Of a stretch of DNA of 64,000 bases, positions 1-64,000 are shown one piece after another. How positions within the stretch are numbered: position 1 is the first letter of the stretch; each line of letters starts with the position of its first letter. Source of the stretch: Roseibium sediminis (GTDB taxonomy: Bacteria > Pseudomonadota > Alphaproteobacteria > Rhizobiales > Stappiaceae); contig NZ_VXDB01000001.1 in NCBI RefSeq assembly GCF_008711325.1, positions 248,001 to 312,000 on the forward strand. Reading direction: 5' to 3'. The position numbers and the translations under genes are program-made. The notes under the pieces were generated by a model, which made no database searches, had not been told where the DNA came from, and saw only the letters and a list, made by a program, of their open reading frames with translations.

Positions 1-286
1 GCGTGCCTTTTGGAAAATTCACCGGACGCAACAGCCGATCCTGTCGCTCGATATAAACAAGCGTGTCCCGCTGGTCCCAGACGTGATTGCCGGTGGTGAC
101 GACATCCGCCCCCGCATCCAGCACATCCTGCAAAATTGTCTCGGTGATCCCGAAGCCGGAGGCCGCGTTTTCGCCATTGACCACGACAAAGTCGAGCTGG
201 TGATCCTCGACCAGGTTGGGAAGCAGTTCAATTGCCGCAGTTCGGCCCGCGCGTCCGACAAGGTCTCCGAGAAACAGGAGTTTCAT
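1..286 (-). CDS. YmdB-family metallophosphoesterase, 5' part only (runs off the window)
   Basis: The reverse strand is open from an ATG at 286 to the window edge, giving about 95 N-terminal residues that start MKLLFLGDLVGRAGR. The metal-binding GD near residue 8, the NGENAASG block and the TGNHVWDQ block are diagnostic of the YmdB/TIGR00282 calcineurin-like phosphoesterase family, about 270 residues in full, whose characterised members hydrolyse 2',3'-cyclic nucleotides. The start lies 7 bp beyond the cyclo-ligase stop, so the two are probably co-transcribed. The C-terminal two thirds are missing only because of the window limit. Confidence 0.85.
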   Translation of the reverse strand, partial: MKLLFLGDLVGRAGRTAAIELLPNLVEDHQLDFVVVNGENAASGFGITETILQDVLDAGADVVTTGNHVWDQRDTLVYIERQDRLLRPVNFPKGT

Positions 287-292
287 GCATCC

Positions 293-877
293 TCACTTGG
301 GAAAGCGTCTGAACCCGCTTTCCGTCAAAATTCCATCCATCGGCTTGTCATGAGCCTCTGCCGGCACCTCTTCCACCGCTTGGACATCAAATGCAAGACC
401 TATGAGCGCCAGAGGACCCGTCCCTTCAAGGGCGGCGATCGCCGTGTCGTAGTGCCCTTTCCCATATCCGATGCGGTTTCCTGCCCCGTCAAAGGCCGAT
501 AGCGGCATCAACAGAACATCGGGGCGGATTTCCGGGGCTTGCGGGCCAGGAGCCATTGTTCCGAACCCGGCGGGCTCAAAATCCGTCTCCGTTCCGAATT
601 CCCGAAAAAGAAGATGTGGCTTTGCAACGACAGGCAGACAAAGCCTGTGTCCAAGTTCACGGAGGCGATGCAATAGCGGTCGGGGATCAAGTTCGTCGCG
701 GATAGGCCAATAGCCCGCGACGACGGCACCAAGGGGCAAGTTCAGCAATTCTGCTTGGGTAACGAGGCTCAACGATGCCTCAATGCGGTCAATAGGAGAG
801 ATGGCTCCGCGCCGCGACAATGCTTCCTTGCGAAGGGCAGCTTTTTGCGCCGCCTTGTCGGTAGTCACTGCGCTCAT
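293..877 (-). CDS. 5-formyltetrahydrofolate cyclo-ligase
   Basis: Converts 5-formyl-THF to 5,10-methenyl-THF with ATP, returning a storage folate to the one-carbon pool in the cytosol. The C-terminal half carries the family signature GYGKGHYD, preceded by a LLMPLSAFD strand, and an N-terminal Lys/Arg-rich ATP-binding start (KAALRKEALSRR). I prefer the ATG at 877 because a GGAG lies about 10 nt upstream; in-frame starts at 895 and 907 would add up to 10 residues. At roughly 194 residues it has the normal family length. The 6S-like RNA lies just upstream on the same strand, the synteny seen for ygfA/fau in many proteobacteria. Confidence 0.9.
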   Translation of the reverse strand: MSAVTTDKAAQKAALRKEALSRRGAISPIDRIEASLSLVTQAELLNLPLGAVVAGYWPIRDELDPRPLLHRLRELGHRLCLPVVAKPHLLFREFGTETDFEPAGFGTMAPGPQAPEIRPDVLLMPLSAFDGAGNRIGYGKGHYDTAIAALEGTGPLALIGLAFDVQAVEEVPAEAHDKPMDGILTESGFRRFPK

Positions 878-907
878 GTCTGGTCGCTCCGGCATGCCCC
901 GAAACAC

Positions 908-1075
908 GGCATGTCCGGGAAGGATCAGCGTAGCCGCATGACCGTGGGAAAGTGCAATCCCGGGAAACCTACAGTGTAGGTGGGCGCCGTATGCAACAGA
1001 CCACGGTCCAGAGCAGGGACAGCTCCCTCAGGAATGCGTAAGGCCCCGGGGATAAAGTTCCTCACGTGTCACGCA
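908..1075 (-). ncRNA. ssrS: Probable 6S RNA (ssrS), boundaries approximate
   Basis: The gap between zapA and the cyclo-ligase has no credible ORF but is GC-rich and highly structured on the minus strand. I can pair GACCGTGG with CCACGGTC as a long apical stem, continue with CGCAT/ATGCG, and see a small AGGGA/TCCCT hairpin and a CCTACACTGTAGG hairpin. 6S RNA binds sigma-70 RNA polymerase and is commonly encoded between zapA and the 5-FCL gene in proteobacteria, so position supports the call as much as sequence. The ends are not resolvable by eye; a covariance-model search would settle it. Confidence 0.55.
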
Positions 1076-1175
1076 GCCACAGCAACAGCATATAGACACG
1101 ATGGAAGCCAAAAACCAGTCCCTCACGAAGACGTGGTCCAACCGGGTTTGATCAGCCATTCATTGCAGGCCGGAC

Positions 1176-1547
1176 TTACTGTGGCTTAAGGGTCCGGCTG
1201 AGATGTTCGGAAAGGATTTCCAGCCTTGCCGCCGTTCGGTCGATGACCTCGGCAACTTCGCTTTCAGTCCGCATTTTGGAAACGGCGGCCTGTGATTGGG
1301 CTTCCCTTACCCGTTTCAGTTCGATTTCAAGCTCTGCATTCTTGCGCTCGAGCTCAGCAAGCTGATCTGTTGCCATGATACCCGCCATGACTGTCAGGCG
1401 TTGATCGCCAATCTCGCCAAAGGCATCGCGTAGTTCCGTAATCAATCCATCAAACCGGTTGGCCAGACCCAGCAGGCGGTCTTCCTCCCCGTCGTCGCAA
1501 GCCATCCGGAACGCCTTGCCATTGATTGTTACGGTGATTTGCGCCAT
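1176..1547 (-). CDS. zapA: Cell division protein ZapA
   Basis: Small cytosolic FtsZ-ring stabiliser that crosslinks FtsZ filaments. The 123-residue protein has the ZapA layout: a beta-rich N-terminal head (ITVTINGKAFRMACDDGEEDRL) followed by a long coiled coil from about residue 55 to the end with heptad Leu/Glu/Lys. Length is typical of alphaproteobacterial ZapA. It lies 6 bp downstream of the DUF4164 gene on the minus strand and is followed by the 6S-like RNA and the cyclo-ligase, a conserved neighbourhood. Confidence 0.93.
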   Translation of the reverse strand: MAQITVTINGKAFRMACDDGEEDRLLGLANRFDGLITELRDAFGEIGDQRLTVMAGIMATDQLAELERKNAELEIELKRVREAQSQAAVSKMRTESEVAEVIDRTAARLEILSEHLSRTLKPQ

Positions 1548-1553
1548 GCGCGA

Positions 1554-1898
1554 TCAGCTCCCGCGTTCTTCCAGTACGAAGCGGATCGATTCCATTGCCG
1601 AAACAAGCCGACGGGACACGTCCCGGTTCGCATCTTCCAGCCTCGCCGCCTTGGCTTCCGCCTTGTCCAGGGTAGAAGCAAGCTGCGAGCGATCCTCGCT
1701 AAGTCGTTGAATGTCTTCCTTGAGACCGCTCACCGACCGATCAACTTCCACGCGATGTTGCACCACGCCTTCCAGAGTGCCAAGTGCGCGTTCAAGCCGC
1801 TGAAGGGCACCATCCAGTGTGACCACACCTTCATGCTCGCTCTCTGCCAAACTCAACGCCACTTCCTCACGTCGTTCTTGTGCCGCACGCGCTACCAT
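1554..1898 (-). CDS. DUF4164-type coiled-coil protein upstream of zapA
   Basis: The likely protein starts at the ATG at 1898, which has an AGAGGTG ribosome site a few bases upstream; the frame stays open for 54 more codons upstream but that part is not protein-like. The 114-residue product is almost entirely charged coiled coil (heptads through LERALGTLEGVVQHR and DKAEAKAARLEDANR), with no signal peptide or membrane helix. It resembles the DUF4164 family found next to zapA in Rhizobiales. Function is unknown; adjacency suggests a link to divisome ZapA, which is inference only. Confidence 0.75.
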   Translation of the reverse strand: MVARAAQERREEVALSLAESEHEGVVTLDGALQRLERALGTLEGVVQHRVEVDRSVSGLKEDIQRLSEDRSQLASTLDKAEAKAARLEDANRDVSRRLVSAMESIRFVLEERGS

Positions 1899-2263
1899 AA
1901 AAACACCTCTGGCAGCATTCTGCCCCCCCACACTCAATGATTGCCATAAACTCCACTGACATGCGAAGTCTTTCTGCCAAACTTTTGAAGATTTGGGCGA
2001 AGCAATACATTTCGTAAGGTTAAAACAGTAGGCGCCGACCAAAACCTCCGTCAATGCCACATCGTAAGAATCCTCAATTGATCACGTCTCAACGTGTCAT
2101 TCGACACCTGTGTTTATTGACTCAAGGAATGTTCCTGATATTTGTCGGGCGCTTTTCCGAGCACGCGCCCACCTCCCCGTAGCTCAGGGGCATAGGACCC
2201 GCTAAACCGGGGCGCCAACAAGACGACATGACCCGGCTGATCGCCACAACCGATGGGATTATG
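1899..2263. other. Divergent intergenic region between DUF4164 and tkt
   Basis: This 365-bp gap carries no convincing ORF. The left part must hold the promoter of the zapA unit and the right part that of tkt. Near 2174-2210 there are short GC-rich hairpins (CCCC/GGGG around GTAGCTCA, then CCCG/CGGG), giving the tkt mRNA a structured leader. A superficial tRNA D-arm look-alike there was rejected. Confidence 0.5.
2117..2144 (+). promoter_or_regulatory. Candidate sigma-70-type promoter of tkt with a palindrome in the spacer
   Basis: TTGACT at 2117-2122 and TATTTG at 2139-2144 are separated by 16 bp, a good housekeeping promoter geometry for an alphaproteobacterium. The spacer contains AGGAA-TG-TTCCT (2125-2136), a perfect inverted repeat well placed to act as an operator. 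The regulator is not known. The transcript would have a leader of about 110 nt. Confidence 0.5.
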
Positions 2264-4252
2264 ATGACCGACCTTGAAAAACACCAGCGCATGGCAAATG
2301 CGATCCGCTTTCTTGCCATCGATGCAGTGGAGCAAGCCAATTCCGGTCACCCAGGCCTGCCTATGGGCGCAGCCGACATTGCGACCGTCCTCTTCACACA
2401 ATTCCTGAAATTCGACCCGACTGCACCGGACTGGGCGGACCGCGACCGTTTCATCCTGTCCGCCGGTCACGGCTCGATGCTGCTTTACAGCCTTCTTTAT
2501 CTTCTGGGCTACGAAGACTTCACGCTCGACCAGGTCAAGAATTTCCGTCAGATCGGTGCGCTCACTGCGGGCCATCCGGAATTCGGCCATGGCGCAGGCA
2601 TTGAAACCACGACAGGCCCGCTCGGTCAGGGTCTGGCAAACGGTGTCGGCATGGCGATCGCCGAGCGCCTGATGGAAACCCAATTCGGCCAGGATCTGGT
2701 GAACCACTTCACTTATGTTCTGGCAGGCGATGGCTGTCTCATGGAAGGCATCAGCCAGGAAGCCCTTTCGCTGGCCGGTCATCTGAAGCTGAACAAGCTG
2801 ATCGTGATCTGGGACGACAACGGCATTTCCATTGATGGCAAGGTCAGCATCACCGATTCCACCGACCAGGTTGCCCGCTTTGCGGCTTCCGGCTGGAACA
2901 CCATCAGCATTGACGGTCACGATCCGCAGGCCATTGCAGCTGCAATTCGTCAGGCTCAGGCCAGCGACCGCCCGACCCTGATCGCCGCCAAAACCACCAT
3001 CGGCTTCGGCGCTCCGAACAAGGCAGGCACCTCTGGCGTGCACGGCTCTCCGCTTGGCGCAACCGAAATCGCGGGCACCCGCGAAGCGTTGAACTGGTCG
3101 CACAAGCCCTTTGAGGTTCCGAGCGAAATTCTGGATGCATGGCGCATCGCCGGTCTTCGCTCTGCCCACGCCCACAAGGAATGGGAAAAGCGGTTCGCGG
3201 AAAAGGACGCGGAAGTCCGCGTCGAGTTCGAACGCCGTCAGCGTGGTGATCTGCCAGGTGGCCTCACCGATGCGCTTCTCGCCTACAAGAAGAAACTCGC
3301 CGAAGACAAGCCGAACATGGCGACCCGCAAGGCGTCGGAAGCCGTACTGGGTGTCATCAACGAGGTGGTTCCGGAAACCATCGGCGGCTCTGCCGACCTG
3401 ACCGGATCCAACAACACCAAAACTGCCCAGACCAAGCCGGTGACACCGGACGATTTCTCTGGCCGTTACATCCACTGGGGAATTCGCGAACACGGCATGG
3501 CAGCCGCGATGAACGGCATGGCGCTTCACGGCGGTTTGGTTCCCTATTCCGGCGGCTTCCTTGTCTTTTCCGACTACTGCCGTCCGTCCCTGCGTCTTGC
3601 TGCCCTGATGAACCAGCGTGTCATCCACGTGATGACGCATGATTCCATCGGCCTTGGCGAAGACGGCCCGACGCACCAGCCGGTCGAACACTATGCCGCC
3701 CTTCGCGCCATTCCGAACCTTTACTTCTTCCGTCCTGCAGACATTACCGAGACCCTCGAGTGCTGGCAGCTTGCTCTGGAAAACCAGTCCGCTCCGTCCG
3801 TGCTTGCGCTGACCCGCCAGAATCTTCCCGCACAGCGTACCGAGTTCGAGGAAAAGAACCTCTGCGCCCGCGGCGCTTATGTTCTGGTCGATAGCGAAGA
3901 GACCCCGCAAGTCACGCTGTTTGCGTCCGGTTCGGAAGTGGAAATCGCTGTTGAGGCACAGGCACAGCTGGCCGAGGAAGGCATTGCTGCCCGTGTTATT
4001 TCCGTACCTTGCTTCGAACTGTTCGAGGAACAGTCCGACGATTACAAGGAGGCCATCCTTGGCGAGGCTCCGGTCAAGATCGCGATCGAAGCCGGGATTC
4101 GCATGGGTTGGGACCGCTTCATCGGCTCGAACGGCACCTTCGTCGGCATGTCTGGATTTGGCGCATCCGGTCCCTACAAGGAGCTGTACAAGCACTTTGG
4201 AATCACCACGGAAGCCGTAGTCGAGGCTGCCAAGGCCAAATTGGCTAAGTGA
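2264..4252 (+). CDS. tkt: Transketolase
   Basis: Thiamine-diphosphate enzyme moving two-carbon units between sugar phosphates in the non-oxidative pentose phosphate pathway. The protein contains the N-terminal [16 protein letters not shown] block, the ThDP/Mg motif GDGCLMEG with the downstream [10 protein letters not shown], the central pyrimidine-domain [19 protein letters not shown] and the [17 protein letters not shown] catalytic region. I chose the ATG at 2264 because conserved homology begins at once ([16 protein letters not shown]); an ATG at 2228 in frame would add 12 unconserved residues. About 662 residues, a normal length. It opens the tkt-gap-pgk-fba series. Confidence 0.97.
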
Positions 4253-4362
4253 TTTCACCAAGAGGAATTGTCTTGAGACTTGTGACGCGGCCGCCTATTC
4301 CGGTTCAGGTCAGGTTTTCAGCATGAGCGGGGCAGCGCCACGCTCCATTTTGGGAGTAGAGA

Positions 4363-5373
4363 ATGGTAACCAAGGTTGCAATCAACGGGTTTGGCCGCAT
4401 TGGCCGGAATGTCCTCCGTGCAATTGTTGAATCCGGTCGCACCGATATCGAAGTAGTGGCGATCAACGACCTCGGTCCGGTTGAAACCAATGCACATCTC
4501 CTGCGCTACGACTCTGTACACGGACGGTTTCCGTCGGATGTGGTTGTAAACGGCGACACCATCTCCGTAGGTGGCGGCAACCCGATCAAGGTCACCGCTA
4601 TCCGCGACCCGAAGGACCTTCCCTGGGGCGAACTCGGTGTTGATGTCGCAATGGAGTGCACGGGCATCTTTACAGCACGCGACAAGGCCGCCCTCCATCT
4701 GGAGAATGGCTCAAAGCGCGTTCTGGTCTCGGCCCCGGCCGCAGGCGCTGACAAGACCATCGTGTTTGGTGTGAACCATGACGCCCTGACCAAGGACGAC
4801 CTCGTCGTCTCGAATGCGTCCTGCACCACCAACTGCCTGTCCCCGGTTGCCTATGTTCTCAATGAGACCGTCGGCATCGAAAAGGGCTTCATGACCACGA
4901 TCCACTCCTACACCGGTGATCAGCCGACCCTGGACACGATGCACAAGGACCTCTACCGGGCCCGCGCCGCTGCAATGTCCATGATCCCGACCTCCACCGG
5001 CGCCGCAAAGGCAGTGGGTCTGGTTCTTCCTGAGCTGAATGGCAAGCTGGACGGCGTCGCAATCCGCGTCCCGACCCCGAATGTCTCTGTTGTCGACCTC
5101 AACTTCATCGCCAAGCGCGAAACATCCGTTGAGGAAATCAACGCAGCCATCAAGGAAGCAGCCAACGGCAAGCTCAAGGGCATCCTTGGCTATACCGAAG
5201 AGCCGCTGGTCTCCATGGACTTCAACCATGACCCGCACTCCTCGGTCTTCCACATGGACCAGACCAAGGTCATGGATGGCACCTTTGTGCGTATCCTGAC
5301 CTGGTACGACAACGAGTGGGGCTTCTCCAACCGCATGTCCGACACAGCCGTCGCCATGGCTAAGCTGATCTGA
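4363..5373 (+). CDS. gap: Glyceraldehyde-3-phosphate dehydrogenase, type I
   Basis: Interconverts glyceraldehyde-3-phosphate and 1,3-bisphosphoglycerate. The 336 residues show the NAD-binding [11 protein letters not shown] start, the AINDL segment whose aspartate (about residue 36) favours NAD, the catalytic [12 protein letters not shown] with Cys154, and the C-terminal [12 protein letters not shown]. The ATG follows a GGGAGTAGAG ribosome site. A factor-independent terminator follows closely, so gap ends a transcription unit. No phosphoribulokinase or RuBisCO genes are in the window, so I read it as glycolytic/gluconeogenic rather than Calvin-cycle specific. Confidence 0.97.
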
Positions 5374-5403
5374 TCATGGTGATCAGACAGACAGTTTGAT
5401 TGA

Positions 5404-5441
5404 GGGGGCGGATGTGCAAGGCGCATGTCCGCCCTTTTTAT
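5404..5441 (+). terminator. Rho-independent terminator after gap
   Basis: GGGCGGA-TGTGC pairs with GCGCA-TG-TCCGCCC around an AAG loop, followed by a T-rich run (CTTTTTATTT). It lies between gap and the exporter gene, about 30 bp beyond the gap stop. Confidence 0.85.
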
Positions 5442-5460
5442 TTCGAATAATGAGACAAGA

Positions 5461-6084
5461 ATGATTGAACTTCTGACTGTGATATCGCTGACCGTTGTCG
5501 TGGCCATTGTTCCGGGCCCGGACTTCGCGGTTGTTCTCCGCAATGCGCTTGTCGGTGGCCGCATGGCCGGCATCATGACCGCGCTCGGCATTGCCCTTGC
5601 CCTCGGCGTCCACGTTTCCTACGCGCTCGCCGGCATCGGGCTGATTGTTTCCCAATCGATTTTCCTCTTCAACGCCCTCAAGCTTATCGGCGCCGCCTAC
5701 CTGATCTTCCTAGGTGTCACCATGTTCCGCTCAGCCTCTTCTGAGCCGCCGAAAAGCAGCGAGAACACCACCATGAGCCCGCTGAAGGCCCTTCGTTGGG
5801 GCTTCTTCACCAATGTGACCAATCCGAAGGCAACCATGTTTGCCATGAGTGTGTTCTTGCAGGTCACTTCACCGACGACCCCACTCTGGACCAAAATCGG
5901 CTATGGCGGGATCATGGCATCCGGCGTCTTCCTCTGGTTTGTTCTGGTAACGCTGTTCTTCACATTGCCCAGTGTTCGGCAGGCTTTCATGCGCGCCAAA
6001 CTCTGGATGGAGCGTTCCTTCGGTGTCCTCCTGACATTGTTCGGAATTGGCATTGCCATTACCACCAACTCCTCACGGCCATAA
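5461..6084 (+). CDS. LysE/RhtB-family amino-acid exporter
   Basis: About 207 residues with six predicted membrane segments, typical of LysE/RhtB/CadD translocators that export amino acids by proton exchange. The N-terminus (IELLTVISLTVVVAIVPGPDF) holds the family PGPD motif, and the GLFTNVTNPKA-like segment appears here as GFFTNVTNPKATMFA. The start at 5461 places the protein just after the gap terminator; the frame can be extended upstream to 5425 but that part overlaps the terminator. The substrate cannot be told from sequence. Its position between gap and pgk looks incidental. Confidence 0.9.
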   Translation: MIELLTVISLTVVVAIVPGPDFAVVLRNALVGGRMAGIMTALGIALALGVHVSYALAGIGLIVSQSIFLFNALKLIGAAYLIFLGVTMFRSASSEPPKSSENTTMSPLKALRWGFFTNVTNPKATMFAMSVFLQVTSPTTPLWTKIGYGGIMASGVFLWFVLVTLFFTLPSVRQAFMRAKLWMERSFGVLLTLFGIGIAITTNSSRP

Positions 6085-6106
6085 CCCAACCTGTTGAGTT
6101 TCAAAC

Positions 6107-7300
6107 ATGACCTTCAAGACCCTTGATGACCTCACCGACCTCTCCGGCAAACGCGTTCTGGTACGAGTCGACCTGAATGTTCCGATGGACGGGGACAAAG
6201 TGACCGACACCACCCGCATCGAGCGGGTTCTGCCGACAATCCGGGAACTGTCCGACAAGGGCGCGAAAGTCATCCTGCTTGCTCACTTCGGCCGGCCGAA
6301 GGGAGAGCGGGTTGCAGAGATGTCTCTGGCTCCGGTTGCTCCCGCGGTCGCCACCCTTTTGGGCAAGCCTGTCGCCTTCGCACAAGATTGCATCGGTGCG
6401 GTTGCGGAAGAGGCGATTGCAGCGCTGGAAAATGGCGGCGTGCTCCTGCTGGAGAACACCCGCTATCACAAGGGCGAGGAAAAGAACGATCCGGACTTCG
6501 CCAAGGCGCTCGCCGCGAACGGCGATGTCTATGTCAACGACGCCTTCTCCGCGGCTCACCGCGCCCACGGCTCCACCGAGGGCATCGCTCGGCTCCTGCC
6601 GTCCTTTGCCGGTCGCACCATGCAGGCAGAACTGGAAGCTCTGGGATCCGCCCTTGGCGAGCCCCAGCGCCCGGTGCTGGCCGTGGTTGGCGGCGCAAAG
6701 GTCTCGTCCAAGATCGATCTTCTGGAAAACCTTGTCACCAAGGTCGATCTGCTGGTGATCGGTGGCGGCATGGCCAACACCTTCCTCGCCGCAAAAGGCG
6801 TCAATGTCGGGAAATCGCTTTGCGAGCATGATCTTGCCGATACAGCCCGGACCATCATGGCAGCCGCGGAAAAGGCCGGCTGCGAGATCGTCCTGCCGAC
6901 AGACGCTGTTGTAGCTCGCGAATTCAAGGCAGGTGCGGCCAACGAAACTGTTGCGATTGATGCCATCCCCGAGGACGCAATGATGCTCGATGTGGGAGTT
7001 GATTCCGTCGACAACGTCCGCAAGAAGATCGACACGGCAGCCACCCTCGTCTGGAACGGACCACTCGGCGCTTTCGAGATCGAACCGTTTGATACAGCGA
7101 CAGTGGCAGCAGCCCAGCACGCTGCAGAGCGCACCAAGGCCGGAAAGCTGAATTCCGTCGCCGGTGGAGGCGATACAGTCGCCGCACTCAATCACGCCGA
7201 TGCCGCGGACAGCTTCTCCTATGTATCGACGGCGGGCGGGGCCTTTCTGGAATGGCTGGAAGGCAAGGAGCTACCGGGAGTGAAGGCTCTGGAGGGCTAG
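6107..7300 (+). CDS. pgk: Phosphoglycerate kinase
   Basis: Transfers the acyl phosphate of 1,3-bisphosphoglycerate to ADP. The 397-residue protein has the N-terminal [10 protein letters not shown] substrate motif, HFGRPKGER, the inter-domain hinge [14 protein letters not shown] and the C-terminal GGGDTVAAL nucleotide motif. It starts 22 bp after the exporter and ends immediately before a strong terminator. Normal length and all catalytic blocks are present. Confidence 0.97.
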
Positions 7301-7330
7301 ACTGCCGGTCCCTCAACCAACTTTCGGAAA

Positions 7331-7355
7331 GGGCTCGCCAGCGGCGAGCCCTTTT
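7331..7355 (+). terminator. Rho-independent terminator after pgk
   Basis: Perfect stem GGGCTCGCC/GGCGAGCCC with an AGC loop and a TTTT tail, about 30 bp after the pgk stop. Confidence 0.9.
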
Positions 7356-7451
7356 ACTTTTTGATGCAAGTTGCCGTAACTGCTTGCATATTTTCCGTAA
7401 AAGATCGATAAGAGCCGAGACTTCCCATGCGTAAATATGGCTTGTAAAAAG

Positions 7452-7931
7452 ATGAAAAGATTTCTCCTGATCGCAATTCCCTGCTTCCTTGCGGGAGCCG
7501 TATTTGGCGCAGCGTTTTGGTATCTGGCTTCCCCACTGTGGATTGATCGCACCGTTTCGGAGAATCTCGTGACTGTTTCTTCTTCCCAGATCCTGGCCAC
7601 CGGCACCTTCAAGGATGCGGACTTCGCCCACAAGGGCTCGGGCAAGGCCACTCTCGTGCAACTGGACAACGGCACCGAACTCCAGTTGTCCGAATTCAAG
7701 GTCACCAACGGACCGGACCTCAAGGTCTGGCTGTCAAACCACGAGAACCCGACTTCCGCTTCCGATGTGATCAATGGGGAGTGGCTGTCCCTCGGTCCGC
7801 TCAAGGGAAATATCGGCGACCAGCGGTATTCGATCCCGGCAGACGCCGATCTTTCGAAATTCAAGTCCGTGGTCATTTGGTGCGAACAGTTCGGTGTGCT
7901 GTTTTCACCAGCAGCGCTCTCATCCAATTGA
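7452..7931 (+). CDS. DM13-domain membrane-anchored protein
   Basis: One N-terminal hydrophobic segment (FLLIAIPCFLAGAVFGAAFWYL) anchors a periplasmic domain that fits DM13: LATGTFKDADFAHKGSGKATLVQ near the start and the closing VVIWCEQFGVLFSPAAL with the conserved Trp-Cys. DM13 domains are predicted redox or electron-transfer modules of unproven role. I take the ATG at 7452, which gives MKRFLLI; an ATG at 7437 adds five residues. It stands alone between the pgk terminator and fba. Confidence 0.75.
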   Translation: MKRFLLIAIPCFLAGAVFGAAFWYLASPLWIDRTVSENLVTVSSSQILATGTFKDADFAHKGSGKATLVQLDNGTELQLSEFKVTNGPDLKVWLSNHENPTSASDVINGEWLSLGPLKGNIGDQRYSIPADADLSKFKSVVIWCEQFGVLFSPAALSSN

Positions 7932-7975
7932 GTCCGCGCAAGACCAATTGAAAGAACAGCTCGAAAAAACCGTCA

Positions 7976-8001
7976 TTTTCCCGGCACAAGTGCCGGGAAA
8001 A
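7976..8001. repeat. Perfect 12-bp inverted repeat with 2-nt spacer
   Basis: TTTTCCCGGCAC-AA-GTGCCGGGAAAA is a perfect palindrome in the gap between the DM13 gene and fba. It lacks the T-run outside the stem that a standard terminator needs in either direction, so an operator, a bidirectional hairpin or a 5' leader element of fba are all possible. Confidence 0.7.
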
Positions 8002-8173
8002 CCATGCCTGGGCCGAATTTCTTTTCACCGTCATCAATTTAATTGATTTAGGTCCTTGCCGCCCATCTTCCCAATTTCGGATGGTTTGGTAGAAACACCG
8101 CATCGACAAGCCACGTTCTACTGGCGCGAGGTCAACCCGCTCCGCGCCGGTCATGGCAAAACGGGAGATTTTG

Positions 8174-9241
8174 ATGGCTCGGATTACGCTTCGCCAATTG
8201 CTCGACCACGCTGCAGAGCAAGACTATGGTGTGCCAGCATTCAACATCAACAATATGGAACAGGCGCTTGCCATCATGGCAGCAGCCGACCAGACGAATT
8301 CGCCGGTCATCATTCAGGCATCCCGCGGAGCACGTTCCTACGCCCATGACGTGATGCTGAAGCACATGATGGACGCTGTCACCGAAATCTACCCGCATAT
8401 TCCCGTCTGCGTGCATCTGGACCACGGCAACGAACCGTCCACCTGCATGACCGCCATTCAGGCAGGTTTTACATCCGTCATGATGGACGGCTCGCTGGAA
8501 GCAGACGGCAAGACACCGGCTGGCTGGGACTACAATGTAGGCGTCACCAAGACCGTGACCGATATGGCCCATCTCGGCGGCATTTCCGTTGAGGGCGAAC
8601 TCGGTGTTCTCGGTTCACTCGAAACCGGCATGGGCGACAAGGAAGACGGTCACGGCGCAGAAGGCAAACTGAGTGAAGACCAGCTGCTGACCAATCCGGA
8701 CGAGGCGGTCAAATTCGTTCAGGAAACCAAGGTCGATGCGCTTGCCATCGCCATGGGCACCAGCCACGGCGCCTACAAATTCACCCGCAAGCCGGACGGC
8801 GACATCCTCGCCATGCATGTGATCGAGGAAATTCACCGCCGCCTGCCCGACACGCATCTTGTCATGCACGGATCCTCATCAGTTCCGCAGGATCTGCAGG
8901 ACATCATCAACCAGTATGGTGGCCAGATGCCCCAAACCTGGGGTGTGCCGATCGAGGAAATCCAGCGTGGCATCAAGAACGGCGTTCGCAAGATCAACAT
9001 CGACACGGACAACCGCATGGCGATGACCGGCCAGATCCGCAAGATCCTGTCCGAGAACCCCGGCGAGTTCGATCCGCGCAAATACCTCAAGCCTGCCCGC
9101 GACGCGATGCAAAAACTCTGCGTCCAACGTTTCGAGGCTTTCAACACCGCCGGACAGGCCGCAAAAATCAGCCGGATAGCGACGCTGGCCGAAATGGCAG
9201 CCCGCTACAAGGACGGAAGCCTCGACCCAAAGGTCAGCTAA
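8174..9241 (+). CDS. fba: Fructose-bisphosphate aldolase, class II
   Basis: Zinc-dependent aldolase that cleaves fructose-1,6-bisphosphate or joins the triose phosphates. The protein has the N-terminal [15 protein letters not shown] typical of the class IIB/Calvin-type subfamily, the [14 protein letters not shown] zinc/substrate block, and [14 protein letters not shown] near residue 280. I use the ATG at 8174 because CGGGAGA lies 7 nt upstream and homology starts there; 8153 is also in frame. About 355 residues. A terminator follows. Confidence 0.95.
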
Positions 9242-9272
9242 TCTCCGGCTGGTTGCAAAATTTAATTTCACA

Positions 9273-9295
9273 GAGGGGCCTTGCGCCCCTCTTTT
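9273..9295 (+). terminator. Rho-independent terminator after fba
   Basis: Stem GAGGGGC/GCCCCTC with a short loop and a TTTT tail, 30 bp after the fba stop. Confidence 0.88.
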
Positions 9296-9359
9296 GCTAT
9301 GATTAGAGGCTAAAGGCACGTTCGACCCGCTATTGCAGCCAAGCAAAGAGACACGCCCC

Positions 9360-10001
9360 GTGAACCGGCCACGCCTATTCCTCGTAACTCCGCCCGCCTT
9401 TGACACGGCAGATATGTCCGCAAGACTGGAGGCTGCATTTCAGGGTGGAGACGTGGCCTGCGTGCTCATCTACATGCCCTCTTCCAGTTCCAAGGATATT
9501 CAAAAGGCTGCGGAAACCCTGGTGCCGGTTATTCAGGCCGCAGGTGCCGCCGCTATCGTCTATGCCGATACACAAGCCGCCGGTCGGTCCGGAGCAGATG
9601 GTGTACACATTGATTCTTCCCTCGACGACGTGAAACTTGCCGTCGAAAGCTTTCAACCTGCCCGCATTGTCGGAGCCGGTGGCACAAAGCTGAAACACGA
9701 GGATATGGAAGTCGCCGAGACCGGGGTGGATTATCTTTTCTTTGGCCGTCTCGACCTTGAAGAACAGGACGAGGCCCACCCGAAAACCATTTCCAAGGCA
9801 GACTGGTGGTCGGAACTCTTTGAGGCTCCGTGTGTCGCGCTGAGCGGCAAGACGATGGCGTCTGTCGAGGCAGCAGCGGCGACCGGCGCGGACTTTGTCG
9901 CCCTCAAGGACGCCGTATGGTCTCACCCGGAAGGTCCGGGCGAAGCCGTAAAGGCTGCGAATGCCATTTTGGAAAACCATCCATTTGAGGACGCCGATTG
10001 A
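9360..10001 (+). CDS. Thiamine-phosphate-synthase-like (ThiE/TenI fold) protein
   Basis: About 213 residues folding as a TIM barrel of the ThiE/TenI family: RLFLVTPP at the first strand, AAAIVYADTQAAGRSGADGVHID in the middle and the phosphate-binding ALSGKTMASVEAAAATGADFVAL region. The canonical ThiE blocks are poorly kept (no clear GxGPIFPTxTK segment, which reads YLFFGRLDLEEQDEAHPK), so a thiamine role is unproven. No ATG is available; GTG at 9360 with AGAGA upstream is the best start, and TTG at 9333 is an alternative. No other thi genes are in the window. Confidence 0.7.
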   Translation: MNRPRLFLVTPPAFDTADMSARLEAAFQGGDVACVLIYMPSSSSKDIQKAAETLVPVIQAAGAAAIVYADTQAAGRSGADGVHIDSSLDDVKLAVESFQPARIVGAGGTKLKHEDMEVAETGVDYLFFGRLDLEEQDEAHPKTISKADWWSELFEAPCVALSGKTMASVEAAAATGADFVALKDAVWSHPEGPGEAVKAANAILENHPFEDAD

Positions 10002-10005
10002 TCAG

Positions 10006-11169
10006 ATGACCGGTCAGCCGATTGCCAGAACTGTTTCCCTTCTAGCGGGTTCACGCCTTGTGAAACTGTGCGTGGCGACGTCCGCCTCGATCATGCTGCT
10101 TGTGCCCGTCGCATTTGCGCAGGAAACAAAAACCCCGGAAGCTCAAACGCAACCGGCGGCGGCAGCCGAAACGCCCGCAGTTGATCCCGCCGCGGAACCG
10201 CAGTCCGAAGCAAATGCCGAAGTGCAGGAACAGCCGCAAAACCCGGGCCTGATCCTGGCTATTGACGCTGGGCCACCGATCGTGCCGGAAGACACAGGCG
10301 TCACGGAAGATATCGCGTATGGTGCCTTTCAGCGCGGCTGGTTCCTGACCGCCCTCGCTATGGCAACGCCTCTGGCAGAGCAAGGCAATCTTCCGGCCCA
10401 AACGCTTCTGGGTGTCTTGCACGAGACCGGCAGCGGCATCGCTCAGAACTATTCCAAGGCGGCAGACTGGTATCAGCTCGCCGCAGCGCAAGGCGACGCG
10501 GAAGCCGCCTTGCGGCTGGGGCAGTTCTATCTGCTTGGCAATGGGGTGGAGGCCGACAAGAAGAAGGCGGCAGACTATTTCGAAATAGCAGCAAAAGCCG
10601 AAAAGCCCTCCGCCCTCTATAATCTTGCGCTCCTCTATCAGGCCGGAGAGGGAAGAGAACGCGATGAGGCGAAGGCCCGCGATCTTCTGCTTCAGGCCGG
10701 GCAGCTCAATGATGCGGAAGCACAATACACGCTGGGACTGTCCTATCTGGAAGGGATTGGCGGTGAGGTGGATGAAGGCCAGGGTGCCTTCTGGCTGGGC
10801 CGGGCCGCCCGCCGTGGTCACACTTCCGCGCAAGTCTATTACGGCATCCTGAGATTTCAGGGCAAAGGACTGGACCCGGATGAGCGCGAAGCCGCCGCAT
10901 GGTTTGAGCGCGCTGCAATTGCCGGCAATCCCGTTGCGATGAACCGGCTGGCGCGCATCCTTGCAAATGGCCGCGGGCGCGATCCGGCCCCTGTTCAGGC
11001 TGCTGCATGGCACTATGTCGCCCGTGCACTCGGCGTTGAAGATCCGCTTCTGGACACCTTCGTCAACGGGTTGGATCCAGACGAGGTGGAAGCTGCCAAG
11101 GCACTCGCCGGACAGCGCACAGCCACCCTGTTTGCTCCCTCATCCGACCAGACGCCTCCGTCTCCTTGA
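10006..11169 (+). CDS. Secreted Sel1-repeat (TPR-like) protein
   Basis: A signal peptide (LCVATSASIMLLVPVAFAQ) is followed by an Ala/Pro/Glu-rich linker and about six Sel1-like repeats between residues 100 and 350, for example PAQTLLGVLHETGSG and AEAALRLGQFYLLGNG. Such repeats form helical scaffolds for protein-protein contacts in the periplasm; no enzymatic motif is visible. The ATG at 10006 lies 4 bp after the ThiE-like stop, indicating coupling; the frame is open upstream to 9961 but that overlaps the previous gene. Confidence 0.85.
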   Translation: MTGQPIARTVSLLAGSRLVKLCVATSASIMLLVPVAFAQETKTPEAQTQPAAAAETPAVDPAAEPQSEANAEVQEQPQNPGLILAIDAGPPIVPEDTGVTEDIAYGAFQRGWFLTALAMATPLAEQGNLPAQTLLGVLHETGSGIAQNYSKAADWYQLAAAQGDAEAALRLGQFYLLGNGVEADKKKAADYFEIAAKAEKPSALYNLALLYQAGEGRERDEAKARDLLLQAGQLNDAEAQYTLGLSYLEGIGGEVDEGQGAFWLGRAARRGHTSAQVYYGILRFQGKGLDPDEREAAAWFERAAIAGNPVAMNRLARILANGRGRDPAPVQAAAWHYVARALGVEDPLLDTFVNGLDPDEVEAAKALAGQRTATLFAPSSDQTPPSP

Positions 11170-11321
11170 GGAAGCTGGAACGCACTCTGTTAGGGACACC
11201 CTTCTTTTTTCCTTGAAACCTGCGCTCAAGTGTGGTGTTGAGGCGCCAATCGGTTGCTACGCTACCCGAACCGGGCCTGCTGCGTAGACCAGTTCACAAC
11301 AATCAGACAATCGGTCGTTTC

Positions 11322-11885
11322 ATGAAGATCAACGGTAACGAAATCAAGCCGGGCAACGTGCTGCAGCACCAAGAGACCCTCTGGGCAGTGGTCAAGGTGG
11401 ATCATGTCAAGCCGGGCAAGGGCGGCGCCTTCGCCCAGGTCGAAATGAAGAACCTCATTGACGGCCGCAAACTGAACGAGCGCTTCCGCTCGGAAGACAA
11501 GGTCGAGCGTGTTCGCCTTGAGCAGAAAGACTTCCAGTATCTCTATACCCAGGAAGACATGCTGATCTTCATGGACACGGAGACCTACGAGCAGCTCGAA
11601 CTGCAGACCGAATTTGTCGGCGACCGCGCAGCCTTTCTTCAGGACGGCATGATGGTCACCGTTGAAATGCACGAAGAGCGCCCGATCGGCATCACCCTTC
11701 CGCAGCATGTTGTCCTGGAAATCACCGAGGCTGATGCCGTCGTGAAGGGCCAGACCCAGTCTTCGTCCTACAAGCCTGCGATCATGGAAAACGGTGTCCG
11801 TGTAATGGTTCCGCCTTTCATTACCGCTGGTGAGAAGATCATTGTCGACACTGGCACTCTGGAATACGTGCGCCGCGCGGACTAA
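11322..11885 (+). CDS. efp: Translation elongation factor P
   Basis: Rescues ribosomes stalled on polyproline by binding between the P and E sites. The 187-residue protein begins [16 protein letters not shown], holds the tip loop KPGKGGAF with the candidate modified lysine at residue 33, and ends with the usual TLEYVRRAD. The ATG at 11322 is fixed by homology; the open frame upstream from 11232 is not coding. It is followed 63 bp later by an IMPase gene, a pairing common in Rhizobiales. No EpmA-like modification gene is in the window. Confidence 0.97.
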
Positions 11886-11948
11886 AAGACCCCAAAACAC
11901 ATTCAGGCGCGGTCCGACAAGGCCGCGCCCAACAAGAACGGCAACGGT

Positions 11949-12746
11949 ATGGCCCGCACAGCAATATTGAACGTCATGGTCCAGGCCGCCACGAAGGCGG
12001 GACGCGGACTGATACGCGATTTTGGTGAAGTCGAGAACCTTCAGGTTTCCCGCAAGGGCCCGGGCGACTTCGTGTCTGCCGCCGACCGCCGGGCAGAAGA
12101 AATTCTGCGCAACGAACTGATCAAGGCACGCCCGACCTACGGTCTCGTGATGGAGGAATCCGGCGAGGTCGAAGGTACGGACGGCAATCACCGCTGGCAT
12201 ATCGATCCGCTGGACGGCACCACCAACTTTCTGCATGGCATCCCGATCTTTGCGACGTCCATTGGTCTGGAGCGCAACGGGCAGATCGTAGCCGCCGTGG
12301 TGTATAATCCCGTCATGGACGAGCTCTACACCGCCGAAAAGGGCCGTGGCGCCTATCTGAATGACCGCCGCCTGCGCGTGGCGGCCCGTGAAAATCCGGC
12401 AGACATGGTGTTTGGCACCGGTCTTCCCTTCATTGGCCGCGGCGATCATGGCCGCGCCCTGAAGGAACTGCGCTACATCATGCCGGAAACCGCAGGTATC
12501 CGCCGGGCCGGTGCTGCCGCACTCGATCTGGCATGGGTTGCCGCCGGCCGTCTGGACGGCTACTGGGAACACAAGCTCAATTCATGGGATATTGCTGCAG
12601 GCCTGCTTCTGGTGAAGGAAGCTGGCGGCTATGTCAGTGACATGGAAGGCAAGGACAAGATGCTCGAAAACGGTGACGTCGTCGCCGGAAACGAGTTTTC
12701 CCATCGTCATATCCTGCGTCTTCTCAAGACCGCAGCGTCTGCCTGA
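11949..12746 (+). CDS. Inositol-monophosphatase-family phosphatase (SuhB-like)
   Basis: Mg-dependent phosphatase of 265 residues. Metal-ligand motifs are all present: EES near residue 68, DPLDGTTNF near residue 87 and the late WDIAAG block. Family members hydrolyse inositol phosphate or related sugar and nucleotide phosphates; the exact substrate is open. It follows efp on the same strand and differs from the hisN-type paralogue at 51247. Confidence 0.9.
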   Translation: MARTAILNVMVQAATKAGRGLIRDFGEVENLQVSRKGPGDFVSAADRRAEEILRNELIKARPTYGLVMEESGEVEGTDGNHRWHIDPLDGTTNFLHGIPIFATSIGLERNGQIVAAVVYNPVMDELYTAEKGRGAYLNDRRLRVAARENPADMVFGTGLPFIGRGDHGRALKELRYIMPETAGIRRAGAAALDLAWVAAGRLDGYWEHKLNSWDIAAGLLLVKEAGGYVSDMEGKDKMLENGDVVAGNEFSHRHILRLLKTAASA

Positions 12747-12769
12747 TAACCATATTTATCCGTTTTTTC

Positions 12770-12807
12770 CGTCACTTGCGCAAAACGCTGCTTACGCGCA
12801 AGTGACG
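12770..12807. repeat. 12-bp perfect inverted repeat upstream of the MotA/MotB-like pair
   Basis: CGTCACTTGCGC (12770-12781) and GCGCAAGTGACG (12796-12807) are exact inverse copies with a 14-bp spacer. No T-run follows, so it is not an ordinary terminator. It could be an operator for the downstream membrane pair or a hairpin at the 3' end of the IMPase mRNA. Confidence 0.65.
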
Positions 12808-12829
12808 TTAGCGGTGGTTAAGCCTGTCG

Positions 12830-12850
12830 CCGTTAACGATTAACGGTTTT
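12830..12850 (+). terminator. Weak terminator-like hairpin after the IMPase gene
   Basis: CCGTTAA-CGA-TTAACGG followed by TTTTC. The stem is short and AT-rich; the three closely spaced TTAA words in the area could instead belong to a regulator site. Confidence 0.4.
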
Positions 12851-12909
12851 CTTCGCCAATCAAATCACGCTATCAATGAGTTACGGTTCATTGGCGATTT
12901 TGGCGACTC

Positions 12910-13899
12910 ATGGCACGAGACTTCGACCCTTACAGCCTGTCCAGTCCTAAGGCTTATCTCTCCTTCATGATCATCTTCCTGGTGATCGTATCCTTTATCG
13001 CCTTCATACTTTACCGGCAGATTTCCGTCGCCTTTGTGAGCAACCCGGGACTGAACGGGCTCATTATCATGGTGGCGCTGTTCGGCATCATCCTCCTGTT
13101 TGGGCGGGTTATCAGGCTCTTCCCTGAAATCTCCTGGGTCAATGGCTTCAGGACCGGCGACCCCGGTCTGGATGATCGCGGTCCTGTTCTGCTTGCCCCG
13201 ATGGCCACCCTGCTTGGCAACAAGGTCGGGGAAATGACCCTGACGCCAGCAACGGCGCGCACGATCCTCGATTCCATCGGGATGCGTCTTGAAGAATCCC
13301 GCGAGATATCTCGCTATCTGACAGGCCTCCTTGTCTTTCTCGGTCTGCTGGGCACCTTCTGGGGCCTCCTGCAAACCGTAAGCGCGGTTGGCGCGACCAT
13401 TCAGTCCCTCGACGTTGGATCCGGAGATGCCAACGTCATTTTCGAAGACCTGAAGGCTGGCCTTGAAGCGCCGCTTTCGGGCATGGGCACGGCCTTTTCA
13501 TCGTCCCTCTTCGGCCTGACAGGCTCCCTGATCCTCGGCTTTCTGGATTTGCAGGCCGGACAGGCTCAGAACCGCTTTTACACGGAACTTGAGGACTGGC
13601 TCTCGACCGTGACGGATATTGAACCGGAAGATGGCCAGTTTGCGCCCAACATGTCCGGCAATGTTGATCAGGTTCAGGCTGCCATCAAGGCGCTCCAGAA
13701 AACCATTGAAGAGGGCAGCAGCAAGAATGCGGCCCAAGCAATGGCCAATCTCGCAGAAGGCATCCAGGGCCTCGTGAAACACGTAAGGTCCGAGCAGCAG
13801 ATGATGCGGGACTGGGCGGAAGGTCAGGGCGAGCAGCAAAAGCGGATCGAGACGCTGCTCACGTCCATCTCTGCAGCGTTTGATCGCGCGAAGGAGTAG
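12910..13899 (+). CDS. MotA/TolQ/ExbB-like proton-channel subunit with coiled-coil tail
   Basis: A 329-residue inner-membrane protein with four likely membrane helices: two near residues 18-65, and two near residues 137-215 that carry the MotA/TolQ/ExbB core (FLGLLGTFWGLLQTV and SGMGTAFSSSLFGLTGSLILG). After the core comes a cytoplasmic, helix-rich tail of about 110 residues. The layout resembles the ZorA stator more than flagellar MotA, which has a large loop between helices 2 and 3. It is followed after 3 bp by its MotB-like partner. Related pairs are widespread in Rhizobiales, usually labelled only as flagellar motor or biopolymer transport proteins. Confidence 0.85.
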   Translation: MARDFDPYSLSSPKAYLSFMIIFLVIVSFIAFILYRQISVAFVSNPGLNGLIIMVALFGIILLFGRVIRLFPEISWVNGFRTGDPGLDDRGPVLLAPMATLLGNKVGEMTLTPATARTILDSIGMRLEESREISRYLTGLLVFLGLLGTFWGLLQTVSAVGATIQSLDVGSGDANVIFEDLKAGLEAPLSGMGTAFSSSLFGLTGSLILGFLDLQAGQAQNRFYTELEDWLSTVTDIEPEDGQFAPNMSGNVDQVQAAIKALQKTIEEGSSKNAAQAMANLAEGIQGLVKHVRSEQQMMRDWAEGQGEQQKRIETLLTSISAAFDRAKE

Positions 13900-13902
13900 A
13901 CG

Positions 13903-14937
13903 ATGGCCGGAGGCATGCGCGCCCGCCGGCGCAATCAGGGAACGGACTATTGGCCGGGCTTCGTCGACGCCATGGCAACCCTGTTGCTGGTCATCATCTT
14001 CCTTCTGTCCATTTTCATGCTGGCGCAGTTTTTCCTGTCGCAGCAATTGTCAGGTCGGGACACGGTTCTGAACCGCCTGAATGCCCAAATCTCCGAACTC
14101 ACCCAGCTTCTTGCTCTGGAACGCGCAAGCGCACGCGAGCTGGAAGATACCATCTCCGGCCTTGAAGCAAGCCTTGGTGATGCAACGAGCGAAAAGGACC
14201 GCCTGCTGGCCCTTCTGGCCAACAGCTCCGGAGAGGCAGATGAAGCTGGAGGACGGGCTGCCCAGCTGGAGACCCTGCTGGATGACGAGAAACAGGTCAG
14301 CCAGCGCGCCCTTGCCCAGATCGAACTTCTAAACCAGCAGATCGGTGCCCTGCGCCGCCAGTTGGCAGCCGCCAATGCAGCTCTTGAAGCCGCGGAGGCA
14401 AAGGAAACCCAGAGTCAGGCGAAGATCGCAAGTCTTGGAAAGAGACTGAATGCGGCTCTGGTCCAGCGCGTTCAGGAGCTTTCCCGCTATCGTTCCGATT
14501 TCTTTGGGCGGTTGCGCGAAATCCTGTCCCAACGCTCGGACATCCGCGTCGTCGGCGACCGTTTCGTGTTCCAGTCAGAAGTCCTGTTCGGCTCCGGCTC
14601 GGAAGACATCAATCCCGAAGGTCAGGTCGAACTGAAGAAACTGGCCGACGCCATCAAGGAGCTTGCAGTCCAGATCCCCGACGAGATCAACTGGGTTCTG
14701 CGTGTGGATGGACATACGGATGCGCGCCCGCTTTCGGGAACAGGGCGTCTTCGCAACAACTGGGAACTGTCCGCAGCCCGCGCAATTTCGGTGGTGCGTT
14801 ACTTGATCGAGCAGGGCGTCGATCCGAAGCGGCTTGTGGCTGCCGGGTTCGGCGAATTCCAGCCGCTGGAAGAGGGTGAAACCCCGGACGCGCTTGCCAA
14901 GAACCGCCGCATAGAACTCAAGCTCACCGAGCGATAG
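13903..14937 (+). CDS. MotB/OmpA-like stator partner with long periplasmic coiled coil
   Basis: A single N-terminal membrane helix is preceded by a polar stretch with Asp22 in GFVDAMATLLLVI, the position of the proton-carrying aspartate of MotB (Asp32) and ZorB. A coiled coil of about 130 residues follows (SELTQLLALERASARELEDT and onward), then an OmpA/MotB peptidoglycan-binding domain with VDGHTDARPL and NNWELSAARAISVVRYL. The ATG is 3 bp after the MotA-like stop. The pair is expected to be an ion-driven, cell-wall-anchored stator, but what it drives is unknown. Confidence 0.88.
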   Translation: MAGGMRARRRNQGTDYWPGFVDAMATLLLVIIFLLSIFMLAQFFLSQQLSGRDTVLNRLNAQISELTQLLALERASARELEDTISGLEASLGDATSEKDRLLALLANSSGEADEAGGRAAQLETLLDDEKQVSQRALAQIELLNQQIGALRRQLAAANAALEAAEAKETQSQAKIASLGKRLNAALVQRVQELSRYRSDFFGRLREILSQRSDIRVVGDRFVFQSEVLFGSGSEDINPEGQVELKKLADAIKELAVQIPDEINWVLRVDGHTDARPLSGTGRLRNNWELSAARAISVVRYLIEQGVDPKRLVAAGFGEFQPLEEGETPDALAKNRRIELKLTER

Positions 14938-14957
14938 GCAAATCCAAGAGACTCCAA

Positions 14958-14994
14958 AAAGAAAAGCCGCCGGTTGATCACGCAACCGACGGCT
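14958..14994 (-). terminator. Terminator of trcR (minus strand), between convergent genes
   Basis: AGCCGCCGGTTG pairs with CAACCGACGGCT (one mismatch) around a 6-nt loop. On the minus strand it is followed by TTTTCTTTTT, so it terminates trcR; it may also stop the plus-strand pair. Confidence 0.8.
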
Positions 14995-15018
14995 CTAAAG
15001 TGCTCTTATTTATGCCGA

Positions 15019-15750
15019 TCAGGCGTCGTCGTCGTCTTCGTCGGCATTGCTGGCATTCTTGAGAGAATTCAGCTTTGCAAACACTGCATCGGCATCGAAT
15101 ACCTCTTCCGGCTGCGGAGCCGGACGGGACGTGTCGAACTTGAATGCAGCTGCCAGCGCTTCCTCGCTCGTGCTTTCCTCAACCGGCATCAGGGTCTCTT
15201 CGAGCTCAACCTGCGACGGGATCGGAGCATTCTTCGCGGCCTTTTCGACTTCGATATCCAGCTCCAGCTGGCTGCAGAGACCGAGGGTGACCGGATCGGA
15301 CGGTGTCAGGTTCGACGAGTTCCAATGGGTCCGATCGCGAATGGCAGCGATTGTCGGCTTGGTCGTGCCAACCAGGCGCATAATCTGAGCGTCTTTCAGT
15401 TCCGGATGATGACGGACCAGCCACAGGATTGCATTCGGACGGTCCTGACGACGGGACACCGGGGTATAGCGCGGCCCTTTGCGCTTCGCCTCCGGCAGCA
15501 CCACCTTCGAGCCCTGAAGCTTCAGCTGGTAATTCGGATCGTTTTGTGCCCGCTCCAGTTCTTCGCGAGCAAGCTGGCCAGTCAGGATAGGGTCAAGACC
15601 CTTGATGCCCTGAGCAGCTTCGCCATCTGCAATGGCCTTCACTTCTAGCGGATGCAGTTTGCAGAAGCCGGCAATCTGATCAAAGCTCAGAGCGGTGTTG
15701 TCGACGAGCCAGACAGCGGTGGCCTTCGGCATAAGCGGCGTGTTCGCCAT
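15019..15750 (-). CDS. trcR: DUF1013 cell-cycle transcriptional regulator TrcR
   Basis: A 243-residue cytosolic protein of the alphaproteobacterial DUF1013 family, annotated as TrcR after the Caulobacter cell-cycle transcription factor. The core from residue 5 to 150 has LVDNTALSFDQIAGFCKLHPLEVKAIADG, compatible with a helix-turn-helix, and RPNAILWLVRHHPELKDAQIMRLVGTTKPTI. The tail is acidic and low complexity, ending DEDDDDA. Start at ATG 15750. Downstream of the quinone oxidoreductase on the same strand with a 145-bp gap, so it probably has its own promoter. Confidence 0.88.
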   Translation of the reverse strand: MANTPLMPKATAVWLVDNTALSFDQIAGFCKLHPLEVKAIADGEAAQGIKGLDPILTGQLAREELERAQNDPNYQLKLQGSKVVLPEAKRKGPRYTPVSRRQDRPNAILWLVRHHPELKDAQIMRLVGTTKPTIAAIRDRTHWNSSNLTPSDPVTLGLCSQLELDIEVEKAAKNAPIPSQVELEETLMPVEESTSEEALAAAFKFDTSRPAPQPEEVFDADAVFAKLNSLKNASNADEDDDDA

Positions 15751-15895
15751 CGGTCATATTCCTTTCGTCGGCTTCCTCGCCGGGCCGGGCGAAAAAGCAA
15801 TCCTGTATTCATACTGGATGGGAGATTGCGAGAATATATGCCTTTCCGGAACCAAAGGCAAATGACCTTCGATGAAAAAGCACGCTCATTTCGTC

Positions 15896-16897
15896 TTATT
15901 CAATCGTGAGCATGATTTTTCCGATATGCTCCGATGTCTCCATCTTCCGATGTGCAGCCGCAGCCTCCAATAACGAGAATGTGGAGTCCATCACTGGTCG
16001 AACCTCACCCCTTTCAATCAACGGCCAGACCTTTTCATAAAGAGCCGTTGCGATCGCCGCCTTGAATGCGTTGTCTCGGGGGCGCAGCGTTGATCCGGTG
16101 TGGGTCAAACGCTTGACCATGAGCAGGGAGAAGTTCGTATCCGGCGCAAGACCGTTCAAAGTGGCAATCTGGCAAATGCGCCCTTCCACGGCAGCGGCCT
16201 TCCAGTTTTTCATGACGTAGTCGCCACCCACCATGTCCAGGATGGCGTGAACGCCCTCACCGCCTGTTTTCTCGCGGATGACCTCGACGAAGTCCTCCTC
16301 ACGATAGTTGATGACATGGTCTGCGCCAAGTTGGCGCACGGCAGCGGCCTTCGCCTTTGATCCAACCGTCGTGAACACCTCGGCTCCGAAGGCCTTTGCA
16401 AGCTGGATCGCAGTTGTCCCAATTCCGGACGTCCCGCCATGAACCAGAAACCGCTCCCCGGCAACAAGGCCCAGCCGGTCAAAGACGTTGCTCCAGACCG
16501 TGAAGAATGTCTCAGGCAGGGCTGCTGCCTCAACAAGGGACAGGCCTTTTGGAACCGGCAGGGCGTGGGCTTCAGGAACAGCGCAGTATTCCGCATATCC
16601 GCCGCCGGGGCACAAGGCAGTTACCGTGTCGCCGACAGAGTGACGCAGAGCGCCCTCGCCAACCGCACAAACCGTTCCGGAAACCTCCAGGCCCGGCAGA
16701 TCGGAGGCGCCCTTGGGCGGTGGATATGCCCCCTTGCGCTGTAACACATCTGGCCGATTCACCCCTGCAGCCGCCACCTTTATGAGGATTTCGCCAGCCG
16801 CAGGAACCGGTACAGGCCGATTTTCCGGTTTCAGGACATCTGGCCCACCGGGCTCTGAGATCGCGATGGCCGTCATCGTGCTGGGCAAGGTCGTCAT
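15896..16897 (-). CDS. NAD(P)H:quinone oxidoreductase, PIG3/zeta-crystallin type
   Basis: A 333-residue zinc-free medium-chain dehydrogenase. GVNRPDVLQRKGAYPPP marks the quinone-oxidoreductase N-domain and HGGTSGIGTTAIQLAKAFGAEVF is the NADPH-binding Rossmann motif. Cytosolic, with one-electron quinone reduction or detoxification in the family. It lacks the zinc ligands of alcohol dehydrogenases. It is divergent from the broken DUF1192 gene, with about 90 bp between the starts. Confidence 0.92.
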   Translation of the reverse strand: MTTLPSTMTAIAISEPGGPDVLKPENRPVPVPAAGEILIKVAAAGVNRPDVLQRKGAYPPPKGASDLPGLEVSGTVCAVGEGALRHSVGDTVTALCPGGGYAEYCAVPEAHALPVPKGLSLVEAAALPETFFTVWSNVFDRLGLVAGERFLVHGGTSGIGTTAIQLAKAFGAEVFTTVGSKAKAAAVRQLGADHVINYREEDFVEVIREKTGGEGVHAILDMVGGDYVMKNWKAAAVEGRICQIATLNGLAPDTNFSLLMVKRLTHTGSTLRPRDNAFKAAIATALYEKVWPLIERGEVRPVMDSTFSLLEAAAAHRKMETSEHIGKIMLTIE

Positions 16898-16986
16898 ATC
16901 AATTCCCTAAACTGGGTTTCAGTCTTAGGGTTAGTGGTACTGAACTGCGGGACCCATGACAATGAGGACAATGGAGCACATAGACG

Positions 16987-17450
16987 ATGGGGCTTTTTGA
17001 CGAGGAAACATCTAATACCAACCTCAAAAGATAAGAACCCATCTGATGGCTCTGGTCCGGTTTGTCCGGCAAGGCGCGCTGCGCAGGACGGCCTGACTGG
17101 CCGTTCAAGCAGCGCAACGCTGTCCGGCGAGCCGGAGCGAGCCACCGAAGGCCGCGTTTGGGCACAGTTCTGCTGCGTTGCAGGTTTTGAACGATAAACC
17201 ATATCGCCCTGCAACCTGCTCCTTGCCGAACAGTGCCCAGACGCGGTCAGATAGGTTCTTATCTTTTGAGGTTGGTATAAAGGCGCGAAACCTGACGTTC
17301 CACACGTTGCTGAGGATCTGAGTCGCCTGTCGGAGGACGATTTAACCAAGCGGATTGAACAGCTCCGCGAGGAAATCGCCCGTACGGAAGCGGAACTGCA
17401 AAAGCGCAGTAAAATTCGCAGTGATGCGGACGCATTATTTAGAAGCTAGA
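16987..17450 (+). pseudogene. DUF1192 gene disrupted by a MITE and a frameshift
   Basis: The ORF begins MGLFDEET at 16987, the usual DUF1192 start, then runs into an inserted element and stops after 15 codons (…SNTNLKR). Beyond the element, from 17279, the reading resumes as KGAKPDVPHVAEDLSRLSED, the expected middle of the same small protein. Excising 17015-17279 restores the frame. A second lesion lies at the run of five A's at 17400-17404: one A fewer would continue to the family-like ending SDADALFRS and the stop at 17448. As it stands the frame stops at 17411. An intact version would be about 65 residues. DUF1192 function is unknown. Confidence 0.8.
17015..17278. mobile_element. MITE-like element, about 264 bp, with 32-bp terminal inverted repeats
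   Basis: The ends are near-perfect inverted repeats: 17015-17046 begins ATACCAACCTCAAAAGATAA and 17247-17278 is its inverse complement, with one mismatch in 32. Abutting the right end, CCGCGTTTGGGCACAGTTC (17152-17170) and GAACAGTGCCCAGACGCGG (17228-17246) form a second inverted repeat with two mismatches. No transposase is encoded. Size, symmetry and insertion into a coding sequence fit a non-autonomous miniature element mobilised in trans. The flanks are TA on the left and AA on the right, so a 2-bp TA target duplication is possible but not clean. Confidence 0.85.
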
Positions 17451-17567
17451 TCGTCAAAATTACAAATACTTATTCAAAGCGCTTTGATATCTACCTTACG
17501 CAGCACCCTGAGTAGGTAAAATTTTATACGTTTACTTCTTATTAATCTTTCCAAATTATAAACATAG

Positions 17568-17663
17568 TCATCCAGTCATCTGGATTTGGAGTGGCTCCTG
17601 TCCACTCTGTTTGACGCCTCCCTGTTAAACACTTCGAGCCGCGGTAACGCGGCTCTTTTTTTT
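17568..17663 (+). ncRNA. Candidate small RNA with anti-Shine-Dalgarno loops
   Basis: Four consecutive hairpins: ATCCAG/CTGGAT (17570-17585); GAGTGG/CCACTC with loop CTCCTGT (17589-17607); GTTTGAC/GTTAAAC with loop GCCTCCCT (17609-17630); and a terminator GAGCCGCG-GTAA-CGCGGCTC followed by eight T's (17636-17663). CCUCCC-type loops complementary to ribosome-binding sites are a hallmark of rhizobial trans-acting sRNAs. The upstream DNA is AT-rich with a TATAAA at 17557-17562. It precedes rcdA, so a terminated 5' leader of that gene is the main alternative. Confidence 0.7.
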
Positions 17664-17718
17664 GCTCCGCCAACCGTCTATTGTGCGCCCAGAGAGGCAA
17701 TGTCCGGGCAGATTAAAC

Positions 17719-17735
17719 TGGCACACGAGTTGCAT
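17719..17735 (+). promoter_or_regulatory. Sigma-54 promoter upstream of rcdA
   Basis: TGGCAC-ACGAG-TTGCAT matches the -24/-12 consensus TGGCAC-N5-TTGCA exactly, with the invariant GG and GC at the right spacing. Transcription would begin near 17745, about 100 nt before the rcdA start. An upstream activator site was not identified. Confidence 0.7.
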
Positions 17736-17848
17736 ATCTGTATTCGAACTCTCATCAAGTCCCATAGTGGCACAAGAAACAGGTTTTGAGGGACAGCCCC
17801 AAAACAGGACTTGAGACAAACGTATCGAGTAAGAAGGCGGATCGACAG

Positions 17849-18394
17849 ATGATGGATGACAAGCACACCCAAACCCAGGCACCCCAGCCGGTCCAGTTTG
17901 CCAATCGTCTTGCAAACTCGGAAAACTTTCAGAACCTGTTTCAGGAAGGCATGGCTCTTGTTGAAGAAACAGCCATGTATCTTGATGGCGAAGGCCGGGT
18001 TGAGGCGAAGAAGCTGGAACGCCCCGCTTCCCTGGCATATGCAACCGAATCCATGCGTTTGACCACGCGCCTCATGCAGCTGGCTTCCTGGCTGCTCCTG
18101 CAGCGCGCAGTCAACGAAGGCGAGATGTCCCGCGAACAGGCCGGAAGCGACAAGAACAAGGTTCGGCTTGAAAAGCTCTCAAGCGCCATGGGTGGCCCAG
18201 CTTGGGACAGTCTGCCGGAATCACTTCGCTCCCTGATTGAACGTTCTATCCGTCTGCAAGAACGCATCGTCCATCTTGACGCCATGCTGTACCGGCAGGC
18301 GGAAAAAGCTGGCGCTGATGCCAACGACAATCAGGACAACACCATTGCATCGCAGCTCGACAAGCTCCAGGCCGCTTTCGGGAACGTGCGATAA
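17849..18394 (+). CDS. rcdA: DUF1465 protein, RcdA-type ClpXP adaptor
   Basis: A 181-residue cytosolic helical protein of the DUF1465 family, to which Caulobacter RcdA belongs. There it bridges CpdR-primed ClpXP and substrates such as CtrA. The core runs VQFANRLANSENFQNLFQEGMALVEETA, then a second helix SMRLTTRLMQLASWLLLQRAV, and a long helix with SIRLQERIVHLDAMLYRQ; the C-terminus is polar and flexible. AAGGCGG precedes the paired ATGs at 17849/17852; an ATG at 17786 is in frame but poorly conserved. The sigma-54 promoter lies 114 bp upstream. Confidence 0.85.
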   Translation: MMDDKHTQTQAPQPVQFANRLANSENFQNLFQEGMALVEETAMYLDGEGRVEAKKLERPASLAYATESMRLTTRLMQLASWLLLQRAVNEGEMSREQAGSDKNKVRLEKLSSAMGGPAWDSLPESLRSLIERSIRLQERIVHLDAMLYRQAEKAGADANDNQDNTIASQLDKLQAAFGNVR

Positions 18395-18524
18395 TCCTAT
18401 TTCGGGACAAAGTGGTTTGGCGCCTTGCGCCCTGCCATCCTGAAACCACGGGCTCGAAATTCCGGCCAGGCATCGATTCACTAGCCGGGATGGCCGAGCC
18501 AGCTTGACAGCAAAACACCTTTCA

Positions 18525-18551
18525 AAGCCGCTTTCGAGCGGCTTCTTTTTT
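18525..18551 (+). terminator. Rho-independent terminator after rcdA
   Basis: AAGCCGC-TTTCGA-GCGGCTT followed by CTTTTTT. It lies 130 bp after the stop, leaving a long 3' UTR or an unannotated short transcript between 18395 and 18524. Confidence 0.85.
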
Positions 18552-18589
18552 GCGCTTTTGCACCTTTTATCAACCTGCGAGCAGCCAAC

Positions 18590-18613
18590 AAAAAACCCGG
18601 CCGAAGCCGGGTT
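18590..18613 (-). terminator. Rho-independent terminator of rpmE
   Basis: On the minus strand AACCCGG-CTTCGG-CCGGGTT is followed by TTTTTT. It sits 27 bp beyond the rpmE stop. Confidence 0.88.
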
Positions 18614-18639
18614 CTTCAAAATCTGTCGCCTTGTTCGGC

Positions 18640-18864
18640 TTAGGAGCCGAGGAACCCGGCGTACTTGTTCTTGAAGCGGGAAACACGGCCGCCGCGGTCC
18701 ATCAACTGACGGTCGCCACCGGTCCATGCCGGATGCGAGTTCGGGTCGATGTCGAGCTGAAGCGTGTCGCCTTCGGAACCGTAGGTCGAACGGGTGGTGA
18801 ATTCCGTGCCATCGGTCATGACAACCTTGATGGTGTGGTAGTCCGGATGAATATCCGATTTCAT
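18640..18864 (-). CDS. rpmE: Ribosomal protein bL31, zinc-free form
   Basis: A 74-residue large-subunit protein that helps bridge the subunits. [20 protein letters not shown] and HPAWTGG…GGRVSRF are family blocks. The CxxC zinc-binding pairs of zinc-dependent L31 are absent, as in most alphaproteobacterial copies. The ATG at 18864 follows an AGGAAAAG site; the frame extends upstream to 18915 but without family similarity. Confidence 0.95.
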
Positions 18865-19195
18865 GGCTTTTCCTTTCCTACACCCCACGACCGGCCCAAG
18901 GGGGCCCGTCGCCAAAAAAGGCGCGATTTGTTTTTCTGCCAGCGTTTACACACCAGCACCGTTAAAACGTGACCCGGGCGTATACCGTATAGGGACGCGA
19001 GAAACAAGAGGCTTTCTGCCGCATTCTGGCGATGGGCCCAGCCCTTTCTGCAAAGGAGATCCGCAATGAGACAAGTGCTCCATGGCCGGACCATCCGACA
19101 AAAATGATCGAAAACCCACAGCTCTATTGGCATCCTCCCCCCTCCTCGCCTATGTATCCTCCAGACCAAGGTAACGCTCAGGCCGCAAGGACCAT
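18865..19195. other. Divergent region between rpmE and the ABC exporter, with a possible leader peptide
   Basis: 331 bp holding both promoters. A 13-codon ORF at 19066-19107 (MRQVLHGRTIRQK) has a full AAAGGAGAT ribosome site 6 nt upstream, stronger than most in the window. It could be a translated leader for the exporter or a functional micro-ORF. No terminator-antiterminator pair is evident. Confidence 0.4.
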
Positions 19196-20992
19196 ATGAC
19201 CACTCAATCCACCGAGACACGGAAACGTTCGCTGCAGCCGCTTATCCGTCTTCTGCCCTATCTGAAGCGCCATCGGAACATGGCTGCCGCCGCCGTCGTT
19301 GCCTTGATCACCGCTGCGGTCATCACGCTTGTCCTGCCGACTGCTGTCCGGCGCATGATCGACTTCGGGTTTGGTGCCGACGATCCAAAGCTGATCGATG
19401 CCTATTTCTTTGTTCTCATGGGTGTTGTCACGGGCCTTGCCGTTGCAAGTGCCACTCGCTATTTCCTCGTCATGTGGATCGGCGAACGCATCGTCGCCGA
19501 GGTGCGCGCCGATGTGTTTGCGCATCTGACACAGCTGAGTCCGGGCTTTTATGACAGCGCACGGTCCGGCGAAATCCTGTCCCGCCTGACCGCCGACACC
19601 ACGCAGATCAAGTCCGCTTTCGGGGCCACCGCGTCGCTGGCCATGCGGAACTTCGTCATGTTCCTCGGTGCTGTTGTGATGATGGTCTTCACCAGTCCGC
19701 GCCTTTCGGTGATCGTGCTGGCCGCGATTCCGATCATCCTCATTCCGTTGATCGGATTTGGCCGTTCCGTACGACAACGCTCGCGCCACGCTCAGGATAC
19801 GCTTGCGGATGCCTCGGCCTATGCAAACGAAATGCTTGGCTCCGTACGCACCTTGCAGGCTTTTACCAATGAAAAGCAGGCCTCGAACAGGTTTCAGGGT
19901 GCGGTGGAAACCGCCTTCCGTGCCGCACGCAAGGCGACCGGTGCTCGGGCAATTCTGACGGCTTTTGCGATCGTGATCATCGGGTCGAGCGTCGTTGCGG
20001 TCCTCTGGATCGGAGCAAATGATGTCTTCGCCGGCCGCATGACCGGCGGCGAATTGAGCCAGTTTCTTCTGTATTCCATCCTTGCGGCCGGCGCTTTGGC
20101 GAGCCTGTCCGAGGTCTGGGGCGAACTGTCTCAGGCAGCTGGTGCGGCCGAACGGCTGAGCGATCTGCTGGATGTGGAACCGGAAATCACGGCACCAGCC
20201 AACCCGAAGGCGTTGCCGATGGCGCCAGAGGGAGAAATTCACTTCAAGGACGTGGGCTTTGCCTATCAGGGGGCCAAGGACCTGAAAATCCTGAACGGAG
20301 TGGATCTGAAGGTAACACCGGGCGAAACAGTTGCTGTTGTGGGACCGTCGGGTGCAGGCAAATCGACCCTGTTCCACTTGTTCATGCGCTTTTATGACCC
20401 CTCAGTTGGCACCATCTCGGTTGATGGAATCGATATTCGCGATCTTGATCCACAGGATCTGCGCAGAAGCATTGCACTCGTACCGCAGGACACGGCGATC
20501 TTCGGCGCAACAATTGCGGAAAACATCGCATTTGGCAGACCGGATGCCTCGCGCGCTGACATTGAAGCAGCTGCAGAAGCGGCCCTTGCCCTGCCCTTCA
20601 TCGAAAAGCTTCAGAACGGGTTCGACACCATGGTCGGCGAACGCGGCATCACGCTGTCTGGCGGCCAGCGCCAGCGGATCGCCATTGCACGCGCAATCCT
20701 CAAGGATGCTCCGATCCTTCTTCTCGACGAAGCAACCAGTGCGCTGGATGCGGAAAGCGAAAGCCTGGTGCAAAAGGCCCTCGACGGCCTGATGGAAGAC
20801 CGAACGACCCTCGTCATTGCGCACCGGTTGGCGACGGTACTAAAGGCCGACAAGATCGTCGTGATGGATGGGGGGCGCATTGTCGAGACCGGCACCCATG
20901 CAGAACTGAGTGCCCAAAATGGCCTTTATGCCAAACTCGCACGTCTGCAGTTCGATGCGGCGATCTCTCCCGAGCAAGTCGAGACCGCATGA
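19196..20992 (+). CDS. ABC exporter, fused permease-ATPase (MsbA-related)
   Basis: A 598-residue half-transporter that should act as a homodimer in the inner membrane. Six membrane helices occupy residues 1-310. The ATPase domain follows with Walker A GPSGAGKST near residue 383, signature LSGGQRQRIAIARAIL, Walker B ILLLDEATSALD and the H-loop histidine in IAHRLATV. AAGGA precedes the ATG. Related Rhizobiales proteins are annotated as lipid or multidrug exporters; the substrate is not deducible. A hairpin follows, shared with the convergent SDR gene. Confidence 0.93.
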   Translation: MTTQSTETRKRSLQPLIRLLPYLKRHRNMAAAAVVALITAAVITLVLPTAVRRMIDFGFGADDPKLIDAYFFVLMGVVTGLAVASATRYFLVMWIGERIVAEVRADVFAHLTQLSPGFYDSARSGEILSRLTADTTQIKSAFGATASLAMRNFVMFLGAVVMMVFTSPRLSVIVLAAIPIILIPLIGFGRSVRQRSRHAQDTLADASAYANEMLGSVRTLQAFTNEKQASNRFQGAVETAFRAARKATGARAILTAFAIVIIGSSVVAVLWIGANDVFAGRMTGGELSQFLLYSILAAGALASLSEVWGELSQAAGAAERLSDLLDVEPEITAPANPKALPMAPEGEIHFKDVGFAYQGAKDLKILNGVDLKVTPGETVAVVGPSGAGKSTLFHLFMRFYDPSVGTISVDGIDIRDLDPQDLRRSIALVPQDTAIFGATIAENIAFGRPDASRADIEAAAEAALALPFIEKLQNGFDTMVGERGITLSGGQRQRIAIARAILKDAPILLLDEATSALDAESESLVQKALDGLMEDRTTLVIAHRLATVLKADKIVVMDGGRIVETGTHAELSAQNGLYAKLARLQFDAAISPEQVETA

Positions 20993-21017
20993 AAAAGGCG
21001 GAGCACCCGGCTCCGCC
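20991..21017 (-). terminator. Terminator of the SDR gene (minus strand)
   Basis: GGCGGAGC-ACCCG-GCTCCGCC; on the minus strand it is followed by TTTTTC. It overlaps the exporter stop codon, so a single hairpin separates the two convergent genes. Confidence 0.75.
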
Positions 21018-21050
21018 CGTCATTGTCGTGATCGCCCCATTTAAGGCAAA

Positions 21051-21842
21051 CTAGTCTGCGTCCGGCACCGCAACGGTGTAATTGAGCGGCAAACGTCCGC
21101 CATCAGCGTAGATCGTCTGCCCCGTCACGTAGCTGGCATCCGAAGAGGCCAAAAACGCGGCAATGCTGGCGATTTCGGAAGGCTCGCCGATTCGCTGCAT
21201 CGGCGTGCGGCTGAGGATCTTGTTCTTCGCGGCCGGGTCAGAATTCACCGAGGACAGCATGTCCGTCATGATGGAGCCTGGACCAATTGCATTCACACGG
21301 ATCCCGTGAGGTGCAAGCGCTAGCGCAGTGGTGGTGGTCAACTGCCGCAGTCCACCCTTTGAAACACAATAGGGGATCTGGTTTGGAATGCCGACAACCG
21401 CGTTGATTGACGACATGTTGATGATGCAGCCCGGCTCGCCACCGGCCTCAACCCGCTCCACCAGATGACGCCCAACCGCCTGAGAACACAGGAAAGCGCC
21501 TTTCAGGTTAATTGACAGGACCCGGTCAAAGTCTTCTTCTTCCAATTCCAGAAAATCACCACCGGCAACAACGCCTGCGTTGTTCACCAGAATATCTATA
21601 TCCCCGAACGCATTCAGGGTCTCGGCGACGAGATTGCGGACGTCCAGACGTTCAGCCACATTGCAATGAAGATAGAGCGCATCGCCCAACGACTTGAGGC
21701 TGTCTTCTGCCTCTTCGCCAGCCTCGTCATCCACATCGGCAATCACGACTTTGGCGCCATCCATGACAAACCGCTTTGCAACCGCAAAGCCGATTCCCTT
21801 GGCCGCGCCAGTCACAATGGCCACCTTGTTTTCTAGAGACAC
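21051..21842 (-). CDS. Short-chain dehydrogenase/reductase
   Basis: A 263-residue classical SDR. Cofactor motif TGAAKGIG near residue 12, DVDDEAGE suggesting NAD preference, NNAGVV, the catalytic SSINA…YCVSK (Tyr-x-x-x-Lys) and the C-terminal GQTIYADGG. Substrate unknown. It lies downstream of the propionyl-CoA synthetase on the same strand with a 123-bp gap, so co-expression is possible but not forced. Confidence 0.9.
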   Translation of the reverse strand: MSLENKVAIVTGAAKGIGFAVAKRFVMDGAKVVIADVDDEAGEEAEDSLKSLGDALYLHCNVAERLDVRNLVAETLNAFGDIDILVNNAGVVAGGDFLELEEEDFDRVLSINLKGAFLCSQAVGRHLVERVEAGGEPGCIINMSSINAVVGIPNQIPYCVSKGGLRQLTTTTALALAPHGIRVNAIGPGSIMTDMLSSVNSDPAAKNKILSRTPMQRIGEPSEIASIAAFLASSDASYVTGQTIYADGGRLPLNYTVAVPDAD

Positions 21843-21965
21843 CCAAAAACCTCACAGATCTGACAAAATTCAAGCAAGCCCAAAGCGGGATCAGGCCGCA
21901 TATACGACCTGACCATAGGGGGATGACGGGCCCGTGTCGATGGGCTTGGGGTAGAAGTTCCCGCT

Positions 21966-23879
21966 TCAGGCGGTCGCGACAATCCCGTGACTTTCGAGCG
22001 CCTGCGCGATTTCTTCCAATATGGCCGGGTCATCGATTGTGGCCGGCATCTTGTAGGTCTCGCCATCGGCAATCTGGCGCATCGTGCCACGGAGGATCTT
22101 GCCGGAACGGGTTTTTGGCAATCGCTCCACGGTGATCGCAATCTTGAAGGCTGCGACAGGGCCGATCTTCTCACGAACCAGTTTCACCAATTCACCCTCA
22201 ATGACGGCATGTTCGCGCTTGACACCGGCCTTCAGGACAACAAACCCGCAGGGCAGCTGACCCTTGAGCTTGTCGGCAATTCCGATCACCGCACATTCGG
22301 CAACATCCGGATGTTGGGCGAGGACCTCTTCCATGCCACCGGTCGACAACCGGTGACCGGCCACGTTGATGATGTCATCGGTTCTCGCCATGATGGAGAG
22401 GTAGCCGTCATCATCCATGATCCCCGCATCGGAGGTCTTGTAGTAGCCGGGGAACTCGGCCAAATACGCATCCCTGAACCGCTGGTCAGCGTTCCAGAGT
22501 GTTGGCAGGCATCCGGGAGGCAGCGGCAATTTCACGACAATATTGCCGAGCGTGTTTGCTGGCAGTGGATGTCCTGCATCATCAAGGATCTGGACGTCAT
22601 ATCCCGGCATCGGCACAGTTGGCGATCCCGGCTTGACCGGCAACTGGCCAAGACCGAGCGGATTACCGACAATGCTCCAGCCCGTTTCCGTCTGCCACCA
22701 GTGATCGATGACCGGAACGCCCAGTTGATCGATCGCCCAATTGACCGTCTCCGGATCAGCCCGCTCGCCAGCAAGGAACAATGAGCGGAACTGGGAAAGA
22801 TCATATTGCGGGATGAACTTTCCTTCAGGGTCTTCCTTGCGGATCGCACGGAATGCTGTCGGCGCGGTGAAGAGCGACACTACATTATGTTCGGATATGA
22901 CCCGCCAGAACACGCCAGCGTCCGGTGTGCCAACCGGTTTGCCTTCAAACATGAGTGTGGTGCAGCCATGCAGAAGCGGAGCATAAACGATGTAGGAGTG
23001 GCCAACGACCCAGCCCACGTCCGAGGCCGCCCAGAACACTTCTCCCGGATCCACGCCATAAAGGTTGGGCATGGTCCACTTCAACGCGACCATGTGGCCG
23101 CCATTGTCGCGAACAACCCCCTTGGGCTGCCCCGTCGTCCCGGACGTGTAGAGAACATAAAGCGGATCTGTCGCTTTCACCGGCACACACTCAACGGTGC
23201 GCCCTTGCGTGATCGCATCCTGCATCAGCTGCCCAGCATCATGATCCCGGCCTGGCACGAGATCCGCCTCGCGCTGGGAGCGCTGGAACACGAAGCAGCT
23301 CTCCGGCTTGTGGCTGGATAGGTCAATGGCGGTGTCAATAAGCGGTTTGTAGGCAATAACCCGTCCCGGCTCGATACCGCAGGACGCGGCAATGATTGCT
23401 TTTGGCTTTGCATCATCGATCCGCGTTGCCAGTTCGTTGGCAGCAAATCCGCCAAACACAACTGAATGAATAGCCCCGAGACGGGCGCAGGCCAGCATGG
23501 CCATGGCCGCTTCCGGGATCATCGGCATGTAGATGATGACCCGGTCTCCCTTACCGACACCTTGGTCCTGCAATACGGCGGCGTGTCCCTGAACATGCTC
23601 CAGAAGCTCTTCATAAGTGTAGGTTTTCTGGCTGCCGGTGATCGGGCTGTCGTAGATCAGGGCTGGTTGACCCGGGCGCCCACGCTCCACATGGCGATCA
23701 AGGCAATTGTAGCAGGTGTTGCACTCCCAATCCGGGAACCAGCGGCCATACTGCCCCTGATCGGCGTCAAACACCGTCTCGCCCGTCTTGATCCAGTCGA
23801 TGTCCCCTGCGGCCGCTTTCCAGAAGCTTGTCGGGTCATTCTTCCAGTTTGCATATACTTCCGAGTAACGGCTTGCCAT
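21966..23879 (-). CDS. prpE: Propionyl-CoA synthetase (PrpE-type AMP-forming acyl-CoA synthetase)
   Basis: Activates propionate, and probably acetate, to the CoA thioester. The protein has the ATP-binding YTSGTTGQPKGVVRD, the WWQTETGWSI acyl-pocket motif, the hinge/adenylate block GYYKTSDAGIMDDDGY, and PKTRSGKILRGTMRQI with the catalytic and acetylatable lysine near the C-terminus. The N-terminal WFPDWECNTCYNCLDRHV is typical of PrpE rather than Acs. The ATG at 23879 has GGGAGG about 11 nt upstream; a TTG three codons earlier is less likely. Confidence 0.88.
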   Translation of the reverse strand: MASRYSEVYANWKNDPTSFWKAAAGDIDWIKTGETVFDADQGQYGRWFPDWECNTCYNCLDRHVERGRPGQPALIYDSPITGSQKTYTYEELLEHVQGHAAVLQDQGVGKGDRVIIYMPMIPEAAMAMLACARLGAIHSVVFGGFAANELATRIDDAKPKAIIAASCGIEPGRVIAYKPLIDTAIDLSSHKPESCFVFQRSQREADLVPGRDHDAGQLMQDAITQGRTVECVPVKATDPLYVLYTSGTTGQPKGVVRDNGGHMVALKWTMPNLYGVDPGEVFWAASDVGWVVGHSYIVYAPLLHGCTTLMFEGKPVGTPDAGVFWRVISEHNVVSLFTAPTAFRAIRKEDPEGKFIPQYDLSQFRSLFLAGERADPETVNWAIDQLGVPVIDHWWQTETGWSIVGNPLGLGQLPVKPGSPTVPMPGYDVQILDDAGHPLPANTLGNIVVKLPLPPGCLPTLWNADQRFRDAYLAEFPGYYKTSDAGIMDDDGYLSIMARTDDIINVAGHRLSTGGMEEVLAQHPDVAECAVIGIADKLKGQLPCGFVVLKAGVKREHAVIEGELVKLVREKIGPVAAFKIAITVERLPKTRSGKILRGTMRQIADGETYKMPATIDDPAILEEIAQALESHGIVATA

Positions 23880-24061
23880 TGTCTTCAAATCCTCCCAGGA
23901 CTTTCGCCCTCTCCAGTCGGAGAGACAAACATTCTTCCTCTGCCATGTGTTTTAGCCCCAGAAGACCTCACTTGCCGATACGACATTCGAAGGGAGGGGC
24001 TTTACGTAGTCTGAGCCACCGTGTTTAGTGCCTCTCCCACCGTCAGAGTGAGCATGCCCGC

Positions 24062-24829
24062 TTGTTGTCACCCATTACAGATCCGTGGTTCTATGCCTCG
24101 GCCATTCCGGCAGTCATCATCGTCGGGCTCTCCAAGGGAGGGTTTGGTGGCACGCTTGCCATGCTCGGCGTTCCCAGCATGGCTCTTTTCATCTCGCCGG
24201 TTCAAGCCGCCGGGATCATGCTGCCTATCCTCGTGGTGATGGATCTCATCGCCCTGATCGCCTACAAGGGCGAAGCCGACCGCAAGACACTTTTCATACT
24301 CCTGCCCGCCGCAGTGATCGGGATTCTGGTTGGCTGGATGACCGCAGCTTATGTCAACGAAACTTTCATTACGCTTCTGATCGGGATTATTTCGCTGATA
24401 TTCGTGCTCGACTATGTCCTCAAGAGCAGACGACGTCTGGAGGCAAGCGAACACAATGTTCGCAAAGGGCTTTTCTGGGGAACCATTGCAGGTTTCACCA
24501 GCTTCGTCAGTCACACGGGCGGACCACCTTACCAGCTCTACACGGTGCCACTGCGCATGGCCCCAACACTTTTCGCTGGAACCGCCGTCATCTTCTTCGC
24601 CGTAGTGAACGCAATCAAGCTTGTGCCCTATTTCGCACTCGGCCAGTTTGACGCGACCAACCTGACCACATCGCTGGTCCTGTTGCCGCTGGCTCCGCTC
24701 GCAACCCTTGCCGGGGTCAAGCTGGTGCGCGTGATCAATCAGGATCTGTTCTACCGGCTGATCTATGCCGTGATGGCGGTTATCGCCGTCAAACTGATCT
24801 TTGATGGGGTATCAGGGCTGCTAGCGTAA
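24062..24829 (+). CDS. TauE/SafE-family sulfite/sulfonate exporter-like permease
   Basis: A 255-residue inner-membrane protein with about eight hydrophobic segments. The duplicated glycine-rich family motif appears as GLSKGGFGG near residue 22 and in weaker form as SFVSHTGGPPYQ near 155. Members move sulfoacetate, sulfite or similar anions. No ATG fits; TTG at 24062 after AGAGTGAG is the likely start. It is divergent from prpE. Confidence 0.85.
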   Translation: MLSPITDPWFYASAIPAVIIVGLSKGGFGGTLAMLGVPSMALFISPVQAAGIMLPILVVMDLIALIAYKGEADRKTLFILLPAAVIGILVGWMTAAYVNETFITLLIGIISLIFVLDYVLKSRRRLEASEHNVRKGLFWGTIAGFTSFVSHTGGPPYQLYTVPLRMAPTLFAGTAVIFFAVVNAIKLVPYFALGQFDATNLTTSLVLLPLAPLATLAGVKLVRVINQDLFYRLIYAVMAVIAVKLIFDGVSGLLA

Positions 24830-24968
24830 ACAGCCCCTTCCTCGCCAAAAGCATCGTTGCGAAATCTCCTGTTTCCGGGTTTCATCCAAAAACTGTCAAA
24901 ACAGGCTTGTGGGTGGAACCTGCAGCTCTTGATCGCGTTGACGATACCAACACACCGGGAGGGTGGAC

Positions 24969-26603
24969 TTGGAAACGACCGCAAATCCGTATGATATCGG
25001 CCTGGACCGCAATGCAGCCAACTACGCGCCGCTCAGTCCGCTGAGTTTTCTGGCCCGCGCTGCCGACGTTTTTCCCGACCAGACCGCCATCATTCATGGT
25101 CCCAGCACGCAATCCTACCGGAGCTTTTATCGGCGAAGCCGCCAATTGGCATCGGCACTCGCGGGGCTCGGTATCGGCAAGGGCGACACGGTCACCGTCA
25201 TGCTGCCCAATGTTCCACCAATGCTCGAAGCCCATTACGGCGTGCCCATGACCAAGGCCGTGCTTCATTCTTTGAACACACGACTGGATGCTTCGATCAT
25301 CGCCTTCCAGCTGGATCACGCCAACACGAAGGTGCTGATTACGGATCGCGAATTTTCTCCCACCATGAAAGAGGCTCTTGCCCTTGCGACCGTCGAACCG
25401 GTCATCATCGACTATTCAGACCCGGTCTTTCCCCAGGAAGGAGAGCGACTTGGAACGCTCGACTACGAGGCCTTTGTCACATCAGGCTCTCCGGACTACG
25501 AGTGGTCGCTGCCGGATGACGAATGGGACGCCATCGCCCTGAACTATACGTCCGGCACAACGGGCAATCCCAAGGGCGTCGTCTACCATCATCGCGGTGC
25601 CTACCTGCTGGCGCAGGCGAACATCATCACGGCCTCCATGGCCAAGCATCCGACCTACCTTTGGACGTTACCGATGTTCCATTGCAATGGCTGGTGTTTC
25701 CCCTGGTCGATTTCCGTGGTCGCCGGAACCCATGTCTGTTTGCGCTGGGTGCGGCCCAAAGTGCTGTGGGACCTGCTTGCGGACCGGAAGGTCACCCACC
25801 TTTGCGGCGCGCCCATCATCATGTCGACCCTTTTGAACGCACCCGCAGAAGACAAGCGCGAACTGGAGCACACCGTCGAGTTCTTCACTGCTGCAGCGCC
25901 ACCACCCGAGAGTGTTCTGGCCGCGATGAAAGATGCCGGCTTCAACGTCACCCATCTCTATGGCCTGACCGAGGTTTATGGCCCTGCAGTGGTCAATGAC
26001 TGGAAGCGCGAATGGGATAGCCTGCCCTCGGCTGAACAGGCGGGCAAAAAGGCGCGCCAGGGCGTGCGATATGTGGCGCTGGAAGGGCTGGACGTGCTCG
26101 ACCCGCAAACCATGGTGCCTGTTCCTGCAGACGGTGAAACATTGGGCGAGGTAATGTTCCGCGGCAACGTGGTTATGAAAGGTTATCTGAAGAACCGCGA
26201 AGCAACCGACGAAGCCTTTTCCGGCGGCTGGTTCCACTCCGGCGATCTTGGGGTCAAGCATCCTGATGGCTATGTGCAGCTCAAGGATCGGTCAAAGGAC
26301 ATCATCATATCGGGCGGGGAAAACATCTCCTCCATCGAGGTGGAGGATGTCCTCTACAAACACCCGGATGTGCAAACGGCTGCAGTGGTCGCCCGTCCGG
26401 ATGAAAAATGGGGCGAGACACCTTGCGCCTTTGTCGAACTGCGGCCCGGCGCAACAGTAAGCGAAGCCGACATCATGGCCTTCTGCCACGAGAACCTTGC
26501 TCACTTCAAGACGCCAAGAACGGTGGTTTTTTGCGAGATTCCGAAAACCTCGACGGGCAAGATCCAGAAATTTGCTCTTCGTGAACAGGCAAAATCGCTG
26601 TAG
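24969..26603 (+). CDS. Acyl-CoA synthetase, AlkK/DmdB-like
   Basis: AMP-forming ligase of about 544 residues. ATP motif YTSGTTGNPKGVVYHHRG, the acyl-pocket LYGLTEVYG, GWFHSGDLGVKHPDGYVQLKDRSKDIIISGGENIS hinge region and the final lysine in PKTSTGKIQKF. It belongs to the medium-chain/short-chain branch that includes 3-methylmercaptopropionyl-CoA ligase DmdB, so a DMSP-derived substrate is possible in a marine host, but dmdA/C/D are not here. GGAGG is 6 nt from TTG 24969; a GTG at 24963 abuts the site and is less likely. Confidence 0.87.
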   Translation: METTANPYDIGLDRNAANYAPLSPLSFLARAADVFPDQTAIIHGPSTQSYRSFYRRSRQLASALAGLGIGKGDTVTVMLPNVPPMLEAHYGVPMTKAVLHSLNTRLDASIIAFQLDHANTKVLITDREFSPTMKEALALATVEPVIIDYSDPVFPQEGERLGTLDYEAFVTSGSPDYEWSLPDDEWDAIALNYTSGTTGNPKGVVYHHRGAYLLAQANIITASMAKHPTYLWTLPMFHCNGWCFPWSISVVAGTHVCLRWVRPKVLWDLLADRKVTHLCGAPIIMSTLLNAPAEDKRELEHTVEFFTAAAPPPESVLAAMKDAGFNVTHLYGLTEVYGPAVVNDWKREWDSLPSAEQAGKKARQGVRYVALEGLDVLDPQTMVPVPADGETLGEVMFRGNVVMKGYLKNREATDEAFSGGWFHSGDLGVKHPDGYVQLKDRSKDIIISGGENISSIEVEDVLYKHPDVQTAAVVARPDEKWGETPCAFVELRPGATVSEADIMAFCHENLAHFKTPRTVVFCEIPKTSTGKIQKFALREQAKSL

Positions 26604-26617
26604 CCCAGCCCATAAAA

Positions 26618-26644
26618 AAAGCGCCGCAAAATTCGCGGCGCTTT
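26618..26644. terminator. Bidirectional terminator between the acyl-CoA ligase and DUF465
   Basis: AAAGCGCCGC pairs with GCGGCGCTTT around a 7-nt loop, with A-run upstream and TTT downstream, so it can stop both convergent genes. Confidence 0.85.
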
Positions 26645-26656
26645 GTAAGGTCCACT

Positions 26657-26836
26657 TCAGTGAAGTGGACGATCCTGTCGTATTCGCTCGATCTCGTCCT
26701 TGAGCTTGAGCTTTTGTCGTTTCATGTCGACCAATTCCAGAGAGTCCGTGCTGGGGTGATGCAGTGCATCCTCGATCTTCCGCTCCATTTCGGCATGGCG
26801 GCGTTGGAGTTCAGCAAGATGGGACTGAAGTGACAT
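26657..26836 (-). CDS. DUF465 (YdcH-like) small protein
   Basis: A 59-codon ORF starting MSLQSHLAELQRRHAEMERK and ending with RQDRPLH, preceded by a CAGGAGGT ribosome site. The heptad pattern and the MKRQKLKLKDEIERI ending identify DUF465, a family of short coiled-coil hairpins of unknown function. It faces away from a second DUF465 gene at 27130. Confidence 0.85.
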   Translation of the reverse strand: MSLQSHLAELQRRHAEMERKIEDALHHPSTDSLELVDMKRQKLKLKDEIERIRQDRPLH

Positions 26837-27129
26837 GGAAAATACCTCCTGTCTTTATGGTCAACGCCGATCATCGTGCCACAGGCTGGAGGAGGTTGTC
26901 GATTGTCGATTTTGCATAACTGTTAAATTTTGCCGTCAAATTCGTGATAGGTCGGAATAATCTTAGCGGATCATGAAATGACCCTACGGCTTTCTAACGA
27001 ATGGCGCCCTGTTCCCCTTCTACGTCCGGGTGTCCGTCGAAATTCTGACCCCAAGTTAGAAAGACACTTGTTTTTTAAGCAATTTGTGATCTAGGAAGAG
27101 CCTCAAAGCGGAAGGTCCGGGAAGCACAT
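26837..27129. other. Divergent region between the two DUF465 genes
   Basis: 293 bp without ORF, unusually AT-rich for the window in 26900-27080. It must contain both promoters. I see no palindrome strong enough to name. Confidence 0.5.
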
Positions 27130-27336
27130 ATGGCCTCTTCAAACGAACAAGCCCTGCGAGCAGAACTCGCCGAACTGCGGCAAGAACACCGTGATCTCGA
27201 CGCTGCGGTAGATGCGCTTGCAAGTTCTGCCAATGCCGACGCCCTTCAGCTCCAGCGCCTCAAGAAGAAGAAGCTGATGATCAAGGACCGGATTTCCATG
27301 CTGGAAGATCAGCTCTTCCCGGACATCATCGCCTGA
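27130..27336 (+). CDS. DUF465 (YdcH-like) small protein, paralogue
   Basis: A 68-residue coiled-coil protein with the family pattern LRAELAELRQEHRDLDAAVDAL…LKKKKLMIKDRISMLEDQL. Basic KKKK turn then a second helix. Function unknown. It stands about 100 bp upstream of purE and is probably transcribed separately. Confidence 0.85.
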   Translation: MASSNEQALRAELAELRQEHRDLDAAVDALASSANADALQLQRLKKKKLMIKDRISMLEDQLFPDIIA

Positions 27337-27435
27337 TCTTCAGGACAAAAAGTCCGCCTGCGGCGGCTTGCATCTGAAAAAATCAGACCTATACTCCGCC
27401 GCCTTCTGCGAGAGAGCCGCGCAAGGGAGCAGCCA

Positions 27436-27924
27436 ATGAGCAAACCAGCCGTCGCCATCATCATGGGTAGTCAGTCCGATTGGCCAACCATGAAACATGC
27501 AGCCGAGACGCTGGATGAGCTTCAGATCGCCTATGATGCGCGTATCGTTTCAGCTCACCGCACACCGGACCGCATGTATGACTTCGCCAAGAGCGCGAAG
27601 GCGGAAGGCTTCAAGGTCATCATTGCAGGCGCTGGCGGAGCCGCCCACCTGCCCGGCATGACTGCGGCGCTGACCTCGCTGCCCGTCTTCGGCGTCCCGG
27701 TCGAAAGCCGCGCCCTGTCCGGAGAAGACAGCCTTCTTTCCATCGTTCAAATGCCGGGGGGCATTCCCGTCGGCACGCTGGCCATCGGCAAGGCCGGGGC
27801 CACGAATGCAGCCCTTCTGGCCGCCGCCGTCCTTGCCCTGTCGGACAATGGCATTGAAGAACGGCTGGATGCCTATCGCGAGGCACGGACTGCAGCCGTC
27901 GGGCTGAAGCCGGTCGACGCCTGA
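27436..27924 (+). CDS. purE: N5-carboxyaminoimidazole ribonucleotide mutase
   Basis: Purine synthesis: moves CO2 from N5-CAIR to give CAIR. The 162 residues hold the class I signature [21 protein letters not shown] with the catalytic histidine and the [11 protein letters not shown] loop. A GGGAGC site precedes the ATG. Followed by purK after 30 bp, forming the usual purEK operon. Confidence 0.97.
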
Positions 27925-27954
27925 ACCTTCCCAACACATCATAGGGGCAGCCTC

Positions 27955-29046
27955 ATGTCGGATACCAGATCCTTGGCAGTCGGCGATACGATCGGCATTC
28001 TTGGCGGCGGACAGCTTGGTCGCATGCTTGCTCTGGCTGCCGCAAACCTCGGTCTCAAGACGCATATCTATTGCCCCGACCCCGCAAGCCCCGCCTTTGA
28101 CGTTGCCTATGCCTGCACCGTTGCGGACTATGAGGACGAAGATGCATTGGAAGGCTTTGCCAGAAGCTGTGGCGCGATAACCTACGAGTTTGAGAACGTT
28201 CCCGGCAAGACCGCTGCCTTCCTCGAAGGACTTGGTGCTCTGCGTCCCGGCGCCCGTGCGCTGGAAGTTTCTCAGGACCGCCTGTTTGAAAAGGAATTCC
28301 TGACATCTGCCGGTGTTGCAATCGCCCCGTTTGCAGATATTTCCAGCGAAGCCGACCTCAAGGCTGCGCTGGACAAGTTCGGCGGCAAAGGTGTCCTGAA
28401 AACACGCCGATTCGGATATGACGGCAAGGGGCAGGTCATGATCCGCAAGCCGGAAGACGCCGAAGGCGCGCTTGAAAAGCTCGGCAATGCGCCAGCAGTG
28501 CTTGAAGGCCTGATCGCCTTTGATCGCGAGGTATCGGTCATCGTGGCGAGGGACGTAAACGGAACATGCTCGGCCTATGAGTTGACCGAAAACCGCCATG
28601 TGAACCACATCCTCGACACCTCCACCGTTCCGGCAAATGCTTCAGATGCCCTGAGAACGAGTGCGCATGACATGGCCCTGCGCATTGCGGCAAGCCTCGA
28701 CTATGTCGGCGTGATGGGTGTCGAAATGTTCGTGGTGCCGGGAGCAGACGGCGAAGAAATACTCGTCAACGAGATCGCTCCACGCGTTCACAATTCAGGG
28801 CACTGGACGCAGGATGCCTGCCTGTGCTCGCAATTCGAGCAGCATATCCGTGCTGTTGCAGGCTGGGCACTGGGTTCTTGCGAACGACATTCGGACGTTG
28901 TCATGCACAACCTGATCGGAGATCAGGTAAACGCCTGGCCGGACGTCCTGAAAGAGCCGAACGCCAAACTACATCTTTATGGCAAGGCCGAAGCGCGCCC
29001 GGGTCGCAAGATGGGCCACGTGAACCGGATTTCGCCGCGTTCATGA
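27955..29046 (+). CDS. purK: N5-carboxyaminoimidazole ribonucleotide synthase
   Basis: ATP-grasp enzyme making N5-CAIR from AIR and bicarbonate, feeding purE. The 363-residue protein has the opening GILGGGQLGRMLALAA, the ATP-grasp KTRRFGYDGKGQ and the metal site EIAPRVHNSGHWTQDA. Its last codons overlap the stop of the convergent MATE gene by 6 bp, so the two genes end on each other with no separate terminator. Confidence 0.97.
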   Translation: MSDTRSLAVGDTIGILGGGQLGRMLALAAANLGLKTHIYCPDPASPAFDVAYACTVADYEDEDALEGFARSCGAITYEFENVPGKTAAFLEGLGALRPGARALEVSQDRLFEKEFLTSAGVAIAPFADISSEADLKAALDKFGGKGVLKTRRFGYDGKGQVMIRKPEDAEGALEKLGNAPAVLEGLIAFDREVSVIVARDVNGTCSAYELTENRHVNHILDTSTVPANASDALRTSAHDMALRIAASLDYVGVMGVEMFVVPGADGEEILVNEIAPRVHNSGHWTQDACLCSQFEQHIRAVAGWALGSCERHSDVVMHNLIGDQVNAWPDVLKEPNAKLHLYGKAEARPGRKMGHVNRISPRS

Positions 29047-30447
29047 CGCCTTTGCGGCATCGGGCAGCAGACCCAGTTCCTTGCGTTTGAAGAACCTGAG
29101 ATTTGCGAGCACCGCCACTGTGGCCAGTCCACCGGCCAGGCCGCACCAGATGCCGACACCGCCCCATCCTGCTCCGAAACCAAGAGACAGGGACAGGCCG
29201 ATACCTATGACCCAATACCCGAAGAGGGCATAGTAGAGCGGTATTGTCGTGTCCCCGAGCCCGCGCAGATTGTTGACGCCGATGATCTGCCCGCCATCGG
29301 CCAGCTGAAACAGTGCGGCAACGGCGAGATAGGCAACGCCAAATTCCAGAACCGCTTGCGCTTGCGGATTGTCGATATCGAGATAAAGCGATACGAGCGG
29401 CTCCGGAATGGCCCAGAACGCCACCGCAAACGCCATCATGAAGCTCAGGGTCACCAAAAGGGCTGCCCAACCGGCCCGGCCAACACCGTCCATGTCGCCG
29501 CGCCCAGCAGCCAGACCAACCCGGGTCATGGCCGCCTGGCTCAATCCGACCGGGACCATGAATGTGATCGACGCCAGTTGCAGCGCGATCCCGTGACCGG
29601 CCAGCGGCAATGTGCCCAGCCAACCGATCATGATCGCGGAGGCCGAAAACAGGCCGGCCTCGGCGACAATCGTGACCCCTATGGGCCAGCCCAATTTCCA
29701 GATCTGAAAGAACACCGGCCAGTCGCTACGCCAGATCCTGCCAAAGATGTTGTAGCGCCTGAGCTGCCTGTGCTTGAGAACATAGGCTGCGAGAAACAAG
29801 AAGGTCGCGAGCGAGCTTCCCACCGAGGCGATACCCGCTCCCACCAGTTCCAGACGGGGGAAGCCGAAGTTTCCGAAGATCAGCGCATAGTCGAGAACCG
29901 CGTTGACCAAAGCCCCGGCAATCGTCGCATAAAGCACGATCTTCGCCATTTCCATGACGGTCAGAAACCCGCGGATGGCCATGATCAGCAGCCCCGGAAA
30001 CAGCACCCATTGCAGCGCCCGCATGTAGGTTCCCGCCATCTCCGAAACATGCGGGTCCTGACCGAGCCAGACCAGAATGTCTCCGGTGAAGAACATGGCG
30101 AGCCAGGCAGGCAGGCAATAGAGTGTCACCACCCAGAAGCCCATGCGCACGGCACGCCGCATTTCCTTCAGGTTCCTCTGGCCACGCGCCTTTGCGGCCA
30201 GGGGAATGACCGCCTGAATGACGCCCATGCCAAAAAACCACACCAGCATGTAGGCATTGAAGGCCAGAACCGAAGCAGCCAGTTCTTCCGCGCCCAAGCG
30301 GCCAATCATCAGCACGTCGGTTGTGTTGATCGCCATTTGCGCAAGCTGTGCGCCCGCCAACGGCATGCCCAACACGAGGGTCGGCTTGATGTCGCTGCGC
30401 CAGAAATCAGCAGCGTTGGCCGTCGTCAAACTGGCTTTGCCGGCCAT
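29041..30447 (-). CDS. MATE-family efflux transporter
   Basis: A 468-residue, twelve-helix inner-membrane antiporter. Family features include the repeated N-terminal INTTDVLMIGRLGAEELAA and the second-half MIGWLGTLPLAGHGIALQLAS segment. Members export cationic drugs and metabolites with H+ or Na+. The ATG at 30447 follows TTGGAGCGG; the open frame to 30540 upstream is not protein-like. Confidence 0.93.
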   Translation of the reverse strand: MAGKASLTTANAADFWRSDIKPTLVLGMPLAGAQLAQMAINTTDVLMIGRLGAEELAASVLAFNAYMLVWFFGMGVIQAVIPLAAKARGQRNLKEMRRAVRMGFWVVTLYCLPAWLAMFFTGDILVWLGQDPHVSEMAGTYMRALQWVLFPGLLIMAIRGFLTVMEMAKIVLYATIAGALVNAVLDYALIFGNFGFPRLELVGAGIASVGSSLATFLFLAAYVLKHRQLRRYNIFGRIWRSDWPVFFQIWKLGWPIGVTIVAEAGLFSASAIMIGWLGTLPLAGHGIALQLASITFMVPVGLSQAAMTRVGLAAGRGDMDGVGRAGWAALLVTLSFMMAFAVAFWAIPEPLVSLYLDIDNPQAQAVLEFGVAYLAVAALFQLADGGQIIGVNNLRGLGDTTIPLYYALFGYWVIGIGLSLSLGFGAGWGGVGIWCGLAGGLATVAVLANLRFFKRKELGLLPDAAKAS

Positions 30448-30750
30448 GACCGCTCCAATTATTTTGGGAACAATAACAAGTTGTCTTCCCCTTACCTGCC
30501 CGTGCAGAAGCTGTCCATATCCTGACCGCGCGGACGACAATCAAAATCCGATTCAAGCATGTGGACAAAACCGGGACGATCTGGTAGTGACACCGCCCAA
30601 AGTGGACGGCACGTCAGCGGCGACGTGATAATTGCGTTCTGCCTTTTTCATCCAAAAGGCAGTTCCTGTCATCGGCTCTCTGTCGGTCTCCTTATCTCAG
30701 GCACAAAAACTGGCCGCGAATGGCGCGGCAGTCATCATGGGAACAAGCGC
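30448..30750. other. Divergent region between the MATE gene and rpsU, with a leader hairpin
   Basis: 303 bp holding two promoters. CTGCCTTTT (30639-30647) and AAAAGGCAG (30654-30662) form a perfect 9-bp stem in the likely rpsU leader, with no T-run outside. It may be a weak attenuator or a structural leader element. Confidence 0.5.
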
Positions 30751-30978
30751 GTGCAGGTATTGGTTCGCGACAACAACGTCGATCAAGCCCTTCGGGCACT
30801 GAAAAAGAAGTTGCAGCGTGAAGGCGTCTTCCGCGAAATGAAACTTCGTGACCACTTTGAAAAGCCGTCTGTCAAGAAGGCTCGCGAGAAGGCAGAAGCT
30901 GTTCGCCGCGCCCGCAAGCTGGCTCGCAAGCACGCCCAGCGCGAAGGCCTGATTCTCGGCAAGTCCGGCAAGCGTTAA
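30751..30978 (+). CDS. rpsU: Ribosomal protein bS21
   Basis: A 75-residue small-subunit protein involved in initiation, near the anti-Shine-Dalgarno end of 16S r[23 protein letters not shown] is the standard alphaproteobacterial start, here on a GTG codon, with a lysine/arginine-rich helical tail. An open frame extends far upstream but only this part is conserved. Confidence 0.95.
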
Positions 30979-31086
30979 CCGCTGCCGCATAAAAGCCATG
31001 ACTTTTCGCCACATTGTGGCCTGAATAGCCGGTCGGCATCCGATCGGCTCTTTCTTTATGCGCAGCCGTTGAGTAGAAAAGTGGTC

Positions 31087-31950
31087 ATGCTTCAGTTCAA
31101 GAACACCGTGACATCCGGCACCGCCGCACGCCCAATCCGGTTCGTGGCCCTGCTCCTTGGAGCATTCGTGCTCAGCGCCTGTCAATCCGACGGCCTGTAT
31201 TCGGATCTTCCAACCGACAGCGCAGTCGGTTCTTCAGCGAATATCAACTCGCTGACGTCGGTCATTGAAGCAAATCCGCAGGATGCCAATGCCTATAACA
31301 CCCGAGGCATTGCCTACGGTCAGGCAGGCAAGCTGAACCAGGCCATGGAAGACTTCAACACGGCCCTTCAGCTGAACCCGAATTCACATCAGGCCTACAC
31401 GAACCGCGCCCTTGTGCTGCGTCGTCAGGGCCAGACACAGCCTGCCATTGCAGATTACACGCGCGCGCTGAATATCAAGGCAGACTATCAGCCTGCACTG
31501 GTTGGTCGCGGCAACGCATACCGCGAGCTAGGTCAGGATGGTCCGGCGCTGAACGACTTCAACGCAGCAATAGCGCAGAACAGCTCCGATGCGCGGGCTT
31601 TCTACAATCGTGGCCTGATCTACCAGACCCAAAACCAGCACATGCGTGCTGTCGAGGATTTTGCGACGGCCATCGGCCTCAATCCGAATGCCGCCGAGCC
31701 CTATACGGCGCGTGGCATCAGCTATCTGCAGCTGAATGACCCGAACGCTGCCTTCGCCGACCTTTCCATGGCCGTCAATCTGGACCGCGACTCCTCCGTC
31801 GCCTGGGCCAACCGAGGTCTCGCGCTCGAGCTTCTTGGGCAGGAATCTGACGCACGGCGGAACTACACCAAGGCGCTCAATCTGGACAGCTCCAACAAGA
31901 TGGCCCGCGAAAACCTTGGCCGCCTGAACAAGGGCCAGCGCGCCATCTGA
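31087..31950 (+). CDS. TPR lipoprotein
   Basis: A lipoprotein signal with lipobox LSAC (Cys32) leads into about six tetratricopeptide repeats (for example NAYNTRGIAYGQAGKLNQAMEDFNTAL and RAFYNRGLIYQTQNQHMRAVEDF). The likely location is the outer-membrane inner leaflet, as a scaffold. It resembles NlpI-type proteins in plan, but no interaction motif is identifiable. ATG at 31087; TTG at 31069 and GTG at 31081 are upstream options. Confidence 0.87.
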   Translation: MLQFKNTVTSGTAARPIRFVALLLGAFVLSACQSDGLYSDLPTDSAVGSSANINSLTSVIEANPQDANAYNTRGIAYGQAGKLNQAMEDFNTALQLNPNSHQAYTNRALVLRRQGQTQPAIADYTRALNIKADYQPALVGRGNAYRELGQDGPALNDFNAAIAQNSSDARAFYNRGLIYQTQNQHMRAVEDFATAIGLNPNAAEPYTARGISYLQLNDPNAAFADLSMAVNLDRDSSVAWANRGLALELLGQESDARRNYTKALNLDSSNKMARENLGRLNKGQRAI

Positions 31951-31956
31951 TTGCCT

Positions 31957-32628
31957 TCAAAACGGACTTGGCACAGCAAACGTCACCCGCTCACCATTGG
32001 CCGGGTGATGGATGGTCAGGCTTTGCGCATGCAGGCACAGCCTCTCCGAGGCTTCCAGCGCATCTCCACTGGCATAAAAGCGATCCCCGAGGATCGGCAA
32101 TCCCAATGCCAGCATATGGACGCGCAGCTGATGCGAACGACCTGTCAGCGGATGCAGACGAAGCCGTGTAGACCGGTCACGTCGTTCCAGAACTTCCCAA
32201 TCGGTGTGAGCCGTCTTGCCATGCTCGAAGCAGACCATTTGCTTTGGCCTGTTTGGCCAATCACACCGCAGCGGCAGCGTGACCGTGCCGCGGTCCGTGA
32301 CAGGATGGCCAAAGACGTCGGCCACGTAGGTCTTGTCGGTCTTGCGGCGCTCGAACTGCAGTCCCAGATGGCGATGAGCGGCAGGGTTCATGGCCAGCAG
32401 GAAAACGCCTGACGTATCCATGTCCAGTCTGTGCACGATCCGCGCCTCGGGAAATTTCTCCTGCGCCCGCCGCTCCACACAGTCCGCGTGTTTTGCGGCC
32501 TTTCCCGGAACGCTGAGAAGGCCGCTCGGCTTGTTCAGAACCAGAATGTCATCATCGACATGAAGCACCTCCAGATAGGGCTCCATCGGCGGATCATATA
32601 CAAAGTAGGCTTGGGCAGGTTCACTCAT
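31957..32628 (-). CDS. RluA-family pseudouridine synthase
   Basis: A 223-residue RNA-modifying enzyme. The catalytic aspartate lies in HRLDMDTSG, with NKPSGLLSVPG before it and the LHPLTGRSHQLRVHM loop after. No S4 domain, so it fits the RluA (23S U746 and tRNA U32) subtype rather than RluC/D. Start at ATG 32628; the ORF to 32661 is a weaker option. Convergent with the TPR gene, 6 bp apart. Confidence 0.9.
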   Translation of the reverse strand: MSEPAQAYFVYDPPMEPYLEVLHVDDDILVLNKPSGLLSVPGKAAKHADCVERRAQEKFPEARIVHRLDMDTSGVFLLAMNPAAHRHLGLQFERRKTDKTYVADVFGHPVTDRGTVTLPLRCDWPNRPKQMVCFEHGKTAHTDWEVLERRDRSTRLRLHPLTGRSHQLRVHMLALGLPILGDRFYASGDALEASERLCLHAQSLTIHHPANGERVTFAVPSPF

Positions 32629-32654
32629 GCCGGTGCTTATATCCCAGCGCACAA

Positions 32655-32686
32655 AAAACAAAAGGCGCGAGTTTCCCCGCGCCTTT
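32655..32686 (-). terminator. Terminator of the pnt operon
   Basis: On the minus strand AAAGGCGCG pairs with CGCGCCTTT and is followed by TGTTTTTTG. It is 24 bp beyond the pntB stop. Confidence 0.85.
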
Positions 32687-32709
32687 CGATGAATGGGTCT
32701 TGAACCGGA

Positions 32710-34104
32710 TCAGATCGCCTTGACGATTTCCTCGGTCATCTTCTTGGCATCACCGAAGAGCATCATCGTGCCATCCTTGAAGAACAGCTCGTTCTGAATG
32801 CCCGCATAACCGGAGGCCATGCCGCGCTTGACGAAAAGAACCGTACCAGCCTTGTCCACGTCGAGGATCGGCATGCCATAGATCGGCGATTGCGGATCAT
32901 CACGTGCAGCCGGGTTGGTCACATCGTTCGCCCCGATCACATAGACCACGTCGGCCTGCGCAAATTCGGAGTTGATGTCTTCCAGCTCGAACACTTCATC
33001 ATAGGGCACATTGGCTTCAGCAAGAAGCACGTTCATGTGGCCCGGCATACGACCGGCAACCGGGTGGATAGCGTATTTCACTTCCACGCCTTCTTCCTTC
33101 AGCGTGTCCGCCAGCTCGCGAAGGGCGTGCTGAGCCTGAGCAACCGCCATGCCGTAGCCCGGCACGATGATCACCTTGGACGCGTTCTTCATGATGAAGG
33201 CCGCATCATCGGCAGCACCCTGCTTGACCGGACGCTCTTCGCCTCCATCACCACCGGAAACAGCGGTTTCACCGCCAAAGCCGCCGAGGATAACGGAGAT
33301 AAAGGAGCGGTTCATGCCCTTACACATGATGTAGGACAGGATCGCGCCCGAAGAGCCGACAAGTGCACCGGTGATGATCAGCGCCATGTTGGACAGGGTG
33401 AACCCGATACCGGCTGCCGCCCAACCCGAATAGGAGTTGAGCATGGAGACCACCACCGGCATGTCCGCGCCGCCGATCGGGATGATGATCAGGACACCAA
33501 AGACGAGAGCAGCCAGAACCACCAGCCAGAACACGAAGGTGCTCTCGGTATTGACCAGAGCGATGGTCAGAACCACAACCGCAATTGCAAGACCGATATT
33601 GATGACGTGGCGCCCCGGCAACATGATCGGCTTGCCCGACATGCGTCCATCCAGCTTCAGGAAGGCGATGATCGACCCGGTAAAGGTGATCGCACCGATG
33701 GCCGCGCCAATCGCGGCTTCCACCATCGCAGAGGTATGAATATTCCCCGGTTCCCCAATGCCAAACGCTGCCGGAGCATAAAGCGCAGATGCAGCCACAA
33801 ACACGGCGGCGAGGCCGACCAGAGAGTGGAATGCTGCCACGAGCTGCGGCATTGCCGTCATGGCAATACGCTTCGCGATGACTGCACCAACACCGCCACC
33901 GATACCAATACCCACGAGAAGCAGGACACCGGAACCGAAGGATACACCGGATGCAAACAGGGTGGTCACAACAGCAATGGCCATACCGACCATGCCATAG
34001 GTATTCCCCTTGCGCGAGGATTCCGGGCTGGACAGGCCGCGAAGGGCCATGATGAACAGAACCGCGGAAACGAGGTAGAGAAGAGCTGTTACGTTAGCTG
34101 ACAT
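32710..34104 (-). CDS. pntB: NAD(P) transhydrogenase subunit beta
   Basis: Inner-membrane proton-pumping transhydrogenase subunit with the NADP(H)-binding domain III. About nine membrane helices occupy residues 1-260. The C-terminal domain holds VIIVPGYGMAVAQAQHALRELAD, AIHPVAGRMPGHMNVLLAEANVPYD and VKRGMASGYAGIQN. It is the last gene of pntAA-pntAB-pntB, 10 bp after pntAB. The complex uses proton-motive force to make NADPH. Confidence 0.95.
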   Translation of the reverse strand: MSANVTALLYLVSAVLFIMALRGLSSPESSRKGNTYGMVGMAIAVVTTLFASGVSFGSGVLLLVGIGIGGGVGAVIAKRIAMTAMPQLVAAFHSLVGLAAVFVAASALYAPAAFGIGEPGNIHTSAMVEAAIGAAIGAITFTGSIIAFLKLDGRMSGKPIMLPGRHVINIGLAIAVVVLTIALVNTESTFVFWLVVLAALVFGVLIIIPIGGADMPVVVSMLNSYSGWAAAGIGFTLSNMALIITGALVGSSGAILSYIMCKGMNRSFISVILGGFGGETAVSGGDGGEERPVKQGAADDAAFIMKNASKVIIVPGYGMAVAQAQHALRELADTLKEEGVEVKYAIHPVAGRMPGHMNVLLAEANVPYDEVFELEDINSEFAQADVVYVIGANDVTNPAARDDPQSPIYGMPILDVDKAGTVLFVKRGMASGYAGIQNELFFKDGTMMLFGDAKKMTEEIVKAI

Positions 34105-34114
34105 GTCGGCCTCC

Positions 34115-34588
34115 TTACCGCTGCTTCTTCTTGTACATGGCCAACATCCGGCTGGTTACGAGGAACCCGCCAAAGATGTTTACGCTGGCCAGTACCAGAG
34201 CGAGGAAACCAAAGACGCGAGCCATGACAGCACCGTCGCCGGAGGTGAGATCGACACCGACGGCCAGAAGCGCGCCAACAACAATCACCGAGGAGATCGC
34301 GTTGGTCACAGCCATCAGCGGCGTGTGAAGGGCAGGTGTAACCGACCAGACAACGTAATAGCCGACGAAGATCGCCATCACGAAGACCGAGAACAGGAAC
34401 ACGAAGGGTTCGATCAAGCCACCTGAACCGGCGGCATGGGCGGCAATATCGACAGCGCCAGCAGCAAGCTGGTCGACATAGCCCTGCGCGGCGTTGGCAG
34501 CTTCCAAAGCCGTATCTGCTGCATCCCGGGCAGCTGCCGCAGCAGCTTCTGCCCGTTCAAGCGCATCGGCCTGAGACAATTCGCTCAT
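34115..34588 (-). CDS. pntAB: NAD(P) transhydrogenase subunit alpha, membrane part
   Basis: The separate membrane subunit of an alphaproteobacterial three-gene transhydrogenase. Three to four helices cover residues 75-150 with the [38 protein letters not shown] signature. An unusual Ala-rich amphipathic N-terminus of about 60 residues ([21 protein letters not shown]) precedes them. The ATG at 34588 follows a very strong AAGGGGGG…GAG site. Confidence 0.92.
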
Positions 34589-34601
34589 TAACTCCCCCCC
34601 C

Positions 34602-35741
34602 TTAACTCGACGCTTCGGCAAAGGCGGGATGAACCACCTTGCCATCACGGGTGAGGACAGTTGCCGTCACCAGTTCATCTTCCCAATTGGGCTTCAAGAC
34701 CTTGGCTTCCTTGTCGACCATGGTCTCAAGGAACGCGAAAAGGTTCTTGGCGTAGAGCGCCGAGGCAGACGCCCCGACCCGGCCGGCCATGTTCAGATGA
34801 CCGACGATCTTCACACCGCCAACCATGGCCACCTTGCCCGGCTTTGCACCGTCAACGTTGCCACCACGTTCCACAGCCAGATCCACCAGAACAGATCCCG
34901 GCTTCATGCTGGCAACCATTTCCTTGGACACCAGCTTGGGAGCCGGACGTCCCGGGATCAGGGCGGTGGTGATGACAATGTCCTGCTTGGTGATGTGGGA
35001 AGCGACCAGTTCAGCCTGCTTCTTCTGATACTCTTCCGACATCTGCTTGGCATAGCCACCAGCGGTTTCTGCCTGCTTGAACTCTTCATCCTCGACAGCG
35101 ACGAATTTCGCGCCGAGTGATTCGACTTGTTCCTTGGCAGCTGGACGAACGTCAGTCGCGGTGACCACTGCGCCGAGACGACGAGCTGTCGCGATAGCCT
35201 GAAGGCCGGCAACACCGGCGCCCATGACGAAGACACGTGCTGCCGGAACCGTACCGGCGGCCGTCATCATCATCGGCATGGCGCGGTCATATTCGGCCGC
35301 GCCTTCGATGACCGCCTGATAACCGGCGAGGTTTGCCTGGGAGGAAAGAACGTCCATGACCTGCGCGCGGGTAATGCGCGGCATGAATTCCATGGCAAAT
35401 GCTGTGACACCGGCTTTCGCCATCGCCTTCACATCGTCTTCATTGCCATGCGGGTCCATGGTTGCGATGACCAAAGCGCCCTTCTTGATTGCCTTGAGCT
35501 CGTCCGCATTCGGGCGGCGAACCTTCAGCACAACATCGGCATCAGCCAGCGTTGCAGCGGCATCGGCAGCAATGGTCGCTCCGGCAGCTTCAAAATCGGC
35601 ATCCGGAATCCGTGAATTGGTTCCCGCACCCTTTTCAACACTGACAGTCGCACCCAGAGCGATCAATTTCTTGACCGTATCGGGTGTCGCGGCCACACGC
35701 GTCTCGACCGCCTCGCTCTCGCGCGGCACAGCAATTTTCAT
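34602..35741 (-). CDS. pntAA: NAD(P) transhydrogenase subunit alpha, NAD-binding part
   Basis: The soluble NAD(H)-binding domain I of transhydrogenase, 379 residues. [20 protein letters not shown] is the standard start; the Rossmann segment is [24 protein letters not shown] and the mobile-loop region follows near residues 220-240. ATG at 35741 is set by homology. A hairpin upstream separates it from the oxidase subunit gene. Confidence 0.94.
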
Positions 35742-35755
35742 GAAAACCCTCCCAA

Positions 35756-35792
35756 GAAAACAGGCGCTCCAATCCTTGACCGAAGCGCCTGT
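35756..35792 (-). terminator. Hairpin with T-run between the oxidase-IV gene and pntAA
   Basis: On the minus strand ACAGGCGCT and AGCGCCTGT form a 9-bp stem with a 15-nt loop, followed by TTTTC. It may be an attenuator that lowers pnt expression relative to the small upstream gene, or a full terminator. Confidence 0.6.
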
Positions 35793-35802
35793 CAAATGAT
35801 CG

Positions 35803-36084
35803 TCAGACGGTTACGATCGAAATCAGAGCCGTCAGAACAAAGATGACGGTTGGCGGGATCCAACCAGATGCGCCCAGCGCCATGCCGATGCCGGTAGCAA
35901 CGAGCGTACCGATCAGCATCAGCCAGCCAAAGAAGAAGGCTGCAGAGCCGCCAAAGGCGAAAAGGACAAGGCACAGGACAATATTCAGGCAGGCAACGAC
36001 ACCGATCTTGGTGAAGTTGATAAAGCCCTCATAAGTGCGCTCATGCTCGGCGTAATCCATCGCCGGTGCAGTTTCGTTAGACAT
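35803..36084 (-). CDS. aa3-type cytochrome c oxidase subunit IV-like protein
   Basis: A 93-residue protein with three likely membrane segments or two plus an amphipathic N-terminus, matching the bacterial COX4_pro_2 type: DYAEHERTYEGFINFTKIG then two hydrophobic stretches. It is a small accessory subunit of the terminal oxidase, encoded away from the ctaCDE genes and beside pnt, an arrangement seen across Rhizobiales. Confidence 0.85.
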   Translation of the reverse strand: MSNETAPAMDYAEHERTYEGFINFTKIGVVACLNIVLCLVLFAFGGSAAFFFGWLMLIGTLVATGIGMALGASGWIPPTVIFVLTALISIVTV

Positions 36085-36194
36085 AGAGTCCCCCGATAGA
36101 AAAAGTCATCAGTTGCCCTCTTTACAATAAAGATATTGTGCAGGGCAATGTCTCCAAAGGGGTGTATTGGCCACCTTGGCCTTAAGGACCAGCG

Positions 36195-37568
36195 TCAAAT
36201 TGACGTACCAGCCCCCGGAACGCCTGATTTCTCAAGAACTTCCCTCTGTCGAACAGACACGACCGTAAGGTCAAATTTCTCGATTTGTTCATTGAAAAGA
36301 CGGTAAAAATTCAATTCTGCTCGCAGGTGCAAAAACACGCCACCCAAACCGATGGCCGCACGATCCATGAACACGAACTCCTGCGGCACGGTAAGCGGAC
36401 CCAGTTTTTTCAACGCAGAATGCACCTTGAAGGCCTCCCCGCGCCCGTATTCCGCCGGGCTGACCCCGTCTGCGATCGAGCGAACGCGATCTGTCAGCAG
36501 CGGACCGTAGATGAATTTGGCCCAGATATTGAGGACATCGATGACTTCCCGCTTCAGATTCTTGAAGCCCCAACGCTCATAGGCCGAAATGATTCGCTCT
36601 TCATCCTCTTCCAAAAGCCCCATGTAGAGATCAACCACACCTTGCACGAAAGCCGGGGGGAAGATCCGGATGCAGCCATAGTCCAGCAGGTTGATGCCGT
36701 GCGGAGCATTCTCCTCGCCGAAAACCGTATAATTTCCCAGATGAGGGTCGCCGTGGATCACGCCAAAGTGGCTGAAAGGATGCCACCACGCATGGAACAT
36801 GCTCGCCGCCAGAAGGTTTCGCTCCTCCAGCGAGTGGTCCTTGAAGTCCAGCAGAGGACGCCCATGCAACCAGCCCATCGTCAAAAGACGCTGCGATGAC
36901 AGGTCCCCGACGACATCCGGCACCCGAATGCGCGGTTCATTGGCAAAGATGGAACGATAAGCGGCCATATGCGCCGCTTCGCGCTCATAATCGAGTTCCT
37001 CGCGCACACGCGCGCTGATCTCCTTGGCGATTTCACGGGTGTCAATGGCAGGCTGCATGCGCCGATGAACGGAAAATAGCATCTGCAGCTGCTGAAGATC
37101 GGCTTCAACGGCGGACGCCATGTCTGGATACTGCAGCTTGCAGGCAAGCACTCTGCCGTCCTTGGCAACTGCCCTGTGAACCTGCCCTAGCGAGGCGGCA
37201 GCCGACGGTTCCTTGTCGAAGCTCTCGAAACGGGTTTGCCAATCCGGCCCGAGTTCTGCCCGCATCCGCCGTTTGACAAAAGCCCAGCCCATCGGAGGCG
37301 CATTTGCCTGCAGTTTGGCAAGCTCGGCCGTATATTCCGGCGGCAGCGCGTCAGGAATGGTCGAAAGCAATTGCGCAACCTTCATGAGCGGGCCTTTCAA
37401 CCCTCCCAAGGCAGCGGCAAGTTCAGCCGCATTCTTTTCGTTGTCGAGGTCAAGTCCGAACAGTCGGGCACCCGCCATCTTGGCTGCTATGCCCCCCACA
37501 TTGGTTCCCACCCGCGCATATCGACCAACCCGTGCAGTCAGTCGATTGCTTTCCCGATCTCGCGCCAT
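36195..37568 (-). CDS. ABC1/UbiB-family atypical kinase-like protein
   Basis: 457 residues. The nucleotide-binding N-lobe has the KGPLMKVAQLLS variant of the KxGQ motif and SLGQVHRA; the catalytic HGDPHLGNY and metal-binding LLDYGC (a DFG equivalent) follow near residues 275-300. Family members support ubiquinone biosynthesis or membrane-lipid homeostasis. Whether this copy acts in Q synthesis cannot be told here: no other ubi gene is adjacent. Confidence 0.88.
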   Translation of the reverse strand: MARDRESNRLTARVGRYARVGTNVGGIAAKMAGARLFGLDLDNEKNAAELAAALGGLKGPLMKVAQLLSTIPDALPPEYTAELAKLQANAPPMGWAFVKRRMRAELGPDWQTRFESFDKEPSAAASLGQVHRAVAKDGRVLACKLQYPDMASAVEADLQQLQMLFSVHRRMQPAIDTREIAKEISARVREELDYEREAAHMAAYRSIFANEPRIRVPDVVGDLSSQRLLTMGWLHGRPLLDFKDHSLEERNLLAASMFHAWWHPFSHFGVIHGDPHLGNYTVFGEENAPHGINLLDYGCIRIFPPAFVQGVVDLYMGLLEEDEERIISAYERWGFKNLKREVIDVLNIWAKFIYGPLLTDRVRSIADGVSPAEYGRGEAFKVHSALKKLGPLTVPQEFVFMDRAAIGLGGVFLHLRAELNFYRLFNEQIEKFDLTVVSVRQREVLEKSGVPGAGTSI

Positions 37569-37672
37569 TCAAAACACCATTCTTGTCAGGCCAGTAGGAA
37601 CCGGCCAATCAGCAGTATTGGAAACAACACCTGCCAGCGTACCCGATTGAAATAGAACCCCGGGGCGACAAT

Positions 37673-38557
37673 TCAATCTGTCAGCCGTTCCAGCATGGCC
37701 GCCAGCGTAGACCGGTGCGCCGTCAGCCCCTTGTAGGCCAATTGCTGAGCATCCAGAGCCAAGAGTTGATCCCGCAACCCTCCAGCCAACTGAACCCGGT
37801 CCGGATGGCGCCTGAGGCAATCGATCGGGTCATGGTGGACCTTGATCGTGAAGAGTATATCGCCAGAGACAGGCAATCGTCGCAGCGTTTGCCGCTCCAC
37901 GCGAACAAACAGACGAGCGAGGGCCCGCATCTGGTCACTCCCTACATCAGGTGCGATTTGCCGGGGCTCGGGATGGTGCAGCTTGGGATCGTCATAGATG
38001 GACCAGTTATAGCGACAGACCAGTTGACCGATCTTCAGGTTATCGAAAAGCCGGGCAACAACAGCCCCCATCCGACCGTCATTGAACCCGGGAACACTTT
38101 CGTGGATCTCGGCCATGGAGCGGGAGTACTTTTCCGCAAGTGACCAGGAAGACGGAAAGCACAGGCAGGCGGCAGCAAGGCGATATCCATCTGCGCCCTT
38201 GCGCATGAGCACCAGATCTTCCTGAACGATCCGGGCCGTAGCTTCCAACGGCGCAAAAAGATCCAGGGGAACAGTCAGGCCAGCCACCTCAACTGTCGCT
38301 CCAGACAGTTGATACTTCGGAGCCCCCCGCGATGCGAGGTGAGACAGAACCAGATCAAGAACTTCCCTTTGGGCCGCCAAGGTCTCCTCTTCGGCGCGAA
38401 ACACCCTGTCATGACGCTCTGCAAGCAGGCGTTTCTTTTCCAGAAGCTGCTTTTCCAGCCTGTCGTCCACCTCCAACCAGTCTTCATCCGCAATCGGCTT
38501 CAGGCCGACGGAAAAAGGCTGGCTTGAACCATCATAGGGCGTGTGCAGGAGCGCCAT
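37673..38557 (-). CDS. DUF3445, heme-dependent oxidative N-demethylase-like
   Basis: About 294 residues of the DUF3445 / HDOD family (PF11927), which includes a haem-dependent oxidative demethylase alpha subunit. Recognisable blocks are PFSVGLKPIADEDWLEVD near the N-terminus, CLCFPSSWSLAEKYSRSMAEIHESVPGFN in the middle and NWSIYDDPKLHHP. ATG at 38557 puts it 10 bp after pepF; an upstream start at 38587 would overlap pepF. The substrate is unknown. Confidence 0.82.
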   Translation of the reverse strand: MALLHTPYDGSSQPFSVGLKPIADEDWLEVDDRLEKQLLEKKRLLAERHDRVFRAEEETLAAQREVLDLVLSHLASRGAPKYQLSGATVEVAGLTVPLDLFAPLEATARIVQEDLVLMRKGADGYRLAAACLCFPSSWSLAEKYSRSMAEIHESVPGFNDGRMGAVVARLFDNLKIGQLVCRYNWSIYDDPKLHHPEPRQIAPDVGSDQMRALARLFVRVERQTLRRLPVSGDILFTIKVHHDPIDCLRRHPDRVQLAGGLRDQLLALDAQQLAYKGLTAHRSTLAAMLERLTD

Positions 38558-38567
38558 GAGCAATCCA

Positions 38568-40394
38568 CTAGCCGTCCAGCGTTTCAAGCTCGTCGATAAT
38601 CCGCTCGATCACAGAAAGACCTTTCTTCCAGAACGAAGGATCACTCGCATTCAGGCCAAAAGGTGCAAGCAGCTCGGAATGGTGCTTTGTCCCTCCAGCC
38701 CGCAGCAGATCGAAATATTTGTCCTGGAAGCCGGTTTCGGCATCTTCGTAGACGGCATAGAGCGAATTCACCAGACAGTCACCGAATGCATAGGCATAGA
38801 CGTAGAACGGTGAATGAATGAAATGCGGGATATAGGTCCAGAAAGTCTCATACCCTTCGTTCAGGCGGATCGCCGGCCCAAGGCTTTCTCCCTGAACGGA
38901 CATCCAGAGTTCGCCGATCTGTTCGGATGTCAGCTCCCCCTTCTTGCGCTCTTCATGAAGTTTCCGCTCGAAGGAATAAAACGCAATCTGCCGCACGACC
39001 GTATTGATCATGTCCTCGGCCTTTGACGCCAGAAGGATCTTGCGCATCTCCGGCGTATCCGCCTTCTGCAGCAACGCCTGAAACGTCAACATTTCCCCGA
39101 ACACGCTGGCCGTTTCGGCAAGGGTGAGCGGCGTTGGCGCCATGAGCGGACCGTTCTCGGCAGCCAGCACCTGATGCACACCATGCCCCAGCTCATGCGC
39201 AAGCGTCATCACATCGCGGGTCTTGCCCTGATAGTTGAGCAGGACATAAGGATGAGCGCTGGGAACTGTCGGGTGTGCAAAAGCTCCCGGAGCCTTGCCC
39301 GGCCGTGCCGGTGCATCGATCCAGTTTCGATCGAAAAACCGGCCTGCAATCTCGGCCATTTCACCGGAAAATCCGCCATAGGCATCCAGAACCATAGCTT
39401 TCGCATCAAGCCAGGGGATCACGCGATTGTCCGACTTGGGCAGCGGCGCGTTGCGATCCCAAACATTGAGCTGGTCAAAACCAAGCCACTTGGCTTTCAG
39501 TTTGTAATAGCGATGGGACAGACGCGGATAGGCTTCGCGCACTGCCGAGACCAGCGCATCGACCACATCGCGCTCAACCCGGTTGGCGAGATGGCGGCTG
39601 TCGGCAATGTCCTCAAATCCGCGCCAACGGTCGGAGATTTCCTTGTCCTTGGCCAACGTGTTCGTGATGAGCGCAAAGGTACGAAGGTTTTCACCAAAAG
39701 TCTTTGTAAGCGCATGGAATGCTGCTTCACGATGAGGTTGATCCGGGCTCTGCAGCTGATTGAGGGTGGGCTCCAGCGTCATCGTCTCGCCGGACACGTC
39801 AAAAGATAGGCCCGCCATTGTCTCGTCAAAAAGACGGTTCCATGCACCCCGCCCTGTAACCGACTTCTCGTGGAAGAGTTGCTCCACACGATCTTCGAGC
39901 TGGAAGGGCTTGTCCTTCCTCAGATCGTCGATCCAGGGGCGATAGTGAGCCAGACCCTCATGTTTCAGGGCCTCATCAAGCACCGCATCATCGATCTGGT
40001 TGAATTCCAGAGTAAAGAACAACAGGTGTGTGCTGGCCGCAGTTATGCGCTCCTGCACATCACCATAGAATTTCTGCACCTTCGGATCTGTGGTCGCACC
40101 GGAATAAACGAGGCCTGCATAGGAAATCAGCTTGCCCAGCCCGTCTTCCAGCGCCTCATAGGCGCGGATGGCCGTCACGAGGCCGTCGACATTGTTCGCC
40201 GCAAGATCCGCAAGTCGCCCCTTGTACGCACTTTCGAAGGTCTGCGCCTTTTCCCCGGCACCGCGCAGGTCGTCTTCCACTTCCGGTGACTCCATCGCCG
40301 GATAGAGATCGGTCAGATCCCATGTCGGCAGGTCTCCCATGGCGGCTGCCTTTGATTGGGCGTCTGCAGCACGGGCGGTTTGCGGAAAAGGCAT
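38568..40394 (-). CDS. pepF: M3-family oligoendopeptidase (PepF/M3)
   Basis: Cytosolic zinc metallopeptidase of 608 residues that degrades oligopeptides. The zinc site HELGH is at residues 400-404, with the third ligand glutamate in the downstream TLAETASVFGEM block. Length and the N-terminal four-helix domain are typical. It heads the minus-strand run that continues into DUF3445 and the UbiB-like gene. Confidence 0.93.
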   Translation of the reverse strand: MPFPQTARAADAQSKAAAMGDLPTWDLTDLYPAMESPEVEDDLRGAGEKAQTFESAYKGRLADLAANNVDGLVTAIRAYEALEDGLGKLISYAGLVYSGATTDPKVQKFYGDVQERITAASTHLLFFTLEFNQIDDAVLDEALKHEGLAHYRPWIDDLRKDKPFQLEDRVEQLFHEKSVTGRGAWNRLFDETMAGLSFDVSGETMTLEPTLNQLQSPDQPHREAAFHALTKTFGENLRTFALITNTLAKDKEISDRWRGFEDIADSRHLANRVERDVVDALVSAVREAYPRLSHRYYKLKAKWLGFDQLNVWDRNAPLPKSDNRVIPWLDAKAMVLDAYGGFSGEMAEIAGRFFDRNWIDAPARPGKAPGAFAHPTVPSAHPYVLLNYQGKTRDVMTLAHELGHGVHQVLAAENGPLMAPTPLTLAETASVFGEMLTFQALLQKADTPEMRKILLASKAEDMINTVVRQIAFYSFERKLHEERKKGELTSEQIGELWMSVQGESLGPAIRLNEGYETFWTYIPHFIHSPFYVYAYAFGDCLVNSLYAVYEDAETGFQDKYFDLLRAGGTKHHSELLAPFGLNASDPSFWKKGLSVIERIIDELETLDG

Positions 40395-40598
40395 GCAATG
40401 ATCTCCACGACAATCGAAATAAGCCTAATCCCTAGCATGAAGTGCGGCAGATTGGTGAGGGGTCAATCCACACTAAATCCACGGCATTTCCGTCAGGGTC
40501 ATTTTTTGGGCTCAAGCAGGAAGATTTATTTACCAGTCTACGACCAGAATGGTCCGAATTGACACACATTTTCAAAAAACCGGAAGACAGGGACACCC

Positions 40599-42176
40599 AT
40601 GCAGGCAACACACGGCAAGATTCTCATCGTCGACGATGACCCGATTCAACGCCGCCTGTTGCAGGAAGCCGTTCACAAGTCAGGTTACAAAAGCCGAACA
40701 GCGGAAAATGGCGTCGAGGCAATCTCCATCATGATGGGCCCCGACGGATCGGACATCGATCTCATTATCCTCGACATGGTGATGCCCGAGCTGGATGGAC
40801 TTGGTGTGCTCGCTAAACTGCGGTCGGAAAAAATTTCAACACCGGTCATCGTTCAGACGGCCCATGGCGGCATCGATGTTGTCGTCAACGCCATGAACGC
40901 CGGGGCGCAGGATTTCGCTGTGAAGCCGATCTCGCCCGAGCGACTGAATGTTTCGATCCGCAATCTCCTGAAGACTTCTGCACTTGAAGGCGAGATCACC
41001 AGATTCCGCAAGCAGGCTTCGGGCACCCTCACCTTCGATGACATCATCACCCACTCTCCTGCCATGGAGAGAGTGATCAGCCTGGGTCGCCGAGCAGCCT
41101 CCTCGCAAATCCCGATCCTGATCGAGGGAGAAAGCGGTGTCGGCAAGGAGCTGATCGCAAGCGCCATTCAGGGCTCGGGCGATCGCAAGTCCAAACCCAT
41201 GATCACGGTGAACTGCGGCGCTATCCCGGAAAATCTCGTGGAATCGATCCTGTTCGGTCATGAGAAAGGTGCCTTTACCGGCGCGAACGACAAGCATGTC
41301 GGCAAATTCCAGGAAGCAAACGGCGGCACACTTTTCCTTGATGAGGTGGGAGAACTTCCACAGGACGTTCAGGTCAAGCTTCTCAGGGCCATTCAGGAAA
41401 ACGAAATCGACCCCATCGGAGCAAAACGGCCGGTGAAGGTCGATTTTCGCCTGATTTCGGCAACCAACCGCCGACTGATCGAGGAAGTAAAGGACGGAGC
41501 GTTTCGCGAGGACCTTTACTATCGCCTGAATGTCTTCCCGATCTGGATCCCCCCGCTGCGTGATCGCCGCGAGGACATCCCGGCGCTGACCCGTCATTTC
41601 CTGGCGCGGTTCTCTGCCGAGGAAGGCAAACCGCAGGTTGCCGGTGTCGCAGCAGATACGCTCGACCTACTCCAGTCCTATCACTGGCCGGGGAACATAC
41701 GGCAGCTGGAAAATGCGGTGTTCAGGGCCGTTGTCCTTTGCGATGGTGCTCAGCTGACGATTGACGATTTCCCGCAAGTATCCGCAGCAGTCGAGCAACC
41801 GCACTATGTGCGGCAGCCTCGCCTGCCCGAAGCCGTAGCACCGGAGCCTGCGCGCCAGAACCCGGCACCAGCGCCGGTGCAATCACACATGCAAGCAGGC
41901 GCAGCGCTGGCCCAGCCCCAAAGACAGGAGCCTGATGCAGGCGGGGCATCCGCCTTCGGCTCACGGGCTCCTTTCGGCTTCATGAGAAGCCTTGATGATG
42001 AGGGGCATGTCCGCAACCTTGCAAATGTCGAAGAAGAACTCATCCGCGCTGCCATCGATCACTATTCCGGACGCATGACGGAAGTGGCTAAACGACTCGG
42101 AATCGGACGCTCGACGCTGTACCGCAAATTGAAGGAATACGGGCTGGATGAAAGTGATGAAGGCGAAGCCGCTTAA
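40599..42176 (+). CDS. Sigma-54-dependent response regulator (NtrC family), orphan
   Basis: 525 residues. A receiver domain has Asp59 in LIILDMVMPE; the AAA+ domain follows with Walker A GESGVGKE, the sigma-54-binding GAFTGA loop and Walker B GGTLFLDEVGEL; after a Pro/Gln/Ala-rich linker of about 80 residues comes a Fis-type HTH (MTEVAKRLGIGRSTLYRKLKE). No sensor kinase is nearby. A member of this family is the kind of activator that the rcdA sigma-54 promoter would need. Confidence 0.93.
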   Translation: MQATHGKILIVDDDPIQRRLLQEAVHKSGYKSRTAENGVEAISIMMGPDGSDIDLIILDMVMPELDGLGVLAKLRSEKISTPVIVQTAHGGIDVVVNAMNAGAQDFAVKPISPERLNVSIRNLLKTSALEGEITRFRKQASGTLTFDDIITHSPAMERVISLGRRAASSQIPILIEGESGVGKELIASAIQGSGDRKSKPMITVNCGAIPENLVESILFGHEKGAFTGANDKHVGKFQEANGGTLFLDEVGELPQDVQVKLLRAIQENEIDPIGAKRPVKVDFRLISATNRRLIEEVKDGAFREDLYYRLNVFPIWIPPLRDRREDIPALTRHFLARFSAEEGKPQVAGVAADTLDLLQSYHWPGNIRQLENAVFRAVVLCDGAQLTIDDFPQVSAAVEQPHYVRQPRLPEAVAPEPARQNPAPAPVQSHMQAGAALAQPQRQEPDAGGASAFGSRAPFGFMRSLDDEGHVRNLANVEEELIRAAIDHYSGRMTEVAKRLGIGRSTLYRKLKEYGLDESDEGEAA

Positions 42177-42326
42177 CCCTATCTGCGGGTAACACCATCA
42201 TCCACCTTGCACCAAACCGTGCATAACGCTAATTTTCCGGAAATTCTGTGGAAGCGTTGCAATTCTGCCACGATCTTCTCGCATCTACAATCAAGGTAAA
42301 GGCTTCTTAACCACCACCGGTTTAAG

Positions 42327-44231
42327 ATGATGTCCTGCTGGGGATTTTTTGGGACGTGGCCCGAGGGCCTTTCACTACGGCGAGTCAGATTATTGCGTAA
42401 ACGATCGGGTGCATATGGTGCCGTATCTGGCGTGCAACGTATTACGGCTATTGCTGTAATATGTTCGGCATTCCTGTTCGGCACGTTTCAGGGCGCTGCA
42501 GAGGCAGAGACGCGGACCCTGAAGCTGTACAACAACCATACCAAGGAAAGCGTCTCCATCACGTTCAAGAAGAACGGACGATACGTTCCGTCTGCCTTGC
42601 GAGATGCAAACCATTTCCTGCGCGACTGGCGCCGGAACGAAGCGACCAAGATTGACCCGCGCCTCCTGGACCTCGTTTGGGAAGTCTATCAGGAAGTGGG
42701 GGCCAGCAAGCCGATCCACGTTGTTTCCAGTTACCGCTCTCCGGCAACGAACAATATGCTTCGCAGCCGCTCCAAGGGCGTTGCGAAGAACAGCCAGCAC
42801 ACGCTCGGCAAGGCGATGGACTTCTTCATTCCCGGCGTAAACCTTTCAAAGCTGCGGCAAACCGGCATGCGCAAGCAGGTTGGTGGCGTCGGTTATTATC
42901 CGAAGTCCGGATCACCCTTCGTTCACATGGACACCGGCAACGTACGCCATTGGCCGAAGATGACCCGCCAGCAATTGGCGCAAGTGTTCCCGGACGGCAA
43001 GACACTTCACGTACCCTCCGACGGCAAGCCGCTTTCCGGCTATAAGCTGGCATTGGCAGATGCCAAGTCAGGCCGCCTGGCAAAGCTGAACAACGGCCGC
43101 TCCTCACGCCCGACCATTGTTGCCTCAAACGACGCACCAGCACCGCGGACAACGGGGCAGAGCCTCTCCAGCGGCGATGTCGTACGCCCGAGCGCAGCCC
43201 CCCGCAGTCAATCTGGCGGTGGTGGCAGTCTGCTGGCCTCCCTGTTCACCAACGACGATGCCAGCCCGCAGGACCGGCCGACGCCTCCAGGCGCTATTGC
43301 GGCACGAACAGTCAACGCAACGCCAGCCGCCTCCGCTCCTTCGCCGGTTCTTCAGGCCCCGCCGATACCGTTGGCTAAAGTCGGGGACGAACCTACTCCT
43401 GCGCCCGAGGCTCTCCCGGCACCGGAACAACAGCCCGCGCCGGAAGTACAGGACATTGTTGTTCTGGCGAAGATTGCACCGGCACCGAAGCCGAGAAACT
43501 TCACGGCTCCCGGCATTCAGGTCGCAAGCGCCCAGCCTCCGGCACCCGGCACGCTTGACGCTCAGCGTGTGGCCCTTGAAACCGGTGCGCCGAATCCGGC
43601 GGCACCGCCACCGTCACCTGCTCGGTTTGAAGTTGCAGCAATCGTTCCCAACCAAAAGCCGCAATCGGAACTCATCACCGCCAGCCTGAACGCAGCAGTG
43701 AAACAGAAGCAGATTGCAGCGGGCATTCCGATCCCGCCGGCCTCTCCGGTTGATGATGCGGTTTCTGCAATAGCTGCTGCCACAAGTACAGGACCCGCTC
43801 CGACACCGGCCCTTCGCCCGGCAACGACGCTTGCCTATGCTTCTGCATCGGCGACACCGGTCGCACTTCGGGCAAGTCTTGAATCAAAGGCCATTGCCCA
43901 CGCGCCGCAAAAGCCGGTTGCCCAGCGCAAGGCCCAACCGCAGCAGTCGGTCTCCGGTCGCATCCCGAAGGACCAGATCCAGGATCCGCTGGCTGGCTTT
44001 GCAGGACTGCCTGACAAGAGCGAACCGAAGCTGCTGTCCGGTGAAGGCACCATGCGCCGCGCGCTCTTTGCCTCTCTGCACCATCCGAACCAGCGCAAGA
44101 TGAAAAACTTCTTTGCGCCGACCAATCGGTTCGTAACCGGCGGTTTCAGTGCAAGCCCATACGGCTCTCTCAGAACCGATCGGTTTGATGGTCCGGCAGT
44201 GATCGTGCTCCCCGTGACTTACACGCGGTAA
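42327..44231 (+). CDS. DUF882 (YcbK-like) cell-wall protein with long Pro/Ala-rich tail
   Basis: 634 residues. A hydrophobic signal segment (ITAIAVICSAFLFGTF) ends at an AEA-like site, then comes a DUF882/peptidase M15-like domain with metal ligands in SSYRSPATNN, SQHTLGKAMDFFI and PFVHMDTGNVRHWP. From about residue 250 the chain is a low-complexity Pro/Ala-rich region. Expected to be periplasmic and to act on or bind peptidoglycan. The start is uncertain: ATG at 42327 or 42330; a GTG at 42432 would give a compact signal peptide. Confidence 0.85.
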   Translation: MMSCWGFFGTWPEGLSLRRVRLLRKRSGAYGAVSGVQRITAIAVICSAFLFGTFQGAAEAETRTLKLYNNHTKESVSITFKKNGRYVPSALRDANHFLRDWRRNEATKIDPRLLDLVWEVYQEVGASKPIHVVSSYRSPATNNMLRSRSKGVAKNSQHTLGKAMDFFIPGVNLSKLRQTGMRKQVGGVGYYPKSGSPFVHMDTGNVRHWPKMTRQQLAQVFPDGKTLHVPSDGKPLSGYKLALADAKSGRLAKLNNGRSSRPTIVASNDAPAPRTTGQSLSSGDVVRPSAAPRSQSGGGGSLLASLFTNDDASPQDRPTPPGAIAARTVNATPAASAPSPVLQAPPIPLAKVGDEPTPAPEALPAPEQQPAPEVQDIVVLAKIAPAPKPRNFTAPGIQVASAQPPAPGTLDAQRVALETGAPNPAAPPPSPARFEVAAIVPNQKPQSELITASLNAAVKQKQIAAGIPIPPASPVDDAVSAIAAATSTGPAPTPALRPATTLAYASASATPVALRASLESKAIAHAPQKPVAQRKAQPQQSVSGRIPKDQIQDPLAGFAGLPDKSEPKLLSGEGTMRRALFASLHHPNQRKMKNFFAPTNRFVTGGFSASPYGSLRTDRFDGPAVIVLPVTYTR

Positions 44232-44253
44232 AAGCTTCACAGAACAAAAACAA

Positions 44254-44284
44254 GAAAAGGGCGGCTCTGGAGCCGCCCTTTTTC
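44254..44284 (+). terminator. Rho-independent terminator after the DUF882 gene
   Basis: AGGGCGGCT-CTGG-AGCCGCCCT with A-run before and TTTTT after. Very strong, bidirectional in form. Confidence 0.92.
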
Positions 44285-44325
44285 GTATTCAAAACCACTG
44301 CCGCCAAAGGCGGCAGGCATCAGCC

Positions 44326-44586
44326 TCAGTTGCCCGAACCTGCCATCATGCCCAGTGCCTGAAGGTAGAGATCGAGAACAGCTTCTTCTTCCTCACGCTC
44401 ATGCGGCTGCTTCTTGCGAAGAGAAACCACCTTGCGCAGGATCTTCACGTCAAAACCGTTACCCTTGGCTTCGGCATAAACGTCCTTGATGTCATCGGAG
44501 ATGACTTTCTTTTCTTCTTCGAGGCGCTCGATGCGCTCGACAAATGCGCGAAGCTGATCGCCAGCTACTCCGCCCGGATCGGACAT
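44326..44586 (-). CDS. gapR: GapR nucleoid-associated protein (DUF2312)
   Basis: 86 residues: [38 protein letters not shown] is a helical coiled coil followed by the DNA-contacting [22 protein letters not shown]. GapR binds overtwisted, AT-rich DNA ahead of polymerases and replication forks in Caulobacter. AAGGAGAA precedes the ATG. It stands alone on the minus strand. Confidence 0.93.
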
Positions 44587-44699
44587 GCATATTCTCCTTG
44601 TTGGTCTGTCTTTTCGGAAAGGCAGTACACACCTGCCTCACCGAATCAAAGCGAGGGCATTATGGAGCCCGTTGATAGATCGACTTTCCTGACAGCCGC

Positions 44700-45002
44700 T
44701 TAATGAGACGGCTTGTTCAGTTCAAAAGCGGCCTTTTGTTCGTCACTTGCCTCAAGCTGGTGTTTCGCCTTCCACTCGTCATACGGCATGCCGTAAACCA
44801 TTTCACGGGCAGCAGCCTTGTCGAGTTCAACACCCTTTGCTTCGGCAGCATCCAGATACCAGTTTGACAGGCAGTTCCGGCAAAATCCGGCGAGGTTCAT
44901 CATGTCTATGTTCTGAACATCGGTCCGCTCGCGCAGATGGCTGACAAGCCGACGGAATGCGGCAGCTTCCAGTTCTGTTTTGGTCTGGTCGTCCACTTTC
45001 AA
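44700..45002 (-). CDS. DUF1244 protein
   Basis: About 100 residues with the family core RTDVQNIDMMNLAGFCRNCLSNWYLDAA and AREMVYGMPYDEWKAKHQ. The paired cysteines in CRNC suggest metal binding. No ATG is available; TTG at 45000-45002 after AGAAAGAGAA is most likely. Function unknown, family widespread in proteobacteria. Confidence 0.82.
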   Translation of the reverse strand: MKVDDQTKTELEAAAFRRLVSHLRERTDVQNIDMMNLAGFCRNCLSNWYLDAAEAKGVELDKAAAREMVYGMPYDEWKAKHQLEASDEQKAAFELNKPSH

Positions 45003-45048
45003 TTCTCTTTCTGGCACTGGCCTCGCAGCAACCGAACGCAAAATCAGG

Positions 45049-45885
45049 TCAGTCGCACCGAGACGGGAAATGACGGATTTCGCGGCATTCTGCCCGCTCG
45101 GCGAGCCCAGTCAAGATCGGTTCAAGACGATCCGCCCATTCCACAATCCCGGCTTCATGCCCAATCAGGTCCTGCCGCACTTCCAACAGGGCATGAGCAA
45201 GGCCACGCGACGTACAATGTCTGTACATCGTGTCATTCTTGAGAGCGCCGTCATAAGGTTCATTATCGGCAACGACAAGATCTCCGCGCTCCTGCAGACC
45301 GTCCAGAAACGGGAATATCGCTCTTGGGTCCGAATCCCACAGCACTGTTCCATGCCAGGGCCGCGGGACACCCCGCCAGACCGGGGTGAAGCTATGGATG
45401 GAAATGATAACAGGTGGCGGCGCAACTTCCAGCATCGCATCAAGCGTGCGGTCAATCGCATCATGATACGGGCGGTGATAGTGCTCGATCCGGTGGCGTC
45501 GCTCATCCGCATCCACCTTGGCATTTCCCGGCACAACCGCACCGTCAGAAAGGCGCATGATGATTGTCGGATCGTCTTCCCCGCGGTTGGGGTCGATAAA
45601 CAGGCGAGAATAGGTCGTCAGAAGCGCCGGCACCCCCAGGCGCTCTGCCAAGAGATGTGTCAGTGCCCTTGTCCCGATATCATAACCGATATGGCGCTCG
45701 AACTGTTCTTTCGGCACGCCCAGATCCCCGTAACCGGGTGGAACCGTGTTGCTGGCATGATCGCAAAGCAGCAACAGGCCCCGATCCAGATTTCCATCCA
45801 GCGCTTCATAGGGAGCGAAGGGTTCTGATGATAGGTGTGACGACATGATCGATGGGTGGCCCGCAGATTGGATTGCGGGTTCCAT
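45049..45885 (-). CDS. N-formylglutamate amidohydrolase-family protein
   Basis: About 278 residues of the HutG/NFGase fold: DHASNTVPPGYG, DPNRGEDDPTIIM and IISIHSFTPVWRGVPRPW, with metal-ligand histidines at the usual places. The start is uncertain: ATG at 45885 is preferred, with GTG at 45903 and ATG at 45846 possible. It may act on N-formyl amino acids; no other histidine-degradation gene is close, so the true substrate is open. Confidence 0.8.
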   Translation of the reverse strand: MEPAIQSAGHPSIMSSHLSSEPFAPYEALDGNLDRGLLLLCDHASNTVPPGYGDLGVPKEQFERHIGYDIGTRALTHLLAERLGVPALLTTYSRLFIDPNRGEDDPTIIMRLSDGAVVPGNAKVDADERRHRIEHYHRPYHDAIDRTLDAMLEVAPPPVIISIHSFTPVWRGVPRPWHGTVLWDSDPRAIFPFLDGLQERGDLVVADNEPYDGALKNDTMYRHCTSRGLAHALLEVRQDLIGHEAGIVEWADRLEPILTGLAERAECREIRHFPSRCD

Positions 45886-45903
45886 ATCCGCCAATGTTGG
45901 CAC

Positions 45904-46207
45904 GGGGCAAGGTAAATTTCATCTTTGTCGCCTAAGAGTGCCTTACCCGACAGGCGGTCACTCAACCAGGAAAATGTCGCCCAAGTATTTTCCACCAATG
46001 GTTATGCAGCCAAAAGAGTTTCCCCGCCTTCATACGGCCTCAATCATGGGGGTTAAAGCATAAGGAGCCAACATTTCTTGTTCCTGCACTTCACGCCCCG
46101 AATTTCCCACGCTTCTGTCAACGGGTTTTGCCATGGGAACGTTGACAATAGCCAGGTAGACGCGCAAAAAGCTAGAGTCTACAAAGCCGCAAGACGAATG
46201 ATCAGCG
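45904..46207. other. Divergent intergenic region before DUF1036-pyk
   Basis: 304 bp without credible coding. A TTGACA element at 46142-46147 fits a -35 box for the DUF1036-pyk unit, but no good -10 is visible at the expected distance. I see no hairpin of note. Confidence 0.45.
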
Positions 46208-46696
46208 ATGCTTGAAACCACAAAACGACGTCAAGTCGTCTCCCGTCGCAAGTCGGGTAAAATGTCTAAAGCGCTCGCAATGATGGGCCTTGCAATGGTG
46301 GCCCTGGCTGCCGGCAGCAATTCGGCATGGGCAGATCTCAGACTGTGCAACAAGACCGAAAGCAAGGTTGGTGTTGCCATAGGTTACAAGGACAAGGAAG
46401 GCTGGGTCACCGAAGGCTGGTGGAACATCGGGTCCAACAGCTGCGAGACACTGTTTCCCGGCGCCCTTGTGTCACGTTACTATTACATTTACGCAGTTGA
46501 CTACGATCAGCTTGGTGAGTGGGGCGGGCGGGCCTTCATGTGCACGCGCGACAAGGAATTCACCATTCGCGGTATCGAGGACTGTGTCGCTCGCGGCTAT
46601 GAGCGAACCGGATTTTTTGAAATAGACACGGGAGAACAAAGCAGCTGGACTGTCCAGCTGACGGAACCCGTGCAACAGGGGACAGGTGGGCGATGA
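46208..46696 (+). CDS. DUF1036 periplasmic protein
   Basis: 162 residues. A basic leader and hydrophobic segment (MGLAMVALAAGSNSAWA) form a signal peptide; the mature part has WVTEGWWNIGSNSCETLFPG and the YYYIYAVDYDQLGEW block of DUF1036. Its stop overlaps the pyk start as ATGA, so the two are translationally coupled, an arrangement common in Rhizobiales. Function unknown. Confidence 0.87.
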   Translation: MLETTKRRQVVSRRKSGKMSKALAMMGLAMVALAAGSNSAWADLRLCNKTESKVGVAIGYKDKEGWVTEGWWNIGSNSCETLFPGALVSRYYYIYAVDYDQLGEWGGRAFMCTRDKEFTIRGIEDCVARGYERTGFFEIDTGEQSSWTVQLTEPVQQGTGGR

Positions 46697-48129
46697 GGCG
46701 TAACCGACGAGTCAAGATTCTTGCAACGCTCGGCCCCTCCTCCTCAGAACAAGACATCATCGAAAACCTGTGGCGTGCTGGTGCGGATGTATTTCGTATC
46801 AACATGAGCCACACGGATCATGATCGTCTGGCAATGCTGGTTAACCGCATTCGTTCTGTCGAGGAGAAGGTTGGGCGTCCGATTGGCATTCTGGCGGACC
46901 TGCAAGGGCCGAAACTGCGCGTTGGCACCTTTGCCGATGGCCCGGTGATGCTGGAGAACGGGGCAACTTTTGTCCTCGACAACGACAAGGCGCCGGGCAA
47001 CGCAGAGCGCGTGTACCTTCCGCATCCGGAAATCCTGAAAGCTCTTGAGCCGACACATCGCCTGCTTCTGGACGACGGCAAGATCCAGCTTCGGGTGACC
47101 GAAGCCAGCGCGACCCGCGCGGTGACCGAAGTCATCGTGGGTGGCAAGCTGTCAGACCGCAAGGGCGTATCGGTTCCCGATTCGGAAATCGCGACGAGCG
47201 CGATGACCGAGAAGGATCACCGCGACCTGATTGCAGCCCTCGAGCAGAATGTCGACTGGGTAGCGCTCTCCTTCGTGCAGCGGCCGGACGATATTGCCGA
47301 AGTCCGCAAGATCACCCGTGGCCGGGCCGGCGTTCTGGCCAAGATCGAAAAGCCTCAGGCGGTTGGCCGCCTTGACGAGATCATCGAGCTATCCGACGCC
47401 ATCATGGTGGCCCGCGGTGACCTTGGCGTGGAAATGCCGCTTGAACAGGTTCCTGGCCTGCAAAAGCAAATCACCCGCGCGGCTCGCCGCGCCGGCAAAC
47501 CGGTTGTCATTGCAACGCAGATGCTGGAATCAATGATTTCCGCTCCGGTGCCGACCCGCGCCGAAGTATCCGACGTTGCGACTGCCGTGTTTGAAGGTGC
47601 CGACGCCGTCATGCTTTCGGCAGAATCGGCTGCAGGTTCGTTCCCGATCGAAGCTGTCTCGACGATGGACAAGATTGCTCAGCAGGTCGAGCAGGATCGC
47701 AATTACCTGCAGATCATTCACGCCCAGCGGACCGATCCGGAAGCAACCGGTGCCGACGCGATTTCTGCAGCTGCTCGCCAGATCGCCGAAACGCTGAAAC
47801 TTGCTGGCGTCATCTGCTACACGACCTCGGGTGCCACCGGTCTTCGCGCGTCCCGCGAACGTCCCTCCACGCCGCTTATCGTGCTCTCGCCTGTACTGGC
47901 GACCGCCCGCCGTCTTGCCCTTGCATGGGGCCTGCACTGCGTCGTCAGCGAGGATGCGGCAAACGAGGACGATATGGTTGATCGCGCTTGCCACATTGCG
48001 CATCAGGAAGGCTTTGCAAAGCCGGGACAGCGCATCATCGTCACCGCAGGTGTTCCTTTCGGCACACCGGGAACAACGAACATGTTGCGCATTGCCTTTG
48101 TCGGCAGCGACGGGCGCAGCGCCGTTTGA
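46693..48129 (+). CDS. pyk: Pyruvate kinase
   Basis: 478 residues catalysing the last step of glycolysis (PEP + ADP to pyruvate + ATP). KILATLGPSS at the start, the substrate block NMSHTD, the metal-binding MVARGDLGVEMP and the ESMISAPVPTRAEVSDVA region are all present. Start overlaps the DUF1036 stop. A strong terminator follows. Confidence 0.96.
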   Translation: MRRNRRVKILATLGPSSSEQDIIENLWRAGADVFRINMSHTDHDRLAMLVNRIRSVEEKVGRPIGILADLQGPKLRVGTFADGPVMLENGATFVLDNDKAPGNAERVYLPHPEILKALEPTHRLLLDDGKIQLRVTEASATRAVTEVIVGGKLSDRKGVSVPDSEIATSAMTEKDHRDLIAALEQNVDWVALSFVQRPDDIAEVRKITRGRAGVLAKIEKPQAVGRLDEIIELSDAIMVARGDLGVEMPLEQVPGLQKQITRAARRAGKPVVIATQMLESMISAPVPTRAEVSDVATAVFEGADAVMLSAESAAGSFPIEAVSTMDKIAQQVEQDRNYLQIIHAQRTDPEATGADAISAAARQIAETLKLAGVICYTTSGATGLRASRERPSTPLIVLSPVLATARRLALAWGLHCVVSEDAANEDDMVDRACHIAHQEGFAKPGQRIIVTAGVPFGTPGTTNMLRIAFVGSDGRSAV

Positions 48130-48160
48130 CCATTCAATCGATTAGGTAGAGTGGAAGAAG

Positions 48161-48186
48161 AAGGGCGGCCCGGAGCCGCCCTTTTT
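48161..48186 (+). terminator. Rho-independent terminator after pyk
   Basis: AAGGGCGGC-CCGGA-GCCGCCCTT followed by TTT. Also usable by the convergent TPR gene. Confidence 0.9.
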
Positions 48187-48220
48187 GCTGTGCAAAAATT
48201 CGGAATTGGAGAGGCCTTGA

Positions 48221-48874
48221 TCAGGCAGGCTCACCCTCAGCCTTCTCTTCGAGGTCCTTGACCGCTGACTTGGCATTATCAAGCTCGGGATGAATGGCCA
48301 ACGCTCGCTTGAAAGTCTCCAGCGCAGACGCATCTTTCCCCAGCCGTCGTTGAATGATCGCCAGGCCGGAAAGAGCGCCCCAGTGGCGCGGCTCCAGCGC
48401 TAGCGTGCGCTCAATATCCGCGAGAGATTTGCCAAACTGCTCTTGCATGTAGAAGACCGACGCCCGGCGGTTCCAGCCTTCCGCATATTCCGGGCGCAGG
48501 CTCACCACAACATCAAGCAGGTCGAGTGCAAGACCGGTGTCATCGGAACGCAAAGCGGTCGCTGCGCGCTCCATAAGAACATCCACGGTATCACTGCCCG
48601 ACTGAAGCCAGGCGATCTGGATATCGCGGGCAATCTTGTCCGCCTCAGGTTTTGATTTCGCAGAAGCGAGCTTGGAAAAGAGGTCATCAAGCTCGTTGAT
48701 ATCTTCTTCGCCGTCCGACACGACCTTGGCCGTGTCTTCCACGTCCAGATCAGGAAGCGCGTGAAGATCATCAAGAGACGGAGGAGTACTCTCCGGCCCA
48801 AGGTCAGGCGTAGGCTGCGCGATAGCCGCGCTGCACCCTGCAACAATAAGGATTTTCAACAAGAACAGCCGCAT
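48221..48874 (-). CDS. Secreted TPR-repeat protein
   Basis: 217 residues with an N-terminal hydrophobic segment (LFLLKILIVAGCSAAIAQ) and two to three TPR units from residue 120 on (AEGWNRRASVFYMQEQFGKSLADIERTLALEP). The cysteine in GCSAA is not a clean lipobox; a soluble periplasmic protein is equally likely. Binding partner unknown. Confidence 0.82.
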   Translation of the reverse strand: MRLFLLKILIVAGCSAAIAQPTPDLGPESTPPSLDDLHALPDLDVEDTAKVVSDGEEDINELDDLFSKLASAKSKPEADKIARDIQIAWLQSGSDTVDVLMERAATALRSDDTGLALDLLDVVVSLRPEYAEGWNRRASVFYMQEQFGKSLADIERTLALEPRHWGALSGLAIIQRRLGKDASALETFKRALAIHPELDNAKSAVKDLEEKAEGEPA

Positions 48875-48969
48875 ACCCGTAATTATGAACCACTGGATGC
48901 GGCGGTCAACTGGCGAACCGAGCGAAAATCGCGTTGTCCCAAGCCTCGCTCACACAAGGCGGGCCAAAA

Positions 48970-49095
48970 TCAGCCCTGACGAGCCTTGAAGCGCGGGTTC
49001 TTCTTGTTGATGATGTAGACGCGGCCCTTACGACGAACCATGCGGTTGTCACGGTGACGGCCCATCAGAGCTTTGAGCGAGTTCTTAATCTTCAT
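48970..49095 (-). CDS. rpmJ: Ribosomal protein bL36, zinc-free form
   Basis: A 41-residue, very basic protein starting [20 protein letters not shown] and ending [13 protein letters not shown]. The family layout is clear, but the CxxC…CxxxxH zinc ligands of the zinc-dependent form are absent, as in YkgO-type copies. Start set by the ATG at 49095. Confidence 0.93.
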
Positions 49096-49256
49096 GACGC
49101 TGTCCCCCGAAAGGGCCTCACTTGCCTAACATAAAAAGAGCGCCACCGGCGCTCAGCTATTTGATCCCCAAGTCCGGCGGCGACAGCTTCCCGTCGCTCA
49201 AGCCTGCCCCTTTGGGACCGGTTCAAAGCTTCTCAACCCTACAAGAAGCCAGAAAA

Positions 49257-49331
49257 TGGTGGGCGTGACAGGGATTGAACCTGTGACCCCTTCGATGTCA
49301 ACGAAGTGCTCTCCCGCTGAGCTACACGCCC
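49257..49331 (-). tRNA. tRNA-Val (GAC anticodon)
   Basis: The minus strand folds as a complete cloverleaf: acceptor GGGCGTG/CACGCCC, D-arm GCTC-AGCGGGA-GAGC, anticodon stem CTTCG/CGAAG with loop TTGACAT (anticodon GAC), T-arm ACAGG-TTCAATC-CCTGT, and a genomically encoded CCA. Decodes GUC/GUU valine codons. Confidence 0.96.
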
Positions 49332-49466
49332 GAATTTCTTCGGCCAACGGCGTCTTACCGCCGTGGTGGGGTGCGGTATAACGAGGTTCCGCCGCCCTTG
49401 CAAGTCCCCTTTTTACTGATCTGTGAAAGAACTTCACAACCGGGGACAAAAACGGCAGATACCGGC

Positions 49467-49826
49467 CTATTCGGCCAGCATTTTATCCACTTCGTGCACC
49501 AGATCCTTCAGGTGGAACGGCTTCGACAGAACCTTCGCATCCTTGGGCGCATTGGACTCAGGATTGAGGGCTACGGCAGCGAAACCGGTGATGAACATGA
49601 CCTTCAGATCCGGGTCAAGTTGCGTGGCCCGCCGAGCCAGCTCGATCCCGTCCATTTCCGGCATCACGATGTCGGTCAGGAGCAGCGAGAACGGCTCCTC
49701 GCGCAAACGCTCATAGGCGCTCTTGCCGTTGTCAAAGGACACCACGTCATGCCCGGCATTTTCCAGTGCCTTGGCAAGAAAGCGGCGCATATCGTTATCA
49801 TCTTCCGCAAGAAGAATACGCGGCAT
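49467..49826 (-). CDS. cpdR: Single-domain response regulator CpdR
   Basis: 119 residues, only a receiver domain, with acidic pair EDD near residue 8, phospho-acceptor Asp52 in LLLTDIVMPEMDG and the lysine in LSKPFH. The sequence MPRILLAEDDNDMRRFLAKALENAG is the CpdR signature. When unphosphorylated, CpdR primes ClpXP for degradation of PdeA and, with RcdA, CtrA. It lies downstream of the tRNA, separate from the chpT/ccka genes. Confidence 0.9.
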   Translation of the reverse strand: MPRILLAEDDNDMRRFLAKALENAGHDVVSFDNGKSAYERLREEPFSLLLTDIVMPEMDGIELARRATQLDPDLKVMFITGFAAVALNPESNAPKDAKVLSKPFHLKDLVHEVDKMLAE

Positions 49827-50047
49827 TGTGTCAAACCATTATTGTGCAGTGTTGATTGAGGCGAGAGCCCCACGCGGATTTCTCATTTTCCGGTTATAAT
49901 CGGAACTGGCCGTAAAGATAGGGTGAAACCGCTATCCAGAGGATTCCTTCCGGAATTTGTGGACTGCATGTTAATTCCTTGGCACCATACTTATCCAGTA
50001 GGGAACAAAAAACGCCTGAATGAAGATCAACGGACACGCGGGGACAC

Positions 50048-50935
50048 GTGGCACATCCGGATTTCAATAGCTTTCCACCTTTTGAGGTCCTGACGCCCGC
50101 AGACCAGCGGCTACCCTTCGTCTTCAACTCGCCTCACTCCGGGCGACAATATCCCAAGAGCTTCCTCAACGCCTCTCGTCTGGACGAGACGTCCATCCGC
50201 CGATCAGAAGATGCCCATGTGGACGATCTTTTCAGTGGTGTCGTGACGCTTGGCGCTCCGCTCCTGAGAGCGCATTTTCCGCGCGCCTATCTGGATGTGA
50301 ACCGCGAACCCTACGAACTCGATCCGAAGATGTTCGACGGTCGGTTACCATCCTATGCGAATGTCCGATCCATAAGGGTGGCCGGCGGGCTTGGAACGGT
50401 TGCCCGGATCGTCAGCGAAAACCATGAGATCTACAAGCACCGCCTGCCTGTGTCGGAAGCCCTCCAACGCATCGAGGACATCTACAAGCCGTACCACTCG
50501 ACGCTGCGTAGGCTACTGGCGCAAACGCATGTAACCTTTGGCTACGCTGTTCTGATCGATTGTCATTCCATGCCATCCACGGTCAAAACCCAATCCGGCG
50601 AGGCGCGACCGGACTTTGTTCTGGGTGATCGCTACGGAACGAGCTGTTCGGTTGACCTGATGAACTTTGCCTATGAGACGCTGACCGGACTTGGCTATCG
50701 GGTTTGCCGAAACAAACCCTATGCGGGTGGGTTCATCACCGAGCATTACGGGCGTCCGAACAGTGGATTGCACGCGCTGCAGGTCGAGATAAATCGCGGT
50801 CTTTATCTGAATGAAGGCGACCAGACGCTCCATTCCGGCTTCAACCGGCTAAGGGACGATCTCGTCCATTTTGCGCGCGAGCTGACAGCAATGCCGGACG
50901 CGACACTACCGGCCGGAGCTATCGCAGCGGAATAA
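50048..50935 (+). CDS. N-formylglutamate amidohydrolase-family protein, second copy
   Basis: 295 residues with FVFNSPHSGRQYP, DVNREPYELDP, AVLIDCHSMPS and the metal-ligand histidines of the NFGase fold. It is only distantly like the 45049-45885 copy. The start is GTG with GGGGAC upstream. hisN lies downstream with an sRNA on the opposite strand between them, an arrangement found in other Rhizobiales. Confidence 0.82.
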   Translation: MAHPDFNSFPPFEVLTPADQRLPFVFNSPHSGRQYPKSFLNASRLDETSIRRSEDAHVDDLFSGVVTLGAPLLRAHFPRAYLDVNREPYELDPKMFDGRLPSYANVRSIRVAGGLGTVARIVSENHEIYKHRLPVSEALQRIEDIYKPYHSTLRRLLAQTHVTFGYAVLIDCHSMPSTVKTQSGEARPDFVLGDRYGTSCSVDLMNFAYETLTGLGYRVCRNKPYAGGFITEHYGRPNSGLHALQVEINRGLYLNEGDQTLHSGFNRLRDDLVHFARELTAMPDATLPAGAIAAE

Positions 50936-50962
50936 CACGCTGTTCTGTCGACCACTTTGCAC

Positions 50963-51053
50963 AAAAAAAGAGGCCGCCCAAAAATAGGCGGCCAGAGTCT
51001 AGGGAGGAAACGCCCATTGAGGGCGGCGGTACTCGGCCGAAGCCTTTCGCGCT
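50963..51053 (-). ncRNA. MmgR/suhB-type small RNA
   Basis: The minus strand reads, after a TTGAAC/TACATT promoter pair (51082-51087 and 51060-51065, 16-bp spacing), a GCCC/GGGC hairpin, an exposed TTTCCTCCCTAG anti-Shine-Dalgarno tract and a terminator GGCCGCC/GGCGGCC followed by TCTTTTTTT. This plan matches the Rfam suhB/MmgR RNA of Rhizobiales, first noticed beside suhB-type IMPase genes, exactly its context here next to hisN. MmgR limits polyhydroxybutyrate accumulation in Sinorhizobium. Confidence 0.75.
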
Positions 51054-51246
51054 GCAGCAAATGTACATTGCAACGCACAAAGTTCAAGTCCCAAAAAGTA
51101 CGTAGGGGAAATTTTTCTGATCATGTCTCGAACAAGGTTCGCGAAAGGCATCCCTTTTTTCTTCGAAGAAGCTGCTGAAATCACAATTGAAATATGGCAG
51201 AAGACCTCAAGTTCCCTTCTTTGTGCCTGCAGCAGCGAGAACCGAC

Positions 51247-52035
51247 ATGACCTCTTCCGATGCCTTTCGCCCCTTTCTGGATGAGCTTGCTGATGCGGCC
51301 ATCAAGGCAACCATCCCCCACTTTCGCGCTCAAAATGCCGTCGAAAACAAGCTCTCCTCCGGGTTTGATCCTGTCACTGTTGCTGATCGGCAAGCGGAAA
51401 AGGACATGCGGGCTCTGATCAATGCACGATTTCCCGACCATGGCATTCTGGGTGAAGAATATGGGCCGGAAAATCTGAACGCCGAAAATGTCTGGGTTCT
51501 GGATCCGATCGACGGCACCCGTGCCTTTATCACCGGGCTGCCAACCTGGGGCACGCTCATCGGTCTCACGACGAATGGCAAACCCAGCCTTGGCATGATG
51601 GTTCAGCCCTATGTGAACGAGCGCTATGCAGGCGACGGCTCGTCCGCCTGGTACACCGGGCCGCTTGGTGATCGCACGCTGCAAACACGCGCCTGCTCGC
51701 AGCTCTCCGACGCGATTTTGTTCACCACCACTCCGGCGCTCTTCACTGCCGAGGAACGGCCTGTCTATGACGCGATAGAGGCAGACGTGAAGCTCGCCCG
51801 CTATGGTACCGATTGTTATGGATACTGCATGGTGGCGGCCGGTCTCGCCGACGCCGTCATCGAATCGGGCTTGCAGGCCTATGATATTGTTGCCCTTGTC
51901 CCGATCATCGAAGGAGCAGGAGGTGTCGTCACGAGTTGGACGGGCGGCTCACCGGCAAATGGCGGGCGCATTCTTGCAAGCGGCTGTGCAGAGCTCCACG
52001 AGATCCTGCTGAAACGCCTGTCAAAGGTAGGTTGA
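51247..52035 (+). CDS. hisN: Histidinol-phosphatase, inositol-monophosphatase type
   Basis: 262 residues: DPVTVADRQAEKDMR, EEYGPEN, DPIDGTRAFITGLPTWGTLIGL and the late AYDIVALVPIIEGAGG. The Arg in DPIDGTRAF and the FITG segment separate HisN-type histidinol phosphatases from SuhB-type IMPases, which have DGTTNF. Catalyses the penultimate step of histidine synthesis. Start ATG 51247; 51187 is in frame but would include non-conserved leader. Confidence 0.85.
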   Translation: MTSSDAFRPFLDELADAAIKATIPHFRAQNAVENKLSSGFDPVTVADRQAEKDMRALINARFPDHGILGEEYGPENLNAENVWVLDPIDGTRAFITGLPTWGTLIGLTTNGKPSLGMMVQPYVNERYAGDGSSAWYTGPLGDRTLQTRACSQLSDAILFTTTPALFTAEERPVYDAIEADVKLARYGTDCYGYCMVAAGLADAVIESGLQAYDIVALVPIIEGAGGVVTSWTGGSPANGGRILASGCAELHEILLKRLSKVG

Positions 52036-52042
52036 TCTTCGA

Positions 52043-53089
52043 TCACCCATCCTTGCCGGGAATAAAGGCGTCGAAGGCTGCAAAGAGCTGGTCCCGATAT
52101 CTGTCTTTTTCCATCAGGATTTCATGCGCGGCTCCGGGAATCTCCAGATACCCCGCCGCCGCCGTTCGTGAGCAGAAATCCTCAATGGCAGGCGTCGAGA
52201 CAATGCGGTCATGCCCTGCGGCAACAATCAGGCTAGGCAGTTTCATGGACGGCCCGAATTCCCGGGCATTCAGCTGCGCCATGCAATTGGCCGCAGCCTT
52301 GACCCATCCGATGGTCGGCGCTCCGATCCCAAGTTCCGGAGATTGGCGCAAGACCTCGTTGAACCGCTTGAAACGCGCAGGATCGGATGTCTGCAGGTTC
52401 GTCTCGAAGCTCACATGGAGCTCGGCCTTGCCCCCTGGAATGAAGGTGCGACCCAGCCCGAGAAGACAAAGCAGCCGAGCCAAAGGAAACGCGAAACGCT
52501 CGATCGCCGTCGACGGCGCGCCCATACGCCGTTCAGAATAGTCTTCTTCATGACGACCGAGGCTCAGGACCTTCCGCAAGAAGCGCAAGGGAGCCAGCAA
52601 TCGCCCTTCATGCCCGCTTCTTGGGAAAGCCAGCAGCGGCGCAGTGATGACAGCCCGGTCAAGCATTGTGCGAAGTCGAGCGGTATCGGACAGAAGAATC
52701 GCCCCGCCGGTTGAGTGAGCCAGGGCAAAATGAGGACCGGGATACTCGGCGAGCGAAACCTGTTTGAGGACCGTTCTGAGATCGTCCCGATACTGTCCGA
52801 AATCCGAAACGTGTCCTTTTCTCGGATTGCGGGTCAACCTGTCCGATCCACCCTGCCCTCGCCAGTCAAACGTGATCACGGCAAAGCCGCGGCCACGTAG
52901 ATCCGAAATCACTTCAAAGTATTTTTCGATGAATTCCGCCCGCCCCTGAAGGACGGTCACAGTGCCGTGGCGCACCGGACCAAGAGCCGGCCAATGTGCG
53001 TAGCGCAACCTGACACCGTCGGATGCTTTCACATATCCGCAGACCGCATCGGCGGGAATCGGATTGTCGGGATGATCGATCAGCTTCAT
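52043..53089 (-). CDS. Alpha/beta-hydrolase, monoacylglycerol-lipase/lysophospholipase type
   Basis: 348 residues with the nucleophile elbow AHSTGGAIL (Ala in place of the usual first Gly), the oxyanion segment LQGRAEFIEKYFEV and a C-terminal GAAHEILMEKDR histidine loop. FDWRGQGGSDR is the family D-x-R-G-x-G-x-S equivalent. Probable cytosolic lipase or phospholipase. Convergent with hisN, 7 bp apart. Confidence 0.85.
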   Translation of the reverse strand: MKLIDHPDNPIPADAVCGYVKASDGVRLRYAHWPALGPVRHGTVTVLQGRAEFIEKYFEVISDLRGRGFAVITFDWRGQGGSDRLTRNPRKGHVSDFGQYRDDLRTVLKQVSLAEYPGPHFALAHSTGGAILLSDTARLRTMLDRAVITAPLLAFPRSGHEGRLLAPLRFLRKVLSLGRHEEDYSERRMGAPSTAIERFAFPLARLLCLLGLGRTFIPGGKAELHVSFETNLQTSDPARFKRFNEVLRQSPELGIGAPTIGWVKAAANCMAQLNAREFGPSMKLPSLIVAAGHDRIVSTPAIEDFCSRTAAAGYLEIPGAAHEILMEKDRYRDQLFAAFDAFIPGKDG

Positions 53090-53196
53090 TCAGGCTTCGC
53101 ACGAAACTCAGGTGATTCAGTGATATCCCCTGCAGCCTTCCCCCACAAGCGCGTTGGGCGCAATCTGTCTGGCCGATTGCGCCCATCAAGAACCTT

Positions 53197-53649
53197 TTAC
53201 CAACGGTAGCTCCATTCGAAGCTGCCGCCCGGGCCGCCGCGACCACCCCCATGGTGGATGGGCTTGCGCCGCAGGATTTCTGCAGTCCGCGCATCAACAA
53301 CAAGTTTGACCGGATGCCCGCGCCAACCAATGGCATGAACGATATAGGCTCCACGACGGCGATCAACGATATCAATCGCGCGGAAACCCCGATGGCGCAG
53401 GCTTCTACGAATCTGCCGCGGGTGCAGGGGACGGGCTTCCGAGCCGCCGTCATGCCAGCCGGGGCGACCCCGGCGATCGCGATAGTCGACATCCTGCGTT
53501 GCGGATGCACCCTTCTTGGCAACGGTTACATACGGCGAAGGGCTCAACTGCATCGGCGATGCAGCCTGTACCTGGGTTGCTCCAAGGACTGCGCCGGTGA
53601 TCAGCAATCCTGCGAAGAGGGAACGGGCGGCTGTCTGCAAATTGGTCAT
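53197..53649 (-). CDS. Secreted basic PepSY-like protein
   Basis: 150 residues starting MTNLQTAARSLFAG with a signal peptide ending near VQAASP. The mature part is Arg/Gly/His-rich: two beta-alpha units (RSLRHRGFRAIDIVDRRRGAYIVHAIGWRGHPVKLVVDARTAEILRR) resemble a PepSY domain, then a Gly-rich end. GGAG is placed before ATG 53649; the longer frame upstream is not coding. Divergent from ibpA. Confidence 0.75.
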   Translation of the reverse strand: MTNLQTAARSLFAGLLITGAVLGATQVQAASPMQLSPSPYVTVAKKGASATQDVDYRDRRGRPGWHDGGSEARPLHPRQIRRSLRHRGFRAIDIVDRRRGAYIVHAIGWRGHPVKLVVDARTAEILRRKPIHHGGGRGGPGGSFEWSYRW

Positions 53650-53825
53650 GGCTATTCTCCTTCGGTTCGCTTGCCGTTTCCAAGCGTCAAGAAAAGAATA
53701 GGCCTGCCTCCTTGAACCCAACCGGAAGGCATCGTTCATCTGGCGTTCAGCGCATTTTTCCGTCCGCGAAGCACCTCTTGACACGAAAAAAGGGAATACC
53801 CATCTCACAAGAGCGGGCGCCGGAA

Positions 53826-53920
53826 TGCCGGGTCCGCATGAGACTTCACCGGCTTTGCCACTTAATTCGGGAAGCTGGTTGAAACACGTCAGATGTTGCT
53901 CAAGATGAGGACACGAAACC
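53826..53920 (+). promoter_or_regulatory. ROSE-type RNA thermometer in the ibpA leader
   Basis: The last hairpin pairs TGTTGCTCA with TGAGGACA, burying the GAGGA ribosome site at 53907-53911 opposite a UUGCU with one bulged G, the defining ROSE feature. An upstream hairpin (CCGGCTT/AAGCTGG) precedes it. Heating opens the last hairpin and exposes the site, giving translation of the small heat-shock protein. The exact 5' end is not fixed. Confidence 0.7.
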
Positions 53921-54376
53921 ATGCGTCACTTTGATTTCTCACCCCTTTATCGCTCCACCGTTGGCTTTGACCGCCTATTCTCCATGCTGGATGCGAACAC
54001 TTCCGACACACAGACCTATCCGCCGTACAACATTGAGCGGACCGGCGAAAATGCCTACCGGATCACAATGGCAGTCGCAGGATTTGCAGAATCCGATCTG
54101 AATATCGAGGCGAAGGAACACACGCTCACCATCAAGGGCGAAAAGTCCGAGGACAGCGAAAAGGACCGCGAGATCCTTTATCGCGGCATTGCCTCACGCG
54201 CCTTTGAACGCCGCTTCCAGCTCGCGGAATACGTCCGCGTGGAGGGAGCGCACCTGGAAAACGGGTTGCTGCACATTGATCTGGTTCGCGAGCTGCCTGA
54301 AACGATGAAGCCGCGCAAGATCGAGATTGGCAACGGGACTGCGTCTCCCAAGCAGATCGACAACAAGCCGCACTAA
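53921..54376 (+). CDS. ibpA: Hsp20 family small heat-shock protein
   Basis: 151 residues. An alpha-crystallin domain spans about residues 36-130, ending in the conserved A-x-x-x-x-G-L motif seen as [13 protein letters not shown]. Holds unfolded proteins in oligomers. The ATG is 9 nt from the sequestered GAGGA in its leader. A terminator follows. Confidence 0.93.
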
Positions 54377-54428
54377 GCGCTATCCGGCGAAGAATCAGCC
54401 ATACGGGCTGAGAGCTGGCCGAAATCAG

Positions 54429-54461
54429 GGGCGTCCGGTTTTCCGGGCGCCCTTTGTTTTT
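54429..54461 (+). terminator. Rho-independent terminator after ibpA
   Basis: GGGCGTCCGG-TTTT-CCGGGCGCCC (one mismatch) then TTTGTTTTTG. Confidence 0.85.
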
Positions 54462-54464
54462 GTG

Positions 54465-55520
54465 TCAGGACTTCATCAGGTCAAGAAATGCCGTGCAATC
54501 GGCTTCCGTCGTGGCAAAACTGGTCACAAGGCGGATCATCACCTCGTCTTCGGCAGGCTGATCTTCCTGTCGCAAGGAGCCGGTCGGGTATCCATAGAAC
54601 TTGGCGCCGCCCGCTTCCAGTTTTTCAGCCATCGACCGCTTGATGATCGGAAGCAACTCGTTCGCTTCTACCGGCCACGGGAATCTGGCACCTCCAACAG
54701 CATCAATGCCCTGCTTGAGAACCTGTGCCATGGCATTTGAATGCCGCGCAGTATCCAGCCAGTTATCATTTTCGAAATAGCCTTCAAGCTGGGCTGAGAC
54801 GAACCGGCTCTTTGAGAACAGATGTCCGCCGCGCTTGCGGAAATACTCGAAGCCGCGCGCAGCTTCCAGGTCGAAGAAGATAACAGCCTCCGCGCACCAG
54901 CATCCGTTCTTGGTTGCGCCAAAGGACAGAACATCGACACCGGATTTCCAGGTCATTTCGGCAGGCGTCACGCCAAGTGCCACCAGCGCATTGGCAAAGC
55001 GGGCCCCATCCATGTGCAACGGGATCTTGCGGGCTGTCGCCTCGGCCTTGATCGCCGCGATCTCATCAAGTGTGTAGATGGTCCCGCATTCGGTCGCCTG
55101 CGTGATGGAAACGGCAGCGACCTGCCCGTGGTGCACAACACCATCGGGATAGGCCGCCATCTTTTCCCGTAAGGCCTGCGGGGTGATCTTTCCGTTTTCG
55201 CCCGGAACACCAACGATGCGACCACCCGCCGTCATGAATTCCGGACAGCCGCATTCATCCACCTGAATATGCGAATCCTGATGGCCAAAATAGGCGCCAC
55301 CCGGTTTTGCATAGGCGGCCAGCGCCAGAGAATTGGCAGCAGTCCCCGTGCCGACATAATAGACGGCAACATCCCGCTCGAAAATCTCGGCGAACCGCTT
55401 CGTCATCGCATCGGTGAGCGGATCGGTTCCGTAACCGGAGGCAACGCCGGTATTGTGACGGGCAAGGGCCGCCATCACGGCGGCTGTTGCACCAGTCCAG
55501 TTATCACTCGCAAAGTTCAT
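54465..55520 (-). CDS. ltaE: Low-specificity L-threonine aldolase
   Basis: 351-residue PLP enzyme cleaving threonine to glycine and acetaldehyde. The PLP lysine is Lys204 in SFGATKNG, with Asp171 in HMDGARFAN binding the cofactor nitrogen, and GTAANSLAL near residue 60 for phosphate. Downstream of the buf operon on the same strand with a 46-bp gap and no visible terminator, so read-through is possible. Confidence 0.92.
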   Translation of the reverse strand: MNFASDNWTGATAAVMAALARHNTGVASGYGTDPLTDAMTKRFAEIFERDVAVYYVGTGTAANSLALAAYAKPGGAYFGHQDSHIQVDECGCPEFMTAGGRIVGVPGENGKITPQALREKMAAYPDGVVHHGQVAAVSITQATECGTIYTLDEIAAIKAEATARKIPLHMDGARFANALVALGVTPAEMTWKSGVDVLSFGATKNGCWCAEAVIFFDLEAARGFEYFRKRGGHLFSKSRFVSAQLEGYFENDNWLDTARHSNAMAQVLKQGIDAVGGARFPWPVEANELLPIIKRSMAEKLEAGGAKFYGYPTGSLRQEDQPAEDEVMIRLVTSFATTEADCTAFLDLMKS

Positions 55521-55566
55521 GACAATCGGTGTAGGTCACCCCGTTCGAACGAAGCAAGTGCTCTGT

Positions 55567-56151
55567 TCAATAATACTGTTCCCGCTTGCGATAATAGGCG
55601 TCCAGCAAACTGTCGACCGACAGGAAGCCAGCCCCTTTCAGCATCGGCACCATCAGCAGGAAGATCCACAAAAGCCGATCATCTGAGATCACGCTGTAAG
55701 GGTCGCCGTCAAACAGCGCCCCGATGGTCTTGGCGTCAGCCCCGTGACCCGTGACATCGACATAGGACATCACGACGATGAAGACGATCATTCCCAAGCT
55801 CGCCGCCCGAGTAAACAGACCAATCACCACCAGTGCAGGCAGGATGAATTCAGCCCAGGTGCCCAAAAGGACGATCAGACCGTAAGGAAAGAAGGCAATC
55901 TGGCTGATATCGTAGCTGACTTCTTCCATCATCAACGGAAACATCTGCGCATAGGCACCTGCTCCCGGAGCGAAAATGTTCATGAAACTGCCGTCGATCT
56001 TGGTCATCGCCGAGTTCCAGAAGAAAACCAGCAGCACGGACGCAAAGATCGCTCTGGCGGTGACCCCCAGAAACCAGCCATCGGTCAGCCTCTCCAGCAG
56101 TCCGAAAATGCCGTTATAGAGCCGATAAAACACCCCAATCAAACCACTCAT
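55567..56151 (-). CDS. bufD: DoxX-family membrane protein of the bufferin operon (BufD)
   Basis: 194 residues with four hydrophobic segments in the DoxX pattern (LVFFWNSAMTKIDGSF…, then a C-terminal helix LLWIFLLMVPMLKGAG). It lies 49 bp after bufC as the last gene of the cassette. In other bufferin loci the DoxX protein is the fourth gene; its role is not defined. Confidence 0.8.
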   Translation of the reverse strand: MSGLIGVFYRLYNGIFGLLERLTDGWFLGVTARAIFASVLLVFFWNSAMTKIDGSFMNIFAPGAGAYAQMFPLMMEEVSYDISQIAFFPYGLIVLLGTWAEFILPALVVIGLFTRAASLGMIVFIVVMSYVDVTGHGADAKTIGALFDGDPYSVISDDRLLWIFLLMVPMLKGAGFLSVDSLLDAYYRKREQYY

Positions 56152-56200
56152 TTCGCCTCCACGCAGCTGTCTCTGTCTTTAATTCTGATTGCAGCCTAGC

Positions 56201-56965
56201 TCACATCAGAGCGGCAAACGCCCCTGTTTTCAAGGCATCAGCCAGATTTTCAGAAAGATCAAAGCCCTCATTGGCCTCAAGAGCCATCGATGCAGCGCTA
56301 CCCAGCGCCTCACCGTCCAGCAGGGCTTTGAAAAACACATCTCCTCCTGCTCGCAGGGCAGTCAGCGCCACATCCACATCCGGGCGCGTTACAAGAACTG
56401 CCTCCCCCGAGGCCATATCGACCGGCTTGTTCGACCCGACAGAAAAACGGTTCGCTTCGACAAGCGTATGAATTGGCCAGAGTGAGCTGAGGAGTTGAGT
56501 GGCTGGATGAGCCTGAAACCTTGCTTCTGGCAGTTCTTCCGTCGGCAAACTGCCAAGCACGGCGGGGTCCAGCGGGGCAGCATCTGCGCTATGATAAGAA
56601 ACCAGCCAGCTCCATTCGAGCCGAGCCACATCACCAAGATAAGGATAATCGGCGAGCGGGGGAAACGCATCGATAAAGCTCGGGAAATCGCCACCGTACC
56701 AGAGCATCACCGCAGAAGTCGGAGGGTGCTGTGTCACGAATTCTCTCGCGAGGGCCGTGAAATACTCCTCGCCGACCAAGTTCTGGATAGCCGGATACGT
56801 GGCCGCCATCGCTTCGCAAAGGCTCACCACCACATTATTGCGGTAGACGTTGAAGCGTTTGGGAGCAGGTTGACCATCCGGACCAACAACACCTTCCGGC
56901 ACCGGCACATTCGCGGATAACAACGCATCACCAAATGTGTCTGAAAACCCCCGACTGGCTGGCAT
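56201..56965 (-). CDS. bufC: DUF2063 / BufC-type partner protein
   Basis: 254 residues. The N-terminal DUF2063 (HvfC/BufC) domain contains FNVYRNNVVVSLCEAMAATYPAIQNLVG, typical of the partner that binds the RiPP precursor and MNIO enzyme. The start lies 1 bp after the bufB stop, implying translational coupling. Confidence 0.85.
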   Translation of the reverse strand: MPASRGFSDTFGDALLSANVPVPEGVVGPDGQPAPKRFNVYRNNVVVSLCEAMAATYPAIQNLVGEEYFTALAREFVTQHPPTSAVMLWYGGDFPSFIDAFPPLADYPYLGDVARLEWSWLVSYHSADAAPLDPAVLGSLPTEELPEARFQAHPATQLLSSLWPIHTLVEANRFSVGSNKPVDMASGEAVLVTRPDVDVALTALRAGGDVFFKALLDGEALGSAASMALEANEGFDLSENLADALKTGAFAALM

Positions 56966-56966
56966 G

Positions 56967-57857
56967 TCAGACAGCTTTCCGCAGTGCAGTCGATCCCGCC
57001 CTGCTCAGGATCGCATCCGCGGCCTGCGCTTCTTCCACCAGAACAGGCCAGTTCGGCACATCATTGTCCCACTCAACGAGTGTCGGAATCGGGCCAAAGC
57101 GGGTGATCACATCTTCATAAAGCCGCCAGACTTGTTCATCCACCTTCCGGTCATGCGCATCAATCAGCAGCGGACGACCAAGATCATCCACATCAGGGGC
57201 ATGGCCACCCAGATGGATTTCCTGAACCAATTCCATGGGAAAATCGTGAAGGTAATCTGCCGCGGACCGCTCATGGTTCGTGCAGGAAACATGCACATTG
57301 TTCACGTCCAGCAACAAGCCACATCCCGTCCGCTTTGCAACATCGGCAATGAACTCGATTTCACCCATGGTCGATTGGGCAAAGGCGACATAAGTGGACG
57401 GGTTTTCGAGCAACATCTGCCGCCCGACCTCGTCCTGCACTTCATCAATATGATCACACACGCGGTTCAGCGTTTCGCGAGTATAAGGCACCGGCAACAG
57501 GTCATTGAAAAAGGTCGTGTCATGCGTGGACCACGCCAGATGCTCGGAAAACAATCCCGGTTCGTAGCGTTGATTCAGGCTTTTGAGGCGCGCAAGGTGC
57601 TCGCGGTCCAACGGGCCTTCTCCGCCGATGGACAATCCGACGCCGTGAAGAGAAAGCGGATACTTCTCTCTGATGGCTTCCAGAATGCGATGCGGTGCAC
57701 CGCCTGCCCCCATGTAGTTCTCGGCATGCACTTCAAAGAAGGAAACGCTTCGCACCCGCGACAGAATTTCAGGCGCATGTTCCGGCTTGAAGCCGACGCC
57801 CGCGCGCGCCGGGATGACATGATCCGCTCCAAATGGCTCGTTTTCACGTGTCGGCAT
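56967..57857 (-). CDS. bufB: MNIO multinuclear iron-dependent oxidase (DUF692, BufB)
   Basis: 296 residues with the TIM-barrel fold of DUF692. Likely iron ligands are the conserved His and Glu in [20 protein letters not shown], the D-x-N-x-x-H block [25 protein letters not shown] and VEWDNDVP. Family members oxidise cysteine side chains of precursor peptides, in bufferins to thiooxazoles. A GGGAGG site precedes the ATG, and an RNA hairpin separates it from bufA. Confidence 0.9.
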
Positions 57858-57889
57858 GTCAATCCTCCCTGCCCCGTCTGGGGTGCGCC

Positions 57890-57911
57890 GGGCGGACCTG
57901 TTGGTCCACCC
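57890..57911 (-). other. Intercistronic hairpin between bufA and bufB
   Basis: On the minus strand GGGTGGACC-AACA-GGTCCGCCC forms a 9-bp stem (one G-U) with no T-run. Placed just after bufA, it is fit to protect the 3' end of a bufA mRNA or limit read-through, raising bufA over bufBCD. Confidence 0.65.
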
Positions 57912-57935
57912 GAAGCAAGTCTAAGAATCCGCGGC

Positions 57936-58259
57936 TTACGCTTCAGGCAGATCGCGATCAAGCTCGGAAAGAGACCCCTTGCGGCCATCCGGCAGGCTGA
58001 AATCACCACCATCGACGCCGAACTTTACGCAATCGCCCTTCGGCACCAGAGTCCAGGCATTGCCCTGATAGTCGACGGTCGACGTTCCAGCGCAGGTCGT
58101 TCCCGGGCCTGCCTTGCAATCATTCTTGCCCTTCAGCGAAACGCCGTAGCACTTTTCCTTCGCCTGGGCGTGGGCCGGGATAGACGCGGACATTCCGGCG
58201 AGAGCGGTAGCAACGGCACCTGCAACGACTGCTGCGGACATGGCCTTGTTTTTCATCAT
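57936..58259 (-). CDS. bufA: Bufferin precursor (DUF2282, BufA)
   Basis: 107 residues with a signal peptide ([23 protein letters not shown]), then a small Cys-containing domain. Cysteines are at about 37, 48, 56 and 77, arranged EKCYG…NDCKAG…TTCAGTS…GDCVKF, the spacing of the bufferin BufA1-type precursor whose middle cysteines are modified. Two ATGs (58259, 58256) share the AGAGGAGAA site. It is first in bufABCD. Confidence 0.9.
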
Positions 58260-58837
58260 GTTCTCCTCTGCGAGCGACTAAACTCCTGGTGGCAGACATT
58301 CCCTGACATCTGCCTCACCCCTGAATGTGGTACGCAGCCCTCCGGTTGTGAAATAAAAGCCCGATGACATTACCGCGATCAGACTGTGAGCAATATATCC
58401 GGACGTAATTTAATTTCGCAAACTGACTGAACAGCGATCCTTTCGAATAAATAGAAACACCATTCTGGAACTTATATAATACCCAGCCAAATAATCTCTC
58501 TTGCCCCCGGCAAGGAAACGTGGCATGGTCGCGCCGCTCGGAATAGGACAGGATCACTGTCCCATCTACATCACTTCCTGCAAGTTCTGCCAGTGAAGGA
58601 CATGATATCCGGGCACCAGGCCAAACTGCCACTGGTTGCAGGGCAGGGTCTTTGGGGAACGACGTTTCCCGGCAGCGAAATTATCCACGCTGCGTCAAAG
58701 GGAGCGGTTCGCCTGGAGGCGGCGAGACGTTAAATACTTCGGCAAAGCCACGGCCGACGGCCTGGGTAGTCGCACGAGCCGCGTTTCCGAAAGGAGCGTG
58801 ACCCGAACGGACCCCGGCGCTGTGATGGAGAGTGGCT
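58260..58837. other. Region between bufA and gltB, with an inverted repeat and a doubtful ORF
   Basis: 578 bp. GGCAGA (58291-58296) and TCTGCC (58309-58314) flank an area upstream of bufA, a possible operator or leader hairpin; no match to a known copper-regulator box is clear to me. Composition is AT-richer than the neighbours in 58350-58500. The gltB promoter should be in the right part. Confidence 0.45.
58315..58632 (-). CDS. Hypothetical ORF upstream of bufA, possibly spurious
   Basis: 105 codons from a GTG, no recognisable domain or signal peptide. Amino-acid composition is plausible (three Cys, aromatic-rich end SKGSLFSQFAKLNYVRIYC) but the codon use looks unlike its neighbours, and the ORF overlaps the area needed for the bufA promoter. 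I give it low weight. Confidence 0.25.
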   Translation of the reverse strand: MAVWPGARISCPSLAELAGSDVDGTVILSYSERRDHATFPCRGQERLFGWVLYKFQNGVSIYSKGSLFSQFAKLNYVRIYCSQSDRGNVIGLLFHNRRAAYHIQG

Positions 58838-63586
<4,749 letters not shown>

Positions 63587-63605
63587 CAGACACCACAGGA
63601 AGCTC

Positions 63606-63625
63606 TCGGGCGCCAAAGCGCCCGA
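63606..63625 (+). other. Hairpin between gltB and gltD
   Basis: TCGGGCGC-CAAA-GCGCCCGA, an 8-bp perfect stem without T-run, 20 bp after the gltB stop. Possibly a processing or stabilising element in the gltBD mRNA. Confidence 0.55.
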
Positions 63626-63667
63626 TGGCAGCTCACCCGTGAAGCCAGGAAATTTGAGGAGGTCACC

Positions 63668-64000
63668 TTGGGCAAGGTCACCGGATTTATGGAAATCGAC
63701 CGGCAGGAACAAAAGTATCAGCCGGCATCCGATCGTATTCGTCACTTCCGCGAGTTCACCATTCCGCTGAACGACAGCGAAATTGAACGTCAGGCGGCGC
63801 GCTGCATGGATTGCGGCATCCCGTTCTGTCATGGCCCGACCGGTTGCCCGGTCAACAACCAGATCCCCGACTGGAACGATCTGGTCTATCAGGGCGACTG
63901 GGAACTGGCCGTGCAGAACCTGCATTCGACCAACAACTTCCCGGAATTCACCGGTCGTGTGTGCCCGGCGCCTTGCGAGGAAGCCTGCACACTCAACATC
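63668..64000 (+). CDS. gltD: Glutamate synthase small subunit, N-terminal part (runs off the window)
   Basis: The frame opens at TTG 63668 after GAGGAGG and continues to the edge for 111 codons. [24 protein letters not shown] is the first iron-sulfur cysteine cluster of GltD, followed by [16 protein letters not shown]. It supplies NADPH electrons to gltB. The FAD and NADPH domains lie beyond the window. Confidence 0.93.

Follow-up and report, generated by a model that had tools for sequence, protein, structure and literature searches.

A chromosomal operon of probable Buf1 bufferin type between gltB and a threonine aldolase gene in Roseibium sediminis

Gene content of the locus

The window analysed here is a stretch of 64,000 nucleotides from Roseibium sediminis, in which four uninterrupted open reading frames on the minus strand, free of stops and frameshifts and with coordinates unchanged from their first reading, lie between gltB and ltaE (Table 1). 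The first-pass annotation had described a row of four genes for a DUF2282 precursor, a DUF692/MNIO oxidase, a DUF2063 partner and a DoxX protein, and the ORFs and Pfam confirmed all four; in the profile search that it proposed, every protein exceeded its curated Pfam cut-off (E = 2e-23 for DUF2282, 1.1e-106 for MbnB_TglH_ChrH, 2.4e-25 for DUF2063 and 3.9e-06 for DoxX). BufA reached 82.5 bits (cut-off 22.4) and BufC 89.1 bits, while BufD passed narrowly with 27.8 bits against a cut-off of 23.6.

Table 1. Features of the buf locus and its surroundings (window coordinates)
Feature	Position	Strand	Details
Palindrome GGACAG-N5-CTGTCC	58546-58562	.	gltB-bufA intergenic; conserved
bufA, DUF2282 Buf1 precursor	58259-57936	-	107 aa; PF10048; Cys37/48/56/77
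bufB, MNIO (DUF692) bufferin maturase	57857-56967	-	296 aa; NCBIfam NF050167
bufC, DUF2063 partner, PME-type 1 length	56965-56201	-	254 aa; Pfam PF09836
bufD, DoxX-family membrane protein	56151-55567	-	194 aa; Pfam PF07681
ltaE, L-threonine aldolase-like PLP enzyme	54465-55520	-	PF01212; 46 bases after bufD

BufB belongs with the MNIO enzymes that act as bufferin maturases: it scored 386.9 bits on the NCBIfam equivalog "MNIO family bufferin maturase" (curated cut-off 310) and stayed under the cut-offs of the HvfB (239.6 bits, cut-off 360), ApyH, MbnB and ChrH models; its score of 47.2 bits on TIGR04159 (cut-off 325) places it apart from the MbnB enzymes that define methanobactin systems. The other NCBIfam matches were all sub-threshold, namely BufA on the BufA2 model (its sole match, 22.9 bits, far under the cut-off of 60), BufC on HvfC and BufD on the HvfX family (26 bits, cut-off 80). 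Since these models cover sister families, such scores may be what a Buf1 cluster should give, although they do not count as positive evidence for one.

BufA is a DUF2282 precursor with four conserved cysteines, at residues 37, 48, 56 and 77 (C-10-C-7-C-20-C), and its N-terminus, judged by eye, resembles a signal peptide, with a K-rich start, a hydrophobic run and an AHA|Q-like site. Among 80 named loci, which are the best 80 of 572 BufB relatives and not a random sample, all 80 precursors contain exactly four cysteines and 78 have the 10-7-20 spacing, the other two having 10-6-20, so that the earlier likening of the spacing to that of bufferins is borne out. A Buf2 precursor would have six or twelve conserved cysteines, where BufA has four, and the EGKCG repeats that mark the Oxazolin/Buf_EGKCG type are absent from its sequence. 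The stretch after the fourth cysteine (57936-58028) is longer in this 107-residue protein than in the 99-101-residue precursors of the nearest Roseibium and Labrenzia loci (L003-L014). No significant PDB match was obtained with the BufA sequence, and the predicted model, being mediocre (mean pLDDT 73.6), was left out of the conclusions.

The order bufA-bufB-bufC on one strand was found in all 80 named loci (best 80 of 572), with about 1 kb separating B and C in five of them, and a same-strand bufD match accompanies 46; the window operon has this arrangement, bufABC followed by the doxX gene that is usual for it.

Conserved residues and the partner protein

Residue conservation was assessed on 81 BufB, 81 BufC and 47 BufD sequences, window included, after a filter designed to drop proteins no longer than 120 aa and those containing internal stops. 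Nine BufB residues (H71, H106, E151, D184, N187, H215, D233, H235 and E262) are identical in 81/81 sequences, and for that reason the claim of intact iron-ligand blocks in the oxidase holds; apart from the counterparts of site 3, the members of this His/Asp/Glu/Asn set are putative iron ligands, assigned by motif. From the D-x-x-N and D-x-H spacing, N187, D233 and H235 are the putative counterparts of HvfB N175, D242 and H244, at each of which a change to alanine is reported to inactivate the enzyme (PMC13419390). BufB also matched PDB entry 3bww (E = 2e-40). A second, more distant MNIO with 40-41% identity to BufB occurs in four of the genomes compared (G015, G017, G024 and G025).

With its 254 residues and its PF09836 match, BufC has the size and family of the DUF2063-RRE partners (about 250-260 residues), the RRE half of this assignment being the weaker because it is based on fold matches to TglHI and on non-significant matches to TbiB1 (E of 1.3 or more). 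Its AlphaFold model (alignment of 62 sequences) has a mean pLDDT of 94.5, and the only fold matches at E of 0.001 or less were the TglHI holoenzyme entries 8hi7 and 8hci (E = 8.7e-06 and 1.3e-05), with modest TM-scores of 0.54-0.63 against TglI; such a fold is the one expected for a partner of an MNIO. The BufC sequence gave no significant match in the PDB. Two alignments, A1 and A2, took 45 and 62 hand-picked sequences of the 81.

Distribution and the neighbouring threonine aldolase

A BufB match was found in 73/87 genomes of the family, the nearest named relatives among the matches listed being Roseibium and Labrenzia loci (L003-L014) with 66-75% BufB identity. On the first listed place per gene per genome, which is the basis of the family tally, bufB lies upstream of ltaE in 71 of these 73 genomes; the genes are on different contigs in G066, and BufB is elsewhere in G084. 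The 14 family genomes with no BufB match are 13 of the 14 genomes of genus g7 and G026, the latter uninformative because its assembly is split into some 980 contigs and has gltB and ltaE on separate ones.

The neighbouring product is supported as an aldolase by two PDB matches, to an entry named aldolase (E = 1.5e-90) and to one named L-threonine aldolase (E = 4.5e-89). The first-pass annotation had placed the operon before a threonine aldolase gene with no clear stop between; the adjacency stands, and the stop is in fact clear, since bufD ends with a TGA at 55569-55567 and the ATG of ltaE follows at 55520. Transcription may plausibly run on from bufD into ltaE, because the gap is only 46 bases and the scan predicted no terminator within it. 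Such an arrangement could be taken to mean that the aldolase itself acts in the pathway and that the true unit is bufABCD-ltaE, and this would agree with the position of bufB upstream of and in line with ltaE in 71/87 family genomes, with a bufD-ltaE gap of 44-48 bases in 10/12 Roseibium and Labrenzia loci (102 and 149 in the remaining two), with the terminator-free gap of the window, and with the five order genomes (5/81) that keep buf followed by ltaE without gltB inside the cut-offs. We nevertheless consider it highly improbable, given what happens where buf is missing: in 13/13 buf-less g7 genomes, which are all the bufB-less family genomes that have both genes on one contig, the pair is still adjacent, with ltaE 619-864 bases from gltB, and in the fourteenth g7 genome, G084, the distance is 708 bases. 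Across the order, ltaE and gltB are no more than 6 kb apart in 19/81 genomes that lack a bufB match, and six more have the same pair with buf elsewhere. Among the named loci (best 80 of 572), ltaE comes after bufD or bufC in 13 (within 2 kb) and before bufA in 16 (within 1 kb), is farther away in one, and gave no match in the flanks of 50. The literature search found no paper that joins threonine aldolase and DUF692, which does not prove its absence from print.

The order tally as a whole comprised 81 genomes, with BufB in 49 and the aldolase in 52 (E of 1e-60 or less) and gltB in 75 (E of 1e-300 or less), the distance limits of 5 kb for buf-gltB and buf-ltaE and 6 kb for ltaE-gltB being our own choice. 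All three genes occur together, with buf before ltaE, in 11/81; buf is near gltB in six others, four with no ltaE match and two with ltaE present at a distance; bufB and ltaE are present yet near neither gltB nor each other in 6/81; buf stands alone in 14, ltaE alone in two, and neither is found in 11. In one fragmented genome (G110), the first of two ltaE matches precedes buf on the same contig and the second lies near gltB. All this is most simply read as an old pairing of gltB and ltaE, in which buf may stand on either side of ltaE. This reading explains least the five genomes with buf and ltaE but without a near gltB: in two of them gltB is on another contig, in a third it lies about 8.9 kb off, in a fourth it is on the same contig but far away, and in the fifth no gltB match passed. 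Since ltaE keeps its place next to gltB in genomes without buf, it is probably a neighbour of gltB and not part of the bufferin pathway, and its candidacy as a bufferin gene was set aside as unlikely.

Regulation and intergenic elements

No match to NrsF (PF06532) was found in the R. sediminis genome, while the Caulobacter positive control was detected, and 86/87 genomes of the family, that of R. sediminis among them, lack NrsF; the SigF-NrsF switch of Caulobacter is therefore absent here. The SigF-NrsF subtype is marked by an NrsF gene and a promoter of the GTAACC-N16-CGAA type, for which the exact core was scanned: GTAACN{15,18}CG has no exact match in the window between 50348 and 60054, the bufA-gltB region included, and a SigF-type promoter for bufA was accordingly dropped. 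The sole NrsF case among the 87 genomes is G084, which has no buf at the gltB site and a bufferin operon elsewhere; its NrsF gene lies about 2 kb from the bufB of that operon, and the arrangement suggests that the operon was gained independently.

A palindrome (Table 1) stood out in the alignment of sequences upstream of bufA as a candidate buf operator and was rejected, being present in buf-less gltB-ltaE regions as well (8/8 sampled from the 13 such g7 genomes); it goes with gltB and not with buf. With up to one mismatch, it occupies the space that separates gltB from the following gene, ltaE or bufA, in 25 of the 30 gltB-near named loci (from the best 80 of 572), a count that leaves out L071, whose gltB match is a distant one of 29% identity, and it is missing from L019, L020, L026, L034 and L038. 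At up to two mismatches it is no commoner than the reversed control (286 vs 344). The exact palindrome has just two occurrences in the genome, one in the gltB-bufA region and one directly upstream of an AzlC/AzlD-type gene pair (L102), and may mark a regulator common to glutamate synthase and amino-acid export.

Upstream of bufA, most of the Roseibium and Labrenzia loci compared also share a sequence resembling GTCACAGGCGTTTGATTTCCTATTTAT, of which the window version (58346-58368) has diverged; this sequence could be the bufA promoter. A search for TATAAT promoters in the relatives' intergenic regions gave no usable result. The Rfam search of 53000-59000 (E of 1 or less) returned only a sub-threshold CsrC match at 54427-54454, which coincides with a terminator-like site after an Hsp20-like gene.

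Discussion

The family models, the spacing of the cysteines, the order of the genes and the conserved residues agree in supporting the identification of a bufferin operon made in the first-pass annotation. We are highly confident that the locus is a chromosomal operon of the Buf1 type, its chemistry and physiology being deduced from characterised relatives. By the same analogy, its four genes would very probably yield a small exported peptide whose cysteines are made into copper-grabbing rings by an iron enzyme. That the locus is undescribed is true for this strain and does not extend to the family, since the family and its models are published and BufB is present in 73/87 family genomes. The same gene set has been described in many bacteria, and the locus is a further example of it, not a new system; a literature search on Roseibium and Labrenzia gave no bufferin or DUF2282 among the matches listed, which is not proof that none is in print.

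The closest parallel is the Buf1 operon of Caulobacter (CC3254-3257, or CCNA_03363-03366), which has the same families in the order DUF2282-DUF692-DUF2063-DoxX. Described as DUF2282-DUF692-hypothetical-DoxX, it is reported to be copper-induced in each medium and cell type tested, and a sigF mutant to be copper-sensitive (PMC8224329). Unlike the Caulobacter operon, which is reported to be controlled by SigF with NrsF as anti-sigma factor, the window operon sits in a genome without NrsF. The rpoE7 (ECF16) operon SMb20530-20527 of Sinorhizobium meliloti likewise has DUF692 and DUF2063 in one unit, and, unlike the operon between gltB and ltaE, is reported to be under an ECF sigma factor (PMC6180224). 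Oxazolin/captophorin hvf and fon clusters share an MNIO plus a DUF2063-type partner that make thiooxazoles, for which an absorbance near 305 nm is given, as reported in PMC12668002; their precursor carries the repeats that BufA lacks, and BufB falls short of the HvfB threshold. The operon of G084 (L091) resembles that of the window in its DUF2282, MNIO, HvfC-like and HvfX-like genes and differs in having genes for an ECF sigma factor and NrsF and in lying on a contig other than that of gltB.

Both the presumed conversion of the middle cysteines to thiooxazoles and the copper role are carried over here from characterised bufferins. The modification in bufferins is reported to be a thiooxazole, and in Buf1 the central cysteines are modified while the outer two form a disulphide (PMC12452194). 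On this model, BufC, with its DUF2063 and RRE-like domains, would bind the BufA precursor in the cytoplasm together with BufB, and BufB, as an iron oxidase, would oxidise Cys48 and Cys56 to thiooxazoles. A disulphide would form between Cys37 and Cys77, the Sec system would export the modified BufA to the periplasm, and the bufferin would there bind surplus copper, with the membrane protein BufD as a putative accessory.

A bufferin may also be made here whose main job is not copper but another metal, or sulphur or oxidative stress with DoxX taking part. The Caulobacter homologues are reported to be induced by chromate and cadmium as well (PMC3511200), and the gig operons of Cupriavidus and Legionella, which are described as bufferin clusters and in this resemble the window operon, are, unlike it, named for their induction by gold (PMC12452194); the genome itself combines the lack of NrsF and of an exact GTAACN{15,18}CG site between bufA and gltB with two Cu-type P1B ATPase matches above cut-off. 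Set against the equivalog match of BufB and the unchanged number and spacing of the BufA cysteines, these points leave a non-copper function rather unlikely. Conservation alone is no proof of a copper role, because a related and conserved MNIO cluster of Microbulbifer reportedly went undetected in the proteome, whether or not copper was present (PMC12538549). The same observation could suggest that bufABCD is a decayed or silent relic, which is hardly credible for four genes without stops or frameshifts, with their catalytic-type and cysteine residues conserved and with BufB so widely retained in the family.

A more speculative proposal, which we regard as very doubtful, is that in this family buf stands fixed in the chromosome beside gltB, free of SigF-NrsF and under another signal, possibly on one transcript with ltaE that ties copper buffering to metabolism; if this were true, the activity of ltaE would link copper buffering to glycine/threonine or glutamate metabolism. 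On the preferred reading as a Buf1-type operon beside an old gltB-ltaE pair, the adjacent threonine aldolase should, as a matter of caution, not be read as a pathway gene. The locus then offers a clean, conserved bufferin case in the Roseibium-like lineage, and because the operon persists in a lineage without NrsF, its control must be sought elsewhere.
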